Assembly: GCA_028042835.1 (NCBI GenBank)
Contig: JAOFOL010000010.1
Coordinates: 1 to 58,430 of the forward strand
DNA from: Opitutales bacterium
GTDB lineage: Bacteria; Verrucomicrobiota; Verrucomicrobiia; Opitutales; Seribacteraceae
Reading direction: 5' to 3'
DNA: 58,430 bases
The notes under the pieces are model-generated. The model did no database searches, was not told where the DNA came from, and saw only the letters and a list, made by a program, of their open reading frames with translations. Numbering within the stretch: the first letter of the stretch is position 1; every line of letters begins with the position of its first letter. The position numbers and the translations under genes are program-made. Below are positions 1-58,430 of this stretch, in pieces.

Positions 1-1
1 T

Positions 2-505
2 CTTTCATCAAGTGTTTATTTGGATACTGATGATCTGTTGATTCAAAAACTCGCTAAGAAAGGAAAGGGAAAAGCAAAAACACCCAAGGAAATTGCCAAA
101 AAATTAACTAAATTTGTTTTTCGCTACATGACCAACAAGAATTACGGGGTTGGGTTTGCCACCGCCAGTGAAGTCGCAAGAAATAAAGAGGGTGATTGTA
201 CGGAGCATTCTATGTTATTAGCGGCATTGGGACGTGTCTTGGATATTCCTACCCGGGTGGCAACCGGCTTGGTTTATGCCGATGAATTTGAGGGTAAAAA
301 AGATGTGTTGGTCTACCACATGTGGACTCAGTTTTATATAGATCACCAATGGGTGAATCTTGACGCAGCTTTTGGTTTGGTAAAATGTCCGGCGGATCGG
401 ATTACCTTTACTGTGGACTCCATGGAGGAAGATGGCATGGACTCGGTGATCCCGGTAATGGAGCTAATTAATAATTCGAAAGTTACGGTACAACTACCTG
501 AGTAA
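2..505 (+). CDS. Transglutaminase-like domain protein, 5' end outside window
   Basis: The reading frame is open from base 2, so the gene begins left of the window and only about 167 C-terminal residues are visible. A TTG at 20 could be read as a start but nothing supports it. The transglutaminase/protease-like triad is present: Cys in GDCTEH, His in VYHMWTQF and Asp in NLDAAFG, in the usual order and spacing. This is the bacterial transglutaminase-core fold (COG1305 type), whose members act as peptidases or amide-bond enzymes. The substrate cannot be told. A sulfatase gene follows 78 bases downstream on the same strand. Confidence 0.75.
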   Translation, partial: LSSSVYLDTDDLLIQKLAKKGKGKAKTPKEIAKKLTKFVFRYMTNKNYGVGFATASEVARNKEGDCTEHSMLLAALGRVLDIPTRVATGLVYADEFEGKKDVLVYHMWTQFYIDHQWVNLDAAFGLVKCPADRITFTVDSMEEDGMDSVIPVMELINNSKVTVQLPE

Positions 506-583
506 TTATTCCTCAATTTTATATTTAATTGAAGAGTCAAGGGTTGCCTTGACCATTTTTTGTAAGGATTAGAAGATTGTCTG

Positions 584-2227
584 ATGGTAAGAATCCTCAT
601 TTCTTTTTTCCTCTGTTTTAGTTCGTGCTTCGCGGCAAAGAGACCCAACATTCTTTTTGCTTTTGCCGATGACTGGGGGCAGCAGGCCGGAATTTATGCA
701 GATGTTTTGGGCAAGGGAGGAATCAATGACCTCGCGAAGACACCCAATTTTGATAAATTGGCAAAGAGCGGTGTGCTTTTTAAAAATGCTTTTGTCAATG
801 CACCATCCTGTACTCCGTGTCGGAGTTCACTGCTCTCCGGAAGAAATTTTTGGGAAACGGGCAGGGGGGCAATTTTAATCGGGGCGGAGTGGGATGAGGA
901 AATTCCCACCTGGCCGTTATTACTTCAAAAATCTGGTTATCATTTGGGTTATACCTACAAGGTGTGGTCGCCCGGGAATCCGCGTGATGCGGGAATCGGA
1001 GGAAGTGCCAATGCTTTCCGTTCAGCAGGTGGTAAATTTAATGGATTTTCCCAGTATGTATCAGACCGAGCCGGCAGGACTGCAACCGTTCAGAAAATAG
1101 ATAAAGCCCAAGCAATTGAGAAGACCAAGAATGAGCTCTACCGGGAAGCCCGAGGAAATTTCAGCGGATTCTTGGATAAAAGAAATGAAGGTCAGCCCTT
1201 CGTCTACTGGTTTGGTCCCACCAATGTGCACCGAAAATGGATCAAGGGTTCGGGTAAGGAGTTGTGGGGAATTGATCCTGATAAGCTCAAGGGGAAGATG
1301 CCTGCCTTTTTACCGGATGTTCATGCGGTACGTGAGGACTTAGCTGACTATCTTGGTGAAATTGCTGCCTTTGATGCAGGGCTGGGAATTTTGATCGATG
1401 AATTAAAGAAGCGGGGAGCATATGAAAATACCCTGATCGTAGTAAGTGGAGATCATGGGCCGCCCGGCTTTCCTCATGGTAAGTGTAATTTGTATGATTT
1501 TGGGACGAAGGTATGTCTGGCAATTGCAGGACCAGGAGTCCAAGGCGGAAGGATCGTGGATGATTTTACCTGCTTGCCCGATTTGGCCCCCACATTTTTG
1601 GAAATCGGTAATGTAGATGTTCCCAAAGTAATGTCAGCGAAAAGTTTGTGGCCCGTTTTAAAATCCAAGAGGGAAGGATTGGTTGAAAAGGCAAGGGATG
1701 CGGCGATTACGGGTAGGGAGCGCCATGTACATACTGCACGCCCGGGATATTTACCTTACCCACAGCGTTCCATCCGTACGAAGGACTATCAGCTTATTAT
1801 CAATTTTAAACCGGATCGATGGCCATTGGGAGACCCCTACCGATTAGATGGTGGTGATGAGCCCAGCTACAGTTTACTGGAAAACAGAACATTCGTGACG
1901 CTTGCTGATGAGGATGCAGGTCCTACCAAAGCATGGATTGTGACCTACCGAAATGACCCCAAAATAAAACCAATTTACAATGCGGTTTATGGTAAAAGAC
2001 CAAAGGAGGAGCTTTATGATCTCAAAAAGGATCCTGATCAAATGAACAACCTTGCGATAAATCCAAAATATTCTCAGACAGTCAAAAAATTGCGACAGCG
2101 ATTAATGAAATATTTGCGGGAAACAAATGACCCCCGACTGATCGAAGATGGAAAGTTTTTTGAGACACCACCCATGGCAGGGGTTATCAAAGGGCAAAGA
2201 ACTATTGAACAGGCGATAGCCGACTAA
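584..2227 (+). CDS. Secreted sulfatase (arylsulfatase-like)
   Basis: A 547-residue sulfatase with an N-terminal signal peptide (about residues 1-18, ending SSCFAA) followed by the metal-binding [12 protein letters not shown] motif. The formylglycine motif is C76-T-P-C-R80, which fits C-x-P/A-x-R; a second Cys at 79 is unusual but does not replace the modified residue. A second metal motif is [10 protein letters not shown]-terminal [16 protein letters not shown] block is typical of the family. It should hydrolyse sulfate esters outside the cytoplasm after conversion of Cys76 to formylglycine. The next gene starts 9 bases downstream, so the two are probably co-transcribed. Confidence 0.93.
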
Positions 2228-2236
2228 TATATTACT

Positions 2237-3952
2237 ATGAATTTCAATCTTATCCTTTTTTCATTATTTCTTTTTCATGCACTTCTCGGGAAGTCTCCGG
2301 TTGATCGAACTTTTTCTTTAAAAGCGGTCTCATGTGATTTTGGATTGGCCGATGGGCCGTCATGGCAAGGTTGGCATTTGACGGTCCCGGACCCCAAGGC
2401 TGGCTTCGTGAAACGCTTCATTCCCAAACAAAATAAATGGAATGTAATCGCCAAGGAAAAGCGGTTCAGTGCGAGCTTTTTCAATCATGGGAAGAGCTAC
2501 TTCGCTGATCATGGGGAAGGTGCAATCCGGTGCTTGGATCAAAACAATAAGTGGTCCGTGGTTTATCAGGAAGATTTGGCTAAGGATAAACGCCGGAAAC
2601 CCAATGACTTGGTAGTCGATCGCTCGGGTGGGGTCTATTTTACCCTAACCGGACCGGGTGAAATCGTTTATGTTTCCCCGCAGGGTAAAGGCCAAACCGT
2701 GGCTTCCGATGTAAAGACCCCCAATGGGTTGATCCTGAGCCCCGATGAGAAAACTCTTTATGTGTCTGAATATGTGCCAAAGAAGATTCTATCTTTCAAG
2801 GTTGGAAAGAATGGAGCGTTGAACGCAAAGAAGCTCTTTGCGAAAATGGACGATGGTCAGCCCGACCTCAAGGGAGCCGATGGAATGTGTGTGGACCGGG
2901 CTGGTAATGTTTATTGTGCGGGACCCAAGGATATTTGGATTTGGGACTCGAAGGGCAAGCTGCTCGACAAAATCGTATGTCCCGAGCGGGCGGTGAATTG
3001 TGCCTTTGGCGGCACTCAATTGCGTGATCTTTATTTGACTGGATTTGGCGGAGTCCATGTTCAACGCATGAAAGTATCCGGGGTTCCCACTCAACCACCT
3101 GCTGAATGGCCCGATTCCATGCCAGATAAACCAAGTGTACAAGTTCCCGGTAATGTGACTCAACTGCTCGACCTCACTTATGCAGAATATGGTCCTCGAA
3201 AGATGCTGGCCGATCTTTTTATTCCCAAGGGCAAGGGGCCATTCCCTGCCGCTTTGATTATTCATGGAGGAGGCTGGATAAAGGGGGACAAGATGAAATT
3301 CCGGGCAATGGGAGTGGAAATGGCGAAGCGTGGATATGTTTCCATGGCGATTGATTACCGGTTGGCTGAAGAGGCTCCTTTCCCGGCGAATATTCAGGAC
3401 TGTCATGCCGCTGTCCGATACCTGAGAGCTCATGCCCAGAAGTATAAAATTGAACCGAATAAGATCGGGGTGGTGGGTGGCTCAGCGGGAGCCCATTTAG
3501 CTGGTCTCCTCGCAACCACGCCCAAGGTTAAATCTTTGCATGGTAATGGCGGGAATACCAAATATTCATCTGCCGTTCAGGCTGCGGTGGTTATGTCCGG
3601 GCCAATGGAAATCTCAACCGGTAGTGTGGCGGAACGGTCGCTAACTGCGAAAAATCCCGTAGCCAATGCAATCTTCCTGTTTGGTGGGACGGTCAAGGAA
3701 GAGCCTGAGCTTTACAAACTAGCGGATGCCCACCTCCATATTAATAAAGAAACGCCACCAATTCTTTTTCAATTTGGTGGAAAAGAAGATCCGTCCAAGG
3801 TACAACCTTCGATTGAGAAGCTTAAAAAGCTGGGCGTACCTACCCAATTGCTGACTCATTACCAAGATGGCAAGCATGGATGCTGGAACCGGCACCCGTG
3901 GTTTTTACCGATAATTGAGGATATTGATTCCTGGTTTCAGGAGCACCTTTAA
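2237..3952 (+). CDS. SMP-30/gluconolactonase domain fused to alpha/beta-hydrolase esterase
   Basis: A 571-residue two-domain secreted protein. After a signal peptide (1-18), residues about 30-280 form an SMP-30/gluconolactonase-like beta-propeller (KPNDLVVD, TPNGLILSPD, GADGMCVD). Residues about 305-571 form an acetyl-esterase/lipase domain of the BD-FAE type: oxyanion motif HGGGW (343-347), nucleophile GGSAG with Ser416, and a C-terminal DGKHGCW holding the likely His. The propeller half resembles the stand-alone SMP-30 gene at 13672. A likely role is lactone opening plus deacetylation of sugar products, which is an inference. Its TAA overlaps the TAA of the convergent sulfatase in a TTAA. 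Confidence 0.88.
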   Translation: MNFNLILFSLFLFHALLGKSPVDRTFSLKAVSCDFGLADGPSWQGWHLTVPDPKAGFVKRFIPKQNKWNVIAKEKRFSASFFNHGKSYFADHGEGAIRCLDQNNKWSVVYQEDLAKDKRRKPNDLVVDRSGGVYFTLTGPGEIVYVSPQGKGQTVASDVKTPNGLILSPDEKTLYVSEYVPKKILSFKVGKNGALNAKKLFAKMDDGQPDLKGADGMCVDRAGNVYCAGPKDIWIWDSKGKLLDKIVCPERAVNCAFGGTQLRDLYLTGFGGVHVQRMKVSGVPTQPPAEWPDSMPDKPSVQVPGNVTQLLDLTYAEYGPRKMLADLFIPKGKGPFPAALIIHGGGWIKGDKMKFRAMGVEMAKRGYVSMAIDYRLAEEAPFPANIQDCHAAVRYLRAHAQKYKIEPNKIGVVGGSAGAHLAGLLATTPKVKSLHGNGGNTKYSSAVQAAVVMSGPMEISTGSVAERSLTAKNPVANAIFLFGGTVKEEPELYKLADAHLHINKETPPILFQFGGKEDPSKVQPSIEKLKKLGVPTQLLTHYQDGKHGCWNRHPWFLPIIEDIDSWFQEHL

Positions 3953-5496
3953 GGATTGAGAACCGCTGGCATCTTCGAGGCAAACTTGCAGTCAGTTTTT
4001 TCAAGTTCCCTGATGGTGCGGGCTCGTAGTTTTCGTACCAAAGGAAGATGCTTATTATTCGCAGCCAGGTTGATGAGTTCTTCCGGGTCATTTTTCATAT
4101 CATAAAGTTCCTCGGTTTCACCTGGTAATAGGTTACGAATATATTTATATCGGTCGGTACGGAGAAATACCCACCAGGGTACCTCCTGCTTTTGATAAAT
4201 GGGGTCATCCTTCATATCGATTACTTCGTCGCAATCTTCTCCAAAGCTCATACCCGTATGGGCCAGTAATAGGGGAGATTTCCACGATTTATCCTCCGGA
4301 TTTTTGAGGAGTGGTGTAAGGTCCCGACCATGCATCTTCCAGGGTAACTCAAGTTTCGCAGCCTTGAAGAAAGTGGGCACGAGGTCAGCCCCACCAACTG
4401 GTTTTTCACAGACTTTCCCGGAAGGAAGCTTTTTAGGCATACTTACGATTAAGGGCCCGCGAATGGTTCCGTCATAAGGTGCCAGTTTCATTTGAAACCC
4501 TTTCTGTCCCCATGCAATTCCCTGATCTGCCCCAAATACGATCAGCGTGTTCTTGTATTGTCCGGTATCCTTAAGTGCCTGAATCAATTTTCCGACACCC
4601 TCATCTATGGCAAGCACCCCCTGATGATATTGTCTTTCAAGGGAATGAAGATCTATACCATGAATGAACTTTCCGCTGACTGTGCGTCCAGAAAATCTTT
4701 TATTCTTGAGAACCGGCAAACCGTTCTCTCCCCGTACCCATTGTTCTTTTTCGCGTGAATATTTTGGTTTTCCGATACGTGGTGGGTAGACATCGGCTGG
4801 AATTTTGACTTTTACCTCTGGATATTCTTTCAAGTGTCTGGTAGCGGGGGTGAACGGGCCATGAACTGCACCATAGCAGACCCAGAGATAGAAGGGCTTT
4901 TCTTCTTTTTTCCCATGTCCACCTCGAATATATTCTTCAGCCCACTTGGTGTAGTTGTCGGTGGAGTAGCCTTGGGTCATTACCGCTTTTTTACCATTTG
5001 TCTGGATGAGCTGTTCCTTGAAATAATTTCCTGAATTTTTTGGAAAGGCGGGACGGTTCCAAACTTTTTGAAAATCCCAATCCCGACCATATCCGTTATC
5101 CGTGCCTGTATGCCATTTGCCTACTTGAGCGGTCTGGTACCCGTTTTTCCGAAAGACCGCAGGCCAAAATGGAGATTTCTTACTATCATAGACGCTTCCC
5201 GGATATTCGCCTTCCATACGCATGGATTTAATCCCATATGTTTGATAGCCGGTTAGGAGAGTGGCACGGGAACCCATGCACCATGATCCCATGTAACAAT
5301 TTGCAAAACGAGTACCATTTTCGGCGAGTGAATCAATATGGGGTGTTTTGACCCAGTCAGGTGATTCAGGATAGCAACCCACTGCCCGATGAGAGTGATC
5401 GTCGGTAAAAATAAAAAGAATGTTGGGCTGCTCGGCTGAGAGTCGGACACTTACCGCAATAAAAACTATGAAGAATAAAAAAGGCTTACGAATCAT
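3949..5496 (-). CDS. Secreted sulfatase with C-M-G-S-R active-site motif
   Basis: A sulfatase of 515 residues when started at the ATG at 5496. The frame stays open to 5583, but the downstream ATG gives a proper signal peptide (MIRKPFLFFIVFIAVSVRLSA) and avoids overlap with the upstream gene. Metal motif NILFIFTDDHSH. The formylglycine site is C73-M-G-S-R77, with Gly where Pro or Ala is normal. The distal FGADQG motif replaces the common SDNG. A C-terminal ELYDMKNDPEELINLA block is present. It probably removes sulfate from a secreted-enzyme substrate; the atypical motif leaves some doubt about maturation. A nested hairpin precedes the start. Confidence 0.88.
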   Translation of the reverse strand: MIRKPFLFFIVFIAVSVRLSAEQPNILFIFTDDHSHRAVGCYPESPDWVKTPHIDSLAENGTRFANCYMGSWCMGSRATLLTGYQTYGIKSMRMEGEYPGSVYDSKKSPFWPAVFRKNGYQTAQVGKWHTGTDNGYGRDWDFQKVWNRPAFPKNSGNYFKEQLIQTNGKKAVMTQGYSTDNYTKWAEEYIRGGHGKKEEKPFYLWVCYGAVHGPFTPATRHLKEYPEVKVKIPADVYPPRIGKPKYSREKEQWVRGENGLPVLKNKRFSGRTVSGKFIHGIDLHSLERQYHQGVLAIDEGVGKLIQALKDTGQYKNTLIVFGADQGIAWGQKGFQMKLAPYDGTIRGPLIVSMPKKLPSGKVCEKPVGGADLVPTFFKAAKLELPWKMHGRDLTPLLKNPEDKSWKSPLLLAHTGMSFGEDCDEVIDMKDDPIYQKQEVPWWVFLRTDRYKYIRNLLPGETEELYDMKNDPEELINLAANNKHLPLVRKLRARTIRELEKTDCKFASKMPAVLNP

Positions 5497-5504
5497 TATC
5501 CCGT

Positions 5505-5550
5505 AAGAGTTGCCTTCCAATGGTAGCAAGGCAATCAAGAATATACTCTT
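5505..5550 (-). other. Nested intercistronic hairpin
   Basis: Two nested inverted repeats lie between the hydrolase stop (5561) and the sulfatase start (5496): AAGAGT (5505-5510) with ACTCTT (5545-5550), and TTGCCTT (5510-5516) with AAGGCAA (5528-5534). There is no T-run after it on the minus strand, so it is not a classical terminator. It may be an mRNA processing or stability element. Confidence 0.35.
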
Positions 5551-5560
5551 GAAGGGAAAA

Positions 5561-7369
5561 CTAGGGGCGATCAATAAACTCAATCCTCTTTAGGATGGAG
5601 TGCGTTTTAGGGTCAGTCAGACGAACGGCTTTCCTCTGCTTAAGATCAACCAGCGTTACATTAAAGGTGGAAACTTTGGCCCATTCCAATACCTTATCTT
5701 TTTCGCTCTTAAAATCTTTCCGGTTAATCAGAACTTGCTGAGATCCTTTTCCCGTAACCTTCGTATGGTAAGTAAAGGTACCGATATTGTTTTCCCGACT
5801 CAGAAATGAACTTCCAAGACGGAGGCGGAGGGTGTGATCGCGGCCTTGTGGGTCGATGGTGAAGGCTAAAACCTTATCATTCGAGCGATCAATCATCGGG
5901 CTCTGTAGTTTATAGGTGGTGATATTGTCCCCGTTTCGGCTGGACCAGTCCGCGGTTCCACTGGAAAAGTCTTCGATCAGTCCGTTCTTTGCCAGCTTGG
6001 ATAATTCTTTTAAGTCGATGTTTTTCGGTTCATGGATCGCTTCTTTTGAATTGATGGAGAAAGTCTTGGAATTCCCAACTTGAAGAGTCATTTCCTGATC
6101 CAATTTGTATCGGCAATGCCCGAAAACATAAAGCGGAAGCCGGGGGTAGACTGGAATATCCGTAGTCCAGGTATGATTCGCTTTTTTAGCTTTGGCCAGA
6201 TGCCAAAAACGGGTGCGGGAATTCGGATCGTAGCTATAGTAGATTTTAACTCCAGCTAAGCGATCGATTACTTTTGGCGATACGGAGAAGGTGGCCATTC
6301 CTTTTTCTATTGAGAAAATGGATGGTGGCGTTTCGGGGATTACAACCTTTTCATCCTCCAAATATTTCTTAAACCAAAGATTAAGCACTGCCCATTCTTC
6401 TGGGCCGGGTCCATGGTTATAGTGCACATTGGAGGATACTCTCCAGTCGTCATGGGGAAGCAAATCCATCGACCGGTAGATTCTTTCAAAGGTGGAATGA
6501 AAGTCGTTGGATGAAGTGATGAAGGCGACCGGACATTTTACATGAGGCCAGTATGCTTCCGGATCAATTGCATTTTTGTACATTTCAAGATTTTGAAATT
6601 GAGGACGCTTGCTGCTCCCGACGATGTCCCCCGGGAAATCCACATATTTAAATCCAGTGCCACCGACAAATGGAGCGACCGCTTTAAGGCGGGGGTCGGT
6701 CGCGGTAAGGGCAGTAATCATTCCCCCCATGGAGAAGCCCGTAAACCCAATTTTATCGGCTTTTACCTCGGACTGTTTTTCCAGGAAAGTAATCGCCCGT
6801 CGACCCGCCATCGAAAGGAGTATCCAGTTGGAGTTCCGGGGACTGGGAATCGGGTCGATTGAAAATTCATCGGGTTGCAGGTTTACCTTCCATCCTTTGC
6901 GTAAGGCTTTGGAGTAGAATCTCGGGCCTTGGGTAGGATCCACTTTCCCCCAGTCGGTATTGGTATCAATATTCTCTTTAACCGGTCGTCCGAGCCAATT
7001 GATATCGATGTTGGCAAATCCTTGTTTTGCAAAATAAACACTTCGATTTTTTTCGGCACGTTGTCCGCCACCGTGAGACCAAACGAATGCCGGATGTTTA
7101 CCTGGTTTGTTGGGAAACGAGTAGTAAGCAGACACGCGGGAATTCGCCCCCTTGAACCGGCCGACCTTGTAGGTCAGATAACGGGTGGTGACTTCATCGG
7201 TTTTCCATTCTTCAATGATTTTCACCTCGAGATCTTCAGCCCGGGCATCATATCCTTGCCAAAGTTCGAGTGCAGACTTCGGGAGTTTATCAGGATCACT
7301 GATCGGCGTGAAAGTGTCCTTGGCTGACAAATGACTAATGAAACAGAGTAGAAGGATGAATTTTTTCAT
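5561..7369 (-). CDS. Secreted alpha/beta hydrolase, acetyl-xylan-esterase/dienelactone-hydrolase-like
   Basis: A 602-residue secreted protein (signal peptide 1-16, HLSAKD). The alpha/beta-hydrolase core carries VWSHGGGQ (oxyanion region, about 97-103), the nucleophile elbow GFSMGG with Ser213, SSNDFHSTFER (acid region) and a YNHGPGPEEW His segment near 340. This order matches acetyl-xylan esterase or dienelactone hydrolase relatives. The C-terminal 200 residues look like a beta-rich accessory region that I do not recognise. It lies between a sulfatase and a DUF1592 gene on the same strand and may remove acetyl groups from the glycan that the sulfatases act on. That role is an inference. Confidence 0.8.
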   Translation of the reverse strand: MKKFILLLCFISHLSAKDTFTPISDPDKLPKSALELWQGYDARAEDLEVKIIEEWKTDEVTTRYLTYKVGRFKGANSRVSAYYSFPNKPGKHPAFVWSHGGGQRAEKNRSVYFAKQGFANIDINWLGRPVKENIDTNTDWGKVDPTQGPRFYSKALRKGWKVNLQPDEFSIDPIPSPRNSNWILLSMAGRRAITFLEKQSEVKADKIGFTGFSMGGMITALTATDPRLKAVAPFVGGTGFKYVDFPGDIVGSSKRPQFQNLEMYKNAIDPEAYWPHVKCPVAFITSSNDFHSTFERIYRSMDLLPHDDWRVSSNVHYNHGPGPEEWAVLNLWFKKYLEDEKVVIPETPPSIFSIEKGMATFSVSPKVIDRLAGVKIYYSYDPNSRTRFWHLAKAKKANHTWTTDIPVYPRLPLYVFGHCRYKLDQEMTLQVGNSKTFSINSKEAIHEPKNIDLKELSKLAKNGLIEDFSSGTADWSSRNGDNITTYKLQSPMIDRSNDKVLAFTIDPQGRDHTLRLRLGSSFLSRENNIGTFTYHTKVTGKGSQQVLINRKDFKSEKDKVLEWAKVSTFNVTLVDLKQRKAVRLTDPKTHSILKRIEFIDRP

Positions 7370-7388
7370 AGGCAGAATTTTTAAAAAT

Positions 7389-7435
7389 TAGATTCCATAA
7401 CTGAACGACCGAACTGGGTCGACAGGAAATCTGAA
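7389..7435 (-). other. Extended imperfect hairpin between genes
   Basis: AGATTCC (7390-7396) pairs with a downstream GGAAATCT around 7424-7432 with one bulge, and inside it CGACC (7406-7410) pairs with GGTCG (7417-7421). It sits in the 78-base gap between the DUF1592 gene and the hydrolase gene. It may be a weak terminator or mRNA stabiliser; no strong T-run is visible. Confidence 0.3.
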
Positions 7436-7447
7436 ATTAAATAAAGA

Positions 7448-10045
7448 TTATTTGCGGGCAAATGCGTCGCTGGCGGCAATTTTAATAATCAGATCACGAA
7501 AGCCGAAATTATCTTTAATTATGGAATCGGCAATGGATTTAGCTTCGTTTTTATCCCGAAGAGTAAGGACTCTGCCGGTGGCATAGGTCATCAGTTTTTC
7601 TGCAAGATTTTGAGCTAGTAGGGTTTTCTTAGCCAGGAGTACTTTTTTGAGTGTTCTGGGACCATGAATCTTTTCACCGGAAGTAAGGATAGCACTCCCG
7701 TCAATAGGTTTGGATGGAAAAAGCTTAGTGCTTTGAGTTGAGTTTTTCCAAAAGCGGGAACGATAGTAGGTTGGCCGATACCCACCAACCGGGTCAAAAT
7801 ATTCAAGGGGGAAACCATAGGGGTCAATCTTGGCATGACAATCCGCGCATGCCTGAACCGAGCGGTGTTTTTCCAGAAGTTGTTTCACAGTCTGAGCACC
7901 CCGAACATCCGGGTTAATCGGTTCGACATCAGGGGGAGGAGGTGAAGGAGGAGTCCCAAGCAAGCTTTCAAGTACCCAAATGCCCCGAATAACCGGTGAT
8001 GTATCGACTCCGTTTGCAGTGAGAGTAAGAATGCTTGCCTGGCCTAGCAGACCTCCCCGCATACTGTTTTCCGGAAAGGAGACCTTGCGGAAATGAACTC
8101 CCTCGACTCCATCAATCCCGTAATGTCGTGCGAGGTCCTGATTGATGAAGCTGTAGTCGGAATCAACAAAGTCGGAGAGAGGGATGTTTTCCAGAACGGC
8201 ATGGCTTAGAAATTGATGGGTCTCTTCAAGCATGGTTTCCTTTAATCCATAGCGGTAATATTCACGGAACTTGAGCGATGCAGGGGGCATCGTGCCGAGT
8301 TTGTCGAGACGGAGCCAGGATTCCGCAAATCCATGAATAAATGATTCACTTCGGGGGTCCTGCAGTAGACGTGTGACTTGTTGTTTAAGGTAAGCTCGGT
8401 CCCCCAGTTTATATTCCTTGGCTTGCAGAAAAAGTTCATTGTCGGGCAAGGAGGACCACATGAAATGCGAAAGTCGGTTTGCGATCTCAAAAGAAGACAA
8501 ATGATCAGATTCACTGCTTTCTTCTTTTAAATAAAGGAAATCAGGTGAGACAAGTATTGCCTTGAGTGCCAGAAAAAAGGCTTCTTCTCGGTTTCGACCA
8601 AGTTTTTGACGCGCTCTTTTTTCAATTTCCAAATAGGGCGTAATTTCGGATTTGATGACCGGTCGGCGAAAAGCCCGTCGGGCAAAGCGAGAAAATACAA
8701 CTTCAAGATCTATTTTAGAAAGGTCCCGTTCACCATCCAGGAAAACCTGTTGGGCTTTACTTTTGTAGGTAATTGGAAGTGGGCCATTGATGCGAAGTTC
8801 ATGCAACCTGACGACTGGACCTTTCCATACATCTGAAACAACGCGACCCGGCACCAGGTCCTTTCCCACGATATGCCAGGCATGAGAACCTTCTTTTCCA
8901 CGGAATTCGATGTCCGTATGATATTTCTTACAAATGTCCCGCATCCAATAGTCTGAAGGGCCCGGTCCGTTATCCCAGTTAAGAAAAGGAACATCTCTTT
9001 TATCCATCCATACGGTTACATCAAATTTTTTAGATTGGTGATCCGCTAAATCCCAGAGTCCTATTTTTGATCTTGATTTGATCGAGTCCGAGCCCATTCC
9101 CTTACTGCCCCTGGACACAAATAAGGAGAGCTGCATCGGAGCTTTGAGGTTGGTGGGAATCATCGCAGGATCGTAGGGATGGGTTAACCGACGAACAGCT
9201 TCGGCCATTATACTGATTTTATAATACCCGGAAGTTTGTATACCCTTGGTTTTTTTATACCAGTCATGTGGAAAAGTTCCTAAGTCAAAATGATCAGATA
9301 TTTGTTTTTTCCCCGCTGCAAAATCAAGGTATTGATTGGGCTTATAAACCCGGTACATCCAGGGAGTCTTTTCCTGTCTGCTGGGATAGCCCCAATCTTT
9401 AGGCTTAATCGCTTCACTTTTGAAAGGCGTGATTTCGTCAAAACGGAACGCCATGCGAAGATAACGATCCGCAGATTCGAGATAAGCATTTAAATGTTGA
9501 TCGGAAAGATTGAGTGCATCTCCAACATTGGTAAATCCATGATCATTCTCATCGGTTGGGAAATCCTCTGTGAAATCAAAAGGTAAATCATGTAAACCCA
9601 GCAGATCGCGCATCGTATTCCGGTACTCTCTGCGATTGAGTCTACGTAAAACGGTTTGGTTGGGGCCTTTTTCCTTTTCCCATTCAACAAGGGTTTTGGT
9701 AAGCCAGGCAATGGTCTGTTTGATTTCTTCTGTTTTGGGTTGTTTGACTTCCTTTTTCTTGGGAGGCATTTCACCCAGGTTGAGTTGGTCGAGGATGTCG
9801 TGCAGTAATTTGACTTTTTCTTCGTCCCCTAAATCGATCATTTGTTTACCCGATAATTCCTTCGAAAGTTGGTGAAAAGTACGATCTCCTTTCTCTTCTT
9901 CAGAACCATGGCACTTAATGCAATAATTCTGGGTAAATTGAAAAACTTTCTGATCGAATTCTACGACTCTTGAAAAGGCATGGTTTATTCCCACTAGAAA
10001 AAGTACAGCGAATCCAAAAATGGATGAATGCAAAATCTTTTCCAT
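7448..10045 (-). CDS. DUF1592/DUF1588-family cytochrome-like protein
   Basis: An 865-residue secreted protein with the multi-domain layout of PVC proteins: a heme-type motif C42-I-K-C-H46 near the N-terminus, a DUF1587-like LNRREYRNTMRDLLGL, DUF1595 (FARRAFRRPV), DUF1592 (FEIANRLSHFMWSSLPDNEL), DUF1588 with a second CxxCH (ACADCHAKIDPYGFPLEYFD) and a C-terminal DUF1585 (ending SDAFARK). Such proteins are predicted periplasmic c-type cytochromes of unknown function. The DUF1552 gene lies 9 bases upstream, a pairing seen repeatedly in this phylum and again at 33639-40343. An oxidative step in polysaccharide use has been suggested by context only. Confidence 0.9.
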   Translation of the reverse strand: MEKILHSSIFGFAVLFLVGINHAFSRVVEFDQKVFQFTQNYCIKCHGSEEEKGDRTFHQLSKELSGKQMIDLGDEEKVKLLHDILDQLNLGEMPPKKKEVKQPKTEEIKQTIAWLTKTLVEWEKEKGPNQTVLRRLNRREYRNTMRDLLGLHDLPFDFTEDFPTDENDHGFTNVGDALNLSDQHLNAYLESADRYLRMAFRFDEITPFKSEAIKPKDWGYPSRQEKTPWMYRVYKPNQYLDFAAGKKQISDHFDLGTFPHDWYKKTKGIQTSGYYKISIMAEAVRRLTHPYDPAMIPTNLKAPMQLSLFVSRGSKGMGSDSIKSRSKIGLWDLADHQSKKFDVTVWMDKRDVPFLNWDNGPGPSDYWMRDICKKYHTDIEFRGKEGSHAWHIVGKDLVPGRVVSDVWKGPVVRLHELRINGPLPITYKSKAQQVFLDGERDLSKIDLEVVFSRFARRAFRRPVIKSEITPYLEIEKRARQKLGRNREEAFFLALKAILVSPDFLYLKEESSESDHLSSFEIANRLSHFMWSSLPDNELFLQAKEYKLGDRAYLKQQVTRLLQDPRSESFIHGFAESWLRLDKLGTMPPASLKFREYYRYGLKETMLEETHQFLSHAVLENIPLSDFVDSDYSFINQDLARHYGIDGVEGVHFRKVSFPENSMRGGLLGQASILTLTANGVDTSPVIRGIWVLESLLGTPPSPPPPDVEPINPDVRGAQTVKQLLEKHRSVQACADCHAKIDPYGFPLEYFDPVGGYRPTYYRSRFWKNSTQSTKLFPSKPIDGSAILTSGEKIHGPRTLKKVLLAKKTLLAQNLAEKLMTYATGRVLTLRDKNEAKSIADSIIKDNFGFRDLIIKIAASDAFARK

Positions 10046-10054
10046 TTGTAGAAA

Positions 10055-11338
10055 TCAGGTAATTTTTTCGAGGCCGGTAAGGGTTCCGGATGAGGTGTTG
10101 AATTGATCCACATCCATACCAAAATTCTGTAACATTGAAAGATATAGATTACAGAGAGGGGTGGATTGTTTTCCGGCGCGTGCAAAATGCATGTGTTCAC
10201 CGTGCTTGAAACCACCACCGGAAAGCAGAATGGGGAGGTCTCGATTACTGTGGGAATTTGCGTTGCTCATTCCACTTCCAAGAAGAGACATCGTGCTGTC
10301 CAGTAAACTTGTACCGTTAGGTTCTTTTACATCCTTAAGTTTTTTGAGAAAGCGTGCAAATTGATCGACATGAAAAGTTTCGATAATAGAAAGTTCATCA
10401 ATAGCATCCTGAACCTGTCCATGATGAGAAAGAGTATGGTATCCCTGTGAAACTCCGGATAATCCACCATTTTCTTTTCCTAAATTAGTAAATGCCAGAC
10501 TGATAACCCGGGTTGAATCGGTTTGAAGGGCAAGAGCCATCAGATCGTAAAAAAGGGGGGTTCGATCCTTGAGGGTTAGTGAATCCACACCCTGAGGGAG
10601 GACATAATCAGTATTTGGTTTTTCCTTATCGAGCCAGAGAGTGGATTGTTCAATACGTTTTTCGAATTCGCGAACGGAGGTGAAATATTGGTCCAGTTTT
10701 TCGGTGTCTGCATAACCTAAGCTTTTTTTAAAACGATCTGCCTGGTTTTTCGCGAGATCAAGAATGGAGCGTTTATCAATTAAAGCTCTTTCTGTTTGAT
10801 TCCGTGTTGAGCTGTTCTCTTTTCTAAAAAGCATTTGATAAAGTTTTTCCAAACTACGGATGGGTTGGATATTGTTTCCATTACTCGTCCATGAAAGGGT
10901 ATGTTCATTCCCGCGGTCGGCATCTAGTGTAAGAGAAGGATACCTGGTTTTCTCTCCTGTAAAGTCGGCTGCTTTTTGATCCAGGGAAATATTGGCTTCG
11001 GCATATCCTTTCGAATGGTTGGTTGGAATCCCCGAGAGGAAAAACTTAGTTGCATTGTGACCGCCGCTGAGGTTGTGATCCAAGCCGGAAAATACCGTGT
11101 AATCTTCCCGCAACGATTCAAGGGGCTTCAGGAGTAGGGGTGATTGAAATTGCCTGCCGGTCTCGATGGGATGGAAGTTTTCGGGGACAAAGCCGTAAAA
11201 AATTCCAGTTGCCGTTATTCGTTTTGGTGAAACAAGAGAGGCGGATTCTGCGTTTGCCTCGAGAAGGGGGAGGGCAATCATGGATCCACCCAGTCCTTGC
11301 AGAAATCTCCTGCGGGCAATATGTCTTTTAATAAGCAT
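10055..11338 (-). CDS. DUF1552 protein with Tat-type signal
   Basis: A 427-residue protein that begins with a twin-arginine-like signal (RRRFLQGLGG then a hydrophobic stretch). The body carries DUF1552 hallmarks: GHNATKFFLSG, YPSLTLDADRG, SLLDSTMSLLGSGMSNANSHSNRDLPILLSGGG. The related DUF1501 family is also Tat-exported. Its molecular function is unknown. It is 9 bases upstream of the DUF1592 gene and surely co-transcribed with it. The second DUF1552 protein of the window (33639) shares the same end-motif but sits on the other side of its DUF1592 partners. Confidence 0.9.
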   Translation of the reverse strand: MLIKRHIARRRFLQGLGGSMIALPLLEANAESASLVSPKRITATGIFYGFVPENFHPIETGRQFQSPLLLKPLESLREDYTVFSGLDHNLSGGHNATKFFLSGIPTNHSKGYAEANISLDQKAADFTGEKTRYPSLTLDADRGNEHTLSWTSNGNNIQPIRSLEKLYQMLFRKENSSTRNQTERALIDKRSILDLAKNQADRFKKSLGYADTEKLDQYFTSVREFEKRIEQSTLWLDKEKPNTDYVLPQGVDSLTLKDRTPLFYDLMALALQTDSTRVISLAFTNLGKENGGLSGVSQGYHTLSHHGQVQDAIDELSIIETFHVDQFARFLKKLKDVKEPNGTSLLDSTMSLLGSGMSNANSHSNRDLPILLSGGGFKHGEHMHFARAGKQSTPLCNLYLSMLQNFGMDVDQFNTSSGTLTGLEKIT

Positions 11339-11395
11339 GTTCGTAAAATACTATGCAAAAATCACTTAAAAACCAAGGCTACAGTAGTATTTAAC

Positions 11396-11432
11396 TAAAG
11401 AAAAGAAGTACTGGAAAGCCTTCGACAGTACT
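11396..11432 (-). terminator. Rho-independent terminator after sulfatase gene
   Basis: On the minus strand AGTACTG and CAGTACT (11432-11426 and 11413-11407) form a perfect 7-bp stem, with further GAA/TTC pairing inside, followed by TCTTTTCTTT (to 11396). The first arm overlaps the sulfatase stop codon at 11431. Confidence 0.6.
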
Positions 11433-12858
11433 ACTTAAATAGGGGTTCTACCATGTTTCCATTGATCTTTTCCCAACCGGCATACAATAAATCAAATTGT
11501 TCAGGCATTTCCTTAGATAAGTCTTTGGTCTCAGAGGGATCCTTGGCTAAATCATAAAGTTCCCATTTTTTGGGTGATTGCCTGAGGATTTTCATGTCGC
11601 CCACGCGAAAGGCCGCCTTATGACTCTGTCTCCAATACAGCCACTCGTGCGGATCTTCCTTGTGCTTTCCTGTGAGGTAGGGAAGAAGGTCATAAGATTC
11701 AATATATTCACCTTTGGGTTTAGATACCCCTGCAGCTGCATGAATGGTGGCAAAAATATCCGTACTCAGTACGGGCCGATCATAGGTTTTTCCAGCAGGC
11801 ACCTTGCCGGGCCACTGAAAGAGGAAGGGTACACGAATGCCGCCTTCATACATTTGTCCCTTTCCGCCCCGTAAAGGGAGGTTGCTACTGGTTAGTTCCT
11901 TGGTCGGTCCACCATTGTCGCTCAAGAAAAATACAAGTGTGTCGTTTTCTAAATCTTCTTTTTCTATTTTTTTCATAATATCACCCACACTGTCATCCAG
12001 GTTGGCCAGCATAGCTGCAAAGATTCGTCTTTGTATATCCTCAATGTGTTTGAATTTTTTCATGTACTTATCGGCAGCCTGGAGTGGACTATGCACAGCG
12101 TTGTAGGATACGAATAAGAAAAAGGGTTTGTTCGCATGCCGGTCAATGAAGTCAACGGATTCGCGGGTAATGGCATCCGTGAAGTATTCCTCCTCCAGTA
12201 CCGGTTGACTTCCCCGTACGATCGGATTGTTGGCGTCATAGTCAGGTTCGTTGCCCAAGTGAGTCGAGTAGATCACCTTGCCGAAAGTTCTGATTCCTTG
12301 TCCACCTCCTGGGAGGACTTTCCTTCTTAACCAGGTGGTCGTTCCCTTCCATGGTTCGGGAACGAAGTAATGTCCTTCGTGAGTAAACCCAAAAAACTCA
12401 TCAAATCCGCGACGGAATGGATGATAGGGAGCGGTTCCTCCAAGATGCCACTTTCCAATTAAACCGTTTACATAGCCTGCCATTTGGAGTGAGTCGGCAA
12501 TGGTTTGTTGAGACAGAGGGAGGCCGAAGCCCGGTTCCTCATTTTTGGCACCGGTGGGATTGAATTCATGCCCGAAGCGGGTTCCATACTTTCCGGTGAG
12601 AAGGCCAGCCCGGGAAGGGCTGCAGTTGGGGGCGGTGACATAGCCCTGGCTAAACCTTACACCCTTTTTTGCAATGTCATCGATGTTGGGTGTGGGTATC
12701 TCCTGATTCCCTTGGCATCCCAACTCTCCATATCCGAGGTCATCAGCCAGAAGAATGATGAGGTTGGGCATTTGGGAAACCCGATCCTTTCCATAAGAAA
12801 CAGGTTTTAAAATAAAAAAGGGAAGAAATAAGGCGATGAGGAATCGATTGAGTTTCAT
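11431..12858 (-). CDS. Secreted sulfatase
   Basis: A 475-residue sulfatase with a signal peptide (1-23), metal motif PNLIILLADDLGYGELG, formylglycine site C79-S-P-S-R83 followed by AGLLTG, a distal SDNGG motif and a closing block WELYDLAKDPSETKDLS. This is the classic arylsulfatase-A-like layout of normal length. The gene is monocistronic as far as can be seen: it starts 194 bases from a divergent RHH gene and ends in its own terminator. Confidence 0.94.
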   Translation of the reverse strand: MKLNRFLIALFLPFFILKPVSYGKDRVSQMPNLIILLADDLGYGELGCQGNQEIPTPNIDDIAKKGVRFSQGYVTAPNCSPSRAGLLTGKYGTRFGHEFNPTGAKNEEPGFGLPLSQQTIADSLQMAGYVNGLIGKWHLGGTAPYHPFRRGFDEFFGFTHEGHYFVPEPWKGTTTWLRRKVLPGGGQGIRTFGKVIYSTHLGNEPDYDANNPIVRGSQPVLEEEYFTDAITRESVDFIDRHANKPFFLFVSYNAVHSPLQAADKYMKKFKHIEDIQRRIFAAMLANLDDSVGDIMKKIEKEDLENDTLVFFLSDNGGPTKELTSSNLPLRGGKGQMYEGGIRVPFLFQWPGKVPAGKTYDRPVLSTDIFATIHAAAGVSKPKGEYIESYDLLPYLTGKHKEDPHEWLYWRQSHKAAFRVGDMKILRQSPKKWELYDLAKDPSETKDLSKEMPEQFDLLYAGWEKINGNMVEPLFK

Positions 12859-12949
12859 ATAGGTTATATGTCTTAATATTTAAATTCTTACAACGGCACA
12901 GTTGTTCTATGCTGTTTAATCTATTTTTAACATAAATTAGAGCAATTAA

Positions 12950-12966
12950 AACTCTCATGATGAGTT
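12950..12966. promoter_or_regulatory. Possible operator dyad in divergent intergenic region
   Basis: AACTC and GAGTT flank a 7-base centre containing CATG, giving a nearly perfect 17-bp dyad between the divergent sulfatase and RHH genes. It could bind a regulator of either gene. No known consensus is matched. Confidence 0.25.
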
Positions 12967-13017
12967 CAAAACATATTATTAATTAGGGACTAATGAAAAT
13001 TGTGATACTTTAATATC

Positions 13018-13048
13018 TTGACATTTTGACGTCATTATATAATTATAT
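13018..13048 (+). promoter_or_regulatory. Candidate promoter with CRE-like palindrome for RHH-NUDIX operon
   Basis: A consensus -35 TTGACA (13018-13023) is followed by TATAAT (13038-13043, 14-base spacer) or TTATAT (13043-13048, 19-base spacer). Neither spacing is ideal. The perfect palindrome TGACGTCA (13027-13034) sits in the spacer, where a repressor would block RNA polymerase. The start codon at 13053 would be almost at the transcript end, so the message may be leaderless. Confidence 0.4.
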
Positions 13049-13052
13049 CATT

Positions 13053-13217
13053 ATGTCGTCTAAATCTCACAATAAGAAGTCAAAGCGTAAAAACACGTCT
13101 TTGCGTCTTGAGGAGTCAGTCTTAAAAAAGCTGAAGATTTATGCGGTGAAGAAGGATACAAGCGTTCAGCAAATTATTGAGGATCTCGTGGTGGGACTCC
13201 TCAAAAACAAAAAATAA
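13053..13217 (+). CDS. Small ribbon-helix-helix-like protein
   Basis: A 54-residue basic protein beginning with a Lys/Ser-rich arm (SHNKKSKRK), then NTSLRLEESVLKKLKIYAVKKDTSVQ and a second helix. The pattern of a short strand (TSLRL) followed by two helices fits a ribbon-helix-helix DNA-binding or antitoxin-like fold. I chose the ATG at 13053 over one at 13026 because the longer form starts inside the likely promoter. It is followed after two bases by a NUDIX gene. A self-repressing regulator is the natural guess, because a palindrome lies in its promoter. Confidence 0.65.
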   Translation: MSSKSHNKKSKRKNTSLRLEESVLKKLKIYAVKKDTSVQQIIEDLVVGLLKNKK

Positions 13218-13219
13218 TT

Positions 13220-13639
13220 ATGCTAAAAATACAAAAAAATGATAAATGGTTGGCAACCGTTCGGGATGATTACCAGGTGGGGGTTTTTGCCTACACTAGA
13301 TCAGGGAAGGTTGTATTGGTGACTAGTCGTAAGGGAGAATCATGGATACTACCGAAAGGAAATCGTGCGAAAAAACGATCTGATCGTTTACAGGCAAAAA
13401 GAGAAGCTTTTGAAGAAGCAGGTCTACAAGGGTCTTTGAATTGCAAGCATTATGATTTTAACTCTCTCGAGAAGTCTAAGAATCTAAGGATCTACACTAT
13501 GAGGGTAAAAACGATCCTCCACGATTTTCCTGAAAAGAGTGAGCGAAGTCGTATCGTAACCACTTTTGATCGGGCTGAAAAGATGGTCAAGCAAGAGTAC
13601 TTGGAGATAATCCAAGAATTACGAAAGAGGATATTCTAA
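13220..13639 (+). CDS. NUDIX hydrolase-like protein
   Basis: A 139-residue single-domain protein. VGVFAYTRSGKVVLVTSRKGESWILPKG leads into a NUDIX box ending REAFEEAGL. The core Glu residues of REUxEExGU are intact, but the first Glu of Gx5E is replaced by Arg in GNRAKKR. The WILPKG lead is like that of diphosphoinositol-polyphosphate or diadenosine polyphosphate hydrolases. It would cleave a nucleoside-diphosphate-linked compound in the cytoplasm; the substrate is unknown. It starts two bases after the RHH gene, so translation is probably coupled. Confidence 0.8.
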   Translation: MLKIQKNDKWLATVRDDYQVGVFAYTRSGKVVLVTSRKGESWILPKGNRAKKRSDRLQAKREAFEEAGLQGSLNCKHYDFNSLEKSKNLRIYTMRVKTILHDFPEKSERSRIVTTFDRAEKMVKQEYLEIIQELRKRIF

Positions 13640-13671
13640 AACTAATGAGGTGCTGAACGACCTTTACAAAT

Positions 13672-14583
13672 TTAGCGGACACCCATGGTCCTTAAGCGGA
13701 TACGGAAAACATTCTTTCGACCGGTGATATAAAGGACATTGCTCCCAGGTCCGGCAAAAGCGCAATTAGTCGGGCTTTCCGGGACTGCAATTGTCTCGAG
13801 CAGTTTGCCTTGCGGACTCCATATCCGCACGGCGTAAGGACCTGCACAATATAGGTTGCCGAGATGGTCTACTGTCATGCCGTCACATCCATAATCACTG
13901 GGCTGTTCGACTTGGGAGAAAAGTCTTTGTTTGGAGGGTTTTCCGGTTTTGGGGTCGACATCAAAGGCATGGAGTTTCTGCTCCTTGTATTCGGACACAT
14001 AGAGTGTTGTCTCACACGGTGAGAGCATCAAGCCGTTCGGCCCCTTTAGATCGCTTATGACTGGTCGTGGATTTCCACCATCGGAGTCGAGAAGGTAGAT
14101 CGATCCCGCACCCGGCACCGTGACGTAGATCCGCCCTTTGCGATCAACCACCACGTCGTTGACTCCCACAGGGTAAACCTTTTTGTTTTTCCCCATCCTC
14201 GTCGGCTTCAAGAGCACGGTTTCCGTCCCGTCCTCCTCGAGGCGGGCAAGGCTCTTCTCCCGTTGCTTGCACATCAGCAATCTTCCCCGCAAGTCAAAGG
14301 CGAGCCCGTTGGCTCCGCCGGTCTTGTCCCTGAACAGCGTGGTCCCAAGGGTCTTCAGGTTGAGTCGCCAGATACGCTGGTTGGGAATGTCAGTGAAGAG
14401 AAGATGGCCCTTCCCATCATAGAGCGGCCCCTCCACCGTTTCATAGCCCGAAGAAAGTTTTTCCAGCTTTGCATCGATCTCTTTTATTGTGATGAGGGAC
14501 TGCCCCGTGTCTTGTTTCTGCCCTGCCAGAGGTGTCGCAACTGCAAAGCCGAATAAACAAAGTTGTCGAAAAACTTTCGTCAT
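13672..14583 (-). CDS. SMP-30/gluconolactonase family protein
   Basis: A 303-residue secreted protein (signal region [21 protein letters not shown]). It has a six-bladed propeller pattern: EGPLYDGKGHLLFTDI, NGLAFDLRGRLLMC, GVNDVVVDRKGRIYVT, GPNGLMLSP, CDGMTVDHLGNLYCAG. These carry the usual Glu, Asn and Asp metal ligands of gluconolactonases. It is similar to the first half of the fusion at 2237. The ATG at 14583 overlaps by one base the stop of a 19-codon frame; a GTG at 14586 is the alternative start. GC content is visibly above that of neighbours. Confidence 0.85.
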   Translation of the reverse strand: MTKVFRQLCLFGFAVATPLAGQKQDTGQSLITIKEIDAKLEKLSSGYETVEGPLYDGKGHLLFTDIPNQRIWRLNLKTLGTTLFRDKTGGANGLAFDLRGRLLMCKQREKSLARLEEDGTETVLLKPTRMGKNKKVYPVGVNDVVVDRKGRIYVTVPGAGSIYLLDSDGGNPRPVISDLKGPNGLMLSPCETTLYVSEYKEQKLHAFDVDPKTGKPSKQRLFSQVEQPSDYGCDGMTVDHLGNLYCAGPYAVRIWSPQGKLLETIAVPESPTNCAFAGPGSNVLYITGRKNVFRIRLRTMGVR

Positions 14584-14642
14584 CACTTCTCCGGCTTGTT
14601 CTTTCCGCCCTTTTTTCCGCCTTTGTTCTTGGGCTTTATCAT
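14583..14642 (-). CDS. 19-codon Lys/Gly-rich mini-ORF, or out-of-frame sulfatase tail
   Basis: A short frame of 19 codons, rich in Lys and Gly with no acidic core, starts at an ATG that overlaps the sulfatase stop as ATGA and ends in a TGA that shares one base with the ATG of the SMP-30 gene (TGATG). It is in the -1 frame relative to the sulfatase, directly after a run of six A. It may be a true translational coupler or the sulfatase's own basic tail reached by -1 slippage. Other sulfatases here end in Lys-rich tails (e.g. at 56481). No Shine-Dalgarno is seen. Confidence 0.4.
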
Positions 14643-16129
14643 TTTTTGTTCAGGGCGCAGGGGCGACCGTCGAGATAGCTCTGGAGAAGCTCGCCCATTT
14701 TTTTGACCCGCTCGGGATACTTGGCGTAGAGGTTGTCGGACTGGCGCGGGTCTTCCTTCAGGTTGAACAATAGGCCTTCATGACCTTTCCCGTATGCCTT
14801 GAGGCCGAAATGCTCCAAGTAGGCGGGACTTTCCTTCTTGGCTGCTCCCGTCGGGGCATTGATATAGACCCAATCCCCTTGCCGGAGGGCGAATTTTTTC
14901 GGGGAGGTGTTCTGGACGGTGGCCACGCGGAGGGGCTTGTCGTACTTCTCACCCTTGAGGACGGGCATCAGATCGTAGCTGTCGATGGCTTCGTTTTTGC
15001 GGAGGGGGTGTCCAATGATCTTGGCAAAGGTCGACGCCAGATCGACCTGACTCACCACTTCCTCGGAAACCGAGCCTTGCTTGATTTTTCCTGGCCATTT
15101 GACAATGAAGGGAACGCGGTGTCCTCCCTCGTAGACATCGCGCTTGACGCCACGATACTTGCCCGAGCTCCATTGTTTGAAAGTTTCCAGTCTTTCGAAA
15201 GCATGAGTCTCGGGTCCGTTGTCGGCGGAGAAGACGACCAGCGTGTTTTCGGCAAAGCCGTGTTTTTTCAAGGCGTTAACCACCTTGCCCACCATGGCAT
15301 CGGTCTCGATGACGAAGTCCCCGTAGTAACTGGCTTTCGATTTCCCGTGATAAGGCTTGTTTGGGACGATTGGATAGTGGGGCGAATTGAAGGCGAGGTA
15401 AGCGAAGAAGGGTTGATCCTTTTTCTGCTTCGAAATCCACTCGACGGTCTTTTGGGTGATGGTGGGGAGAATATCATAAGGGTTCCAACTCTCAGCCATC
15501 GGACCTGGTCGGAAGCTTCCTGCCCCGGCAAGTGGTTTAGATTTGATTACTGGCTTAGTGGGGATAGTTACAAAGCGGTCGCCTTCGATCCAGCAGTAGG
15601 GTGGGAAATTGATAGTCCCGTCCCCAAAGTAATAATCAAAGCCCTGATCAAGAGGTCCGTTCGGAAATCGTTTTGTCCAATCATAGGACTCGGCACGGGG
15701 ATCTCCTTTCTTGGCTCCCCGTTTTCGAATGGCATCAAAGTCCCACCCGAGGTGCCACTTGCCAAAACATCCGGTGCGATAGCCTTTATTTTTGAACATT
15801 TTGGCGATAGTAAAATCATCGGGTTTAAAGACGGTACCGCCAAAGGCTCCAACTATTCCGTGAAATCGACGCCAGTGGTGCTGCCCGGTAAGCAGGGCAA
15901 AGCGGCTCGGTGTGCAAATGCCTGATGAACTATGCCCATCGGTGAACGTCATACCCTGCGATGCCAATCGGTCGAGATGGGGTGTTTGGATCTTTGCCTC
16001 CGTATCGCCGTAGGAAACATCGGCCACTCCCATATCATCGGCATAAAGGATCACGATATTTGGGCGGGTATCGGCGAAGTTGGAGTGATTAAGGAAAAGA
16101 AGGGTAAGTGTGAGTAATCTAATCATCAT
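14639..16129 (-). CDS. Secreted sulfatase
   Basis: A 496-residue sulfatase: signal peptide 1-19, metal motif [21 protein letters not shown], formylglycine site C72-T-P-S-R76 with [10 protein letters not shown], and [13 protein letters not shown] in the second metal loop. The last block [16 protein letters not shown] is typical. The ATG overlaps the sialidase stop as ATGA, so the two proteins are made together. At the 3' end the stop is preceded by six A and overlaps a mini-ORF start. An antisense frame of 381 codons lies over it and is treated as a shadow. Confidence 0.93.
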
Positions 16130-17301
16130 ATTTTATAAGGCTGGGTAAGTTTATCGGTGCCATCTGTCAGGTCTTTGAGCGAGACACGAACAAAAGTCAT
16201 TTTGGTTCCATTCTCAAAGAAAATTCCAATATCTCCATTTTTACAGGCAGTGATGGCTGAATAGCCTGCCGCTCCTTTTTCAATGCATTTTTTAAAGGCC
16301 CATGTGTTTCCATTGTCATAACTGATACTGAGAACAAGATTCTTCCGTCCTTTCTGACTATGGGAGTTGAGGAATAAAAGACGGTCTTTCGCGTACCCGT
16401 CTTTTTTGGATGTATAGACCAGGAGTTCGGCATTACAACCCGGGTCAGGCAGGTTAGTTTCCTTTTTGCTTACCCATGTTTTCCCTTGGTCGGTCGAGCG
16501 ATGAACATATCGATATCCCGAACCGTTGACCCTCGCGTTAATCATCCAGGTACCGTCACTCAGTTCGACGAATTTGGATTCGTTGGCAGGTGAGAATGGT
16601 GACGCTTTTTTCAAGGCTCCCCAAGTCTTGCCCTGATCGGAACTGCCAAATAAGTAACCTGCTTTCCCAACGTGAACTACCGTGTGGACGATCAGTCCCG
16701 AAGGAGTTTGAGCCCCTCGTCCAGAGGTGATAAAGACGAAGTCCCGCTTGGTTATTTGAGCGGACAAAACCTCGTCTCGAATGTCTTTCGGTTGCGACCA
16801 GGTCTTTCCGTGGTCGTCGCTTGTCTGTAAAAAGTAGCGATAGTTAACTGCTGTCCTGGAAGGTCTAGACTTATTGAACTCCGTGTCATGATCGAGGTAG
16901 TTGTAAAAGCAAAAAATCCTGCCTGTTTTACGATCAACGACCAAGGATGCATCAGATCCCACTTGCCCGTCTGGAAACTTGGTAATGAAATCAATTTCCG
17001 ACCAGTTATTGCCATTGTCTGTACTCCTTTTGTAGGCAATGTCTATGTTGCGGGTGTGCTGAAGATCCCGGGTGGTATTTCTACGGGCATCAATTACTGC
17101 GAGCAGGTCACCGTTTTTTGCGGTTATGATTGCGGGAATTCGAAAGTACTGGGATCCACCGTCCCCCTGAGGAAAAAGGACCTTCCGGAGAACCTCCGAA
17201 ATCATTGGAAATTCAAAAGATTCTTCGGCAATTAACGGGTGTAGGAAAATAAAGCAAGCTATGATCCATGATAGTTTCCTTAGGAGCAGGTTGTAGGACA
17301 T
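16126..17301 (-). CDS. Exo-alpha-sialidase (BNR-repeat neuraminidase)
   Basis: A 391-residue secreted protein (signal 1-25). It has the sialidase arginine motif YFRIPAIIT near residue 53, an Asp in LLAVIDARR, and five Asp boxes ([40 protein letters not shown]). NESKFVEL carries the catalytic Glu, and AGYSAI plus ENG the Tyr region. All known catalytic elements of GH33 are present. It should release sialic acid, or a related nonulosonic acid, from glycans. Its stop overlaps the next sulfatase's start, suggesting the same substrate carries sialic acid and sulfate. Confidence 0.88.
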
Positions 17302-17325
17302 AGAGCGAAAGGAGGTTGGGTTGGG

Positions 17326-18837
17326 TTAGGGTCTTTTTTTACACTCTTCGTTCCAGTCTTCCCACATTTTAGAAAGTTCAGCCGTTTTCTCCGGCATCTG
17401 TTCTGCCAAGTTATTTACTTCAGTAGGATCAGCCCGCAGGTTATAAAGTTCCCATACTTTTCCAGCACGAACAACTTTCAAATCACCCTGACGAACAGCA
17501 TTCGCCCGGTTGAAACGCCAAAAGATTTCTTTGTGTGGTTCCCGTTCTTCGCCCTTGAAGATCGTGAGGAGAGATTTGCCAGGCGGAGGTTTGGTTTTCT
17601 TACCTTGGATTTGCTTGGGATACTTCGCTCCGGTGATGTCTCGGAAGGTGGCGGAAACGTCGATGATGTGACCCACCTGATTGGTCATACCCGGTTTGAT
17701 TACACCCGGCCAATGAGCAATGAAAGGTGTGCGAATGCCGCCTTCGTAATCAGTTGACTTGAATTTACGGTAGGGGGTGTTGCTGGCATTGGCCCAGCCA
17801 ACGGAAACGGTACGATAGCTCTCTACCGATCCGGGTGGAATATCCGGAGTGGTGTTGGGTTGCTCGGAGCAGGCACCATTATCGGTTAGGAACATGATCA
17901 GGGTATTGTCCCACTCGCCCAGTTCCTTGACCTTGGCAAAGAGACGTCCGAGGTTCTGATCGACCCGGTCGATCATGGCCGCGTAGACCGCCATCTTGAG
18001 ATCCTCAGCATCCTGTTGTTCCTCGGAAAGATCGTCCCATGCCTTGGAAGCCCTTGGGGTGAGCTTATGATTCGGACCGATGATTCCCATTTCGTTCATC
18101 CGCTTGAATCGCTGCTCTCGGATTTTATCCCATCCGATTTTGTATTTCCCCCGGTACTTGGCGATGTCTTCCGGCCAGGCGTGTAGAGGGTAGTGAGGTG
18201 CCGTGTAGGGTAGGTAGAGAACAAAGGGATTATCTTCGTCCTTGTACTCGTCGAGACGGTCGATGGCGTAACTGGTGAAGGCATCGGTGTGGTAGAATTT
18301 CTTGTCCGGGCTGGTGTAGCCCATGATCACCTTGTCTTCAATGGCCCAACGACGAAAGGATTTTCGTTTTCTTCCCGGAAGGCCCTCCCCTGGACGAGCG
18401 TTGATGCCGGGATTAAAGAAGTTACTGCATCCATCGGCCAATCCGTAGTAGCGGTCAAAACCTCGGGTTGTAGGGAGAGGCACTTGGTGCCACTTTCCTG
18501 ATATCAGGGTACGATAACCAATCGGCCGGAGTACTTCTCCAAAAGTCGCACCGTGCTCCATGTTGTTATCGCCAATCGAGTAAGCGTAGTTGCCAGTGAG
18601 AAGTTCGGCCCGGGTGGTGTGGCATTTTGCGGTGTTGTAGAACTGCGTAAAGCGTAAGCCGTTTTGAGCCAATTGGTCAAGGTTTGGCGTCTTGACCTCC
18701 CCGCCGTAGCAGCCGATGTCCGAGTAGCCCATGTCATCTACCATGATCAGAATAAAGTTGGGGCGCGTGCGGTCCGTTTCAGACCACCCCAAATTTAAAG
18801 TGAAAAGGAGGAGGGCAAGGAAAGAAAAAGTCTTCAT
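17326..18837 (-). CDS. Secreted sulfatase with C-H-T-T-R motif
   Basis: A 503-residue sulfatase with a signal peptide (1-19), metal motif RPNFILIMVDDMGYSDIGCYGG and formylglycine site C72-H-T-T-R76 with Thr instead of Pro/Ala at the third position. FLTDNGACSE is the distal metal loop. The end block VWELYNLRADPTEVNNLAEQM is typical, and the tail is Lys-rich. The rest of the family layout is regular, so it is probably active, though maturation of such a motif is not certain. It lies 24 bases upstream of the sialidase and 13 bases below the next sulfatase, within one probable operon. Confidence 0.9.
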   Translation of the reverse strand: MKTFSFLALLLFTLNLGWSETDRTRPNFILIMVDDMGYSDIGCYGGEVKTPNLDQLAQNGLRFTQFYNTAKCHTTRAELLTGNYAYSIGDNNMEHGATFGEVLRPIGYRTLISGKWHQVPLPTTRGFDRYYGLADGCSNFFNPGINARPGEGLPGRKRKSFRRWAIEDKVIMGYTSPDKKFYHTDAFTSYAIDRLDEYKDEDNPFVLYLPYTAPHYPLHAWPEDIAKYRGKYKIGWDKIREQRFKRMNEMGIIGPNHKLTPRASKAWDDLSEEQQDAEDLKMAVYAAMIDRVDQNLGRLFAKVKELGEWDNTLIMFLTDNGACSEQPNTTPDIPPGSVESYRTVSVGWANASNTPYRKFKSTDYEGGIRTPFIAHWPGVIKPGMTNQVGHIIDVSATFRDITGAKYPKQIQGKKTKPPPGKSLLTIFKGEEREPHKEIFWRFNRANAVRQGDLKVVRAGKVWELYNLRADPTEVNNLAEQMPEKTAELSKMWEDWNEECKKRP

Positions 18838-18850
18838 TTGTTATGAAAGC

Positions 18851-20224
18851 CTACCGATTAGACTTATTTTTAAGTCCCATGATTCGTCCCTCTTCACTCG
18901 CAGTGGAAAGTCGGGTTTTGGCCATTTGGGCCAGAATATCTTCAAACTCCTCTTTGATTCTGCGTTCAGCTTTATTCATTTTTTGATCCGCTAATTCTTT
19001 CCCGTTAAACTGTCCCTTGTAACGGGTTAGTGTGGCACCACTTCCATCCTGCTTGGCCAAAAGGGAATACTTTTTATTACGGATCATGACCTGATTTCGA
19101 TACCAAATGTAGATCCAATCTTTTTTTCGAATATCTTTCTTATTTGTAAGGACGGGAACGATGCTGGAACCATCTGCAGGGTGATTCTTTGGCAGGTCTG
19201 CCCCGGAGATTTCACAAAGGGTAGGCAACATGTCTGTGAACTCAACAAGTTCATCGGTTATCCGACCGGGCTTTTTGATACCAGCCGGCCAGTTAACGAT
19301 TAAGGGAACCCGGGTGCCGGTGTCACTCATGGATCCTTTACCGCCCACGACTTCCGTGCCGTTCCATGGTGTTACGATGGGTTTATCGGTTCCATTATCT
19401 CCTGTGAAGATGAGGATGGTGTTTTCTCGAACCCCTGATTTTTCGAGCTGCTTGATGATTTGCCCAACCATTTTATCGGCGAAATTTACCATGTCGATGA
19501 AGTGACGTTGTGGATCATTTTTGTCCCCCTTGTAGGTTGTCGAACCAAGTCTCTTCGGATCCCAATCGGTGGAGTCGGGTGTGGGATCAAAAGGACAATG
19601 GGTAAGAATCATCGGATAGTAGACAAGGAATGGTATTTTTTTATTTTCGTCGATAAAGTCACAAACGAAATCGGTACAGACCTGTGGCCCGTATTCGCCG
19701 GATGTGAAATCCTTTTCTTTTCCGTTGAATTCAAGCATCGGGTTGACGAAGCGCCGGTCGATTCTTTTTCCGTTTTCATTGGAACGTCCACCTCGTGTAT
19801 GCTGCCAGAGCCAGGATTTTTCGAAGCCGAAATGCTGGGGCGAATCCGGTTGATTTCCCAATTGCCACTTGCCAGCGATCGCTGTCTTGTAACCAGCTGC
19901 TTTAAGTTGGTGAGCGAAGGTGGTTTGTCCACGGTCCAGCATCCCAAACTTCACATAGTTCCGGACATTGTATTGCCCGGTCATAATTTTGGTTCGGGAG
20001 GGCGTGCAGATGGGGTTGGAAAAACAATTAGTAAAGCGCACACCTTCTGCGGCAAGTTTGTCGAGGTTGGGTGACTTGCAGGATTCGCTACCGTTCGAAG
20101 ATAGAGCTTCGTATCCCATGTCATCAGCCATAATTAAAATGATATTGGGTTGGTTTTCTTTGGCGAAAACTAGGGCGTGAACATAAATACAGACAAGATA
20201 AAGTAGTTTTCTGGAATATTTCAT
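18851..20224 (-). CDS. Secreted sulfatase
   Basis: Started at the ATG at 20224 (457 residues) rather than the upstream ATG at 20266, because this places the signal peptide KYSRKLLYLVCIYVHALVFA at the N-terminus. Metal motif NIILIMADDMGYEALSSNG, formylglycine site C73-T-P-S-R77, distal FTGDNGTD. The region DKKDIRKKDWIYIWYRN is found in sulfatases related to choline or N-acetylglucosamine sulfatases, but I cannot assign the substrate. The family-typical C-terminal ELYDLKKDP block is absent; the protein ends in a charged helical stretch. Confidence 0.9.
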   Translation of the reverse strand: MKYSRKLLYLVCIYVHALVFAKENQPNIILIMADDMGYEALSSNGSESCKSPNLDKLAAEGVRFTNCFSNPICTPSRTKIMTGQYNVRNYVKFGMLDRGQTTFAHQLKAAGYKTAIAGKWQLGNQPDSPQHFGFEKSWLWQHTRGGRSNENGKRIDRRFVNPMLEFNGKEKDFTSGEYGPQVCTDFVCDFIDENKKIPFLVYYPMILTHCPFDPTPDSTDWDPKRLGSTTYKGDKNDPQRHFIDMVNFADKMVGQIIKQLEKSGVRENTILIFTGDNGTDKPIVTPWNGTEVVGGKGSMSDTGTRVPLIVNWPAGIKKPGRITDELVEFTDMLPTLCEISGADLPKNHPADGSSIVPVLTNKKDIRKKDWIYIWYRNQVMIRNKKYSLLAKQDGSGATLTRYKGQFNGKELADQKMNKAERRIKEEFEDILAQMAKTRLSTASEEGRIMGLKNKSNR

Positions 20225-20287
20225 TATAAAATATCTATGTTCAAAGATATTTTGTAATGATAGCAAAGGGATTCTTATGCATTAGGG

Positions 20288-21157
20288 TTATTTTTTCGTT
20301 GAGATATGTTTGTTTAACCAGGCCCGAGCTCTTTGACGGGTTGAGCTTTCTCGGTGGGCCCAGAGGTCCGTGTGTGGGTGGATGACCAAACCATCAGGAA
20401 TATCGAAAATCTTGGTAACGAAGACGGGTAAAAAAGTAAAGTTTCCAAGTTCGGGATGCTTTTTCAGGTAGTCATTGGCGTTTCCGCATACCAGGACGGA
20501 TCGACCCTTGAGACGGGCAAGTCGCTCGAGGGCGGAGGCACGATCACTTTGGGGGTAGCCCCATTTTCTCTGGCCGTCGAAATGATCGTGGGCGATCATT
20601 CCTTTCCAAAAGACGGCAATTTCATTATCTGCTAATCCAATATAACTGCAAGCGATAGCACCACGGGAAAATCCACAGATAAAAAGGTTTTCGGGATCAC
20701 CTCCGAATTCATCGCAGATTCGGGGTAGGTTGTCTTTGCAGTAATCGATGGTGGCCTGACGATCTCCCCACCAAGTCACAGCATTTTCTTTTCCCCCTTT
20801 TTGAATGTAGGGCATGGAGACCCAGATGAATCCTTTTCCTCCGCTTAAGCCGTAGCCCAGGTTTGCATTCTTAACCTCTCCGGTTGATCCGCATGCGGGG
20901 AATTTGTTACCAGTGTATTCGACAAGTACGGGGTAAGTTTGACCCTTTATCCAATCTGTCGGCAAATAGAGGGAATGGTATACCTGAGTTCCTTTGTATT
21001 CTAGAGCGACTTGCCTGGTACGCTTTCCCGCACCGGGAGGGTCCTCTGTCATTGGGGGCGTAACTAAATCTTCTTTTGATTGAGGACTTCCTTCAGAATG
21101 AGTATACCCGTTCCCTAGCAAAAAGATGACAAAAAGGAGTCGGGTAATGGTGTTCAT
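20288..21157 (-). CDS. Secreted alpha/beta hydrolase-fold esterase
   Basis: A 289-residue protein from the ATG at 21157 (signal MNTITRLLFVIFLLGNGYT). The frame continues upstream to 21229, but the extra residues precede the signal and are unlikely. It has an early QVYHSLYLPTDW block, the nucleophile elbow FICGFSRGAIACSY (GxSxG), a later VLVCGNANDYLKK acid region and a terminal His in HPHTDLWAH. The pattern is like feruloyl esterase or PHB-depolymerase-type esterases. It sits between a sulfatase and an anti-sigma factor gene on the same strand. Confidence 0.75.
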   Translation of the reverse strand: MNTITRLLFVIFLLGNGYTHSEGSPQSKEDLVTPPMTEDPPGAGKRTRQVALEYKGTQVYHSLYLPTDWIKGQTYPVLVEYTGNKFPACGSTGEVKNANLGYGLSGGKGFIWVSMPYIQKGGKENAVTWWGDRQATIDYCKDNLPRICDEFGGDPENLFICGFSRGAIACSYIGLADNEIAVFWKGMIAHDHFDGQRKWGYPQSDRASALERLARLKGRSVLVCGNANDYLKKHPELGNFTFLPVFVTKIFDIPDGLVIHPHTDLWAHRESSTRQRARAWLNKHISTKK

Positions 21158-21244
21158 CCAAAGCCATTCTAGGTCGGAATGCTTTTGGGTCGATGAGAAT
21201 CGTGGAATTGAATTGAAATTTCCTTCCAAGTTGAATTTGCGAAA

Positions 21245-22171
21245 TCAGGATTTAGCCAAAGCAACTACGACTTCCTGCTTGGATTTTACGACACCACCTG
21301 ATTGTTCAAGGGTGATCACAAAAGCGACAGGTTTATTAATGGCTAATGCATTACGAATAGGGATGATCGACTTTCCATCCTTCTGGGTGATATCAAATAC
21401 CCCTCCATCCACTGGCAGTTCATCGCGTTCAGGATCCACAATCCATAGTTGATATTGGTTCTTGGTCGGATCATTTACCGCAAGATTCTCCAGGGACATA
21501 TAACCTTCCTGCTTTTCATCATTCCATATCACTTCTCCGCTAAGTCCCGCATAAGGATCGCTTGCTGATGCAAATTCGAGTATCTGAGTATCCGATTCAT
21601 CTTGGATAAGAGATTCAAATTTTTGTATCAGAGGAAGTTTCTCAGTTAGCTTTGCGATTTGGGTATTCAATGCATCAATTTTTCCTGATTCTGTTGATAG
21701 CTCACTGCTCAATTTTTCATTGAGTTTGGCCAACTCTTGTCTGGCGGATTCCAGATCAGTAATGGTTTTTTCCTTATCTGAAAGTTCCGTCTTCGCCTGA
21801 GTCAATTCAGCTGAAACATTCTGGATACCATCACCAGTTGGCAGATTGAAGAAAACAAGCAGGCAAGCCGCCGCTGCCCAGCCGAGCCAAGGGAGGATTG
21901 AAATAATTTGGGTTGTAGGTTTCTTTGCGTTGTTATTCGAAAAGGCAGGGATTGTGTCAGTCAACTTGGATAAAAGGGAACTTGATAGATCACAGGGTTG
22001 TACATGATTGAGCTCTAACTCAGTGGCAAGGATTTCAAGCTCGATGGAATGGACGTCTTCCATCTCAGTTGCAAGAGTTTGCCATTCTGAGATTTCTTTG
22101 GCGGAAAGGTCACCAAGAATTCGACCAGCATCCAGTTCTTCGAATCGAGCTAATGTTTTATCCATGCTCAT
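21245..22171 (-). CDS. RskA-like anti-sigma factor
   Basis: A 308-residue single-pass membrane protein. The cytosolic N-terminus (1-85) holds a Glu/Leu-rich anti-sigma region without a clear zinc motif. A membrane segment lies at about 91-110 (LPWLGWAAAACLLVFF), followed by a coiled coil (about 120-190, LTQAKTELSDKEKTITDLES). The extracytoplasmic end is an RskA-like domain (NDPTKNQYQLWIVDPERDE, PVDGGVFDI, FVITLEQSGGVVKSKQEVV). Its start overlaps the sigma gene stop as ATGA, so the pair is co-produced. It should hold the sigma factor inactive until a signal outside the membrane triggers proteolysis. Confidence 0.85.
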   Translation of the reverse strand: MSMDKTLARFEELDAGRILGDLSAKEISEWQTLATEMEDVHSIELEILATELELNHVQPCDLSSSLLSKLTDTIPAFSNNNAKKPTTQIISILPWLGWAAAACLLVFFNLPTGDGIQNVSAELTQAKTELSDKEKTITDLESARQELAKLNEKLSSELSTESGKIDALNTQIAKLTEKLPLIQKFESLIQDESDTQILEFASASDPYAGLSGEVIWNDEKQEGYMSLENLAVNDPTKNQYQLWIVDPERDELPVDGGVFDITQKDGKSIIPIRNALAINKPVAFVITLEQSGGVVKSKQEVVVALAKS

Positions 22172-22848
22172 TGGGCAACTCCTTCCCCGTGGTTGAATTC
22201 TTTAAGTAGCTTGCGGGCTTCAATTAACCCACGTCGGAGTTTGGTTTTGACGGTACCAATTGGCAGTTTTGTCTGCCGAGCAATTTCGACATGAGACAGG
22301 CCTTTTTCGAAGTGTAATGAAAATAAATTTAATGTGTCTTTGGGAAGATTTTTTAAGACATCCCAAAGCTCCGTGCGATCAATCGAATGAAGATTACTAG
22401 AAGATGCAGAGGGAAGTTCAGGAAGGCTATCTAAGGTTGCCAGTGCAGGAAGGCGATTCTGTTTGCGTTGCCAGTCAATCGAGCGTCTTCTCGCGATCAT
22501 GCCAATAAAAGTGGATTCCTTGGATTTTTTCGAATCAAAGCGATCGGCAATTCTCCAGATTTCTGTGAAGATTTCCTGACAAGCTTCCTCTGCGTCCACT
22601 CGTTCGTTAATTCTTCGGCAGACGATACTCCATACAAGTGGACCATATGAATCAATGCATCTTTTCATTGCTGTCTCATCTCCCTTTGCAACTAAGGGCA
22701 GCAGAAGCTTCTCCGCTATCCCTTGGCTTTCTGAAGACGGGACAATTCCAAGGGCGAACTCGAAAGACCGAATGTTTGAAAAGAGGATAAAGTTTCGAAA
22801 AGGCATGAGGAGGAATTGTTGGAAGATGACTCTTCTTTTTATATGCAT
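22168..22848 (-). CDS. ECF sigma factor, SigK-like
   Basis: A 226-residue ECF sigma-70 factor. Region 2 runs from LLPLVAKGDETAMKRCID to EIFTEIWRIADRFDSKKSKESTFIGMIARRRSIDWQRK. Region 4 is RTELWDVLKNLPKDTLNLFSLHFEKGLSHVEIARQTKLPIGTVKTKLRRGL. The first about 50 residues are an unusual extension; the ATG at 22848 is used, and an ATG at 22806 is an alternative. It is directly followed by its RskA-like partner and preceded after 30 bases by the three-domain FAS1 gene, so it is likely transcribed with its own target. Confidence 0.87.
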   Translation of the reverse strand: MHIKRRVIFQQFLLMPFRNFILFSNIRSFEFALGIVPSSESQGIAEKLLLPLVAKGDETAMKRCIDSYGPLVWSIVCRRINERVDAEEACQEIFTEIWRIADRFDSKKSKESTFIGMIARRRSIDWQRKQNRLPALATLDSLPELPSASSSNLHSIDRTELWDVLKNLPKDTLNLFSLHFEKGLSHVEIARQTKLPIGTVKTKLRRGLIEARKLLKEFNHGEGVAQ

Positions 22849-22878
22849 CAACGAAAATCATCGGTAAGGATTTCCATA

Positions 22879-24573
22879 TTAGCGTCCAAACCTTTGTTTT
22901 TTGGGAAGTTGCATTAAATAAGAATCTACGATGCGGTCTTCCCGTTGTTCCAGTTCACGCAATAAATCGCGGAAGACGTTACGGGATGTCCATGCCTCCC
23001 GGGCAAGCTGAGCAACTGGTTGGTCGTCAAGAATCACATTTCTTAGTTTGTTGCTTTGGGATGAACTTGTGAACTTTGAATATTTGGTAAGAAATTCATT
23101 GCCTCTTCTTATGTAATTACGCCAACTGGCTTCATACTTCCCCTGATCGTATAGCGCCGAACTTTCCTTGATTGAATTTTGGACGAATAGTATGGCATCG
23201 ACTGTGGTTATATCTTTTTCAGGTAGCTCCATTGGGTCTTTAATTACAGAGCCAATTGCATTTACTAATCCGTTGAAAGCCTCTTCATCGGATTCAATTA
23301 TCCGAATGCCGCTGATTTTCGATTTACCCTCATCCTGGGTGAGATAAATCGGGGCACCGTGAATAGTCCTAAGCTTGTTGTAAGGCTTAGGGTTTTCGCT
23401 CACATGCTTGCCTACAATAACATGCCGTGACAAAACACCGTAGAGTTCTTCAGTTCCGGAGTCCCCATGGTTTTCAATTAATGATTTGTAAGGCTCTTTT
23501 TCCCATGCCTCATTGACCGGTGCAAAGATGGTAAAGATGGTTCTGGATGACGCCAAAGGAAGATCCAATCCCGTCTCTTTAAGCAAATGGGTCAAAGTAC
23601 TGAACCTTTTTTGATTCTTGATCAATTCGAGAAGGCTTTTTTCGGCGGGTAAAATTACATCATCAATGACATGGATGATCCCGTTGGCACAGGGTATATC
23701 CGTCTCGATTATTTTGGCTCCGTCTACAGTGGCATGTTTGTCGTTAAATTTGTAGTTCAGTTGTTGGCCAAAGGCACTGAATGGCGTTACATCGGAAACG
23801 CCAAGACTGCGGCGACCACCCGATGATTTGCCATATGCAAATACTTGTTCGGTAATGTGGTGTTTGATGATATCTTCGAGACGCTCATCGTTCTCGGGAA
23901 GAAATAAAGATTCCACGGTTTTGGCCGGAAGTTTTTTGAAGGCTTCGTCTGTGGGAGCAAAGGTAGTGTACAAACTGTGCATGTTTTGGAATAATTTTCC
24001 CTGACGACTGGCGGTGATTGCCTTGGTGAAAATCGTAAATCTTCCATCTTTTTGGAGACGCTGAAAGAGGTCATCAGTGGTAGGGGTGAGTACCTTATCG
24101 ATGAGATATATTACTCCATTCGAGCATGGGATGACCTGACCGGTGAAACGAGCATTTCCAATCGTTCCTTCTTTGTAATTAACTGAAATAAACTGACGGG
24201 TGGTCATCCGGAGGATGGAATATTTCTCAATGAAGATTGGGGCCTCCGAAATTTCCTTCACATGAAACCCAAAAACTTCTTCCAATCGGTCATCATTACG
24301 AGGATCCAATAATGTTTGCACGGTTCCCTTGGGTAACTTTTTGAAAGCAGCATCAGTGGGGGCAAATACAGTGTAGCTCGTAGAAGTGTTTTCAGATAAT
24401 GTTGAACCAATTCCTGTCTTTTCGAGTAACTGTAGAAAGTTAGACAAATCCGGCATTTCCCGTATGGTCCGGCCTATGGTTTTGGCTTCGGCTGGATTTG
24501 CGGCATCCAAGGCAGGAATAAGAAAGCACAGAAAAGTAGAAGTTGCCAAAAGAAGAGTGCGGAAAGTTTTCAT
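22879..24573 (-). CDS. Secreted protein with three fasciclin (FAS1) domains
   Basis: A 564-residue secreted protein (signal 1-24). Three FAS1 domains follow at about 35-165, 172-314 and 315-450, each with the H1 motif ([45 protein letters not shown]) and the H2-type end ([43 protein letters not shown]). The C-terminal about 110 residues are charged and helical with no domain I know. FAS1 proteins mediate adhesion or matrix contact. It is co-located with a SigK/RskA-like pair, as are mycobacterial FAS1 proteins MPT70/83 in regulation. Confidence 0.9.
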   Translation of the reverse strand: MKTFRTLLLATSTFLCFLIPALDAANPAEAKTIGRTIREMPDLSNFLQLLEKTGIGSTLSENTSTSYTVFAPTDAAFKKLPKGTVQTLLDPRNDDRLEEVFGFHVKEISEAPIFIEKYSILRMTTRQFISVNYKEGTIGNARFTGQVIPCSNGVIYLIDKVLTPTTDDLFQRLQKDGRFTIFTKAITASRQGKLFQNMHSLYTTFAPTDEAFKKLPAKTVESLFLPENDERLEDIIKHHITEQVFAYGKSSGGRRSLGVSDVTPFSAFGQQLNYKFNDKHATVDGAKIIETDIPCANGIIHVIDDVILPAEKSLLELIKNQKRFSTLTHLLKETGLDLPLASSRTIFTIFAPVNEAWEKEPYKSLIENHGDSGTEELYGVLSRHVIVGKHVSENPKPYNKLRTIHGAPIYLTQDEGKSKISGIRIIESDEEAFNGLVNAIGSVIKDPMELPEKDITTVDAILFVQNSIKESSALYDQGKYEASWRNYIRRGNEFLTKYSKFTSSSQSNKLRNVILDDQPVAQLAREAWTSRNVFRDLLRELEQREDRIVDSYLMQLPKKQRFGR

Positions 24574-24580
24574 GGGAAGG

Positions 24581-24611
24581 TTTCGGTTTTTAAGCGTTTG
24601 TCCAAGGATAA
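24581..24611 (-). promoter_or_regulatory. Possible ECF-sigma promoter elements before three-domain FAS1 gene
   Basis: On the minus strand TTATCC (24611-24606) and CCGAAA (24586-24581) are separated by 19 bases. They loosely resemble mycobacterial SigK promoter elements (CCATCC and CCGAAT as I recall them). The spacing differs from that in front of the second FAS1 gene, so this is only suggestive. Confidence 0.2.
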
Positions 24612-24632
24612 CTGAATATTTAACCTATAATA

Positions 24633-24664
24633 TAGGCGGGTCTTCCTTGAAGAAGACCCGCCTA
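24633..24664 (-). terminator. Strong hairpin between the two FAS1 genes
   Basis: A perfect 13-bp stem (24633-24645 with 24652-24664, GC-rich arms AGGCGGGTCTTC) around a 6-base loop, 17 bases beyond the stop of the single-domain FAS1 gene. The tail on the minus strand is A/T-rich (ATATTATAGG) but not a T-run. It is probably a terminator or attenuator that separates the two FAS1 transcripts. Confidence 0.65.
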
Positions 24665-24680
24665 AGAATTCGAAATTAAA

Positions 24681-25427
24681 TTAATGAGCTGATGCAAGAA
24701 CCTTATCGAAAGCATGACGCATGATCCATGCTTGGGAAGTTGGGCAGTGCTCGGCCTTAGCCCTGTGCATGGCAGTTTTGATTGTATTTGCGGCACTTGA
24801 GCATACGGAAGAAGAGCATTGTCCAAGGACATCGTTTCCAGCTTTCATGTAAAGGGCTGCAGTTTGTGAATGATGTCCGGAGTTAAACATAGGCACGCCC
24901 TTGTGGATAGCCTGCTTGAGGATGTGGTTGGTGTTTCCGGAAACCTTTTTTGGGGTGGGGAGCAAAACGGCATCAATTACATGAATGATTCCGTTTGATG
25001 TTTTGATGTTCGCTTTGATTACCTTTGCGTCATTAATCATCAAAATCTTACCACTTGCCTTGATGGCAATTTCTGCACCATTGACCGTTTTGGCAGAATC
25101 GAGCTTGGCGGCTTTCTTGGCCTTCACCTTGCCTGATATTACGTGGTAGGTGAGGATATCAACGAGTTTTTGTTTGTTCTCAGGTTTGAGAAGAGTCTCG
25201 ACGGTGCCTTTGGGCAACTTGGCAAAAGCCTCGTCGGTTGGGGCGAAGACGGTGAAAGGGCCTTCTCCCTTGAGCGTGTCAACTAAACCTGCTGCCTTAA
25301 CCGCAGTAACAAGCGTTTTGAAACTGCCTGCTTCCACGGCGGTGTCGACGATGTCTTTTTTGGGAGCACCAATTAACAAGGTGCTCATCATTAGAAGAGA
25401 AGTTATCGATAATATTATTTTTTTCAT
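24681..25427 (-). CDS. Secreted single-domain fasciclin (FAS1) protein with Cys-bearing tail
   Basis: A 248-residue protein: signal 1-20 ([11 protein letters not shown]), one FAS1 domain (about 25-160) with [36 protein letters not shown] and [19 protein letters not shown] 90-residue tail carries three Cys residues ([21 protein letters not shown]). The FAS1 domain size and motif set match MPT70-type proteins. The tail may form disulphides or anchor the protein. The gene is monocistronic, with a strong hairpin after its stop, and diverges from the ATP-grasp operon. Confidence 0.92.
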
Positions 25428-25479
25428 ATGTTTAATTTTGGTTTAAATTGTGTGTTAAAATTTTTGATACTACATGTAT

Positions 25480-25506
25480 ATTCGTTCGCTTTTTGATATT
25501 GGATTC
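25480..25506 (-). promoter_or_regulatory. Possible ECF-sigma promoter before single-domain FAS1 gene
   Basis: On the minus strand GAATCC (25506-25501) and ACGAAT (25485-25480) are separated by 15 bases, about 50 bases before the start codon. These hexamers share ATCC and CGAAT with the mycobacterial SigK consensus as I recall it. It is a guess that the neighbouring sigma factor uses it. Confidence 0.3.
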
Positions 25507-25578
25507 AAAAAAAGTGAAAAAATCCTTCTTTTTTTAATTCAGTAAATCTTTGTTCGAATATCTTCTGCCTCAATTAAG

Positions 25579-25594
25579 TGGCACAGAATATGCA
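25579..25594 (+). promoter_or_regulatory. Sigma-54-like promoter
   Basis: TGGCAC-N5-ATGCA lies just before the ATP-grasp operon. GG and GC are 12 bases apart, as at -24/-12, and all but one of the core bases agree with TGGCAC-N5-TTGCA. Transcription would start near 25605, only a few bases before the ATG at 25609. Confidence 0.4.
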
Positions 25595-25608
25595 AGAAAT
25601 TGTTATAT

Positions 25609-27057
25609 ATGCCCTTAAACAGGTTCAGTTCTTATGAAACGGATGGATTTTTCGACGAAATGTTCGGACTCGGCGATGGATCTGAGCCTCTCGATCATTA
25701 TCATAGGTTGGTTTCGAGGATTGCGAAACTAGATGGTGAACGCATGGAAGCCAAACAGAGACAAGCCGCTTCTTCCTTCCTTGAGCACGGAATCACTTTT
25801 ACTGTTTATGGTGACGATAAAGGCTCCGAGAGAATTTTTCCTTTCGACCTAATACCCAGAGTTATTCCGCTTACAGAATGGCAACTTGTTGAGCAGGGGC
25901 TAAGTCAACGAATCATAGCGTTGAACCTTTTTCTTAACGATGTTTACCACGGAGCGAAAATTATCAAGGATGGCATCATTCCCAGAGAAGTTGTTGAGTC
26001 TTCCCCTCACTTCCGTCGGGAAATGATCGGTTTCGATGTACCTAGGGATATCTATATTCACATTTGCGGTAGTGATCTGATCAGAGACGAAAATGGCAAG
26101 TATCTGGTTCTAGAGGATAACGCCCGTTGTCCTTCAGGGGTCTCATACCTTCTGGAAAATAGGCAAATTATGAAGAAAGCCTTTCCTTTGACCTATCGTG
26201 ACATGTCTGTCCGCCCAGTTGAAGCTTATCCTGAGTTGCTACTTAAAACACTTGAGTTTCTCTCCCCCCGTCAGTCAGGTAAACCTGTTTGCGTTTTATT
26301 GACTCCTGGAGTCTACAATAGTGCTTACTTTGAGCACACTTACTTGGCTCGTCAAATGGGTATCGAAATCGTGGAGGGGAGAGATCTGATTACGACTGAT
26401 GGTTTTGTATACATGCGAACAACGCACGGACTCGTACAAGTTGATGTTATTTACCGGAGGATGGACGACGAGTTTCTCGATCCAACTTTTTTTAACAAAG
26501 ATTCTCTCCTGGGCGTTTCCGGTTTGATGGATTCTTATCTCAGGGGGAATGTTTCACTGGCAAATGGTATTGGTACTGGCGTTTCAGACGACAAGGTAAC
26601 CTATGCATATGTGCCTGAAATGATTCGATATTACTTGGATCAAGAGCCGATTCTTGATCAAGTCCCAACCTATCTTTGTTGGAAGGAAGAGGACTGTAAG
26701 TTCGTTTTAGAAAACCTTCCCGACTTGGTTGTCAAACCAGCGAATGAATCTGGTGGCTACGGTATGCTTGTCGGCAGTGCCTCGACACAAAAGCAAAGAA
26801 TGGAGTTTGCCCAGAGAATACGGGCTTCCCCGCGCGATTACATTGCTCAACCAATTGTAGCTCTTTCTCGGCACCCTACTTTTTGTGAGGGAAGAATTGA
26901 GGGGAGGCATGTGGACCTTCGCCCTTTCATCCTTTATGGAGAGGATGTTGAGATCGTGCCTGGTGGGCTTACTCGGGTTGCTTTGGAAAAGGGTTCACTT
27001 GTAGTTAATTCCTCTCAGGGCGGAGGTAGTAAGGACACTTGGGTCCTTAAGGATTAG
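25609..27057 (+). CDS. Circularly permuted ATP-grasp type 2 protein
   Basis: A 482-residue cytosolic protein of the circularly permuted ATP-grasp family (COG2308, formerly DUF404/DUF407). Hallmarks are [77 protein letters not shown] and a closing [23 protein letters not shown]. The ATG at 25609 is chosen because the TTG three codons upstream lies in the likely transcript start. It heads the three-gene operon with an alpha-E and a transglutaminase gene. It is expected to form an amide or peptide bond using ATP; substrate unknown. Confidence 0.93.
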
Positions 27058-27060
27058 GCG

Positions 27061-28032
27061 ATGCTTTCGAGAGTTGCAGATACCTTATATTGGATGAGCC
27101 GTTTCGTTGAACGGGCGGAGGGAGTTACCCGCCTGGTAGAAATTCACAGAGATACTGATCTTGAATCGGATGCCCGTAGCGGAGATTTCGGTTATTGGCA
27201 TTCCACTCTTCAATCTATGTGTGCGAAAGAACAATTCGAGGAAGACGAGATGCAAGGACCGGACGCCTTTCTCCTTTTTTCTAGTCAATGGAACAATTCC
27301 GTCATCAATAGCATCAACTCAGCAAGAGAAAACGCCCGAATGGTAAGGGATCAGCTTTCGGAGGAAATATGGGTTGAGTTGAATTCACTATACCATTTCC
27401 TTAATTCTAATAATGCCATCCTTGAATATCAAAACGACGAGTCTTCTTTTTTTCGACGTATCATTCGCTTTTCTCTCGTATTTCAAGGCCTTTCGGATGC
27501 TACGATTCACCATGATGAGGGATGGCGCTTTATGTCTTTGGGCAAATATCTCGAGAGGGCCGACCTTACGAGTAGGGTCCTTGATACTTTGACTTTATTG
27601 GGTTCCGACCCTTCGCGATTGGATCTTATTCGGGCTCTTCGTTCTTGCAGTGCTTTTTCTGCATATAGAAAGAGATATCGAGGAGCACTAACCATGCATA
27701 ATGTAGCAGATTTTCTTCTTTTCTCTCAGGATTTCCCTCGTTCCATTCGCTTTTCAATCAGAGGCGTTGATGCTCAGTTGCACGAAATATCCGGCGTTCC
27801 ATCCGGGAATTTTTCGAATGAAGCCGAGCGCTTGGCTGGGAGTGCTTTGGCTCAAGTTAATTTTTCAAACATTGATTCGATGATAAGAAGTGGTTTACAC
27901 AACTCGATCGACGACCTTCAGAAGAAGCTTATGGAAGTAGGGCAAAGCATTTTCGAGACTTATGTCCTCCTTCCCTTCGAGATCAAGAGTGCCTCTCCCT
28001 TGCCTCTGCTCCAGATGCAACAGCAGCAATAA
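27061..28032 (+). CDS. Alpha-E domain protein (DUF403)
   Basis: A 323-residue all-helical protein beginning MLSRVADTLYWMSRFVERAEGVTRLVEIHRD, the family signature of alpha-E proteins (COG2307). Further signature stretches are ENARMVRDQLSEEIWVELN, HHDEGWRFMSLGKYLERAD, and LLFSQDFPRSIRFSI. It starts three bases after the ATP-grasp stop, the order known from many bacteria, and probably acts with that enzyme and the transglutaminase-like peptidase. The function is not known. Confidence 0.93.
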   Translation: MLSRVADTLYWMSRFVERAEGVTRLVEIHRDTDLESDARSGDFGYWHSTLQSMCAKEQFEEDEMQGPDAFLLFSSQWNNSVINSINSARENARMVRDQLSEEIWVELNSLYHFLNSNNAILEYQNDESSFFRRIIRFSLVFQGLSDATIHHDEGWRFMSLGKYLERADLTSRVLDTLTLLGSDPSRLDLIRALRSCSAFSAYRKRYRGALTMHNVADFLLFSQDFPRSIRFSIRGVDAQLHEISGVPSGNFSNEAERLAGSALAQVNFSNIDSMIRSGLHNSIDDLQKKLMEVGQSIFETYVLLPFEIKSASPLPLLQMQQQQ

Positions 28033-28075
28033 TTCATTACGCTCTTTCAAGAGAACTTAAGTTTTACTTACCATC

Positions 28076-28930
28076 ATGCGTCTACACGTTCTTCATAAGA
28101 CTCACTACACATATCCTTCTCCGGTTCGAGACAGTTTTAACGAATTAAGGCTTCAACCGCTTTCAAACGATTGGCAGAGGTGCGAATCCTGTTTTGTAAG
28201 TGTCCTTCCTACCACTCCTTTAGGTCAATATCTGGATCTTAATGGAAACCTGGTTCACCATTTCGAGATTCCAGAAGATCATTCGAAACTTATTATTGAA
28301 AGCAGGTCGATTACGACTACTTCGAAACGGGTTGATTTCGAAAGTTTTCCTTATGGTGTTCAAATGAAGAATCTCAGAGAAGTCGGAGGCAATCCGGAAT
28401 GCCGAGACTATCTTCAAAAATCTCATTTTGTATCAATCGATCCGGAGACCTGGAGAGAAGCCGTTGAAATTCAAGGACATTCAAAGGATGTATTCCAAAC
28501 AGCCTATCAGATTATGGAGCATGTTTATCTGAATTTCGAATATTGTGCTTCCACAACAAGCGTTGATACCGACACATTGGAGGTTCTCAAAAACAGAAGG
28601 GGCGTATGCCAGGACTTCGCTCATGTTGTTATTGCACTGTGCAGGTGTTTGGGTATTCCAGCTCGCTATGTCAGTGGGTATTTTTACGACTCAACAAGGA
28701 ATCGAACCATGCGTGGGGCTGAGGCTTCGCACGCGTGGTTGGAAGTTTTTATTGATGGGTACGGCTGGATTGGATTGGACCCTACAAACAATTGCGTAGT
28801 GCGCGAAAACTATGTCATTATTGGTGCTGGAAGAGATTATAGGGATGTTGCTCCGGTTACGGGTACCTACTTCGGACGTCTTCCCGAGAGCATGGACATC
28901 AGTGTTAGCGTGAAGCGTATGGATGAGTAG
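28076..28930 (+). CDS. Transglutaminase-like peptidase (COG1305)
   Basis: A 284-residue protein with an N-terminal beta-rich region (MRLHVLHKTHYTYPSPVRDSFNELRLQP) and a transglutaminase core: Cys in RRGVCQDFAHV, His in ASHAWLEVFIDGYGW, Asp in GLDPTNN. All three catalytic residues are kept. It has no signal peptide. It is the third gene of the conserved ATP-grasp/alpha-E trio, where it may cleave or re-ligate the amide bonds made by the ATP-grasp enzyme. It is converged upon by the YdjM-like gene 126 bases on. Confidence 0.92.
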   Translation: MRLHVLHKTHYTYPSPVRDSFNELRLQPLSNDWQRCESCFVSVLPTTPLGQYLDLNGNLVHHFEIPEDHSKLIIESRSITTTSKRVDFESFPYGVQMKNLREVGGNPECRDYLQKSHFVSIDPETWREAVEIQGHSKDVFQTAYQIMEHVYLNFEYCASTTSVDTDTLEVLKNRRGVCQDFAHVVIALCRCLGIPARYVSGYFYDSTRNRTMRGAEASHAWLEVFIDGYGWIGLDPTNNCVVRENYVIIGAGRDYRDVAPVTGTYFGRLPESMDISVSVKRMDE

Positions 28931-29056
28931 GCGAGGCTTGCTGGCAGTTTTCGTCATACAAGTATCTCCCCTAGTTTAATGCGGTTGGTTGTCGGATACC
29001 GGTTTTAGTAATACCACATAGGCTAACTGCTCATTTCTTGAACTTAATTTTAAAAA

Positions 29057-30046
29057 TTATAATTCCGTTGATGGATCCCATATTCTTTTCCATAGCCATG
29101 GTAAACGTCCCCAATCCCGGGTAGTCTGAATCCTTTGCGCCACAATCGGTCTGGCAAGTGAGTTGTTATATTCTGCGACTTTGAATTGGAAAACATAATC
29201 CGGTTCGGAACCCATGCGCAGATCCGTCATGGTTACAGAGCCATTGATGTCAGCCATAGCAAAGTACCCTTTGGTGAAGCTTTTTAATTTAACAACGGGT
29301 GAATGCTCACCGATTCCTTTCATTAGTGACAGGTTTCTGGGATAGAAATTCACTGACAGCGGTGCATCTCCGTCGAATAGAGAATAGTAGGTCTCGAAAT
29401 ACTGGTCATGATGAATCCCCACCGTTCGCCAAAGCAGAGTGGTAAAGGGTGCGGGCGAGGATATGAATTGAGAGTAGGGCACACCCTGTTCATTTAATTT
29501 CTCTTCCATTTTTCCATTTACGAAGACACCTATCCCCAGTGCCCAAATCAAGTAAGCAAGGCTCAGGCTTAATCCGGTAAAATTCAGTCTGTGATTTTTT
29601 AGAAAGAGGGCACCTGATACCCCAATTAAGATCGGGAGGGTAAAGAGGGGATCAATAATAAAGAGTGTGGGGACGGCAAGTGGGGTGGTGTCCAACGGCC
29701 AAAAGATCTGAGTCCCATAAATAGTGAACAGATCCAAAAGAACACTTCCATTGAGCACAACGAAGGTAAGGAGCATCCACTTATTTAATAAGGGCTTGGT
29801 ATCCTTATGAACTTTTGTGATGAGCCAGGCAAAAACAGGCGACAGGGCAGTGAGGAGAAAAAGAGAATGACTAAATCCCCGGTGATAAACAAAATCATCC
29901 ACCGGACTGCCTAGCGGTATGAATACATCAAGATCCGGTAAGGTTCCAAGAATTGCCCCCCAGATAAGAGCCTTCCTTCCGACCTTTTTTCCGAGTATGG
30001 CTTCCCCGCAAGCGGCCCCAAAGGTTAACTGAGTCAGTGAATCCAT
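29057..30046 (-). CDS. YdjM/DUF457-family membrane metal-dependent hydrolase
   Basis: A 329-residue membrane protein that starts MDSLTQLTFGAACGEAILGKKVGRKALIWGAILGTLPDLDVF, the signature of the YdjM-like family (COG1988). PDLD and YHRGFSHS give the expected metal ligands. At least four membrane segments lie within the first 190 residues; the rest is a soluble domain. YdjM of E. coli is an SOS-linked inner membrane protein, and many relatives are annotated as metal-dependent hydrolases. The substrate is unknown. Confidence 0.85.
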   Translation of the reverse strand: MDSLTQLTFGAACGEAILGKKVGRKALIWGAILGTLPDLDVFIPLGSPVDDFVYHRGFSHSLFLLTALSPVFAWLITKVHKDTKPLLNKWMLLTFVVLNGSVLLDLFTIYGTQIFWPLDTTPLAVPTLFIIDPLFTLPILIGVSGALFLKNHRLNFTGLSLSLAYLIWALGIGVFVNGKMEEKLNEQGVPYSQFISSPAPFTTLLWRTVGIHHDQYFETYYSLFDGDAPLSVNFYPRNLSLMKGIGEHSPVVKLKSFTKGYFAMADINGSVTMTDLRMGSEPDYVFQFKVAEYNNSLARPIVAQRIQTTRDWGRLPWLWKRIWDPSTEL

Positions 30047-30117
30047 GATTTCAGCAAATGCAGGTAAGTTGGCTGTGAGTTAAAAATAAGAACCTTTCGG
30101 AATTTGGAAGGATACTT

Positions 30118-31140
30118 CTATTTAGATAAATCCATGGAGTACTCCAGATCAAAACGACTGGAGGCTTGGTTGCGAAATTTCTTGAGGGCCGGATTGTAGG
30201 TGTAGACCTTAATCTTGTTCTTCGTTGGTTCGAAGACCATGTAGCGTAGCCAGGATTCTCCTCCATTATGCAGGTTTTGATAGTCACTTAGTACTTGATG
30301 AACCTGATTGCCGTGATCACCCTTGGAGGTCAGGACTGCCTCTCCACTTGCATGACCGCATAAAACCATGAAGATATTTTTGTGTTTGCTGACCAATTTT
30401 TCCCAGATCGCTTCCCCTGCGTTGCCCTTGATCTTGTATCCTAATTTTTCGAACCTTTTTCCATTCGCTCTCATATAGGCATGAGTCAGAACGATGACGC
30501 GATGTTCAGGATGTTCGGCAACCACTTTGTTCGCCCAAGCCAGGACTTCGTCGCGCGGTTTGCATTCGAGCGATACGATCAGGAACTTCATTCCGGCCGC
30601 ATCGAAATGATACCACGAATTGTCATGTCTCTTGGGATCAAAGGTTCCACCGAATTCCTTGGTCTTGGCATATTTTTCACGAGGAAAATATTTATTGAAG
30701 TGAGTGGTTCGGTTCACGGCGATATCCCCGCCGTATTTGTTGTTCGACTTTTGGAAACCCATGTCGTGGTTTCCCAGACAAAGGCAGTAGGGCACATGAC
30801 CATCCAGGATGGACATCGCCTTTTTTGCGATTGCCCATTCTTCGGGTGCGTCCGCCTGAACGATATCTCCCTCATGCACTAGAAAAGCGATGTTGAGCCG
30901 CTTTTGGTTGTCCCGCACCCAGCGGGTTTGCTCAAAAAAGTAATGGCGCAAATCTCCGTTACCCCACTTTTGAGAAAGCTTTAGCCGGGTGTCGCAGTAG
31001 AATTGGGTGTCCGGTAAAACCGCCAAGGTGAAGGATTGCCTTTTCTCCGAGATCTCCTCTTCCGAAAATTCTTTTTCTGCCGCAACGGATAGTTGGCTGA
31101 GAGAAGCGAGTAAGAAAAGAAGAGCAAAAAAGATTTTCAT
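30118..31140 (-). CDS. Secreted calcineurin-like metallophosphoesterase
   Basis: A 340-residue protein with a signal peptide (1-20) and the metallophosphoesterase motif series: VLPDTQFY (Asp44), VHEGDIVQ, LGNHDMGF, VIVLTHAYMRANG and LCGHASGEAV. All metal ligands (Asp, Asp, Asn-His, His, Gly-His) are present. It would be a periplasmic or exported phosphodiesterase or phosphomonoesterase; substrate not determined. The gene stands alone, 71 bases before the YdjM-like gene. Confidence 0.88.
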   Translation of the reverse strand: MKIFFALLFLLASLSQLSVAAEKEFSEEEISEKRQSFTLAVLPDTQFYCDTRLKLSQKWGNGDLRHYFFEQTRWVRDNQKRLNIAFLVHEGDIVQADAPEEWAIAKKAMSILDGHVPYCLCLGNHDMGFQKSNNKYGGDIAVNRTTHFNKYFPREKYAKTKEFGGTFDPKRHDNSWYHFDAAGMKFLIVSLECKPRDEVLAWANKVVAEHPEHRVIVLTHAYMRANGKRFEKLGYKIKGNAGEAIWEKLVSKHKNIFMVLCGHASGEAVLTSKGDHGNQVHQVLSDYQNLHNGGESWLRYMVFEPTKNKIKVYTYNPALKKFRNQASSRFDLEYSMDLSK

Positions 31141-31351
31141 GGTTGATGAGTTTTGGGGGCAGGAGAATTAGAAATCAACAAACAGTTCTTCATCGTACAC
31201 CGCAACTAAATCATCAAAGAATCCTTTCTTTGAAGTTAGGAAAGGCTCACCTTTTTATTGCTCGCCAAAATTTATACCAGAAGCTTCATCCGGAAGCCCG
31301 GGGCATCATATGTTGAGTTCTTCTTCTATGATCTTGTAATCTCCGTAAAAG

Positions 31352-31368
31352 ACCTTTTGCCCAAAGGT
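31352..31368 (-). terminator. Short terminator-like hairpin after PDZ-LysM gene
   Basis: ACCTTT (31352-31357) and AAAGGT (31363-31368) form a 6-bp stem with a 5-base loop directly beyond the stop codon. On the minus strand it is followed by CTTTT. The short T-run makes it weak. Confidence 0.4.
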
Positions 31369-32319
31369 TTAATGAATCTTTTTACCAATTACTTGGTCAT
31401 AGGTTTTTTTTTGTGGAACAATAATTTTTTCACCTACTTTAATTTTTTTTGGAATGCCCATTAGATTAGCATCACGAATCCATTTCACTTTTGATCCGTA
31501 TTTTTTAGCAATGCTTTTTATCGTATCACCTCTTTTCACGATGTGAACAAATGGTAAGAATTTGATGAGTTCCTTCTCTGATAGTGTAAAAACCGAATCA
31601 GCCTTTCGGGAAACTTTATTTTCGTGAGTTTGATGATAGATGTAGATGGGTTTTCTTTTGATACTAACCTCTTTCGGAGTGGAGGGATTTTTAAATGGCT
31701 GAATTAACAATTTCACTTTTGAATTTTTTGGACCTTTGATGAGTTCAACAATTTCAGAAAGTTTCATATCACCTATATCTGCGAGGGTGCCGTCTGATTT
31801 TGAGACTTTAAGGATTACATCCTTAGGCTCCAATTGCTGAGATTTCTCGGCTGGTCCGCCTGGAATTAATTCTGCAATGGTACAAGATCCATTTTCATCT
31901 ATCAGCCTTGCGCCTATCCCTATAATTTCGACTTTTGATGACTTTGGGGATTCGCCATTCGTTTGATCAATTCCAGCTCTAAGTTCGGCCAGTCTTTTGT
32001 TCATCTCATTGTTGGCTTGTTCATCTAATCGTTTCTTCTCAGCTTTTAACTCTTCTAACATTCTGTTTATAATGGCAATTTCGGCCTCCCTTTCTGCGAA
32101 TGGATCTGCGAATGGATCTTGCTGAGCCCTTAACGCTTCTAACATTCTGTTTGTAATAGCAATTTCGGCCTCACTTTTTGCGAATGCACTTTGCTCAGCC
32201 CAGAACACTTCTAACATTCTGTTTATAATAACATCACCCTCCTTTTCTGTGACTGGAGCACCGACTAAGAGCGATACTGACATTATCAGGGAGATTGTGG
32301 ATATTAGTATTTTTTGCAT
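31369..32319 (-). CDS. Secreted PDZ-LysM protein with N-terminal repeats
   Basis: A 316-residue exported protein. After the signal (1-20, LLVGA) three degenerate repeats of about 28-36 residues each carry NRMLE (around 33, 57 and 85), rich in Ala, Glu and Lys. A PDZ-like domain follows (about 125-205, IGIGARLIDENGSC, GGPAEKSQQLEPKDVILKV), then a LysM domain (about 258-302, HIVKRGDTIKSIAKKYGSKVKWIRDANLM). LysM suggests binding to peptidoglycan or chitin-like glycan, and PDZ suggests a protein partner. No catalytic domain is seen. A similar architecture is not one I recognise. Confidence 0.8.
   Translation of the reverse strand: MQKILISTISLIMSVSLLVGAPVTEKEGDVIINRMLEVFWAEQSAFAKSEAEIAITNRMLEALRAQQDPFADPFAEREAEIAIINRMLEELKAEKKRLDEQANNEMNKRLAELRAGIDQTNGESPKSSKVEIIGIGARLIDENGSCTIAELIPGGPAEKSQQLEPKDVILKVSKSDGTLADIGDMKLSEIVELIKGPKNSKVKLLIQPFKNPSTPKEVSIKRKPIYIYHQTHENKVSRKADSVFTLSEKELIKFLPFVHIVKRGDTIKSIAKKYGSKVKWIRDANLMGIPKKIKVGEKIIVPQKKTYDQVIGKKIH
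32040..32235 (-). repeat. Three in-gene repeats (NRMLE unit)
   Basis: The DNA motif TTCTAACATTCTGTTT recurs three times within the PDZ-LysM gene, near 32060, 32140 and 32215, with further matching AATTTCGGCCTC blocks. It encodes the NRMLE-containing unit. It has arisen by short internal duplication. Confidence 0.75.
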
Positions 32320-32477
32320 GCGATTCGTGTTTGAAATGAGATTTAGAATTGTTCTTTTAGAAGAGAAATCTTCGTTTTACTTTTGAGATGGGAATGTAAC
32401 CAAGGTCCGCTTTCTTACGTATTGGCAGAATAAAATTCAAATGTTCTACCTGTCTCTTTTACTAAGTGCGTATTCTT

Positions 32478-33173
32478 TCAAGAGAGTTCCTGCCCTTCAT
32501 CTTCCAGTTTTTTGTTTCTTGTCTGAAACCACCAAAATAAAAAGGTGAGGCCGAATGTGATGATGAACTTTGAAACGGCTATCAAGATCGGAAAGGGTTG
32601 GGAAGCTAAGTAAAATCCCATGCTTCCAGTGCCGGGTCCATTTACAGGAGGCTCAAAGAAAAAACCCATAAAGCCTGGTACTATTGCGGTAAAGGCGGTG
32701 ACAAACCATAAACCTTTCCAACCGAGGGGCATCTTACGGGCATGATATGCCAGCCAAAATAATCCTACTATCCATGGCAAACTATTGATGAAGGTTATGA
32801 GGCTTTGCATAATTTCAGCAGATAGATTTTTCCAGCCTGCAATAAGCAGAAAGCCACCTCCTGCCATTACCAATATGCCGAGTAGAAACACAACCACGCT
32901 TAGGATTCCTGAAGACAGGACGGGGTTGCGTCCTTGCCATGATTCCATCGCCAATTGCTTGGCCGCGGAATCAACCAGTGATTCAGGTTCACCCAAAGCC
33001 TTGCATGCATCCTGATAAGAGGATTCACGGTCCTGGCCTCCTGCTACCAGTTTTTCCACCTCGCTTTCAAGATGGTCGTTCCATTCTTCGAGCAGAGCTT
33101 TTGCCCGCGTTCCAATAATACCATGTTTAGTGAGTGCCTTTCGGACCCTTGCAAGAAATTTATGCTGTTGCAT
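32478..33173 (-). CDS. Membrane protein with HTH-less prefix, PadR partner
   Basis: A 231-residue protein from the ATG at 33173; the longer frame starts at a TTG. The N-terminal helical part (KFLARVRKALTKHGIIGTRAKALLEEWNDHLESEVEKLVAGG) resembles the permease-prefix/DUF1700 type found beside PadR genes. At least four membrane segments follow (LSVVVFLLGILVMAGGGFLL, IVGLFWLAYHA, GLWFVTAFTAIVPGFMGF, FIITFGLTFLFWW). It overlaps the PadR gene by 14 bases and is surely co-regulated with it. The function is unknown. Confidence 0.75.
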   Translation of the reverse strand: MQQHKFLARVRKALTKHGIIGTRAKALLEEWNDHLESEVEKLVAGGQDRESSYQDACKALGEPESLVDSAAKQLAMESWQGRNPVLSSGILSVVVFLLGILVMAGGGFLLIAGWKNLSAEIMQSLITFINSLPWIVGLFWLAYHARKMPLGWKGLWFVTAFTAIVPGFMGFFFEPPVNGPGTGSMGFYLASQPFPILIAVSKFIITFGLTFLFWWFQTRNKKLEDEGQELS

Positions 33174-33498
33174 GGATAATGTCCTTTCCAAATTTATTTA
33201 TTCCTGCGGAGACTTTGCTCCATGAATCTTCAAGTTGGGATAATCTTTTATTTCCCTTGGCGGTAAGCCGATAGTAACGACGGGGGCGTCCGGAAACCGT
33301 TTCTTTGCGAATACTCAGGCAACGGTCTCCCACGAGGCGGTGCAGGATGGGATAAATGCAACCCTCACCAAAACGAAAGGCACCGTCCGATATCGAGTGA
33401 ATCTTTGCCACCAGCTCGTAGCCGTACATTTCATTTTGTGCGAGCAGGCGGAGTAGAAGTAGTTCCGGCACGCCATCAATAAAGAGTTCTTTCTTCAT
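33160..33498 (-). CDS. PadR-family transcriptional regulator
   Basis: A 112-residue winged-helix regulator from the ATG at 33498 (MKKELFIDGVPELLLLRLLAQNEMYGYELVAKI). It carries the PadR signature GEGCIYPILHRLVGDRCLSIRKETVSGRPRRYYRLTAKGNKRLSQLE. The frame extends upstream to 33615, but the extra 39 residues have no PadR similarity and would begin inside the promoter. It is the first gene of a two-gene operon with a membrane protein. A promoter with a perfect dyad in its spacer lies directly upstream, so it probably represses itself. Confidence 0.9.
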   Translation of the reverse strand: MKKELFIDGVPELLLLRLLAQNEMYGYELVAKIHSISDGAFRFGEGCIYPILHRLVGDRCLSIRKETVSGRPRRYYRLTAKGNKRLSQLEDSWSKVSAGINKFGKDIIHATA

Positions 33499-33504
33499 TT
33501 CAGC

Positions 33505-33533
33505 TTGATACCTTGTGCTTAAAGGTATGTCAA
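33505..33533 (-). promoter_or_regulatory. PadR promoter with operator dyad in the spacer
   Basis: On the minus strand TTGACA (33533-33528) and TATCAA (33510-33505) are 17 bases apart. The spacer and its edges carry the perfect dyad ATACCTT/AAGGTAT (33528-33522 and 33514-33508). Transcription would start at about 33498, which is the ATG itself, giving a leaderless message. Confidence 0.6.
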
Positions 33534-33638
33534 GCATCGAGGCACGAGGTATGAAGTGAGCCCTCAGATATTGGTGCGGTTTACCAAACCCTAAACCGAG
33601 GATGTGCACCCGCACACCTAACGCTTAGGAGATACCCT

Positions 33639-34973
33639 CTATCCCCAGATGGAATGGGCCGTGGCGTTGGCGTCAGCGAAGCGGTCGACTCCGACTCCGG
33701 CATCCTGGAGCATGGTTGTCCAGAGGTTGGCCAGTGGAGTGTCTTTATTTGGGGCGAACCGGTGCTGACCGTGGGTAAGTCCTTTAAAGCCACCGCCCGT
33801 GAGCAGGCAGGGGACATTGGTGTTGCGGTGAGCCGTACGTAAGCCCCCACCGCAATAAACCAGGCTGTTGTCGAAGAGAGTTCCTCCGTTGGGATCCATC
33901 GGGTCCTTGGCGGATCGCAACTGGTCAATAAAGTCGGAGTACAAATCCATCCATTTCCGGGTGCGTCGAAGATTCAGTTCATGAAGGGAGGAATTGCTTC
34001 CATAATGAGAGAGCGTGTGAGGCGTGGAGGAAATATCCATGCTTTTGAGAAGGCCGGAATCGGGCATGCGGTAGGTGACCACACGGGTGGAATCAGTTTT
34101 CCAGGCTGCAAGAATGAGTTGCTGCATGGTACGGATTGCTTTTTCACCGTGGGAACCGCTGACCAAAACCTGTTGATCATCGGGAGCTTTCATTTGCGCC
34201 TTTGGATAGGGAACATCCAGCCATTCTTCCTCGCGGCTAATGGTTAGCTCGATATCTCGGATGCTGGTGGTGTATTCTTCGAGTTTCTCCCTGTCCTCCC
34301 GATCGAGGATTCGTTTGGTGGAACTGCTCTCGAATTCGAGGATGTCAAATATGCTCTTTCGTTGTTTGAGGGTATTGAGGACTTCTTCCTTGGAAACATT
34401 ACCTCCGAATAAGCGCCGATAAACTTCAAGGGGAGAATCAAGACCAGTCAGTGGGCTGCCATCCTCCCGATAGGATATCGCCACACCACCGTGTCCATTT
34501 CCGGTGTCACTTTTTGGACAATTAAGCTGCAGGCTCTGATAGCGGGTATCCTTTCCCAAATGAGCGGCCGCAACCTGATCACAGGATACACTGTTGTGCC
34601 GTGCTTTTCCCGGGAAACCGATCACATTGGCACAGGTAAGAACCGCTTCACTTCCTTCATGCGGCTGTTTGTTTTGCATGTTGGAGAAGTTGGATACCAA
34701 GGTCGTGTGACGGAGGTTTTTCTTAATCGGGTCCCAGCCTGGTGGCAAAGAAATGTCAGCCAGGGAGCCGGAATCCTTGGGATAAAAGTGTTTTTCCATA
34801 TGACCATGGCCCATCGACATCCACAGCAGCCGTTTTGGTGTGTTACCGGCCAGGGTGCTATTCGTGGAAGCTTGGAGCACAGTTGGTAGGAGACTGCCAA
34901 GAAAGGGTAGGGTGATCGCCTTGGCTCCGTTACGGAGAAAGGACCTGCGGTTGGAACTGGTGGAGAGGTTCAT
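33639..34973 (-). CDS. DUF1552 protein with Tat-type signal
   Basis: A 444-residue protein beginning with NRRSFLRNGAKAITLPFLGSLLP, a twin-arginine signal. DUF1552 motifs are RYQSLQLNCPKSDTGNG, VVTYRMPDS, TPHTLSHYG and FDNSLVYCGGGLRTAHRNTNVPCLLTGGGF. Length is normal. It is the last gene after two tandem DUF1592 genes (67-base gap), while in the first set (10055) the DUF1552 gene comes before its DUF1592 partner. The function is unknown. Confidence 0.9.
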   Translation of the reverse strand: MNLSTSSNRRSFLRNGAKAITLPFLGSLLPTVLQASTNSTLAGNTPKRLLWMSMGHGHMEKHFYPKDSGSLADISLPPGWDPIKKNLRHTTLVSNFSNMQNKQPHEGSEAVLTCANVIGFPGKARHNSVSCDQVAAAHLGKDTRYQSLQLNCPKSDTGNGHGGVAISYREDGSPLTGLDSPLEVYRRLFGGNVSKEEVLNTLKQRKSIFDILEFESSSTKRILDREDREKLEEYTTSIRDIELTISREEEWLDVPYPKAQMKAPDDQQVLVSGSHGEKAIRTMQQLILAAWKTDSTRVVTYRMPDSGLLKSMDISSTPHTLSHYGSNSSLHELNLRRTRKWMDLYSDFIDQLRSAKDPMDPNGGTLFDNSLVYCGGGLRTAHRNTNVPCLLTGGGFKGLTHGQHRFAPNKDTPLANLWTTMLQDAGVGVDRFADANATAHSIWG

Positions 34974-35040
34974 CGTGTTACTTGGATGTTAATGATTATA
35001 ATATGTCTCTGAAATTAAATTCTTATCCATTCTTATTCGA

Positions 35041-37713
35041 TTATGACTTTGAGAAGGGTTCGCTGAGGACGATCTTTTTGATCATGTCACGGACTGGATA
35101 TTTTTCTTTCTCCAGTTCGTTCAGGGCTTTTTCGATGATCGGGCGATCGGTAAAACTGACATCCCGACCGAGGGCATAACATAAAAGTCCCTCAAACAAG
35201 GAGGCGGCCACCTGTCTTTCCTGTTTCATGAGTGCGGTTTTCAATCCATGTACATCCTTGAATTTTTCTCCATTGGGAAGTTCCCCACTGGCATCCACAG
35301 GGTAAAGCTTTCTTTTCGCACTCGGGTTGGCTAGCTGTCGAAAATGCTCAACATCGGTAACTAATTCTTGATCCCGCCACATACCGACTGCATCGAAGTT
35401 TTCCAATCCCAAGCCGATGAAGTCAAAGCGGGCATGGCAGGAAGCGCATTGGGCCTTTTGTTGGTGAAGCTCCACGAGATCACGAACACTGGGTAAGGGC
35501 TCTGCGGTGGATGCGATCAACTCAGGAACATTCGGAGGGGGAGGGGGAGGCGGATCATTAAGCAGAATCTCTTTCACAAGGGATCCCCGAATGACGGGTG
35601 ATGTGCGACTGCCCATTGTTCCCGATGAAAGGAAGGCCGCCTGAGTGATCAGCCCTCCTCGTGGGGAAACGGGCGGGATGGATACTTTCTGAAATCCATC
35701 TCCATCGTAGTGTTCTGACAAACCATATTTATTAGCGAGCACCCCGTTCACCACTACGAAATCGGAATCGATCAGGTTCGACGCACTCAGGTTCTCATGC
35801 ACAAGGACTTTAAAGAACTCAACGGGCTCCTGTTTTGAGGAATGAATCATTCCGTCGGTGCGATGCAAAAACAATTTCGAATCAAGGCCAAGCGAGTCAA
35901 AACGTTTCAAATGGGTCCACTGTGCCATAAAACCCTCAAAGAAATTATTCGCTTTCGGGCTCTTCAGCATTCGCTCGATCTGCTTTTCTATAACTTGTGG
36001 TTTCTGCAGATCACCTGTTTCGGCAAGCCGGTTAAGTTCTTTGTCGGGTGTGCCACTCCAAAGGAAATATGAAAGGCGATTGGCCAGGCTGTAGGCGTCG
36101 AGTACTTTTGACTTTTCCTTTGCTTGTTCTTTGTTGACTACCTGATTTGGCAGAGCCCTTTCGCTTTCTTTGTTACTTAGCTTGGTTGGTTGTTTTTGAA
36201 TGTCATCCGGTTCGCATAGATAAAGAAAGCGAGTGGACGTCAGGATCATCGCCAAGGGATTAATGATTGCTTCACGAAACCCGAGTTCGGACTTTCGCTG
36301 TTGTTGGTAGTATGCAAATAGCTTCTCCAGATACTCATTGGAGATGGTTCGGTTACGATAAGCAACTTTGCCAAACTCAGCTAAGAAATTCTTTGCGGAC
36401 AAATCGAGCTCTTCGTCGGATGCCGACTTTACTTGAAATTTCTCAATCAGGTTTTCAAACGGTGATTTGGGACCGTAGAACGGGCCTTCAACTTCCATCC
36501 ATTTGGCAAAGATTGTATCCTTCGGCGCACTTGGTTCGATCGGTTTATAGTGGTGGTAGAACTGTTCAAACCCGGGCCCGCCCCGTTTGTCTTCGAGTGC
36601 AAAGACATGTTTGCGGGATTGGTGCCAGTGTTTCGGGCGAAAGTCGGGTGCGAATACCGGATGATACTCCGCCTCATGTACTGATGGTTGGTCTATCGAT
36701 CCTTCAATCCAAAAACTACCGATAGCTCTACCGTGCTTACCGTTGAATCTTCCATTGTGCACCATCAGACGAACACCCCGGCGTACTTTTACACCGTCGA
36801 CGACTCCGCCGCAAAACCGAACCCGATAGTGAGCTCTTGCATCGTGGCGGAAGAAAACCCCCACATGCTCCACAAGCAGGTCATGCGACAACATGCGACC
36901 TTTATTATGAATGTGCATATTTCTCTGGTAGTACTGTTCCTGACCTTTCCATACGCCGTTTTGCGCATTCGGTCCATCGGTGTCGTACTTTTTCCATTCT
37001 TCTTGGGTTAGTCCAGCTTCGCTGGGCGTCTTTCCCTCTTTCTTGACCAACCTGACTTTTTCCATGAATTCATAGATCCGCTTGCTCCGGGTTTCGGTAT
37101 TGGCAAACTCCCGTCGTTCAAGCACTTTGGATTCCTGCCGTGATTCACCAGCCCAATGCAGAGCCGTTTTGGCGACTTCCTGAGCAAATTTGAAATAGGT
37201 TTCCAGTTGCATCGCGGTCAGTGACTGGTTTTGTCCAATGGTGTCAAAACGACCGCTCGGATCATCCGGGAGTTTCTCTCCGTTAATCCGGATGCCCATT
37301 AAATCCTTGATGGTCGAAATGTATTCACGCTTGTTCAATCGTCGCAGAGCAATCTCACCGCCGCTGTCTCGGAGCATCTTTTGGGCGGATTGTAAGGATT
37401 CAGTAAGATCGCCGACAACTTTGGCCAATTCCTCTTTTCCGGGTTGAGATTTGTTTTTCGGGGGCATCTCTCCCGAATTAAGCTGGTCGAGAATATCCTG
37501 CCAGTTTTGGGCATCCGCAACATCGACGATGGACCGGGTAAGTCTTTCCAAATCAAGGTCTGCTTTGGCGGTATCGGTATCGTGGCAGTCAAAACAATAG
37601 GTTTCGAAAAAGGGTTCGATCGAATCAGAGATCGATACTTTGGCATTTGCAACCCAAAGACCGGCTTGGAGAAATCCGAACCAGAGGAGATATTCTAATC
37701 GTAGTTTGATCAA
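35041..37713 (-). CDS. DUF1592/DUF1588-family cytochrome-like protein, tandem copy A
   Basis: An 890-residue secreted protein (signal 1-24) with heme motif C40-F-D-C-H44, DUF1587 (LRRLNKREYISTIKDLMG), DUF1592 (YSLANRLSYFLWSGTPDKEL), DUF1588 with CASCHARFDFIGLGLENFD and a C-terminal DUF1585. It is a close paralogue of the gene five bases upstream. N- and C-terminal blocks of the two are nearly identical while the middle differs widely, and copy A has an extra Lys/Glu-rich insert (QKQPTKLSNKESERALPNQ). The overall function is unknown. Confidence 0.92.
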   Translation of the reverse strand: MIKLRLEYLLWFGFLQAGLWVANAKVSISDSIEPFFETYCFDCHDTDTAKADLDLERLTRSIVDVADAQNWQDILDQLNSGEMPPKNKSQPGKEELAKVVGDLTESLQSAQKMLRDSGGEIALRRLNKREYISTIKDLMGIRINGEKLPDDPSGRFDTIGQNQSLTAMQLETYFKFAQEVAKTALHWAGESRQESKVLERREFANTETRSKRIYEFMEKVRLVKKEGKTPSEAGLTQEEWKKYDTDGPNAQNGVWKGQEQYYQRNMHIHNKGRMLSHDLLVEHVGVFFRHDARAHYRVRFCGGVVDGVKVRRGVRLMVHNGRFNGKHGRAIGSFWIEGSIDQPSVHEAEYHPVFAPDFRPKHWHQSRKHVFALEDKRGGPGFEQFYHHYKPIEPSAPKDTIFAKWMEVEGPFYGPKSPFENLIEKFQVKSASDEELDLSAKNFLAEFGKVAYRNRTISNEYLEKLFAYYQQQRKSELGFREAIINPLAMILTSTRFLYLCEPDDIQKQPTKLSNKESERALPNQVVNKEQAKEKSKVLDAYSLANRLSYFLWSGTPDKELNRLAETGDLQKPQVIEKQIERMLKSPKANNFFEGFMAQWTHLKRFDSLGLDSKLFLHRTDGMIHSSKQEPVEFFKVLVHENLSASNLIDSDFVVVNGVLANKYGLSEHYDGDGFQKVSIPPVSPRGGLITQAAFLSSGTMGSRTSPVIRGSLVKEILLNDPPPPPPPNVPELIASTAEPLPSVRDLVELHQQKAQCASCHARFDFIGLGLENFDAVGMWRDQELVTDVEHFRQLANPSAKRKLYPVDASGELPNGEKFKDVHGLKTALMKQERQVAASLFEGLLCYALGRDVSFTDRPIIEKALNELEKEKYPVRDMIKKIVLSEPFSKS

Positions 37714-37718
37714 GGAGC

Positions 37719-40343
37719 TTAGGTATGGCTAAAGAGATCACTCAGGACCACCTTGAGGACCATGTCGCGAACTGGATATTTTTCTTTTTCCAGATCGTTC
37801 AGGGCTTTTTCGATGATCGGACGATCGGTAAAACTGACATCCCGACCGAGGGCATAACACAAAAGTCCCTCAAACAGGGAAGCGGCCACCTGTCTTTCCT
37901 GTTTCATTAGGGCGGCTTTCAGTCCGTGGACATCTTTGAACTTTTCTCCATTGGGAAGTTCACCACTTGCATCTACAGGATAAAGCTTTCTTTTTGCCCT
38001 GGGATTTTTCAGCTGGTGGAAATGCTCAACATGGGTGACCAGTTCTTTTTCTCGCCACACACCAATAGCATCGAAGTTTTCCAATCCCAACCCGATAAAG
38101 TCAAAGCGGGCATGGCAGGAAGCACATTGAGCCTTTTGTTGGTGAAGTTCGACAAGATCCCGGACACTGGGTAAGGGCTCTGCGGTGGATGCGATCAATT
38201 CAGGGACATTGGGCGGAGGAGGGGGAGGCGGATCATTGAGCAGGATCTCTTTCACAAGTGATCCGCGAATGACGGGTGAAGTACGGTTGCCCATCGTACC
38301 GATTGCAAGGAAGGCGGCCTGGGTCATCAGTCCGCCACGGGGGGAATCTGTACTTAAGCTCACTTTTTGAAAGCCGTTGCCTGAGTATTGGTCATGGAGT
38401 CCATACTTTGCAGCAAGGACGCCATTGACGGTGACAAAGTCAGAATCAATCAGATTATTTGCGGGGAGGTTATCCTTGAGCAAAGTCTTGAAAAACTCAA
38501 CCGGTTCCCGTTTCGCGGAGTGGACATACGCATCGGTGAAGTGCAGGTGGAACCTCGTGTTTATTCCGACACCGTCCAGACGATCCAAATGCATCCATTG
38601 GCTAATAAATCCCTTATGGAAATTTTCTGCCCGGGCGTGCGACATGAGCCGCTCGGTTTGTTCCAAGAGAACAGACTTCTTGAGGAGCGATCCATTCCTT
38701 GCCAGTTCCAGTAGCTCCTGATCAGGTGGCCCGCTCCACAAAAAAGAAGACAGGCGATTTGCAAGGCTGATCCCATCCAATGTACGATTGTTTTGTTTGT
38801 CGTCGTTCGATGGGTTTACCAAATAAAGAAAACGGGGAGAAGATAAGATCATCGCAAGTGGATCCACCATCGCCTTGAGAAAATTTTTACCCGCTTTCCG
38901 CTCAGCCATGTAATAAGTGTTTAATTTCGACACGAATTCATCTGATACTTCCTGACCTCGAAACGCACTTGCCGCAAACATCCTCAGAAACGCCTCTGCA
39001 GATGCATCCAGTTTCTCGGGAGAAAGACGCGTTGAGGCGTCTTTATAAGCGTCTACCATTTTTTCGAATGGTGTTTTCTGATCATAAAAAGGCCCCTCCA
39101 CTTCCAGCCATCTCACGAGAATGGTTTCATCCGGAACATCGGGCTCGATAGGGCGGTAGTGCTGATATAACTGATTGTTTGGAGGGCGACCGCGTTGGTC
39201 TTCGCCAAACCATAAACTCTTCCTCGCACTTTTGGATGATGTCGGCCGGAAGTCGTCTTCGAATTCCGGATACCACACTACTTCGTGAATCGATGGTTCC
39301 TTAATCGAGCCGTTTACGAAGAAACTACCGACCGGTTTTCCGTTCTCCGCACCCTTGCCTTTATGGGCGATGGTCATCCGGATTGATCGACGAATCTTGA
39401 CTCCATCGACCACCCCTGCGGAGGCCCGCGACCGATAGTAGGCGCGAGCGTCGGGCAGAAACGCAATTCCCATACTGTTGACCAGGTTTCGGATCGGTAG
39501 CATGCGCCCTATGGGGTGATACTTCAGGTTTTCGACATAGTAGGCAGCGAGGTTTCTTCGATCCACATAGTTAGCGTGCCGTGGGTATTTTTCGGAACCC
39601 CGATTGTAACGATTCCATTCGTATTCCGTAAGGCCCACGCCTTTGTAAGACTTATCGGTATCATGTACCTCCTGAACCTTTTTGAGAATCTCGTAGATAT
39701 TTTTTTCCATCTTTCCAGAATTCGCATAATCCTTACGCACCACTTTGGTTTTCGCTCTCGGTTTTAACGCCCAGTGCATCGCCGTACGAACGACCTCCTG
39801 CCCCTGTTCAAAGTAGTTCTCTAAATCCATAGAGCTGAGCGTTTGGTCCTGACCAATGGTATCGAAGCGGCCGCTTGCATCATCCGGCAGTCTTTCGGCC
39901 ATGATACGAATACCGAGCAATTCTTTGACGGTGGCTTCATATTCACGACGATTGATTCGACGCAGGGCGATTTGCCCCCCGCTGTCTTTTAGCATTGTCT
40001 GGGCGGATTGTAAGGATTCGGTCAGATCGCCAACCACTTTCGCCAATTCTTCCTTGCCTGGTTGTTTTTTCTTTTTCGGGGGCATTTCACCGGAGTTGAG
40101 CTGGTCGAGAATATCCTGCCAGTTTTGGGCATCCGCAACATCGACGATGGAACGGGTAAGTCCCTCCAGATCAAGGTCTGCCTTGGCGGTATCAGTATCG
40201 TGGCAGTCGAAACAGTAGTTTTCGAAAAAAGGTTCAATGCTTTGGGGGATGGATACCTCTGGTTTTGCATCGGCTTGAAACCAACCAAAAAAGGAAAACA
40301 CGGGTGTGATAAAGAATGTAAACCGATTGGAAGTAAAAATCAT
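37719..40343 (-). CDS. DUF1592/DUF1588-family cytochrome-like protein, tandem copy B
   Basis: An 874-residue secreted protein (signal about 1-26) with heme motif C44-F-D-C-H48, then DUF1587 (ALRRINRREYEATVKELLG), DUF1592 (GISLANRLSSFLWSGPPDQEL), DUF1588 with CASCHARFDFIGLGLENFD, and DUF1585. Its upstream region has a long untranslated gap of 344 bases (40344-40687), so it probably heads the operon B-A-DUF1552. The homologous ends with copy A suggest recent homogenisation. Confidence 0.92.
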   Translation of the reverse strand: MIFTSNRFTFFITPVFSFFGWFQADAKPEVSIPQSIEPFFENYCFDCHDTDTAKADLDLEGLTRSIVDVADAQNWQDILDQLNSGEMPPKKKKQPGKEELAKVVGDLTESLQSAQTMLKDSGGQIALRRINRREYEATVKELLGIRIMAERLPDDASGRFDTIGQDQTLSSMDLENYFEQGQEVVRTAMHWALKPRAKTKVVRKDYANSGKMEKNIYEILKKVQEVHDTDKSYKGVGLTEYEWNRYNRGSEKYPRHANYVDRRNLAAYYVENLKYHPIGRMLPIRNLVNSMGIAFLPDARAYYRSRASAGVVDGVKIRRSIRMTIAHKGKGAENGKPVGSFFVNGSIKEPSIHEVVWYPEFEDDFRPTSSKSARKSLWFGEDQRGRPPNNQLYQHYRPIEPDVPDETILVRWLEVEGPFYDQKTPFEKMVDAYKDASTRLSPEKLDASAEAFLRMFAASAFRGQEVSDEFVSKLNTYYMAERKAGKNFLKAMVDPLAMILSSPRFLYLVNPSNDDKQNNRTLDGISLANRLSSFLWSGPPDQELLELARNGSLLKKSVLLEQTERLMSHARAENFHKGFISQWMHLDRLDGVGINTRFHLHFTDAYVHSAKREPVEFFKTLLKDNLPANNLIDSDFVTVNGVLAAKYGLHDQYSGNGFQKVSLSTDSPRGGLMTQAAFLAIGTMGNRTSPVIRGSLVKEILLNDPPPPPPPNVPELIASTAEPLPSVRDLVELHQQKAQCASCHARFDFIGLGLENFDAIGVWREKELVTHVEHFHQLKNPRAKRKLYPVDASGELPNGEKFKDVHGLKAALMKQERQVAASLFEGLLCYALGRDVSFTDRPIIEKALNDLEKEKYPVRDMVLKVVLSDLFSHT

Positions 40344-40687
40344 AGGGTAATGATTACTAAGGAGAGATTAATAAATAATATCTGAAAATACATGATTTGT
40401 GACATACTTATCTAAAGGTGTTGCGTTATTTTTTCAATTTGATCCAGCTCGTCATCGGTATCTTAATAACTCCGTAATTGAATTGATTTTAACGCTAAAC
40501 CTTTTGGTTTTGAAGTAACCCGTCTTCTCGAGTGTTTATTACGACAAAGATCATTTAAAGCGTGGTACCGGCTACCTAGAGTGCCAGCTCGAAAAAGGGT
40601 TACGGGCTCGAAAAAGGAGGATCATGTCGACTCAGGGCGGGTAGCCGGTTGGCCACCACTGTTTTGTTAGCTGCATTGGTTTTGCTT
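40344..40687. other. Gene-free 344-base gap
   Basis: This stretch holds the AT-rich upstream region of copy B (40344-40440) and the structured element at 40553-40672. The middle part (40441-40552) shows nothing I can identify. Confidence 0.6.
40553..40672 (-). repeat. attC-like imperfect palindrome
   Basis: GTGGTACCGGCTACC (40562-40576) pairs with GGTAGCCGGT-TGGCC-ACCAC (40640-40659), a 15-bp stem with a 5-base bulge and a 63-base apical segment. At the ends, read on the minus strand, AGCTAAC (40672-40666) and TTTAAAT (40559-40553) each differ by one base from the integron R'' (RYYYAAC) and R' (GTTRRRY) boxes. The apical segment holds two copies of GCTCGAAAAAGG (40587 and 40606). It begins 15 bases beyond the stop of the glycine-zipper gene. 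Integron origin is unproven. Confidence 0.35.
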
Positions 40688-40975
40688 CTACGCTGAAAAG
40701 TAGAACCAACCTCCAGCGACTCCGCCGACGACTCCGCCGGCAATAGCCCCGATCGCCAAGCCTGTTACTCCGAACTTCCAGAACCCGATGCCGCCGAGAA
40801 CGACGGCTCCAATAAGCGCTCCACCAACTGCCCACTTGATGGTTGTTCCGGTTTCGCTCACTAAGTCTGTTCCGGCTTCTCGTCCAATATCCTTGATGAA
40901 CCCCACTATCCCAGACTCTTTTTGAGACGCTCGGGAGGTTTCAGTGTCACGATGATTTTGATTTTCTGTTGTCAT
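40688..40975 (-). CDS. Glycine-zipper membrane protein
   Basis: A 95-residue protein with a polar N-terminus (TTENQNHRDTETSRASQKE), an amphipathic stretch (IVGFIKDIGREAGTDLV) and two glycine-rich membrane segments (WAVGGALIGAVVLGGIGFW and LAIGAIAGGVVGGVAGGWFYF). The GxxxG spacing marks a glycine zipper able to pack in membranes. Function is unknown. It stands alone between two long gaps and is followed by the attC-like hairpin. Confidence 0.75.
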   Translation of the reverse strand: MTTENQNHRDTETSRASQKESGIVGFIKDIGREAGTDLVSETGTTIKWAVGGALIGAVVLGGIGFWKFGVTGLAIGAIAGGVVGGVAGGWFYFSA

Positions 40976-41113
40976 AAAAGTTGGCGATTTTTAATGTGAT
41001 TTACTTGTTGGTGTTGAACTGATGCCCAAAAAGGCCGTGTCTGTGCGTTAAAAATAATTGGGCTATTCTTTATACAGGAATCATTTTGTTTAGGCATGTT
41101 TCAAACTTTAAAC

Positions 41114-42685
41114 TTATAGATCTTTCGGAGTCACCACTTTCCAGTATGCATTTTCTCGAATTGAAAAGGATCCAAGTAGTTTATCTTCCATCTGTTTTCG
41201 CAAAATAACTAATTCCTCAAATTCATCCTCGGTAGGTGGCTCGGTTAGGAAAAGGGACCATTTGGGTTGGCCCCAATGTGTTTCCTTGTAGAGAGCACCT
41301 TCTTTTTCAACCAAAAGAATCCCGGATGTTTCGTGGTTCATGATTTCTCCAAAAACAATATCGATTTGTACCTCGTCTTGCCCTGTTTCAAACCAAGCAC
41401 CGGAAGCAAATCCAGCCATCGCATTCAAGCAGGGATAGGACGGGTGATCAGAGCGTGAAATACCCAGCTCTTTGAAAGGCGAATCCCGTCTTGAACCTTC
41501 GAATACAGGTTTTCCGTTAATGGAGACAAGTAGGTGGTTGTCCGCATAACCCCAAAAACGATAACGTCCGGAATTCGGTGGTATAACCTGTCCATGATAC
41601 CAAACCATCCACCCAAATTCCTCTGCATAAGGAACAAGACCGGCACGGGTTGGAAAGGTTTGATAGCTACCCAAAATTCCTGAATAACGGAGGGGATTAC
41701 CCTGGGTTAATTCTTCAAGGCAGGAACGGTCATGAAAACCAGATTGCACAAGTGGAAGAATCTGTTTGGCGATCAGATCACTCTTTTGCTTAAGTCGCGT
41801 TGTGCTTGCCGAATCTTTAAACCCAAGAATCTTACCATGTAAAGATGCCTCATTCGGAGGGAAGGGTGGGGTAGAAAGTTCCGAAATTTCGGGATGACCC
41901 GAATGACTTTTCCAGTCAACCTGCCCGTCCCGTCCAAACTTTGCAAGATCGCCTTCGATCATCAATTGATCTTTCGAATCATCTTCTGACTTAACTGCAA
42001 CCTGCCCATCCAATACAAGAACCCTGGAGCCAGCCTTACTTGCTTTTACCACAAAGCTCGTACCCAAATCAGTAATTTCTCGTTCAGGAGTTTTAACCAC
42101 GAACCCAATCCCCTGTGGCGGTACCACCAACTTGATCTGTCCCTCGAGAAGGTTGACTCGCTTTGAACTATTCATCTTTAGGTTTAAAGGAGCCGTCCCC
42201 AGCACATGCACTCCTGATTCAATATAGGCTAGCTCAATAAGTCCTGAGATAATGGTAAGCTGATCACCTGGAAACAATTTATCACCCGAGGTTATCTTCC
42301 TCTCTCCGTTTATCTTAGCTTTCCCTTCTGCATGGATTACTTTTGCCAGAAATTGGGGGGATTTTTCCTCTTCAGATCCAATGGTGAAGAGAAGGGTAAT
42401 CATTAGGAGTATAATGGCTGCGCTTCCCCCAAAGGCCCACTTCCAAAAGTATACATTGGGGAAAGATAGGACTTCTTTCTTGGATGTAGTATTTCGGGCT
42501 TCAATTACCCGACCTGCATCGGCCACTAAAACTGCTTGTTCAGCTATTGAACTTAATAGGTCGCGAGCATTTCTGTCACTCTTCAGCAGTTTTTCGATCT
42601 CTAACCTTTCCTGCTTTTCCAGATTTCCATCTAAATATTTCAGCAGTTTTTCGTACAGATCATCCTTATTTTGATCTTGTTTCAT
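41114..42685 (-). CDS. FecR-like anti-sigma protein with PA14-like C-terminus
   Basis: A 523-residue membrane protein. The N-terminus (1-75, LLKYLDGNLEKQERLEIEKLLKSDRNARDLL) is an anti-sigma helix bundle. A membrane segment lies at about 85-105, followed by a FecR domain (about 113-245, TSGDKLFPGDQLTI, INLLEGQIKLVVPPQG, TDLGTSFVVKAS). The C-terminal 250 residues (SGRYRFWGYADNHLLVSINGKPVFEGS) look like a PA14-type ligand-binding domain. Its start overlaps the sigma gene stop as ATGA. It probably holds the sigma factor and senses a carbohydrate or wall ligand. Confidence 0.83.
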   Translation of the reverse strand: MKQDQNKDDLYEKLLKYLDGNLEKQERLEIEKLLKSDRNARDLLSSIAEQAVLVADAGRVIEARNTTSKKEVLSFPNVYFWKWAFGGSAAIILLMITLLFTIGSEEEKSPQFLAKVIHAEGKAKINGERKITSGDKLFPGDQLTIISGLIELAYIESGVHVLGTAPLNLKMNSSKRVNLLEGQIKLVVPPQGIGFVVKTPEREITDLGTSFVVKASKAGSRVLVLDGQVAVKSEDDSKDQLMIEGDLAKFGRDGQVDWKSHSGHPEISELSTPPFPPNEASLHGKILGFKDSASTTRLKQKSDLIAKQILPLVQSGFHDRSCLEELTQGNPLRYSGILGSYQTFPTRAGLVPYAEEFGWMVWYHGQVIPPNSGRYRFWGYADNHLLVSINGKPVFEGSRRDSPFKELGISRSDHPSYPCLNAMAGFASGAWFETGQDEVQIDIVFGEIMNHETSGILLVEKEGALYKETHWGQPKWSLFLTEPPTEDEFEELVILRKQMEDKLLGSFSIRENAYWKVVTPKDL

Positions 42686-43206
42686 TGGTTACCTCCAGGC
42701 TCCATTTTTAGCTCAACGCATTTTCTTAAAGAATTCTGAATTCGTGAGAGCCGCTTATACACCGCATCGAGGGTTATGCTGATGGAGTCAGCAATCTCTC
42801 CACAGCTCAAGCCTTCGAAATAACGTAAACGGAGTATTTTTTCTGATTTTTGTGGCAATTCTTCCATGCAATCACGAAGCAGTTCGAATCGATTTCCTTT
42901 GGGATTCAAATGATCATTTTGCCAATCCTGATGTATTAAGGTGAGGATATCTTCGTCTATACCAACCGATTCCCTTCGATGCTTTCGGAACCAGTTCAAG
43001 CTATCCCTCCGAGCAGTAATGAAGGCCCAGGAAAATAAAGCGGCTTCAGCATCGAAATTCACATCCTTGGTTACTGCCTTAAGCACAGTGTTCTGAAAGA
43101 TATCTTCTGCCACATGAGCATCCTTAACCACCAACCAGGCAGCTGCTGATATCCGCTCACGAGATTGCATGAGGAAGCGAAGTATTTCTTTTTCTGAAAG
43201 AGGCAT
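42682..43206 (-). CDS. ECF sigma factor, PVC-type
   Basis: A 174-residue ECF sigma factor. Region 2 is LVVKDAHVAEDIFQNTVLKAVTKDVNFDAEAALFSWAFITARRDSLNWFRKHRR, and region 4 is CMEELPQKSEKILRLRYFEGLSCGEIADSISITLDAVYKRLSRIQNSLRKC. It is followed by its FecR-like partner with a 4-base ATGA overlap. Such pairs in Planctomycetes and Verrucomicrobia belong to the Rhodopirellula/Verrucomicrobium-type sigma family. It has no visible link to the FAS1 sigma gene. Confidence 0.9.
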   Translation of the reverse strand: MPLSEKEILRFLMQSRERISAAAWLVVKDAHVAEDIFQNTVLKAVTKDVNFDAEAALFSWAFITARRDSLNWFRKHRRESVGIDEDILTLIHQDWQNDHLNPKGNRFELLRDCMEELPQKSEKILRLRYFEGLSCGEIADSISITLDAVYKRLSRIQNSLRKCVELKMEPGGNQ

Positions 43207-43261
43207 TCAATTAGTTGAACACATTTGAAATTCAAAGCCTGACATTCCAACGATAAAAAAA

Positions 43262-43927
43262 TTATTTCTTTTTCAGCAACCAGTCTTTGACCTCTTCAAT
43301 ATTCGCAAATTCAGGTATCCACGACAATTCAGTTGGTGAGTCGGTAGTGAATTCGCAACGCATGCGGACTGGATGGGCACCGGATTCGATGGCCGCGTAT
43401 TGATTATAGATCCGGTCATCGACGAGAATGGTCTCCTTGGGGTTGAGATTGTATTTTTGATAACAGTCCCGGAGCCGGTCAACTTTGGCAGTATCATGCA
43501 TGAACTCCCCATGCTGCACACATTCAATGGTGAGGAAATCAGTAACGGGTGAAAGGATATCCCGAAGGTAGGCAGTCTTTGCCCCGACATCAAAGGTCGC
43601 GGACATCGTAAACTGACGGTAGCCCAATTGATTGAGTTCCTTGAGGACTTCGATCACTTTGGGGTAGAGCGGGCGATCTCTGAAAAAGGCCTGATCCGCG
43701 CAAAAGTCGCGATCCATCTCGTTTCCCAGTTCCGGATGGGTTTTCAATTCCAGGGCACCATACTCGGGAAGGATTGGCAGAACCTCAGGAAGTTGCTCCC
43801 ACCTTAAGCCTTTAAATTGATCCCGATAGTTGGGATGCCCGGTCAGGAAATGATAGTAAGCATGATTCAGATCCGCCAAGACCCCGTCCACATCCCAAAA
43901 GATGTTTTTGATCGAAGATGGATTCAT
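43262..43927 (-). CDS. HAD-family phosphatase
   Basis: A 221-residue protein from the ATG at 43927; a TTG at 43939 is the alternative. The HAD motif I is FWDVDGVLADLN (Asp12 and Asp14), motif II is MSATFDVG, and motif IV is ILVDDRIYNQYAAIESG. A cap of the type-1 kind follows motif I. It should be a cytosolic phosphatase for a small phosphorylated substrate, such as a sugar phosphate or nucleotide. It lies between a sulfatase and the sigma gene on the same strand. Confidence 0.85.
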   Translation of the reverse strand: MNPSSIKNIFWDVDGVLADLNHAYYHFLTGHPNYRDQFKGLRWEQLPEVLPILPEYGALELKTHPELGNEMDRDFCADQAFFRDRPLYPKVIEVLKELNQLGYRQFTMSATFDVGAKTAYLRDILSPVTDFLTIECVQHGEFMHDTAKVDRLRDCYQKYNLNPKETILVDDRIYNQYAAIESGAHPVRMRCEFTTDSPTELSWIPEFANIEEVKDWLLKKK

Positions 43928-43953
43928 TTCGTTTCCCAATTAGAGAATTCGAA

Positions 43954-46317
43954 CTATCGCCATTTAGGGTGCTCAGGAACCTGACCGTTACCCACTTGTT
44001 TTTTCCATGACTCTAATAATTTGAGGTTATGATTGGCGACATTTTTGGAGTTGGCTTCTTTGCGATCAGCAGGGTTGGCCCAAAAGCGGCCAATTAAATC
44101 AAGAAATGTGAGCACAGTTTTAAACTCTCCTTTTACTGCAAGTTCTCCGGCCAAAATAAAGTCTGGACCAAAGGAATTTAACTGGGGCGAGCCTTGAATA
44201 TCAGCTGATGCAAGCAAATGTTTTTTGGCTTCCAAAATATTTTCTTTTGAGAGAGCAATTCGACCAAGTACCTGATTAGACTTTGCGATAGCATTTCCAT
44301 AATTCCAGTCATCTTGGTATTTGGATGCCAACTCTAGTAGTTCTTCGGCAAGTGATTGAGCCCTTTTGATTTTGCCTTCCCGCATTGCATTGTTTGCAGC
44401 CTCCCCGAGAGCGTAGAATCGTTCACGCTGATTTTTTGCGGCACTTAGATCTCCGCTTGCAATTCTCATGCCTCGCTCTCTTTCTTTTGGCGATACTCCC
44501 TGATGTGCTGAAGGGGTCGAGATTGTGGTAGGCATCAGATCAAAGTAGTCGAGGTTAACGCCGCCTTTTTTCTGGCTCCTGAAAAGGAGTTGGTTTTTTC
44601 CGGGTTTTAAGTCCAGATATACCTTGGCCGCCTTATGGGTGCTCCATCCGCCGGTTGTTGGGAGGAGCAGGTCGGTTTGTTTCTCCCCGTTTACGAGCAG
44701 GGCGATGCTGGCATTTCCTCCACAGGCATAGCCCATTGTCATGAGAAACTCACCCCCTTTTTTACCGCCGTCCACTTCGATGGTGACGGATGCACCCATG
44801 TTTTGCATGCCACCGACATGTTTGCCGCCGGCAGTGGCACCACCGGAGACTTTGCCTTTCTCAAATTCATACCGTTTCCCCTTGGGCTTACCTGTCTTAA
44901 AGAGTTTCATGGTATGGTTGGGACTCTGATCAATCAAGGCAACCAGACGATCAGCGATCTCCGGGTTCTGATCTATTACATTCCTGGTTTCGCCAATATC
45001 CTTAATCAGGTGGAAGAGTTGTTTTTCCTGTGGATTATCTTTGGGCATTTCTCCCCGGGGGAATGCCCAGTTTCCGTATTTGCGTCCGGCACGATATTTC
45101 CAGGGTCCGCTACGGACTCCGGAATTATTGGAGTAATAAAAGGTTGTGTAGGGAGTTTTTTCTTCAGGGCCACCCATGATCAGGTTTTCAATATTATGGC
45201 CATCCGGTTCAAGCTTCAGATCGTTTGGGAGCTTAATTCCTGAGATGGCGGAAAAGGTGGGGAGCATATCCATGGCCGTAGCCACTTCCTTGCACTCAGT
45301 CTCCGCAGGAATTTTGCCCGGCCAGCGCATCACGCAGGGTACGCGTTGGCCTCCTTCGTAGCTCGAACCTTTGCCGTCGCGAAGGGGTTTGGCGGATCCT
45401 CCATGATCCCCCTTGATCAGCCAGGGGCCGTTATCGGAGGTGAAGATAACCAGAGTGTCATCATCCACGCCATGTTCCTTGAGTGCGTCAAGGACACGGC
45501 CGGTGTTGTAGTCGATTTCCTCGATCACATCGCCATAGATCCCGCCGGCACTCTTTCCTTCGAAGTCCATGGAAACGAAAAGGGGCGTGTGGGGCATGGG
45601 GTTGGCGAGGTAGACGAAAAAGGGCTTCTTTTCATTTACGCTTTCCTTGATGAACCGGATGCTTTCGTCAGCGATTCGCCGGGTAATGGTTCGTTGATCG
45701 AGCGGAAATTCAATGCATTCCTCATCACGCATCAGGGGAACCTTGTCCTTGAGCTTGGGTTGGTGTCCGGGTTTGGCATCGGCAAAGGCTCTTTTGATTG
45801 TCTCCTGTGACATGCCTTCGAGGTAGTGGCAGTCCTTGGCATATTTCATATTCTCGGCCGGATACATATCGTTGCTGTAGGGAACCCCGTAAAAAGTATC
45901 GAATCCCTGATTGGTGGGGAGAAACTTGGGTTCGTCCCCGAGGTGCCACTTGCCGACTGCAAGGGTTTTGTACCCGGCACTTTTGAGAAGTTCGGCAATG
46001 GTGAAGTGCCTGGGTTCCAATCCATGGGATCCGCGGTTGGGGAAAAACACTCCCCGTACCCCAACCCTCATGGGGTAGCATCCGGTAAGCAGGGCGGCGC
46101 GTGACGCAGAACAGACTGCGGAGGCAACATAGAAGCTGGTAAACTTGCGGCCTTCCTTCGCCATTTGATCAACGCGTGGGGTTTTGATCTTATCCGCACC
46201 GAAGCAGCCAAGGTCGGCATAGCCCATATCGTCATTGAAGATGATTACAAAATTGGGCTTTTTCGCGTGCGAGACAAGTGCGGTGATTAAAAATAAAAGA
46301 AGGCTGTAAAGTTTCAT
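43954..46317 (-). CDS. Secreted sulfatase with CBM-like and helical C-terminus
   Basis: A 787-residue protein. The first about 490 residues form a sulfatase: signal 1-18, metal motif PNFVIIFNDDMGYADLGCFGAD, formylglycine site C69-S-A-S-R73, SDNGPWLIKGDHGG and QLFHLIKDIGETRNVI. Residues about 500-610 form a CBM6/35-like beta sandwich (ASVTIEVDGGKKGGEFLMTMGY, GKNQLLFRSQKKGGVNLDYFDLMP). The last about 170 residues are helical and TPR-like. It should bind and desulfate a polymer. The sulfatase at 46337 lies 20 bases upstream. Confidence 0.9.
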   Translation of the reverse strand: MKLYSLLLFLITALVSHAKKPNFVIIFNDDMGYADLGCFGADKIKTPRVDQMAKEGRKFTSFYVASAVCSASRAALLTGCYPMRVGVRGVFFPNRGSHGLEPRHFTIAELLKSAGYKTLAVGKWHLGDEPKFLPTNQGFDTFYGVPYSNDMYPAENMKYAKDCHYLEGMSQETIKRAFADAKPGHQPKLKDKVPLMRDEECIEFPLDQRTITRRIADESIRFIKESVNEKKPFFVYLANPMPHTPLFVSMDFEGKSAGGIYGDVIEEIDYNTGRVLDALKEHGVDDDTLVIFTSDNGPWLIKGDHGGSAKPLRDGKGSSYEGGQRVPCVMRWPGKIPAETECKEVATAMDMLPTFSAISGIKLPNDLKLEPDGHNIENLIMGGPEEKTPYTTFYYSNNSGVRSGPWKYRAGRKYGNWAFPRGEMPKDNPQEKQLFHLIKDIGETRNVIDQNPEIADRLVALIDQSPNHTMKLFKTGKPKGKRYEFEKGKVSGGATAGGKHVGGMQNMGASVTIEVDGGKKGGEFLMTMGYACGGNASIALLVNGEKQTDLLLPTTGGWSTHKAAKVYLDLKPGKNQLLFRSQKKGGVNLDYFDLMPTTISTPSAHQGVSPKERERGMRIASGDLSAAKNQRERFYALGEAANNAMREGKIKRAQSLAEELLELASKYQDDWNYGNAIAKSNQVLGRIALSKENILEAKKHLLASADIQGSPQLNSFGPDFILAGELAVKGEFKTVLTFLDLIGRFWANPADRKEANSKNVANHNLKLLESWKKQVGNGQVPEHPKWR

Positions 46318-46336
46318 GTGCAGGGCTGAAAGTTGT

Positions 46337-47989
46337 TTATTTGTTTAATTCTGCGAAAGTGAGCTTAGCGTCGCCGTTGCCATCGCGTCGACTGAATTGC
46401 TTTTTCAGTGCGGGTACATTCCGGCCTTCCGGATTGCCGATGTATTCCTTGAGGATGAGGAAACCGTCCTCGTTTTTATCCATCTTTTTGAATTGGGCGG
46501 CGGAGTAGGTCTTTTTTGGTTTGGGTGTGGATGCATGATCCGGATTATAATTGGGGTTTGGGGTCGGATAGATGGCCCCGGTTTTCGCGAGAAATTTGTC
46601 CAGTTCCTTGCTAAGTTCCACAACTTTTTTGGGGTGCTTCTTGGAGACTTCGTTTCTTTCTCCAATATCTTTCTTTAAATGGAATAACCAATGTTCGTGA
46701 TCCCCGTTGGGTGCATTATGAAGCAAACGTATGAGTTTCCATTCATTATCATAAATGGCGGCACTGTTAGGAAAGGTATCGGGCACTTTGGTGGCGTGAG
46801 GAAAGTAGGTGAAGATAGGTCTATTATCCATGGGCTTACCTTCCAGAGCGGGACGGATTGAAATGCCGTCAAAGGTTTGCTCTTCATTTTTTGGGATTCC
46901 CAGCAGATCCAAGATGGTTGGGTAAAAATCGGTGGAAGTTACAAGTTCTTTCGATTTTGATTTTTTCTCAATATGCCCCGGCCAAACCGCAATACATGGA
47001 ACCCGTACACCGCCATCCCAGTTGTTTCCTTTTCCTCCGCGTAATGGCCGGTTGGAGGTCGGGGTGGTGCCGTCCACCTGGCTGTACATATTCCCACCAT
47101 TGTCGGAATAGAAAAAGATCAGGGTGCTTTTACTGAGTTTAAGCTCGTCTAATTGATCGAGTACCCGCCCAACGTTGTCATCAAGTGACTTGACCATGGC
47201 CGCGTAGGTTGGTGAATTTTGGGCGTCGTCGGGGTCGATTTTGTCTTTGTATGACTCGATATAGTCTGTCTTTGCATTAAATGGGCCGTGAACGGAGAAT
47301 TGCCAGTAGTTTAAAAAGAACGGTTTTTTATCTGCTGCTCGTTTTTTCAGGTAGGTGTCTATTTCATCGGCCATGCGGTCTTCAATGTGTTCGCCCGGGT
47401 AAGCCTCCTTGAAATCAGGGAATTTCCACGGTGCCACATAACTGCCCGCCGGTCCGGGTCCAAACCAATTGGGAATGTCGACATCAAAGCCGTGATCCAG
47501 AGCAGTGAAGGGGCTCCTGCCCAAGTGCCATTTTCCAAAGTGAGCCGTATGATAACCGGCTTGTTTAAGGGTTTTGGCCATATTCGGATACTTTGTGTCG
47601 AGCCGGTTCACTTTTGTCACAGTAAGCAGTTTGTGGTGGGCGGGTGTCTTCAGCTTGAGACTGGGTCGTAGGATTGGTTCGCCTGCAAGGTGGCAGGTGG
47701 GTGCGGTCAATCCGGTTCGTGCCGGGTGAAGTCCGGTTAGTACGGCCGAACGAGTGGGGGAACAGAGAGGGCTGGCAGTGTATGCCCGTTCAAAAAGCAT
47801 TCCCCGCTTAGCTAAGCGTTCAAGATTAGGGGTTTCATAAAGCGCGGTGTGGCCATACAGAGTTGTGTCGGCCCAACCCAAGTCGTCCGCCATGATAAAA
47901 ACGACATTGGGTTTTGCGGAAAACAGAGTGCCAAGCAGGCAAAGGAAAGAGAAGGAATGGAAAAGGAGGTTTAAAGGACGAAGATTCAT
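46337..47989 (-). CDS. Secreted sulfatase with C-terminal EF-hands
   Basis: A 550-residue protein. It has a signal peptide (1-25), metal motif PNVVFIMADDLGWADTTLYG, formylglycine site C76-S-P-T-R80, YSDNGGNMYS in the second loop and HLKKDIGERNEV at the end of the sulfatase. The final about 55 residues hold two EF-hand-like loops (DKNEDGFLILKEY and DGNGDAKLTFAEL), each with Asp/Asn at positions expected for Ca2+. This calcium-binding tail may attach the enzyme to a cell-surface or matrix partner. It precedes the CBM-bearing sulfatase in one operon. Confidence 0.92.
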   Translation of the reverse strand: MNLRPLNLLFHSFSFLCLLGTLFSAKPNVVFIMADDLGWADTTLYGHTALYETPNLERLAKRGMLFERAYTASPLCSPTRSAVLTGLHPARTGLTAPTCHLAGEPILRPSLKLKTPAHHKLLTVTKVNRLDTKYPNMAKTLKQAGYHTAHFGKWHLGRSPFTALDHGFDVDIPNWFGPGPAGSYVAPWKFPDFKEAYPGEHIEDRMADEIDTYLKKRAADKKPFFLNYWQFSVHGPFNAKTDYIESYKDKIDPDDAQNSPTYAAMVKSLDDNVGRVLDQLDELKLSKSTLIFFYSDNGGNMYSQVDGTTPTSNRPLRGGKGNNWDGGVRVPCIAVWPGHIEKKSKSKELVTSTDFYPTILDLLGIPKNEEQTFDGISIRPALEGKPMDNRPIFTYFPHATKVPDTFPNSAAIYDNEWKLIRLLHNAPNGDHEHWLFHLKKDIGERNEVSKKHPKKVVELSKELDKFLAKTGAIYPTPNPNYNPDHASTPKPKKTYSAAQFKKMDKNEDGFLILKEYIGNPEGRNVPALKKQFSRRDGNGDAKLTFAELNK

Positions 47990-48045
47990 AAGGTTCTAAT
48001 GTTATCTAACCTCATATTCTTATGGATTATGAGAACATAATCAGT

Positions 48046-48210
48046 TTATTTCTTCTTTTTGTTTTCTGTGGTGTGGTAAACCGAGAGCTTATCCAATATT
48101 TTCTGACTAGCTACTGCACTACTCGTTCCTTTCTTAGAAACAAAATTACCGTAGAGTTGCCGGCCCGACTTCCTGACCGGTTTGCTGAGTATACGCCACA
48201 TCTTATGTAG
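48046..48210 (-). pseudogene. Decayed C-terminal remnant of a sulfatase gene
   Basis: The minus strand reads in one frame from about 48210 to the TAA at 48046: LHKMWRILSKPVRKSGRQLYGNFV, then KGTSSAVASQKILDKLSVYHTTENKKKK. It matches the tail of the intact sulfatase at 56481 (LKKMKAILTRTVKELGPRPYGDFV, EGTSDAEASQKVLDQRAAYHANENKKKK), including the four terminal Lys codons. Upstream the frame is closed within about 20 bases, so only the end of the gene is left. It lies between the sulfatase at 46337 and the DUF4838 gene. Confidence 0.75.
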
Positions 48211-48248
48211 TCGTGGGGATAGCTTTACTCATTCGCGAAGTTCTTTTG

Positions 48249-51200
48249 CTACTTCGGAGCCCGTTGTCTGGCTGCATTAACTTCTTGGATTGATTTGAGG
48301 ATATTTTTCTTCCAAGTGCCCTGCAACTTATTGGGGTTGGCCCGATCCAGAGTTTTCAGGGCATCTTTGAATTGATCGCGTTTTGTTTGAATCCGGGCAA
48401 TCCCCTGTATTGCAGAAAATTGCTCCGATCCACCGATGCGTTCGCGACCGCTGACGATAGCATCGAAGGCTTCGTAAGCGCGGGCGTCGTCTCCAAGGTT
48501 GCATTCCCGGTTCTGGGCAAGCATCAATAACGTCGCGTCACGGTCTTTCCGGTCGCTGGTCCATGGCAGAGCCTTGCTTAGGTCAGTCTCGGCTTTGGCT
48601 CCGTCTTTGGTGACGTAGTAGGCTCGGCCCCGGTTGCGGTATCCGTCGCCGCGTTTCCAGAAAGGCCATTGGGTAATATCTTCATTAGCGAATTGGGAAA
48701 TCACTTCGGGAGCTTTTCCCTGAATGAGGAGGTGTTGCATTTGCGCGGTCTTTTTCACCGATTCGAGAGGGATCTGTTCGACGATCGGTCCCGCCTCTTT
48801 TCTACTAAGGAAAGCAGCCTGCTCGAGAGCGGCTGATTTTTGGAAGTCGTTGATTTTTTCGATTTCCGCCAGGGCAAGAAACGCATCCGCCTTGCGCTCC
48901 CGGACGGCGCTACGATAGCCAATCGCAAAGTCAGTAACCTCCGGATTGGATTCGAACGTGTGGGATTTCCCGGCGTAAAATTGAGCAAACTTCATCGGTA
49001 CGTGAAACTTTTTGGTTCCGGTCGGTGACAGGGCGCTGAGCTCTTGGCCATCTTCGCGGATTCGTTGGCGGCAGATATTGATATGCCAAGGGAGACTCTG
49101 GGTTGGTTTGCGGCCGATGACTTGATGGTAGGGATCATTTTCATCCTGGGTCACGGGAATGCGAATCTCCACCGTCCAGTGATCGTTCTCAACCCTCGTC
49201 GCGACTTCGGCTTTGGAACTCCACCGGAGGCTTTTACTGCCTTCCCGATCAAGATCGACGATCTTTCCATCCGGACTGATCGCGATCTGGTAGTAAGAAT
49301 GCGTCTCGGTGGCGATTTCGATCTCGATGGCATCGCCACGCCAAAGGGCCATATCGTCGTCGCGAGTAGCGGCGTTGACAGGCTTTTCTCCAAGCAGTTC
49401 ATCACAGCGAATCGCGAAGTAGACACTGTTGTCCAGCCACCCGGATTTGAACGTCGTTCCAAAGGTAGGGATGTGACCGGTTTGCAGTTCAACTAGTTTG
49501 CCCTGAGAAGCTACGGGACATTTCTGCCAGTAGACATCCTCGAGTTTTCCGTCGATCAAAATGCCAGTTGCGTCGCCGAGCAAACGTACCTTGGGGACTG
49601 GCCCCCTTTTTTGGCCGAGCTGTTTTGTTTTCATTCGTAGTCCTTTCAGAAAATCGTCAATGAGATTGAGACGCTTCCCATACGAGCTTTCAGGCTCCGC
49701 TTTTGATTGGGCCTGGGCGAAGAGCTCAAGTGCCTTGTCGGCAATGGCTTTGTCCTTCTCCATCGCCTTCCAGTTTTCCTCGCAGTAGGTAAAAAAAGCA
49801 TGCATTTGCTTCTCGGCAGGGCCGTAGAATAGCCGGCAGTACTCGCGAAACATAGCATCGCCATTCGCTTCCTTTCCACCCCAATACATTCGGGCCGTGA
49901 AGTAGACCATAAAGTGGTTGAACCCGATGCCGGTCGTATCGAAATCGCCGCCTGCCGACAGCCAGATATCTTCGCCCATTGAGATCCCCTTAGTCGCATT
50001 GACTGTCTCAGTGAGTGCTTTAGGAGCAAAGCTGGGCAGATACCAACCGCGACCGGTAAATGGAAAGTTTTCGAAAAAGATAATTGGATTGTCAGTCTTT
50101 TTGCTCCACGCCGCACGAAGGTTTTTCGGAGCCACTTCGCCTTCGCCTTTGTAACCAGCCTTGTTGATCGGGCGTCGGCCACCGACGATGCAAACGAGGA
50201 CGTTCGGCTCCAGCTTTTTGATATTCTCCGGAGGTAAAGTGTAGACCCCATAGCCTCCGTTGAGGACCTTCGCTTCCGGGTGGGTCTTGGCGATCTCCTT
50301 TGCCACGCGATTAGTGAAATCCCAGATGTGATTACTCAGTTTGCCCCGTTCGTGTCGATCCGGCGAATCCTTGCCCCGGCATTTTTCACATTGGCAAATC
50401 GCAGTGTAGCCATCGGGCGGCATCAGCGAAACACATTTAAAATGGTAGTTATCCACCAGAGCTCGGACATAAAACAAAGTTTCCTTGAAAAGTCCCTCGT
50501 CTGAATAGCAGAGCTGGATTTTGGAGCTCCCAGGTTTGAAATCGCGCTTGCCGCCGTACAGAGCAAACCATTCGGGATGCTCCGCAAAGACCTTTTCGTT
50601 ATTTGTCATCCCTGACATTCCATGAGCGATATTGAGACGTTCGTCATTGCGGGTTCCCAGACGCATCGCCCACATCGAAGTATGGTAACCTGCCGTGCTA
50701 AAGCGGAAATTAAATTGCCGTAGCGGAAAATCGGGCGTCACGGTTTCGTCGATTTGAGGAAGGGGAATTGATTTCATCTTTGGCATGACTTCTCCCAAGT
50801 CACCGGGCAAATACCATCGGGCACCGAGTTTGCGGAGGTAGCCGCATACCGCGTTGAAACTGCCGCGTTCGTCGAGTCCCCAGATTTCGAGAGTCTCTTT
50901 TTTATCCGTCACTGCACCGTCGGGTTTCCCAGTCTCGCCGGGCAATCGCAACCGGTTTTTGTAGAGATTTCTAGACGGCATGCCGAAAGGAGCTCCGACT
51001 ATTTTCTCCCATTCCGCCTGGGCTCTCGGCTTATCCCCGTTATTACGGGCAAAAGGATGCACCGGCTCGAAATCACTGTCGTCCCCGATCAGTGCGAGCC
51101 AATTATCGCCGGAAACGATGCGGTAAGCGCCGTGTTTGAGACCCTCCGAAGTAACGCCGAGTTTTGCCGCGTGCGGGCTTTCGCCTACGTAGATCTGAAC

Positions 51201-51413
51201 TGGAACATCGGCGGATGGCTTCGTTTTAATGGGCAGCCTTTCGCCTGAGATCTTCGCAACATAGGTCTGGAGATCAGCCGCTGCCAGCCTTGTCGAGCGT
51301 GCCGGAGATTCTGCGATGATGATCTCAGCGCGCGATTCGCCGTTTTCGACAAGGAAGGAGTCGGCCCCAGCGAACGCCGGGAAAAGTAGGGTCAGTAAAA
51401 GAAGAAGTTTCAT
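48249..51413 (-). CDS. DUF4838 protein with CBM9-like domain and TPR-like end
   Basis: About 1054 residues from the ATG at 51413; an ATG at 51431 is an alternative. After a signal peptide, RAEIIIAESPARSTRLAAADLQTYVAKISGERLPI is the GH20-domain-2-like part. The DUF4838 core follows, with a Cys pair region ICQCEKCRGKDSP. A CBM9-like domain comes next (about 690-860, WRGDAIEIEIATETHSYYQIAISPDG), and a helical region of about 200 residues ends the protein. DUF4838 proteins are predicted glycoside hydrolase relatives acting on hexosamine-bearing glycans. It follows the PIG-L gene. Confidence 0.85.
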   Translation of the reverse strand: MKLLLLLTLLFPAFAGADSFLVENGESRAEIIIAESPARSTRLAAADLQTYVAKISGERLPIKTKPSADVPVQIYVGESPHAAKLGVTSEGLKHGAYRIVSGDNWLALIGDDSDFEPVHPFARNNGDKPRAQAEWEKIVGAPFGMPSRNLYKNRLRLPGETGKPDGAVTDKKETLEIWGLDERGSFNAVCGYLRKLGARWYLPGDLGEVMPKMKSIPLPQIDETVTPDFPLRQFNFRFSTAGYHTSMWAMRLGTRNDERLNIAHGMSGMTNNEKVFAEHPEWFALYGGKRDFKPGSSKIQLCYSDEGLFKETLFYVRALVDNYHFKCVSLMPPDGYTAICQCEKCRGKDSPDRHERGKLSNHIWDFTNRVAKEIAKTHPEAKVLNGGYGVYTLPPENIKKLEPNVLVCIVGGRRPINKAGYKGEGEVAPKNLRAAWSKKTDNPIIFFENFPFTGRGWYLPSFAPKALTETVNATKGISMGEDIWLSAGGDFDTTGIGFNHFMVYFTARMYWGGKEANGDAMFREYCRLFYGPAEKQMHAFFTYCEENWKAMEKDKAIADKALELFAQAQSKAEPESSYGKRLNLIDDFLKGLRMKTKQLGQKRGPVPKVRLLGDATGILIDGKLEDVYWQKCPVASQGKLVELQTGHIPTFGTTFKSGWLDNSVYFAIRCDELLGEKPVNAATRDDDMALWRGDAIEIEIATETHSYYQIAISPDGKIVDLDREGSKSLRWSSKAEVATRVENDHWTVEIRIPVTQDENDPYHQVIGRKPTQSLPWHINICRQRIREDGQELSALSPTGTKKFHVPMKFAQFYAGKSHTFESNPEVTDFAIGYRSAVRERKADAFLALAEIEKINDFQKSAALEQAAFLSRKEAGPIVEQIPLESVKKTAQMQHLLIQGKAPEVISQFANEDITQWPFWKRGDGYRNRGRAYYVTKDGAKAETDLSKALPWTSDRKDRDATLLMLAQNRECNLGDDARAYEAFDAIVSGRERIGGSEQFSAIQGIARIQTKRDQFKDALKTLDRANPNKLQGTWKKNILKSIQEVNAARQRAPK

Positions 51414-51469
51414 ATAGTCTGTGTTCGTCATGGTTTGGTCCTAGTTAAATGCTTATTGAAGAACAACTC

Positions 51470-52363
51470 TTACTCTGCTCCAAAGAACGGAAACAACTTC
51501 GTACGTAATTCTGTCGGCTTGGGTTGGCGGCCGTACTGGCTGAGTTCGAAGGTCTCGGCAAATTGGACGGTACGGCCTTTTTCTTCGCCGTAAAGTTCCA
51601 CCAATAGGTCCCGATATTTGTAGGCTTCTTTACGTTGGCGACCGGACCAACGGATCTTTAACCAGAAGCGCCGCGCTTTCTCGTCGCCGGCGGGAGGAGC
51701 CACACTAGTTCCGCCGCGCCGTTCGTAAACCTGCGATTCAATCTCGTGCAGACCATCAAGCTTCTGGTTGAACACCTCATCGAGCGCCACGGCGATATCG
51801 GGCTCAAATGGACGCGGAGTGGTGAAGTTGTCGCTGCTGAAAAGAAACACCGGCATGCTTTCCAGTGCGGGCACATCGGGACAAAACCGGCTCGCGGTGA
51901 CCAGGAATGAGCAATCCTGGATCAGCTGCGCCACGGCACGATGATCAGGGTGATAATCTGATGCCCGGTGACCGATCACGATATCGGCTCGCCATTCGCG
52001 GATCACCCGGACAAAAAGCTTGCGCGTTTCCAGATCGGGCATCAGCTCGCCATCGGGTATATCAAGCACCCTGGCGCTGACTCCAAGTTTGCGCGCACAG
52101 GCTTCCACCTCCGCTTTTCGCCGTGCGGCGACTTCTTCGCGGGTCCCTTTGCGATCACTCACGTCGCCGTTGGTCGCCGAGACTAACTGCACGTGATGGC
52201 CAAGTTTCGCCCATTTCACCGCTGTGCCACCGGCCTTGTATTCCGCGTCGTCGGGGTGGCCTCCGATGACAATGATCCGCAGTTTGTCGTCGTCCTCCTC
52301 GGCGTGGAGGTGCACGAATGGTAACAGGAACAGGACTGTGAGATTCAGAAGGATGTATTTCAT
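51470..52363 (-). CDS. PIG-L/LmbE-type deacetylase, secreted
   Basis: About 297 residues from the ATG at 52363 (alternative 52384). The signal peptide is KYILLNLTVLFLLPFVHLHA. The zinc motif RIIVIGGHPDDAEYKAGG and the later HRASDYHPDHRAVAQL give the His-Pro-Asp-Asp and the third His ligand. The family removes acetyl from N-acetylglucosamine-type sugars. It lies between two DUF4838 genes on the same strand and may deacetylate what they bind or cleave. Base composition is richer in GC than the surrounding sulfatase genes. Confidence 0.88.
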   Translation of the reverse strand: MKYILLNLTVLFLLPFVHLHAEEDDDKLRIIVIGGHPDDAEYKAGGTAVKWAKLGHHVQLVSATNGDVSDRKGTREEVAARRKAEVEACARKLGVSARVLDIPDGELMPDLETRKLFVRVIREWRADIVIGHRASDYHPDHRAVAQLIQDCSFLVTASRFCPDVPALESMPVFLFSSDNFTTPRPFEPDIAVALDEVFNQKLDGLHEIESQVYERRGGTSVAPPAGDEKARRFWLKIRWSGRQRKEAYKYRDLLVELYGEEKGRTVQFAETFELSQYGRQPKPTELRTKLFPFFGAE

Positions 52364-52476
52364 TTTGTGGAATATTGGAGCCATGGTTTGATGTTATTCG
52401 AATTTTGATCGAAGTCCTGTGCTGTCGAAGTTCATGGTTTCATGGAAATGAGTCACTTCATTATTTCAACCATTGT

Positions 52477-54996
52477 CTATTCGACTACCAGCTTCGCGAA
52501 GCGTTCGGGCACATGATAGCTGGGCTTGCCGGTATGGGGGAAAGACCAGGAGGTTTTGCCTGACGGGCGGACACGGGAGCGGCCTACGTTCATATACCAG
52601 GGGCTGTCCATGCCGGGCTTGGCACCGACTACATGGTGATTCGGATCGGCGGCTCCTTCTTCGGCATCGACGACGGGGATGCGAACGACGACGCTCCAGA
52701 AATCGTCGCCGCGCTCAGTCTTCACCGTGGCGTTCGATTTCCAGCGCTGATTCAGGCGGCCGTGGCGATCGGCGTCGAAGATTTCCCCGTCCGGATTGAC
52801 TTCGATCTGGTAATACGCGTGGCCCTGGGTTTCGAGCTGGATCGCGACGCTGTCCCCGGTCCACACGTCGTCAGTCACGAACAGGTTCTCCATGTCAGGC
52901 TCGTCGCATTTGATCTCGAAAATGACCGTGCCCTCATCGTCCCAACGAACCTTGAAACGCGTCTTGGTTCCCACAGCTTTGCCGGTCTCAATGTCGACCA
53001 GCGCGTAATTACGCACGAACTTCGTCCAGTCGGTCGGGCGACCGGTAACCGTCGGTGCGTCTTTCCGGGGATCTCCCATTTCGGCCAGCCTCACAACGGT
53101 CCGCCGTAGATCGTCCGGTTCGGGCAGCTCATCTAACATCATCACGATACGTTGGCGGTAGACCGAATCACCCGCGGTATCGCGGGCTTTGGCGAGCATT
53201 TCGAGAAACTTCAGCCGGTCTTCGAGGGAGACGTTGGTCGCGCTCGTCGCCTTCACACCGGCGAGAATCGGAGCCTCCGTGTAGGCGCGTTCAGCGAATT
53301 CGATCGCGGCCTTCATTTGGGTTGCGACGGGGCCGAAGAATTTGTTGTAGTAATCATCGAGCAGGGCGTCGACGTCCTGATCTGCATCCCAGTAGAGGCG
53401 GGAGAGTACGTAGAGGTTCATGTGATTGAGAGCGGTGTGATACCATTTCGAGCGCCGCACGCTGACTTCGTTGCAGTCGCCGAGCGACACGCCTTTGAGG
53501 GCTCGCATCTCGCGGGCCATGGCGTGAGTCTGGAAAACGGGAAAAGGTTCTGGCTCGCCGTCTGGGACCCAGAGGCTGTATCGGTTGTTCTCCACGCGCA
53601 GCAGGCGCCCGGGGTGGAGTTTTTCGCGCCATGCGTTTACCTGAGCGGTGAAGGATTCCCAATGCTCGTCGTTCATGAACCGTGGGCGGCCGCGATTGGA
53701 AAGGAAGACGCCGACGTTGGGTGTGAATTTCTCGACGTTTTCCGGCGGCTCGACGTAGCTGGTGTAGGCCCCGCCCGAGACCAGCCGGTCGGGATGCGTT
53801 TTGTAGAGCGCACGACCAACGCGATCGATGAAGCTCCAGACGAGGTCGGAAGGTGACTGTCCCGTGCACTTGTCGCATTGGCAGCTTTTGAAACCGTCGG
53901 TCGGCCAGAGCGAAACATGCGGTTCGTCGTAATGATCGAAAAGGAACTGCGCGAATTTGATCGTCTCTTGCTCGAGCCCTTCGGAGGTGTAGCAGGCGGT
54001 GCCGTAACCTTTATGCGATGTGTCGCGTTTGTCGCCGATCAGTGCGTAAAAATCGGGGTGAGCCTCTTTCAAGGCGTCCCTGCGGTGCACGATAGCATGA
54101 CCGTGGGCATAGTTGAGGTTACCGAGCACGTGGTAGTTGGAATTGAGGCCGATTCGGCGGCCCCAAATGACATCGTGCCACGAAAAGGCTGCGTAGTTAT
54201 ACCAGTTGGCAAAGCGTAGCGGATAGTCAGGCCGAATCGTTGTACCGCGCTCGAGCTTGTCGATGCTTACCGTGTCCATCCGCGGCACGACCTCACCCAC
54301 TTCGCCCGGCATAAACCAGCGCACGCCCAGAGATCGGAGCAAATTGTAAACGGCGTTGAGGGAACCGCCTTCGTCCTGCATCCAGAATCCACCTCCAGTC
54401 TGCGTGTGGTCGCTCTTTTGCCACAGCTCACTGTTGTCCTCGCCATAAACTTCGAACATGACTTGGAGTTGATCTCTCTTGTTCCAAGTGGATTTGTATA
54501 AGGTACGGTAAGGAAAACCCCAGGCAGTGTCGGTGTGTTCGGCTGTGATTTTGTCCCACTTGGCCCTAGCACTGGCTTCTAGTTCTTTGTTGTGTTTGGT
54601 TGGATAGGGATTCGGCGGCGTGTAATCGAAGTCATGCCCGATCAACGTCAGCCAGTTTTCGCCTGAGGCGATCCGGTAGGCACCGTACTTGAGTCCTTCG
54701 GCATTGACGCCCAGTTTGTCGCTGTGTTCGCTGCGGCCCACATAGATTTGAACCGGAGTCCCGTCGGTAGGCTCATGAACAATGGGCAAGCGCGCTTTAG
54801 TGATCTTGTGCAGATAACGCTGCAATTCAAAGGCGGCCAGGTTCACCATCCGTGGTGGCTTTTCGGCGATGATGATTTCGGCGCGAGGCTGGCTGTCTTC
54901 GATCAAAGTCAGCGGATCGGCAAAGACCAAGGTCCCCGTGAAAGACAGCATCACGGCAGCAATGGCGAGCGAATGGAAAAGGGTGAAACGATTCAT
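52477..54996 (-). CDS. DUF4838 protein with CBM9-like domain, second copy
   Basis: An 839-residue secreted protein (signal about 1-26). It shares with the copy at 48249 the N-terminal block PRAEIIIAEKPPRMVNLAAFELQRYLHKITKARLPI, the PVQIYVGRSEH motif, the WLTLIGHDFDYT line, a Cys cluster SCQCDKCTGQS, and a C-terminal CBM9-like part (DSVAIQLETQGHAYYQIEVNPDGEIFDADRHG). It lacks the TPR-like end. GC content is about 57 percent by eye against about 45 percent in most of the window, which fits recent acquisition. It is the first gene of the three-gene DUF4838 operon. Confidence 0.86.
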   Translation of the reverse strand: MNRFTLFHSLAIAAVMLSFTGTLVFADPLTLIEDSQPRAEIIIAEKPPRMVNLAAFELQRYLHKITKARLPIVHEPTDGTPVQIYVGRSEHSDKLGVNAEGLKYGAYRIASGENWLTLIGHDFDYTPPNPYPTKHNKELEASARAKWDKITAEHTDTAWGFPYRTLYKSTWNKRDQLQVMFEVYGEDNSELWQKSDHTQTGGGFWMQDEGGSLNAVYNLLRSLGVRWFMPGEVGEVVPRMDTVSIDKLERGTTIRPDYPLRFANWYNYAAFSWHDVIWGRRIGLNSNYHVLGNLNYAHGHAIVHRRDALKEAHPDFYALIGDKRDTSHKGYGTACYTSEGLEQETIKFAQFLFDHYDEPHVSLWPTDGFKSCQCDKCTGQSPSDLVWSFIDRVGRALYKTHPDRLVSGGAYTSYVEPPENVEKFTPNVGVFLSNRGRPRFMNDEHWESFTAQVNAWREKLHPGRLLRVENNRYSLWVPDGEPEPFPVFQTHAMAREMRALKGVSLGDCNEVSVRRSKWYHTALNHMNLYVLSRLYWDADQDVDALLDDYYNKFFGPVATQMKAAIEFAERAYTEAPILAGVKATSATNVSLEDRLKFLEMLAKARDTAGDSVYRQRIVMMLDELPEPDDLRRTVVRLAEMGDPRKDAPTVTGRPTDWTKFVRNYALVDIETGKAVGTKTRFKVRWDDEGTVIFEIKCDEPDMENLFVTDDVWTGDSVAIQLETQGHAYYQIEVNPDGEIFDADRHGRLNQRWKSNATVKTERGDDFWSVVVRIPVVDAEEGAADPNHHVVGAKPGMDSPWYMNVGRSRVRPSGKTSWSFPHTGKPSYHVPERFAKLVVE

Positions 54997-55105
54997 CGTG
55001 GGTAAGCTCGTGTTTGATTGATTAAAGATGTCTCTTTTTTATCCGTCCAAGGATATTTCAGGTTAGTATTAAATATAACAACCCGGGATTTTTGATACAA
55101 AAAAA

Positions 55106-55283
55106 TTACTTTAGATAGATCCGATTATTTTTCTTTTTGCTTTCGGAAGCGTGGTAGATCGAGAGTTTTTCCAAAAACTGCTGACTTACGACTGCATCAT
55201 TTGTTCCTTTCCCCGGAACGAAATCAGCGTATTAGACAGGGGATTTCGGTTCCGCGTGCCTTGATCAACGAAGGCGGCTTATA
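55106..55283 (-). pseudogene. Internally deleted sulfatase remnant
   Basis: On the minus strand, directly after the ADP-ribosylglycohydrolase stop, SLIKARGTEIPCLIR is encoded and then, out of frame, DFVPGKGTNDAVVSQQFLEKLSIYHASESKKK. Both match the intact sulfatase at 56481 (SLIKTRGTEIPCLIR and DFVPGEGTSDAEASQ...), where they are several hundred bases apart. The join shows a TG microhomology (CGC-TG-ATTTC). The stop has moved, to 55106. This is a scar of a deleted sulfatase copy. Confidence 0.8.
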
Positions 55284-56366
55284 TCAGGGTTCGATGCTTG
55301 TTAAATTCTTGAGCAAGGGGAGCTTATTCAACAAATTGTCGCAATATGTCCATTGGTCGAGTGTCTCCTTCCACTCTGGCGGAATTGCCTCAACCCCCTT
55401 ATAGGCTCCAAGTACCATGCCAATCGCGATACTGCGGGATGCATTGTCTCCCCCTACCATGGCATTGCCCTGCATAGCCTTTTTTAGTCCATCTTCCTGC
55501 TCGGCATATTTTAAGATAAAGTAAACGGCACCCGGCAGAGTTCCCTCTGTTGGGCTTGCTTTTCCCACCTTGATTGGTTCCGAGCGGCCGACATCCCAGA
55601 GTCTGGCCATACTGGTAAGTGCGAGATCGTCGCTAAACGCTTCATTAAAAAGGGCGGAATTTGGATCCGCTTCTTCTTCAACCTTGGCGATTGCCTGTAG
55701 TGCTTTGTCCTTAAAAAAGCCACCCATCTGCTCGGCAACCTCCTCAATCGCTTCCCGTGGCGCCATGCCATGGATCACACGGTGCGTCACGCGGGCAAAA
55801 AATTCTCCGCCACCAAGGGCATGAGCGTCTTTGTGTGTAAACATTGACTTTCTGGCAACATCGACAAGTTCTTCTTCCGATTCATAATAGGCATGGGCTG
55901 CGACGTGGCGAATGGCCATGGCATTGGATATGCCGCCCAAGTGTTCAGTTGGAACGCCTTGCTTGACTTGGGCATAGGTTTCTTGCGTCATGGTACAGAT
56001 CCATGAACCCCAACTGTGTTCCAGTCGTTTCATCCAGTGGGGAATCAACGCGGCAACACAGAACGGTCTGGGTGGATCAGCTATTTCAGCCAAATGCTCT
56101 AAGACCAAAATATTATAATCGCCGTAGTCGGTTGTGCCGCCGGCTTTTTTACCGGGATGATAGTTTCTCTCGCCCCATCCAATGCCATGAGTTTGACCGC
56201 CCATCCTTTCACCGGGAGACATAAATTTCCCAATCGGTTTTTTCCCATAGGCCTCATAAATCTTTTGGGCGTCGTATTCGTAATGACTTCCCAAACAAAG
56301 CGCATCCCCGACGACCGCACCAAAAAATGCCCCTTTTATGGCATCACTCTTTTTGATGTTACTCAT
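55284..56366 (-). CDS. ADP-ribosylglycohydrolase-family protein
   Basis: A 360-residue cytosolic protein. The N-terminal GAFFGAVVGDALCLGSHYEYD and the C-terminal GNAMVGGDNASRSIAIGMVLGAYKGVEAIPPEW match the ADP-ribosylglycohydrolase/J1-crystallin family. The metal Asp pair of the typical GDTDT motif is replaced by GDNAS, and the usual TDDT motif by TTDYGD. It may therefore have altered activity or bind without hydrolysis. It sits 115 bases after the sulfatase at 56481 and just before a sulfatase scar. Confidence 0.82.
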   Translation of the reverse strand: MSNIKKSDAIKGAFFGAVVGDALCLGSHYEYDAQKIYEAYGKKPIGKFMSPGERMGGQTHGIGWGERNYHPGKKAGGTTDYGDYNILVLEHLAEIADPPRPFCVAALIPHWMKRLEHSWGSWICTMTQETYAQVKQGVPTEHLGGISNAMAIRHVAAHAYYESEEELVDVARKSMFTHKDAHALGGGEFFARVTHRVIHGMAPREAIEEVAEQMGGFFKDKALQAIAKVEEEADPNSALFNEAFSDDLALTSMARLWDVGRSEPIKVGKASPTEGTLPGAVYFILKYAEQEDGLKKAMQGNAMVGGDNASRSIAIGMVLGAYKGVEAIPPEWKETLDQWTYCDNLLNKLPLLKNLTSIEP

Positions 56367-56480
56367 TATATTTATCTTATGAACGGAAGGTGTAGAAAAA
56401 TTTGTTTAGATGGGAACGGTTTACTAACCATGCCCTATAAACCTTCGGACATCAATACTCTCATTCACCTCGTTTTTATC

Positions 56481-58103
56481 CTATTTCTTCTTTTTGTTTT
56501 CATTGGCGTGATAAGCCGCTCGCTGGTCCAATACTTTCTGACTGGCTTCTGCATCACTGGTTCCTTCTCCTGGCACGAAATCACCATATGGACGGGGTCC
56601 CAGTTCCTTTACTGTTCTGGTAAGTATCGCTTTCATTTTTTTAAGTTGTCCGGCATAACTCGAATCGTCAGCTACATTTTTTTGTGAGTTCGGATCTTTG
56701 GATAAGTCATACAGTTGATCAGCAGAAAAAATATCCGGATGGAAATACCTGGCTCTGGAAATTCCGCTGCTTAAGCCAAGTAGAGTTTTATAGGCACGAT
56801 CCGCCCGTTTACTTTGTGCCTCAGAAATCTGTTCATCTGTGTAGCGAATACTTATGTATTCAAAGGCTTCCGTCTTGATCGCCCGGGCCGCACCTTGTTC
56901 GGCATAGATGAATTCGCGGACGGAAATGGAAGGATCTTCAAACATTGGGACCAAGCTTTTGCCATCGATATGATAGCCTTTTGGTATCTTTGCCTTGGCC
57001 AATTCGTACCAAGTGGGGACAAAATCGGTGTTTTGTAAAAGTCCACGGCTGACCGAGCTGGGCTTGATCACTTTTGGCCAGCGGATCAGGCAGGGGATTT
57101 CGGTTCCCCGAGTCTTGATCAATGACCCTTTTTTCTCCGACCCATGATCCGATACGAAGACCACGATGGTGTTGTCGGCAATGCCGAGCTTATCGAGTTT
57201 ATCGAGAATGAGTCCGAGGCTGTCGTCCATCCAGAGGTAGCCGACCTCCGCTTCGGTTAAACCGGCTTTTTGAATGCGCTCCCAGACTGACTTGCGGTCG
57301 ATCAGGTTGAGGGGTTTTTTCAGGAAGCCTTCTCCAGTTGCCAGTTCTTTTTCCATCATTGACTTGAACCATTCCCCATTAGGGCCGTGAAGAAGAGTAG
57401 AGCAGCAGTGCAAATAGAAAGGCTGATCCTTGTGCTCCTCGATAAACTCCAGGGCGGCCTTTGCAGTCCAGTCCGGATTATGTCCCTTAAAGGGGTGCTT
57501 GAGGTTTCCCCAGTAAATGTTTTTTGCCCAGGTGAAACCGTTCTTTTTGATTAATTCCCGCTGAAGTTTTTCGAGTTTGAATTTCCTTTTATTCAACTGA
57601 TCGGAGTATGTAGCATTTTTAGGAACATCGAGATCACCAAACAGGGACCCTTCTTTTGAATGATCCGTATCGTGGACATGATATTTACCAACAAAGCCGG
57701 TGGCGTATCCGGCATCAGCGAGAACCCGCCCGACATTCATTCGGTCAGATTCCAATCCAACATTGAAGGCTGGGAGTGCCTGGGTGCCTTCCGGGCATTT
57801 CTCGAGAAAGGTGTTGGAATGAGATGAGCTTGCGTAGCGACCGGTAAGAAAAGTGTATCGCGAAGGCGTGCAGACCGTACTGGTCACATGAGCATTATGA
57901 CAGATCATTCCTTCCTTGGCCAACCGGTTGAGGTTGGGGGTTAGAACTTTCCCTCCGTATGGACTGGTCTCGGGCTTATCGTAATCGTCCACCAGAAAGA
58001 CGATGATGTTGGGCTTTAAGGGTTGACCATTGAGATTGATTACAAATGAAAAGATCGAAAAAAACTTAATTATGTTTATGGAAAATAGTCGAGGAAAGCA
58101 CAT
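56481..58103 (-). CDS. Secreted sulfatase
   Basis: A 540-residue sulfatase: signal about 1-27, metal motif PNIIVFLVDDYDKPETSPYGG, formylglycine site C78-T-P-S-R82, VSDHGSEKKGSLIKTRG with the second metal loop, and a terminal QLYDLSKDPNSQKNVAD. The basic tail (NENKKKK) and preceding block are the parent-like sequence of the two scars at 48046 and 55106. A perfect 14-bp palindrome lies 10 bases before its start codon. It is the last gene of the window. Confidence 0.92.
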   Translation of the reverse strand: MCFPRLFSINIIKFFSIFSFVINLNGQPLKPNIIVFLVDDYDKPETSPYGGKVLTPNLNRLAKEGMICHNAHVTSTVCTPSRYTFLTGRYASSSHSNTFLEKCPEGTQALPAFNVGLESDRMNVGRVLADAGYATGFVGKYHVHDTDHSKEGSLFGDLDVPKNATYSDQLNKRKFKLEKLQRELIKKNGFTWAKNIYWGNLKHPFKGHNPDWTAKAALEFIEEHKDQPFYLHCCSTLLHGPNGEWFKSMMEKELATGEGFLKKPLNLIDRKSVWERIQKAGLTEAEVGYLWMDDSLGLILDKLDKLGIADNTIVVFVSDHGSEKKGSLIKTRGTEIPCLIRWPKVIKPSSVSRGLLQNTDFVPTWYELAKAKIPKGYHIDGKSLVPMFEDPSISVREFIYAEQGAARAIKTEAFEYISIRYTDEQISEAQSKRADRAYKTLLGLSSGISRARYFHPDIFSADQLYDLSKDPNSQKNVADDSSYAGQLKKMKAILTRTVKELGPRPYGDFVPGEGTSDAEASQKVLDQRAAYHANENKKKK

Positions 58104-58430
58104 ATATTGATTCAGAGTATACTCTGTACGTAATGTTGAGATTAATCTAGATTGGAATTGGAAATCGTTTTCACCTTTAGCTGTGTTATTTCATAAATTT
58201 AAATAAGAATCCTTTGACTATTGGATTGGATGAGTTGTAAAAGGAATCGGTAAAAAATGATGATTCTACAAATGAAATAAAGGCATATATTTTTTTAATC
58301 TTTGGTTATTTTTGGACTGATTCTCAAATAACCATTATATATTTTTGTTGATATACACGATATTTTATGAATTATTTTCATTTAGTAATGAGAAATATTC
58401 TAAACAGAGTGTAATTTATGGCATTAAGAC
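58104..58430. other. AT-rich gene-free end
   Basis: The 327 bases to the window end are AT-rich and hold no convincing coding frame. Apart from the palindrome at 58113-58126 nothing is recognised. It may be the promoter region of the last sulfatase gene and of a gene beyond the edge. Confidence 0.6.
58113..58126 (-). promoter_or_regulatory. Perfect 14-bp palindrome before sulfatase start
   Basis: CAGAGTATACTCTG reads the same on both strands and is 10 to 23 bases before the ATG at 58103. It is a good candidate for a repressor or activator site controlling this sulfatase. No other sulfatase in the window has an identical site. Confidence 0.45.

Follow-up and report, generated by a model that had tools for sequence, protein, structure and literature searches.

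An ECF sigma factor from a Verrucomicrobiota-centred branch and its predicted control of neighbouring fasciclin genes

Introduction

In Mycobacterium tuberculosis, the sigma factor SigK, held by RskA, controls the FAS1 (fasciclin) proteins MPT70 and MPT83, and SigK promoters follow the -35/-10 consensus CCATCC/CCGAAT. SigK-RskA systems, found in Mycobacterium and other Actinobacteria with sigma factors of ECF18 and ECF19, resemble the locus described here in combining an ECF sigma factor, an RskA-type anti-sigma protein and a (here predicted) FAS1 target. The RpoE-ChrR system of Rhodobacter sphaeroides and Azospirillum likewise joins an ECF sigma factor to a fasciclin target and differs in belonging to ECF11. 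In R. sphaeroides, both the fasciclin gene RSP_1409 and rpoHII are RpoE targets. ChrR is a zinc/cupin anti-sigma protein with no known membrane anchor, and FAS1 is not known to be linked to the RpoE-ChrR genes. A table of the photooxidative response of R. sphaeroides includes the fasciclin gene (RSP_1409) and the second sigma gene rpoHII (PMC7074977), and a fasciclin under RpoE-ChrR in Azospirillum flocculation is cited in PMC10949492.

FAS1-SigK-RskA cassettes are already known outside Actinobacteria. An mpt83-sigK-rskA cassette with a conserved site is reported for Yersinia (PMC7509140), and a plasmid of Pantoea agglomerans carries FAS1, sigma and anti-sigma genes in that order, identical to the order in the present locus, with an RskA_C domain of 66.1 bits. 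These two gammaproteobacterial cassettes are precedents for such a triple beyond Actinobacteria. The Pantoea sigma factor is about 32% identical to the one studied here and takes a different position in the tree, at the end of a long branch; the sequence upstream of the cassette has, read by eye, a candidate GCATCC-N16-CGTATA, as against GAATCC-N16-CGAA in the present type. Literature searches returned no description of the Verrucomicrobiota sigma branch, and those for ECF19 with fasciclin and for fasciclin with Verrucomicrobia returned nothing on a sigma-FAS1 link.

The locus lies in a window (the whole stretch of DNA analysed) of 58,430 nucleotides from an Opitutales bacterium. Judged from its sequence and from its relatives, it very probably works as a switch in which an ECF sigma factor, gated at the membrane, controls secreted FAS1 proteins. 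It represents a new branch of a switch type known from mycobacteria and some Gram-negative bacteria.

Organisation of the locus

The locus comprises a row of genes on the minus strand, which Pfam matches and gene coordinates confirm in the order that an earlier note on this DNA had given: single-domain FAS1, three-domain FAS1, ECF sigma and RskA-type anti-sigma. The single-domain FAS1 gene (24681..25427) matches Pfam Fasciclin in one stretch (138 bits), and its product has an N-terminal hydrophobic signal (hydropathy peak at residues 4-22) and a C-terminal extension. The three-domain FAS1 gene (22879..24573) matches the same family in three stretches (226.4 bits); its product has a signal peptide-like N-terminus and shares about 83-98% identity with relatives in the family, some with partial coverage only. 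This gene precedes the sigma gene in all eight testable loci of the same family (ten loci outside the window, two of which begin at sigma and are hence untestable), an adjacency that exceeds chance. Between the two FAS1 genes lies a conserved hairpin (24633..24664, minus strand), for which covariation across eight sequences gives 13 consensus pairs, six with changes on both sides that preserve the pair. It is perhaps a leaky terminator or a processing site; the hairpin was not among the results of a terminator pattern scan, and neither sigma-70 nor terminator pattern scans gave an excess over shuffles.

The sigma gene (22168..22806) encodes 212 amino acids from a conserved ATG and ends in the ATGA overlap with the anti-sigma gene (21245..22171) that had been noticed before: the sigma stop lies at 22168, and the anti-sigma gene runs from 22171. 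The 30-base gap previously given between the three-domain FAS1 gene and sigma depended on a TTG start at 22851. The start is probably ATG 22806, judging by comparison with relatives, and with it the gap becomes 72 bases. An ATG stands at this place in 10/10 loci compared (the window and nine relatives), followed directly by a peptide conserved in the family, R[N/D][F/Y]ILFSNI, which forms an N-terminal extension of the sigma factor. Five of these nine (L006, L007, L008, L012, L014) have an in-frame stop at most 12 bases upstream of this ATG.

Downstream of the anti-sigma gene, a hydrolase-like gene without a Pfam match (20288..21229, minus strand) starts, by its listed start, 15 bases after it. 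The same gene comes next after anti-sigma in all ten family loci that reach that far, and it is probably part of the same operon.

Sigma factor class and phylogeny

The sigma factor matches Sigma70_r2 (55 bits) and r4_2 (38.4 bits, with an overlapping r4 match) and no other Pfam family. With Sigma70 regions 2 and 4 only, and no region 1 or 3, it has the make-up of an ECF sigma factor. Its relatives are 42-87% identical, and most lie beside FAS1.

The earlier note had likened the pair to SigK and RskA and proposed a phylogeny against SigK, which places the sigma factor outside the SigK clade. It scores 85.8 bits on the curated NCBIfam SigK model, whose cut-off is 226, whereas the loci L223, L226 and L164 reach 265-279 bits. 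The six actinobacterial rows form a clade of their own (SH-aLRT 100), and the window sigma falls in a separate, long-stemmed clade with members from Planctomycetota and Acidobacteriota (SH-aLRT 99). The deep branches of the tree are weakly supported. By an AU test, a clade uniting the window sigma with SigK is acceptable (p 0.772), and a sister relation is neither demonstrated nor rejected. SigK of M. tuberculosis has cysteines at 133 and 183, a pair present in 94% of ECF18 and 56% of ECF19 members according to PMC7509140. In an alignment to 4nqw, read by eye, the window sigma has leucine at both positions. Model score, clade and missing cysteines together rule out filing it as SigK; it belongs to a Verrucomicrobiota-centred branch that is new here, as is its promoter. 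The conserved N-terminal extension of the window's family, together with the added three-domain FAS1 and hydrolase-like genes, further sets the locus apart from SigK-RskA.

These results also bear on whether a true SigK/RskA system was gained by transfer from Actinobacteria or Gammaproteobacteria. The gene order on the Pantoea plasmid, the outcome of the AU test and the promoter layout of Actinobacteria all fit such an origin. CAATCC-N16-CGAA precedes the sigma gene in 12/12 actinobacterial loci examined, of which the two tested (L223, L226) are SigK; within the 24 genomes behind the chosen loci, to which the actinobacterial FAS1/SigK search extended, the layout precedes one of four FAS1 genes inspected (Kineococcus). 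Against this, the score far below the SigK cut-off, the separate long-stemmed clade and the absent cysteine pair make transfer of a true SigK system highly improbable.

The anti-sigma protein

The anti-sigma protein consists of an N-terminal part, one transmembrane segment (about 21851-21907; hydropathy peak at residues 89-107) and an RskA_C domain (about 21290-21703). The domain scores 36.3 bits, above the Pfam cut-off of 29.4, and 38.7 in the relative L116. Compared by hhalign with SigK-type RskA, its profile gives P 97.4 and E 9.6e-12 over 228 columns, with similarity on both sides of the transmembrane segment. A whole-genome search with PF10099 missed the window's own gene at first look and was therefore left out of the surveys.

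Linkage in relatives

A survey of gene neighbourhoods, proposed in the earlier note, bore out the association. Among the 41 best sigma relatives from named genomes (L172-L212, at least eight of them on contigs also represented under G handles), an RskA-type gene lies within 3 kb of sigma in all 41 and a FAS1 gene in 36 (28 upstream, 5 downstream, 3 both). Gene order is rearranged while linkage is kept, which holds for a different family within the class as well. Of the proposed SigK/RskA/FAS1 triple outside Actinobacteria, the unit itself stands, conserved beyond the genus and with a shared promoter box, but its sigma factor is not SigK.

The sigma factor might instead control only the regulators of its own operon and other stress genes, the FAS1 genes being neighbours by inheritance under a housekeeping promoter. 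Within the phylum, FAS1 is often present where this sigma factor is absent (52 of 387 genomes have FAS1, and 7 of 387 this sigma factor at more than 180 bits), and five of the 41 loci have no FAS1 gene beside sigma, one of which (L177) ends at a contig end. That linkage outlasts the rearrangement of gene order speaks against this reading, as does the promoter evidence below.

A recurring promoter signature

The predicted ECF promoter of the single-domain FAS1 gene (25479..25506, minus strand) consists of a -35 element GAATCC (25506-25501), a 16-base spacer and a -10 element CGAATA (25484-25479). It is the one exact match to GAATCC-N16-CGAA in the whole window, which is not significant alone, as 20 of 100 shuffles reach one. 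Eleven further FAS1 copies in the family have the same box, 67-84 bases ahead of the start. It precedes the first gene of the operon in 33 of 37 testable related loci (24/28 FAS1-first and 9/9 sigma-first), the other four of the 41 being cut by contig ends; the exact box is missing in the FAS1-first loci L189, L193, L194 and L210, the last having GAATCT. Across 818,534 bases, spacer 16 was found 59 times and every other spacer from 5 to 30 between 0 and 7 times, while permuted -35 words gave a mean of 0.88. A conserved stretch between the three-domain gene and sigma, GGAAA...CGTTGATG, was rejected as main promoter, since it varies from one subclade to another and the comparative evidence points to GAATCC-N16-CGAA.

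The box prefers linked FAS1 genes. It precedes four of five of them, against 0/48 others sampled (0/36 from genomes without the sigma factor and 0/12 unlinked in sigma-bearing genomes), which, alongside the persistent linkage, makes it very unlikely that the FAS1 genes are inherited neighbours under a housekeeping promoter. Since the box is shared across relatives, control of FAS1 by the sigma factor becomes a strong prediction, and the sigma factor probably turns on FAS1 genes through this signature. The earlier proposal that it drives both FAS1 genes finds support only in part: the box precedes the single-domain gene, but neither the three-domain gene nor the sigma gene has an exact box of its own in the window. 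With FAS1, sigma and RskA-type genes adjacent and a conserved box before FAS1, the arrangement resembles that of the mpt83-sigK-rskA cassette, with a sigma factor that falls outside SigK and is predicted to read the box.

The bare word TGAATCC-N16-CGAA is common: at least one copy occurs in 41 of the 44 genomes searched, whether or not they carry the sigma factor. Conceivably, the main reader of the box is a different ECF sigma factor from these genomes, such as a paralogue of about 30% identity that is widespread among relatives, with the linked sigma factor acting on other targets. In keeping with this, five genomes of the same family in which the linked sigma factor was not found have the box before MoxR-ATPase and MORN-repeat genes. 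It also precedes FAS1 in the family genomes G006 (78% complete) and G022 (63% complete), in which the linked sigma factor was likewise not found; in G015, a FAS1 gene adjoins the paralogue. However, the exact box occurs in none of 20 scanned loci of other ECF sigma factors, 17 of the paralogue and three (L015, L018, L032) of others, which rules out that the paralogue shares the locus type. The gene that follows in those 17 loci, after 61-104 bases, is a reading frame of its own with 291-419 residues. The linked sigma factor's own sigma-first operons, by comparison, carry the box without exception, and FAS1 genes sampled from genomes lacking it do not. Reading of the box mainly by another sigma factor is accordingly improbable.

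Proposed mechanism

Under the preferred reading, a membrane-gated switch for FAS1, the RskA-type protein would use its N-terminal part to bind the sigma factor on the cytoplasmic side, while its RskA_C domain may sense something beyond the membrane. By analogy with RskA, an envelope signal would free the sigma factor by stepwise proteolysis. The freed sigma factor is expected to bring RNA polymerase to GAATCC-N16-CGAA promoters, among them the one at 25506-25479, leading to the single-domain FAS1 protein. Read-through past the conserved hairpin would yield less of the three-domain FAS1, sigma, anti-sigma and hydrolase-like products; lacking an exact box, the three-domain gene would hinge on this read-through for its expression. 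Sigma and anti-sigma encoded in their own operon would amount to positive feedback with a built-in brake. The output would be secreted FAS1 protein, probably serving cell-cell or surface adhesion.

Biological significance

The FAS1-sigma link of mycobacterial antigens recurs in distant phyla with a very similar promoter layout, and the Verrucomicrobiota sigma branch now has a specific candidate promoter and regulon, open to inexpensive tests. In some relatives the box also precedes an RpoS-like sigma gene, likewise a new observation, which suggests a sigma cascade joining adhesion with stress survival. A wider reading, rather less likely than not, is that a code close to AATCC-N16-CG(A/T)A has stayed together with RskA-gated ECF sigma factors and their FAS1 targets in Actinobacteria, Verrucomicrobiota, Planctomycetota and Acidobacteriota, perhaps also Bacteroidota and Gammaproteobacteria, with the switch set above the RpoS-like sigma gene in part of Verrucomicrobiota. 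If the shared code is real, FAS1 control would be among the oldest traceable ECF regulons. If the switch does stand above the RpoS-like gene, one envelope signal would set off the general stress response along with surface adhesion.

Gene order and boundaries

The row of FAS1, ECF sigma and RskA-type genes is a well-supported case of a real, conserved regulatory unit. All genes of the locus lie on the minus strand of the window, and their domain assignments are clear. In order of transcription they are a single-domain FAS1 gene (24681-25427), a three-domain FAS1 gene (22879-24573), the ECF sigma gene (22168-22806, with its stop at 22168 and its start taken from ortholog comparison), the RskA_C anti-sigma gene (21245-22171), a hydrolase-like gene without a Pfam match (20288-21229) and a sulfatase gene (18851-20266). 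An ATGA overlap joins the sigma and anti-sigma genes. As listed, the sigma reading frame begins at a TTG at 22851. All ten loci compared (one in the window and nine in relatives) have an ATG corresponding to 22806 and agree in the peptide that follows, and an in-frame stop lies at most 12 bases upstream of this ATG in five of the nine relatives; the sigma gene is therefore placed from its conserved ATG. The order, domains and overlap described in the earlier note stand, and its 30-base gap between the three-domain FAS1 and sigma genes becomes 72 bases. A conserved hairpin lies between the two FAS1 genes (24633-24664), with 13 pairs, six of them showing compensating changes (eight sequences).

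Elsewhere in the window, another distant ECF sigma gene (42715-43128, minus strand) scores 36.9 bits against the sigma profile. A divergent run on the plus strand (25600-28930), beginning, by the listed start, 172 bases from the FAS1 gene, comprises a circularly permuted ATP-grasp gene, an Alpha-E gene and a further gene, transglutaminase-like by eye.

Conservation among relatives

The named genome collection was scanned with sigma alignment A3, and the best 80 of at least 506 confirmed stretches were kept. The first 41 by E-value (loci L172-L212; sigma identity 42-87%) carry Verrucomicrobiota titles save two unclear ones, 'Gammaproteobacteria' (L199) and 'Bacterium' (L191). Their neighbourhoods support the conserved unit proposed in the earlier note: by the profiles built here, sigma is followed by an RskA-type gene in all 41, and 36 of the 41 have a same-strand FAS1 gene no more than 3 kb from sigma (28 upstream, five downstream, three both), one of these, L186, being a weak match (24 bits). 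Same-strand FAS1 within 3 kb was not found in L178, L182, L204, L207 or L177, the last cut by a contig end. Among the remaining 39 loci (L213-L251, 29-44% identity), FAS1 occurs in the stretch for two, in each case on the strand opposite to sigma (L213, L220). On the contig of L199 the locus has the form typical of Verrucomicrobiota; it is probably a mislabelled MAG.

Among 57 relatives, sigma matches above 240 bits occur in 10 genomes (11 loci), including the window's own assembly, which is 63% complete; a sigma of the same genus (genome G017) is 86-87% identical. Eight of the ten loci outside the window reach far enough to be tested, and all eight have a three-domain FAS1 gene upstream of sigma. 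FAS1 is present in 16 of the 57 relatives. A phylum survey of 387 genomes, each at least 80% complete except the window's own, found FAS1 in 52 and, with up to eight candidates scored per genome, sigma above 180 bits in seven (own included; next best score 103.6). By coordinates, six of the seven have a FAS1 domain no further than about 1.1 kb from sigma. In another family, f23, the order is FAS1, sigma, anti-sigma in G370 and G266, and sigma, anti-sigma, FAS1 in G358, G229 and G319; G378, also of f23, was not among the phylum-survey genomes with FAS1. The surveys overlap, at least eight of the 41 named loci (L172-L177, L182, L198) sharing contigs, as judged from length, with loci from the relative and phylum genomes.

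A shared candidate promoter box

FAS1 upstream sequences of the window's family share TTTTTTGAATCCAA...CGAATA, and the predicted ECF promoter box is GAATCC-N16-CGAA. Across the 41 named loci (818,534 bases, both strands counted), GAATCC is followed by CGAA 59 times with a 16-base spacer; no other spacer length between 5 and 30 gives more than 7 occurrences (range 0-7). In 25 representatives (sigma below 75% identity, drawn from the 39 loci with an extractable sigma), 38 of the 16-base cases remain. Permuted GAATCC letters gave a mean of 0.88 and at most 6, and permuted CGAA gave 0-5. By our own tally, 33 of the 37 testable loci have the box ahead of the gene that opens the operon (24 of 28 FAS1-first, nine of nine sigma-first); L173, L174, L177 and L190, cut by contig ends, were left out. 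The exact box was not found before the first gene in L189, L193, L194 or L210, the last of which has GAATCT. FAS1 genes downstream of the anti-sigma gene have their own box in six of eight cases (not L194 or L198).

The window box lies at 25506-25481, its extended -10 reaching 25479; since shuffled windows also gave a match in 20 of 100, this box alone proves nothing. Among 15 family FAS1 copies examined, window included, the exact box lies 67-84 bases before the start in 12; the first copy of G009 has one mismatch, and no match was found upstream of the first copy of G024 or the copy of G027. Two G015 copies were unreadable through runs of N. The box was likewise not found before two same-order copies (G038 and G048), and a close sigma was not found in G027, G038 or G048. 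G006 and G022 have boxed FAS1 copies, yet a close sigma was not found; both assemblies are incomplete, and the G006 contig ends within the three-domain gene. In G022 (L076, G022:C1, 9731-12510) the boxed FAS1 gene is immediately followed by what is left of the hydrolase-like gene and then by the sulfatase gene; the genes between, for the three-domain FAS1 protein, sigma and anti-sigma, seem to have been deleted. In G015 (L075, G015:C20, 4476-5872) a second FAS1 gene, its upstream sequence being N, lies just before the gene of a paralogous ECF sigma of about 30% identity.

Controls covered 621 bases upstream of FAS1 genes. The exact box occurred in none of 36 genes, hand-picked from the fuller FAS1 listing, from 31 genomes without the sigma by the phylum survey (one has a relaxed match). 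In sigma-bearing genomes it occurred before four of five sigma-linked FAS1 genes and before none of 12 unlinked ones. From the 24 genomes behind chosen loci, 26 FAS1 rows were tried and 18 were readable, some of them domains of one gene; two had the exact box, namely L255 (Phycisphaeraceae, FAS1 on the opposite strand near its sigma) and L262 (acidobacterial, FAS1 on another contig). The genomes of L178, L204, L207 and L216 also have unlinked FAS1 rows, and it was not found before these. A point against specificity is that 41 of the 44 genomes searched contain one or more copies of the bare word TGAATCC-N16-CGAA, whether they have the sigma or not; a reversed-word control was rarer.

Other genes preceded by the box

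Eight of the 41 loci (L192, L196, L204, L206, L207, L208, L210, L211) have a group 2 sigma-70 gene as divergent neighbour, and a box of its own lies 28-31 bases ahead of its start; the L208 reading frame is short. The one tested (L192) has regions 1.2, 2, 3 and 4, and its best NCBIfam model is RpoS, where its 297.8 bits fall short of the 378.7 required. An RpoS-like gene also adjoins the locus in L216 and in L117 (divergent, own box), and in L113 it lies downstream of FAS1 in the same direction, again boxed. In all, 10 of 11 loci have a box for this gene, L216 being outside the box check. Because the L113 gene is rearranged and still boxed, the box follows the RpoS-like gene through rearrangement. 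An ECF-to-RpoS sigma cascade is likely.

Own boxes also precede multi-domain FAS1 genes (L190, L200, L209), phosphodiesterase genes (L178, L180; L178 tested) and, some 1.5 kb downstream of where sigma starts, small ORFs of about 104 aa (L184, L185, L191, L193); the L185 ORF has no Pfam or NCBIfam match. Eight TGAATCC-N16-CGAA matches, chosen by eye for FAS1-like spacers among the matches listed for the 44 genomes, precede MORN-repeat genes (L149, L151, L153, L154) and MoxR ATPase genes (L150, L152, L155, L156). Five of the eight are in family genomes (G004, G010, G025, G031, G034), where the best sigma-profile scores are 50-117 bits. There, another sigma may read the box, the boxes may be relics of a regulon since lost, or some may have arisen by chance. 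The misfits are FAS1 genes elsewhere in sigma-bearing genomes that have no box, and MORN and MoxR boxes where a linked sigma was not found.

Relation to SigK and RskA

Passages of PMC7509140 describe an mpt83-sigK-rskA cassette with a site whose conservation extends to Yersinia, and present RskA as both inhibitor and activator; an excerpt of PMC7406223 counts RskA among class I anti-sigma factors. A table in PMC7074977 puts a fasciclin gene, with rpoHII, in the Rhodobacter sphaeroides photooxidative response, and a passage of PMC10949492, citing other work, has Azospirillum flocculation mediated by fasciclin under RpoE-ChrR. A limited, title-level literature search yielded no recognised description of the present sigma branch. 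The two R. sphaeroides genes are members of the RpoE regulon.

The earlier note likened the pair to mycobacterial SigK/RskA. This fits the anti-sigma, whose profile matches RskA over 228 columns (E 9.6e-12); the sigma is not SigK proper. Its closest NCBIfam models, PRK12519 (87.4 bits) and SigK (85.8 bits), are both far below cut-off, and the SigK model recognises actinobacterial L164, L223 and L226 as SigK at 265-279 bits. In an 87-row tree, made by a quick method with several long branches flagged and weak deeper branches, the Verrucomicrobiota rows group together (SH-aLRT 97). On a long stem (SH-aLRT 99) they are joined by three rows from Planctomycetota, two from Acidobacteriota and one from a 'Gammaproteobacteria' MAG, whereas a separate clade (SH-aLRT 100) holds the actinobacterial rows. 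Constraining the clade with SigK was not rejected (AU, p 0.772), the constrained tree being 12.96 log units better than the quick free tree, nor was a constraint also adding Pantoea (p 0.553).

CAATCC-N16-CGAA precedes sigma in all 12 actinobacterial loci among the best 80 (L223, L226, L228, L233, L235-L238, L245, L246, L249, L250; two tested as SigK). Upstream of a Kineococcus FAS1 gene stands CAATCC-N16-CGAAC, and a 16-spacer match was not found at the other three actinobacterial FAS1 genes looked at. Weaker look-alikes, seen by eye, are AAATCC-N16-CGTAAA between divergent sigma and FAS1 genes in Epilithonimonas and GCATCC-N16-CGTATA before FAS1 in Pantoea. Promoter layout therefore agrees with the SigK group, although the window sigma protein itself falls below the SigK model cut-off. 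A Pantoea agglomerans plasmid (L160) carries FAS1, ECF sigma and RskA_C anti-sigma genes in that order; among plasmid records, Pantoea gives 52 of the 182 with a sigma match and 52 of the 209 with a FAS1 match.

Proposed mechanism

The locus represents a new branch within a type of system that is already known, not a new type. By analogy with RskA, the RskA-type protein would keep sigma at the membrane until an outside signal releases it. Freed sigma would then fire the box before FAS1, giving abundant single-domain FAS1, and the conserved hairpin after that gene probably limits read-through to the three-domain FAS1, sigma, anti-sigma and hydrolase-like genes. The earlier proposal that sigma drives both FAS1 genes is supported for the single-domain gene, which the box precedes, and would extend to the three-domain gene only by putative read-through past the hairpin. 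The output would be a secreted FAS1 protein, most likely adhesive.
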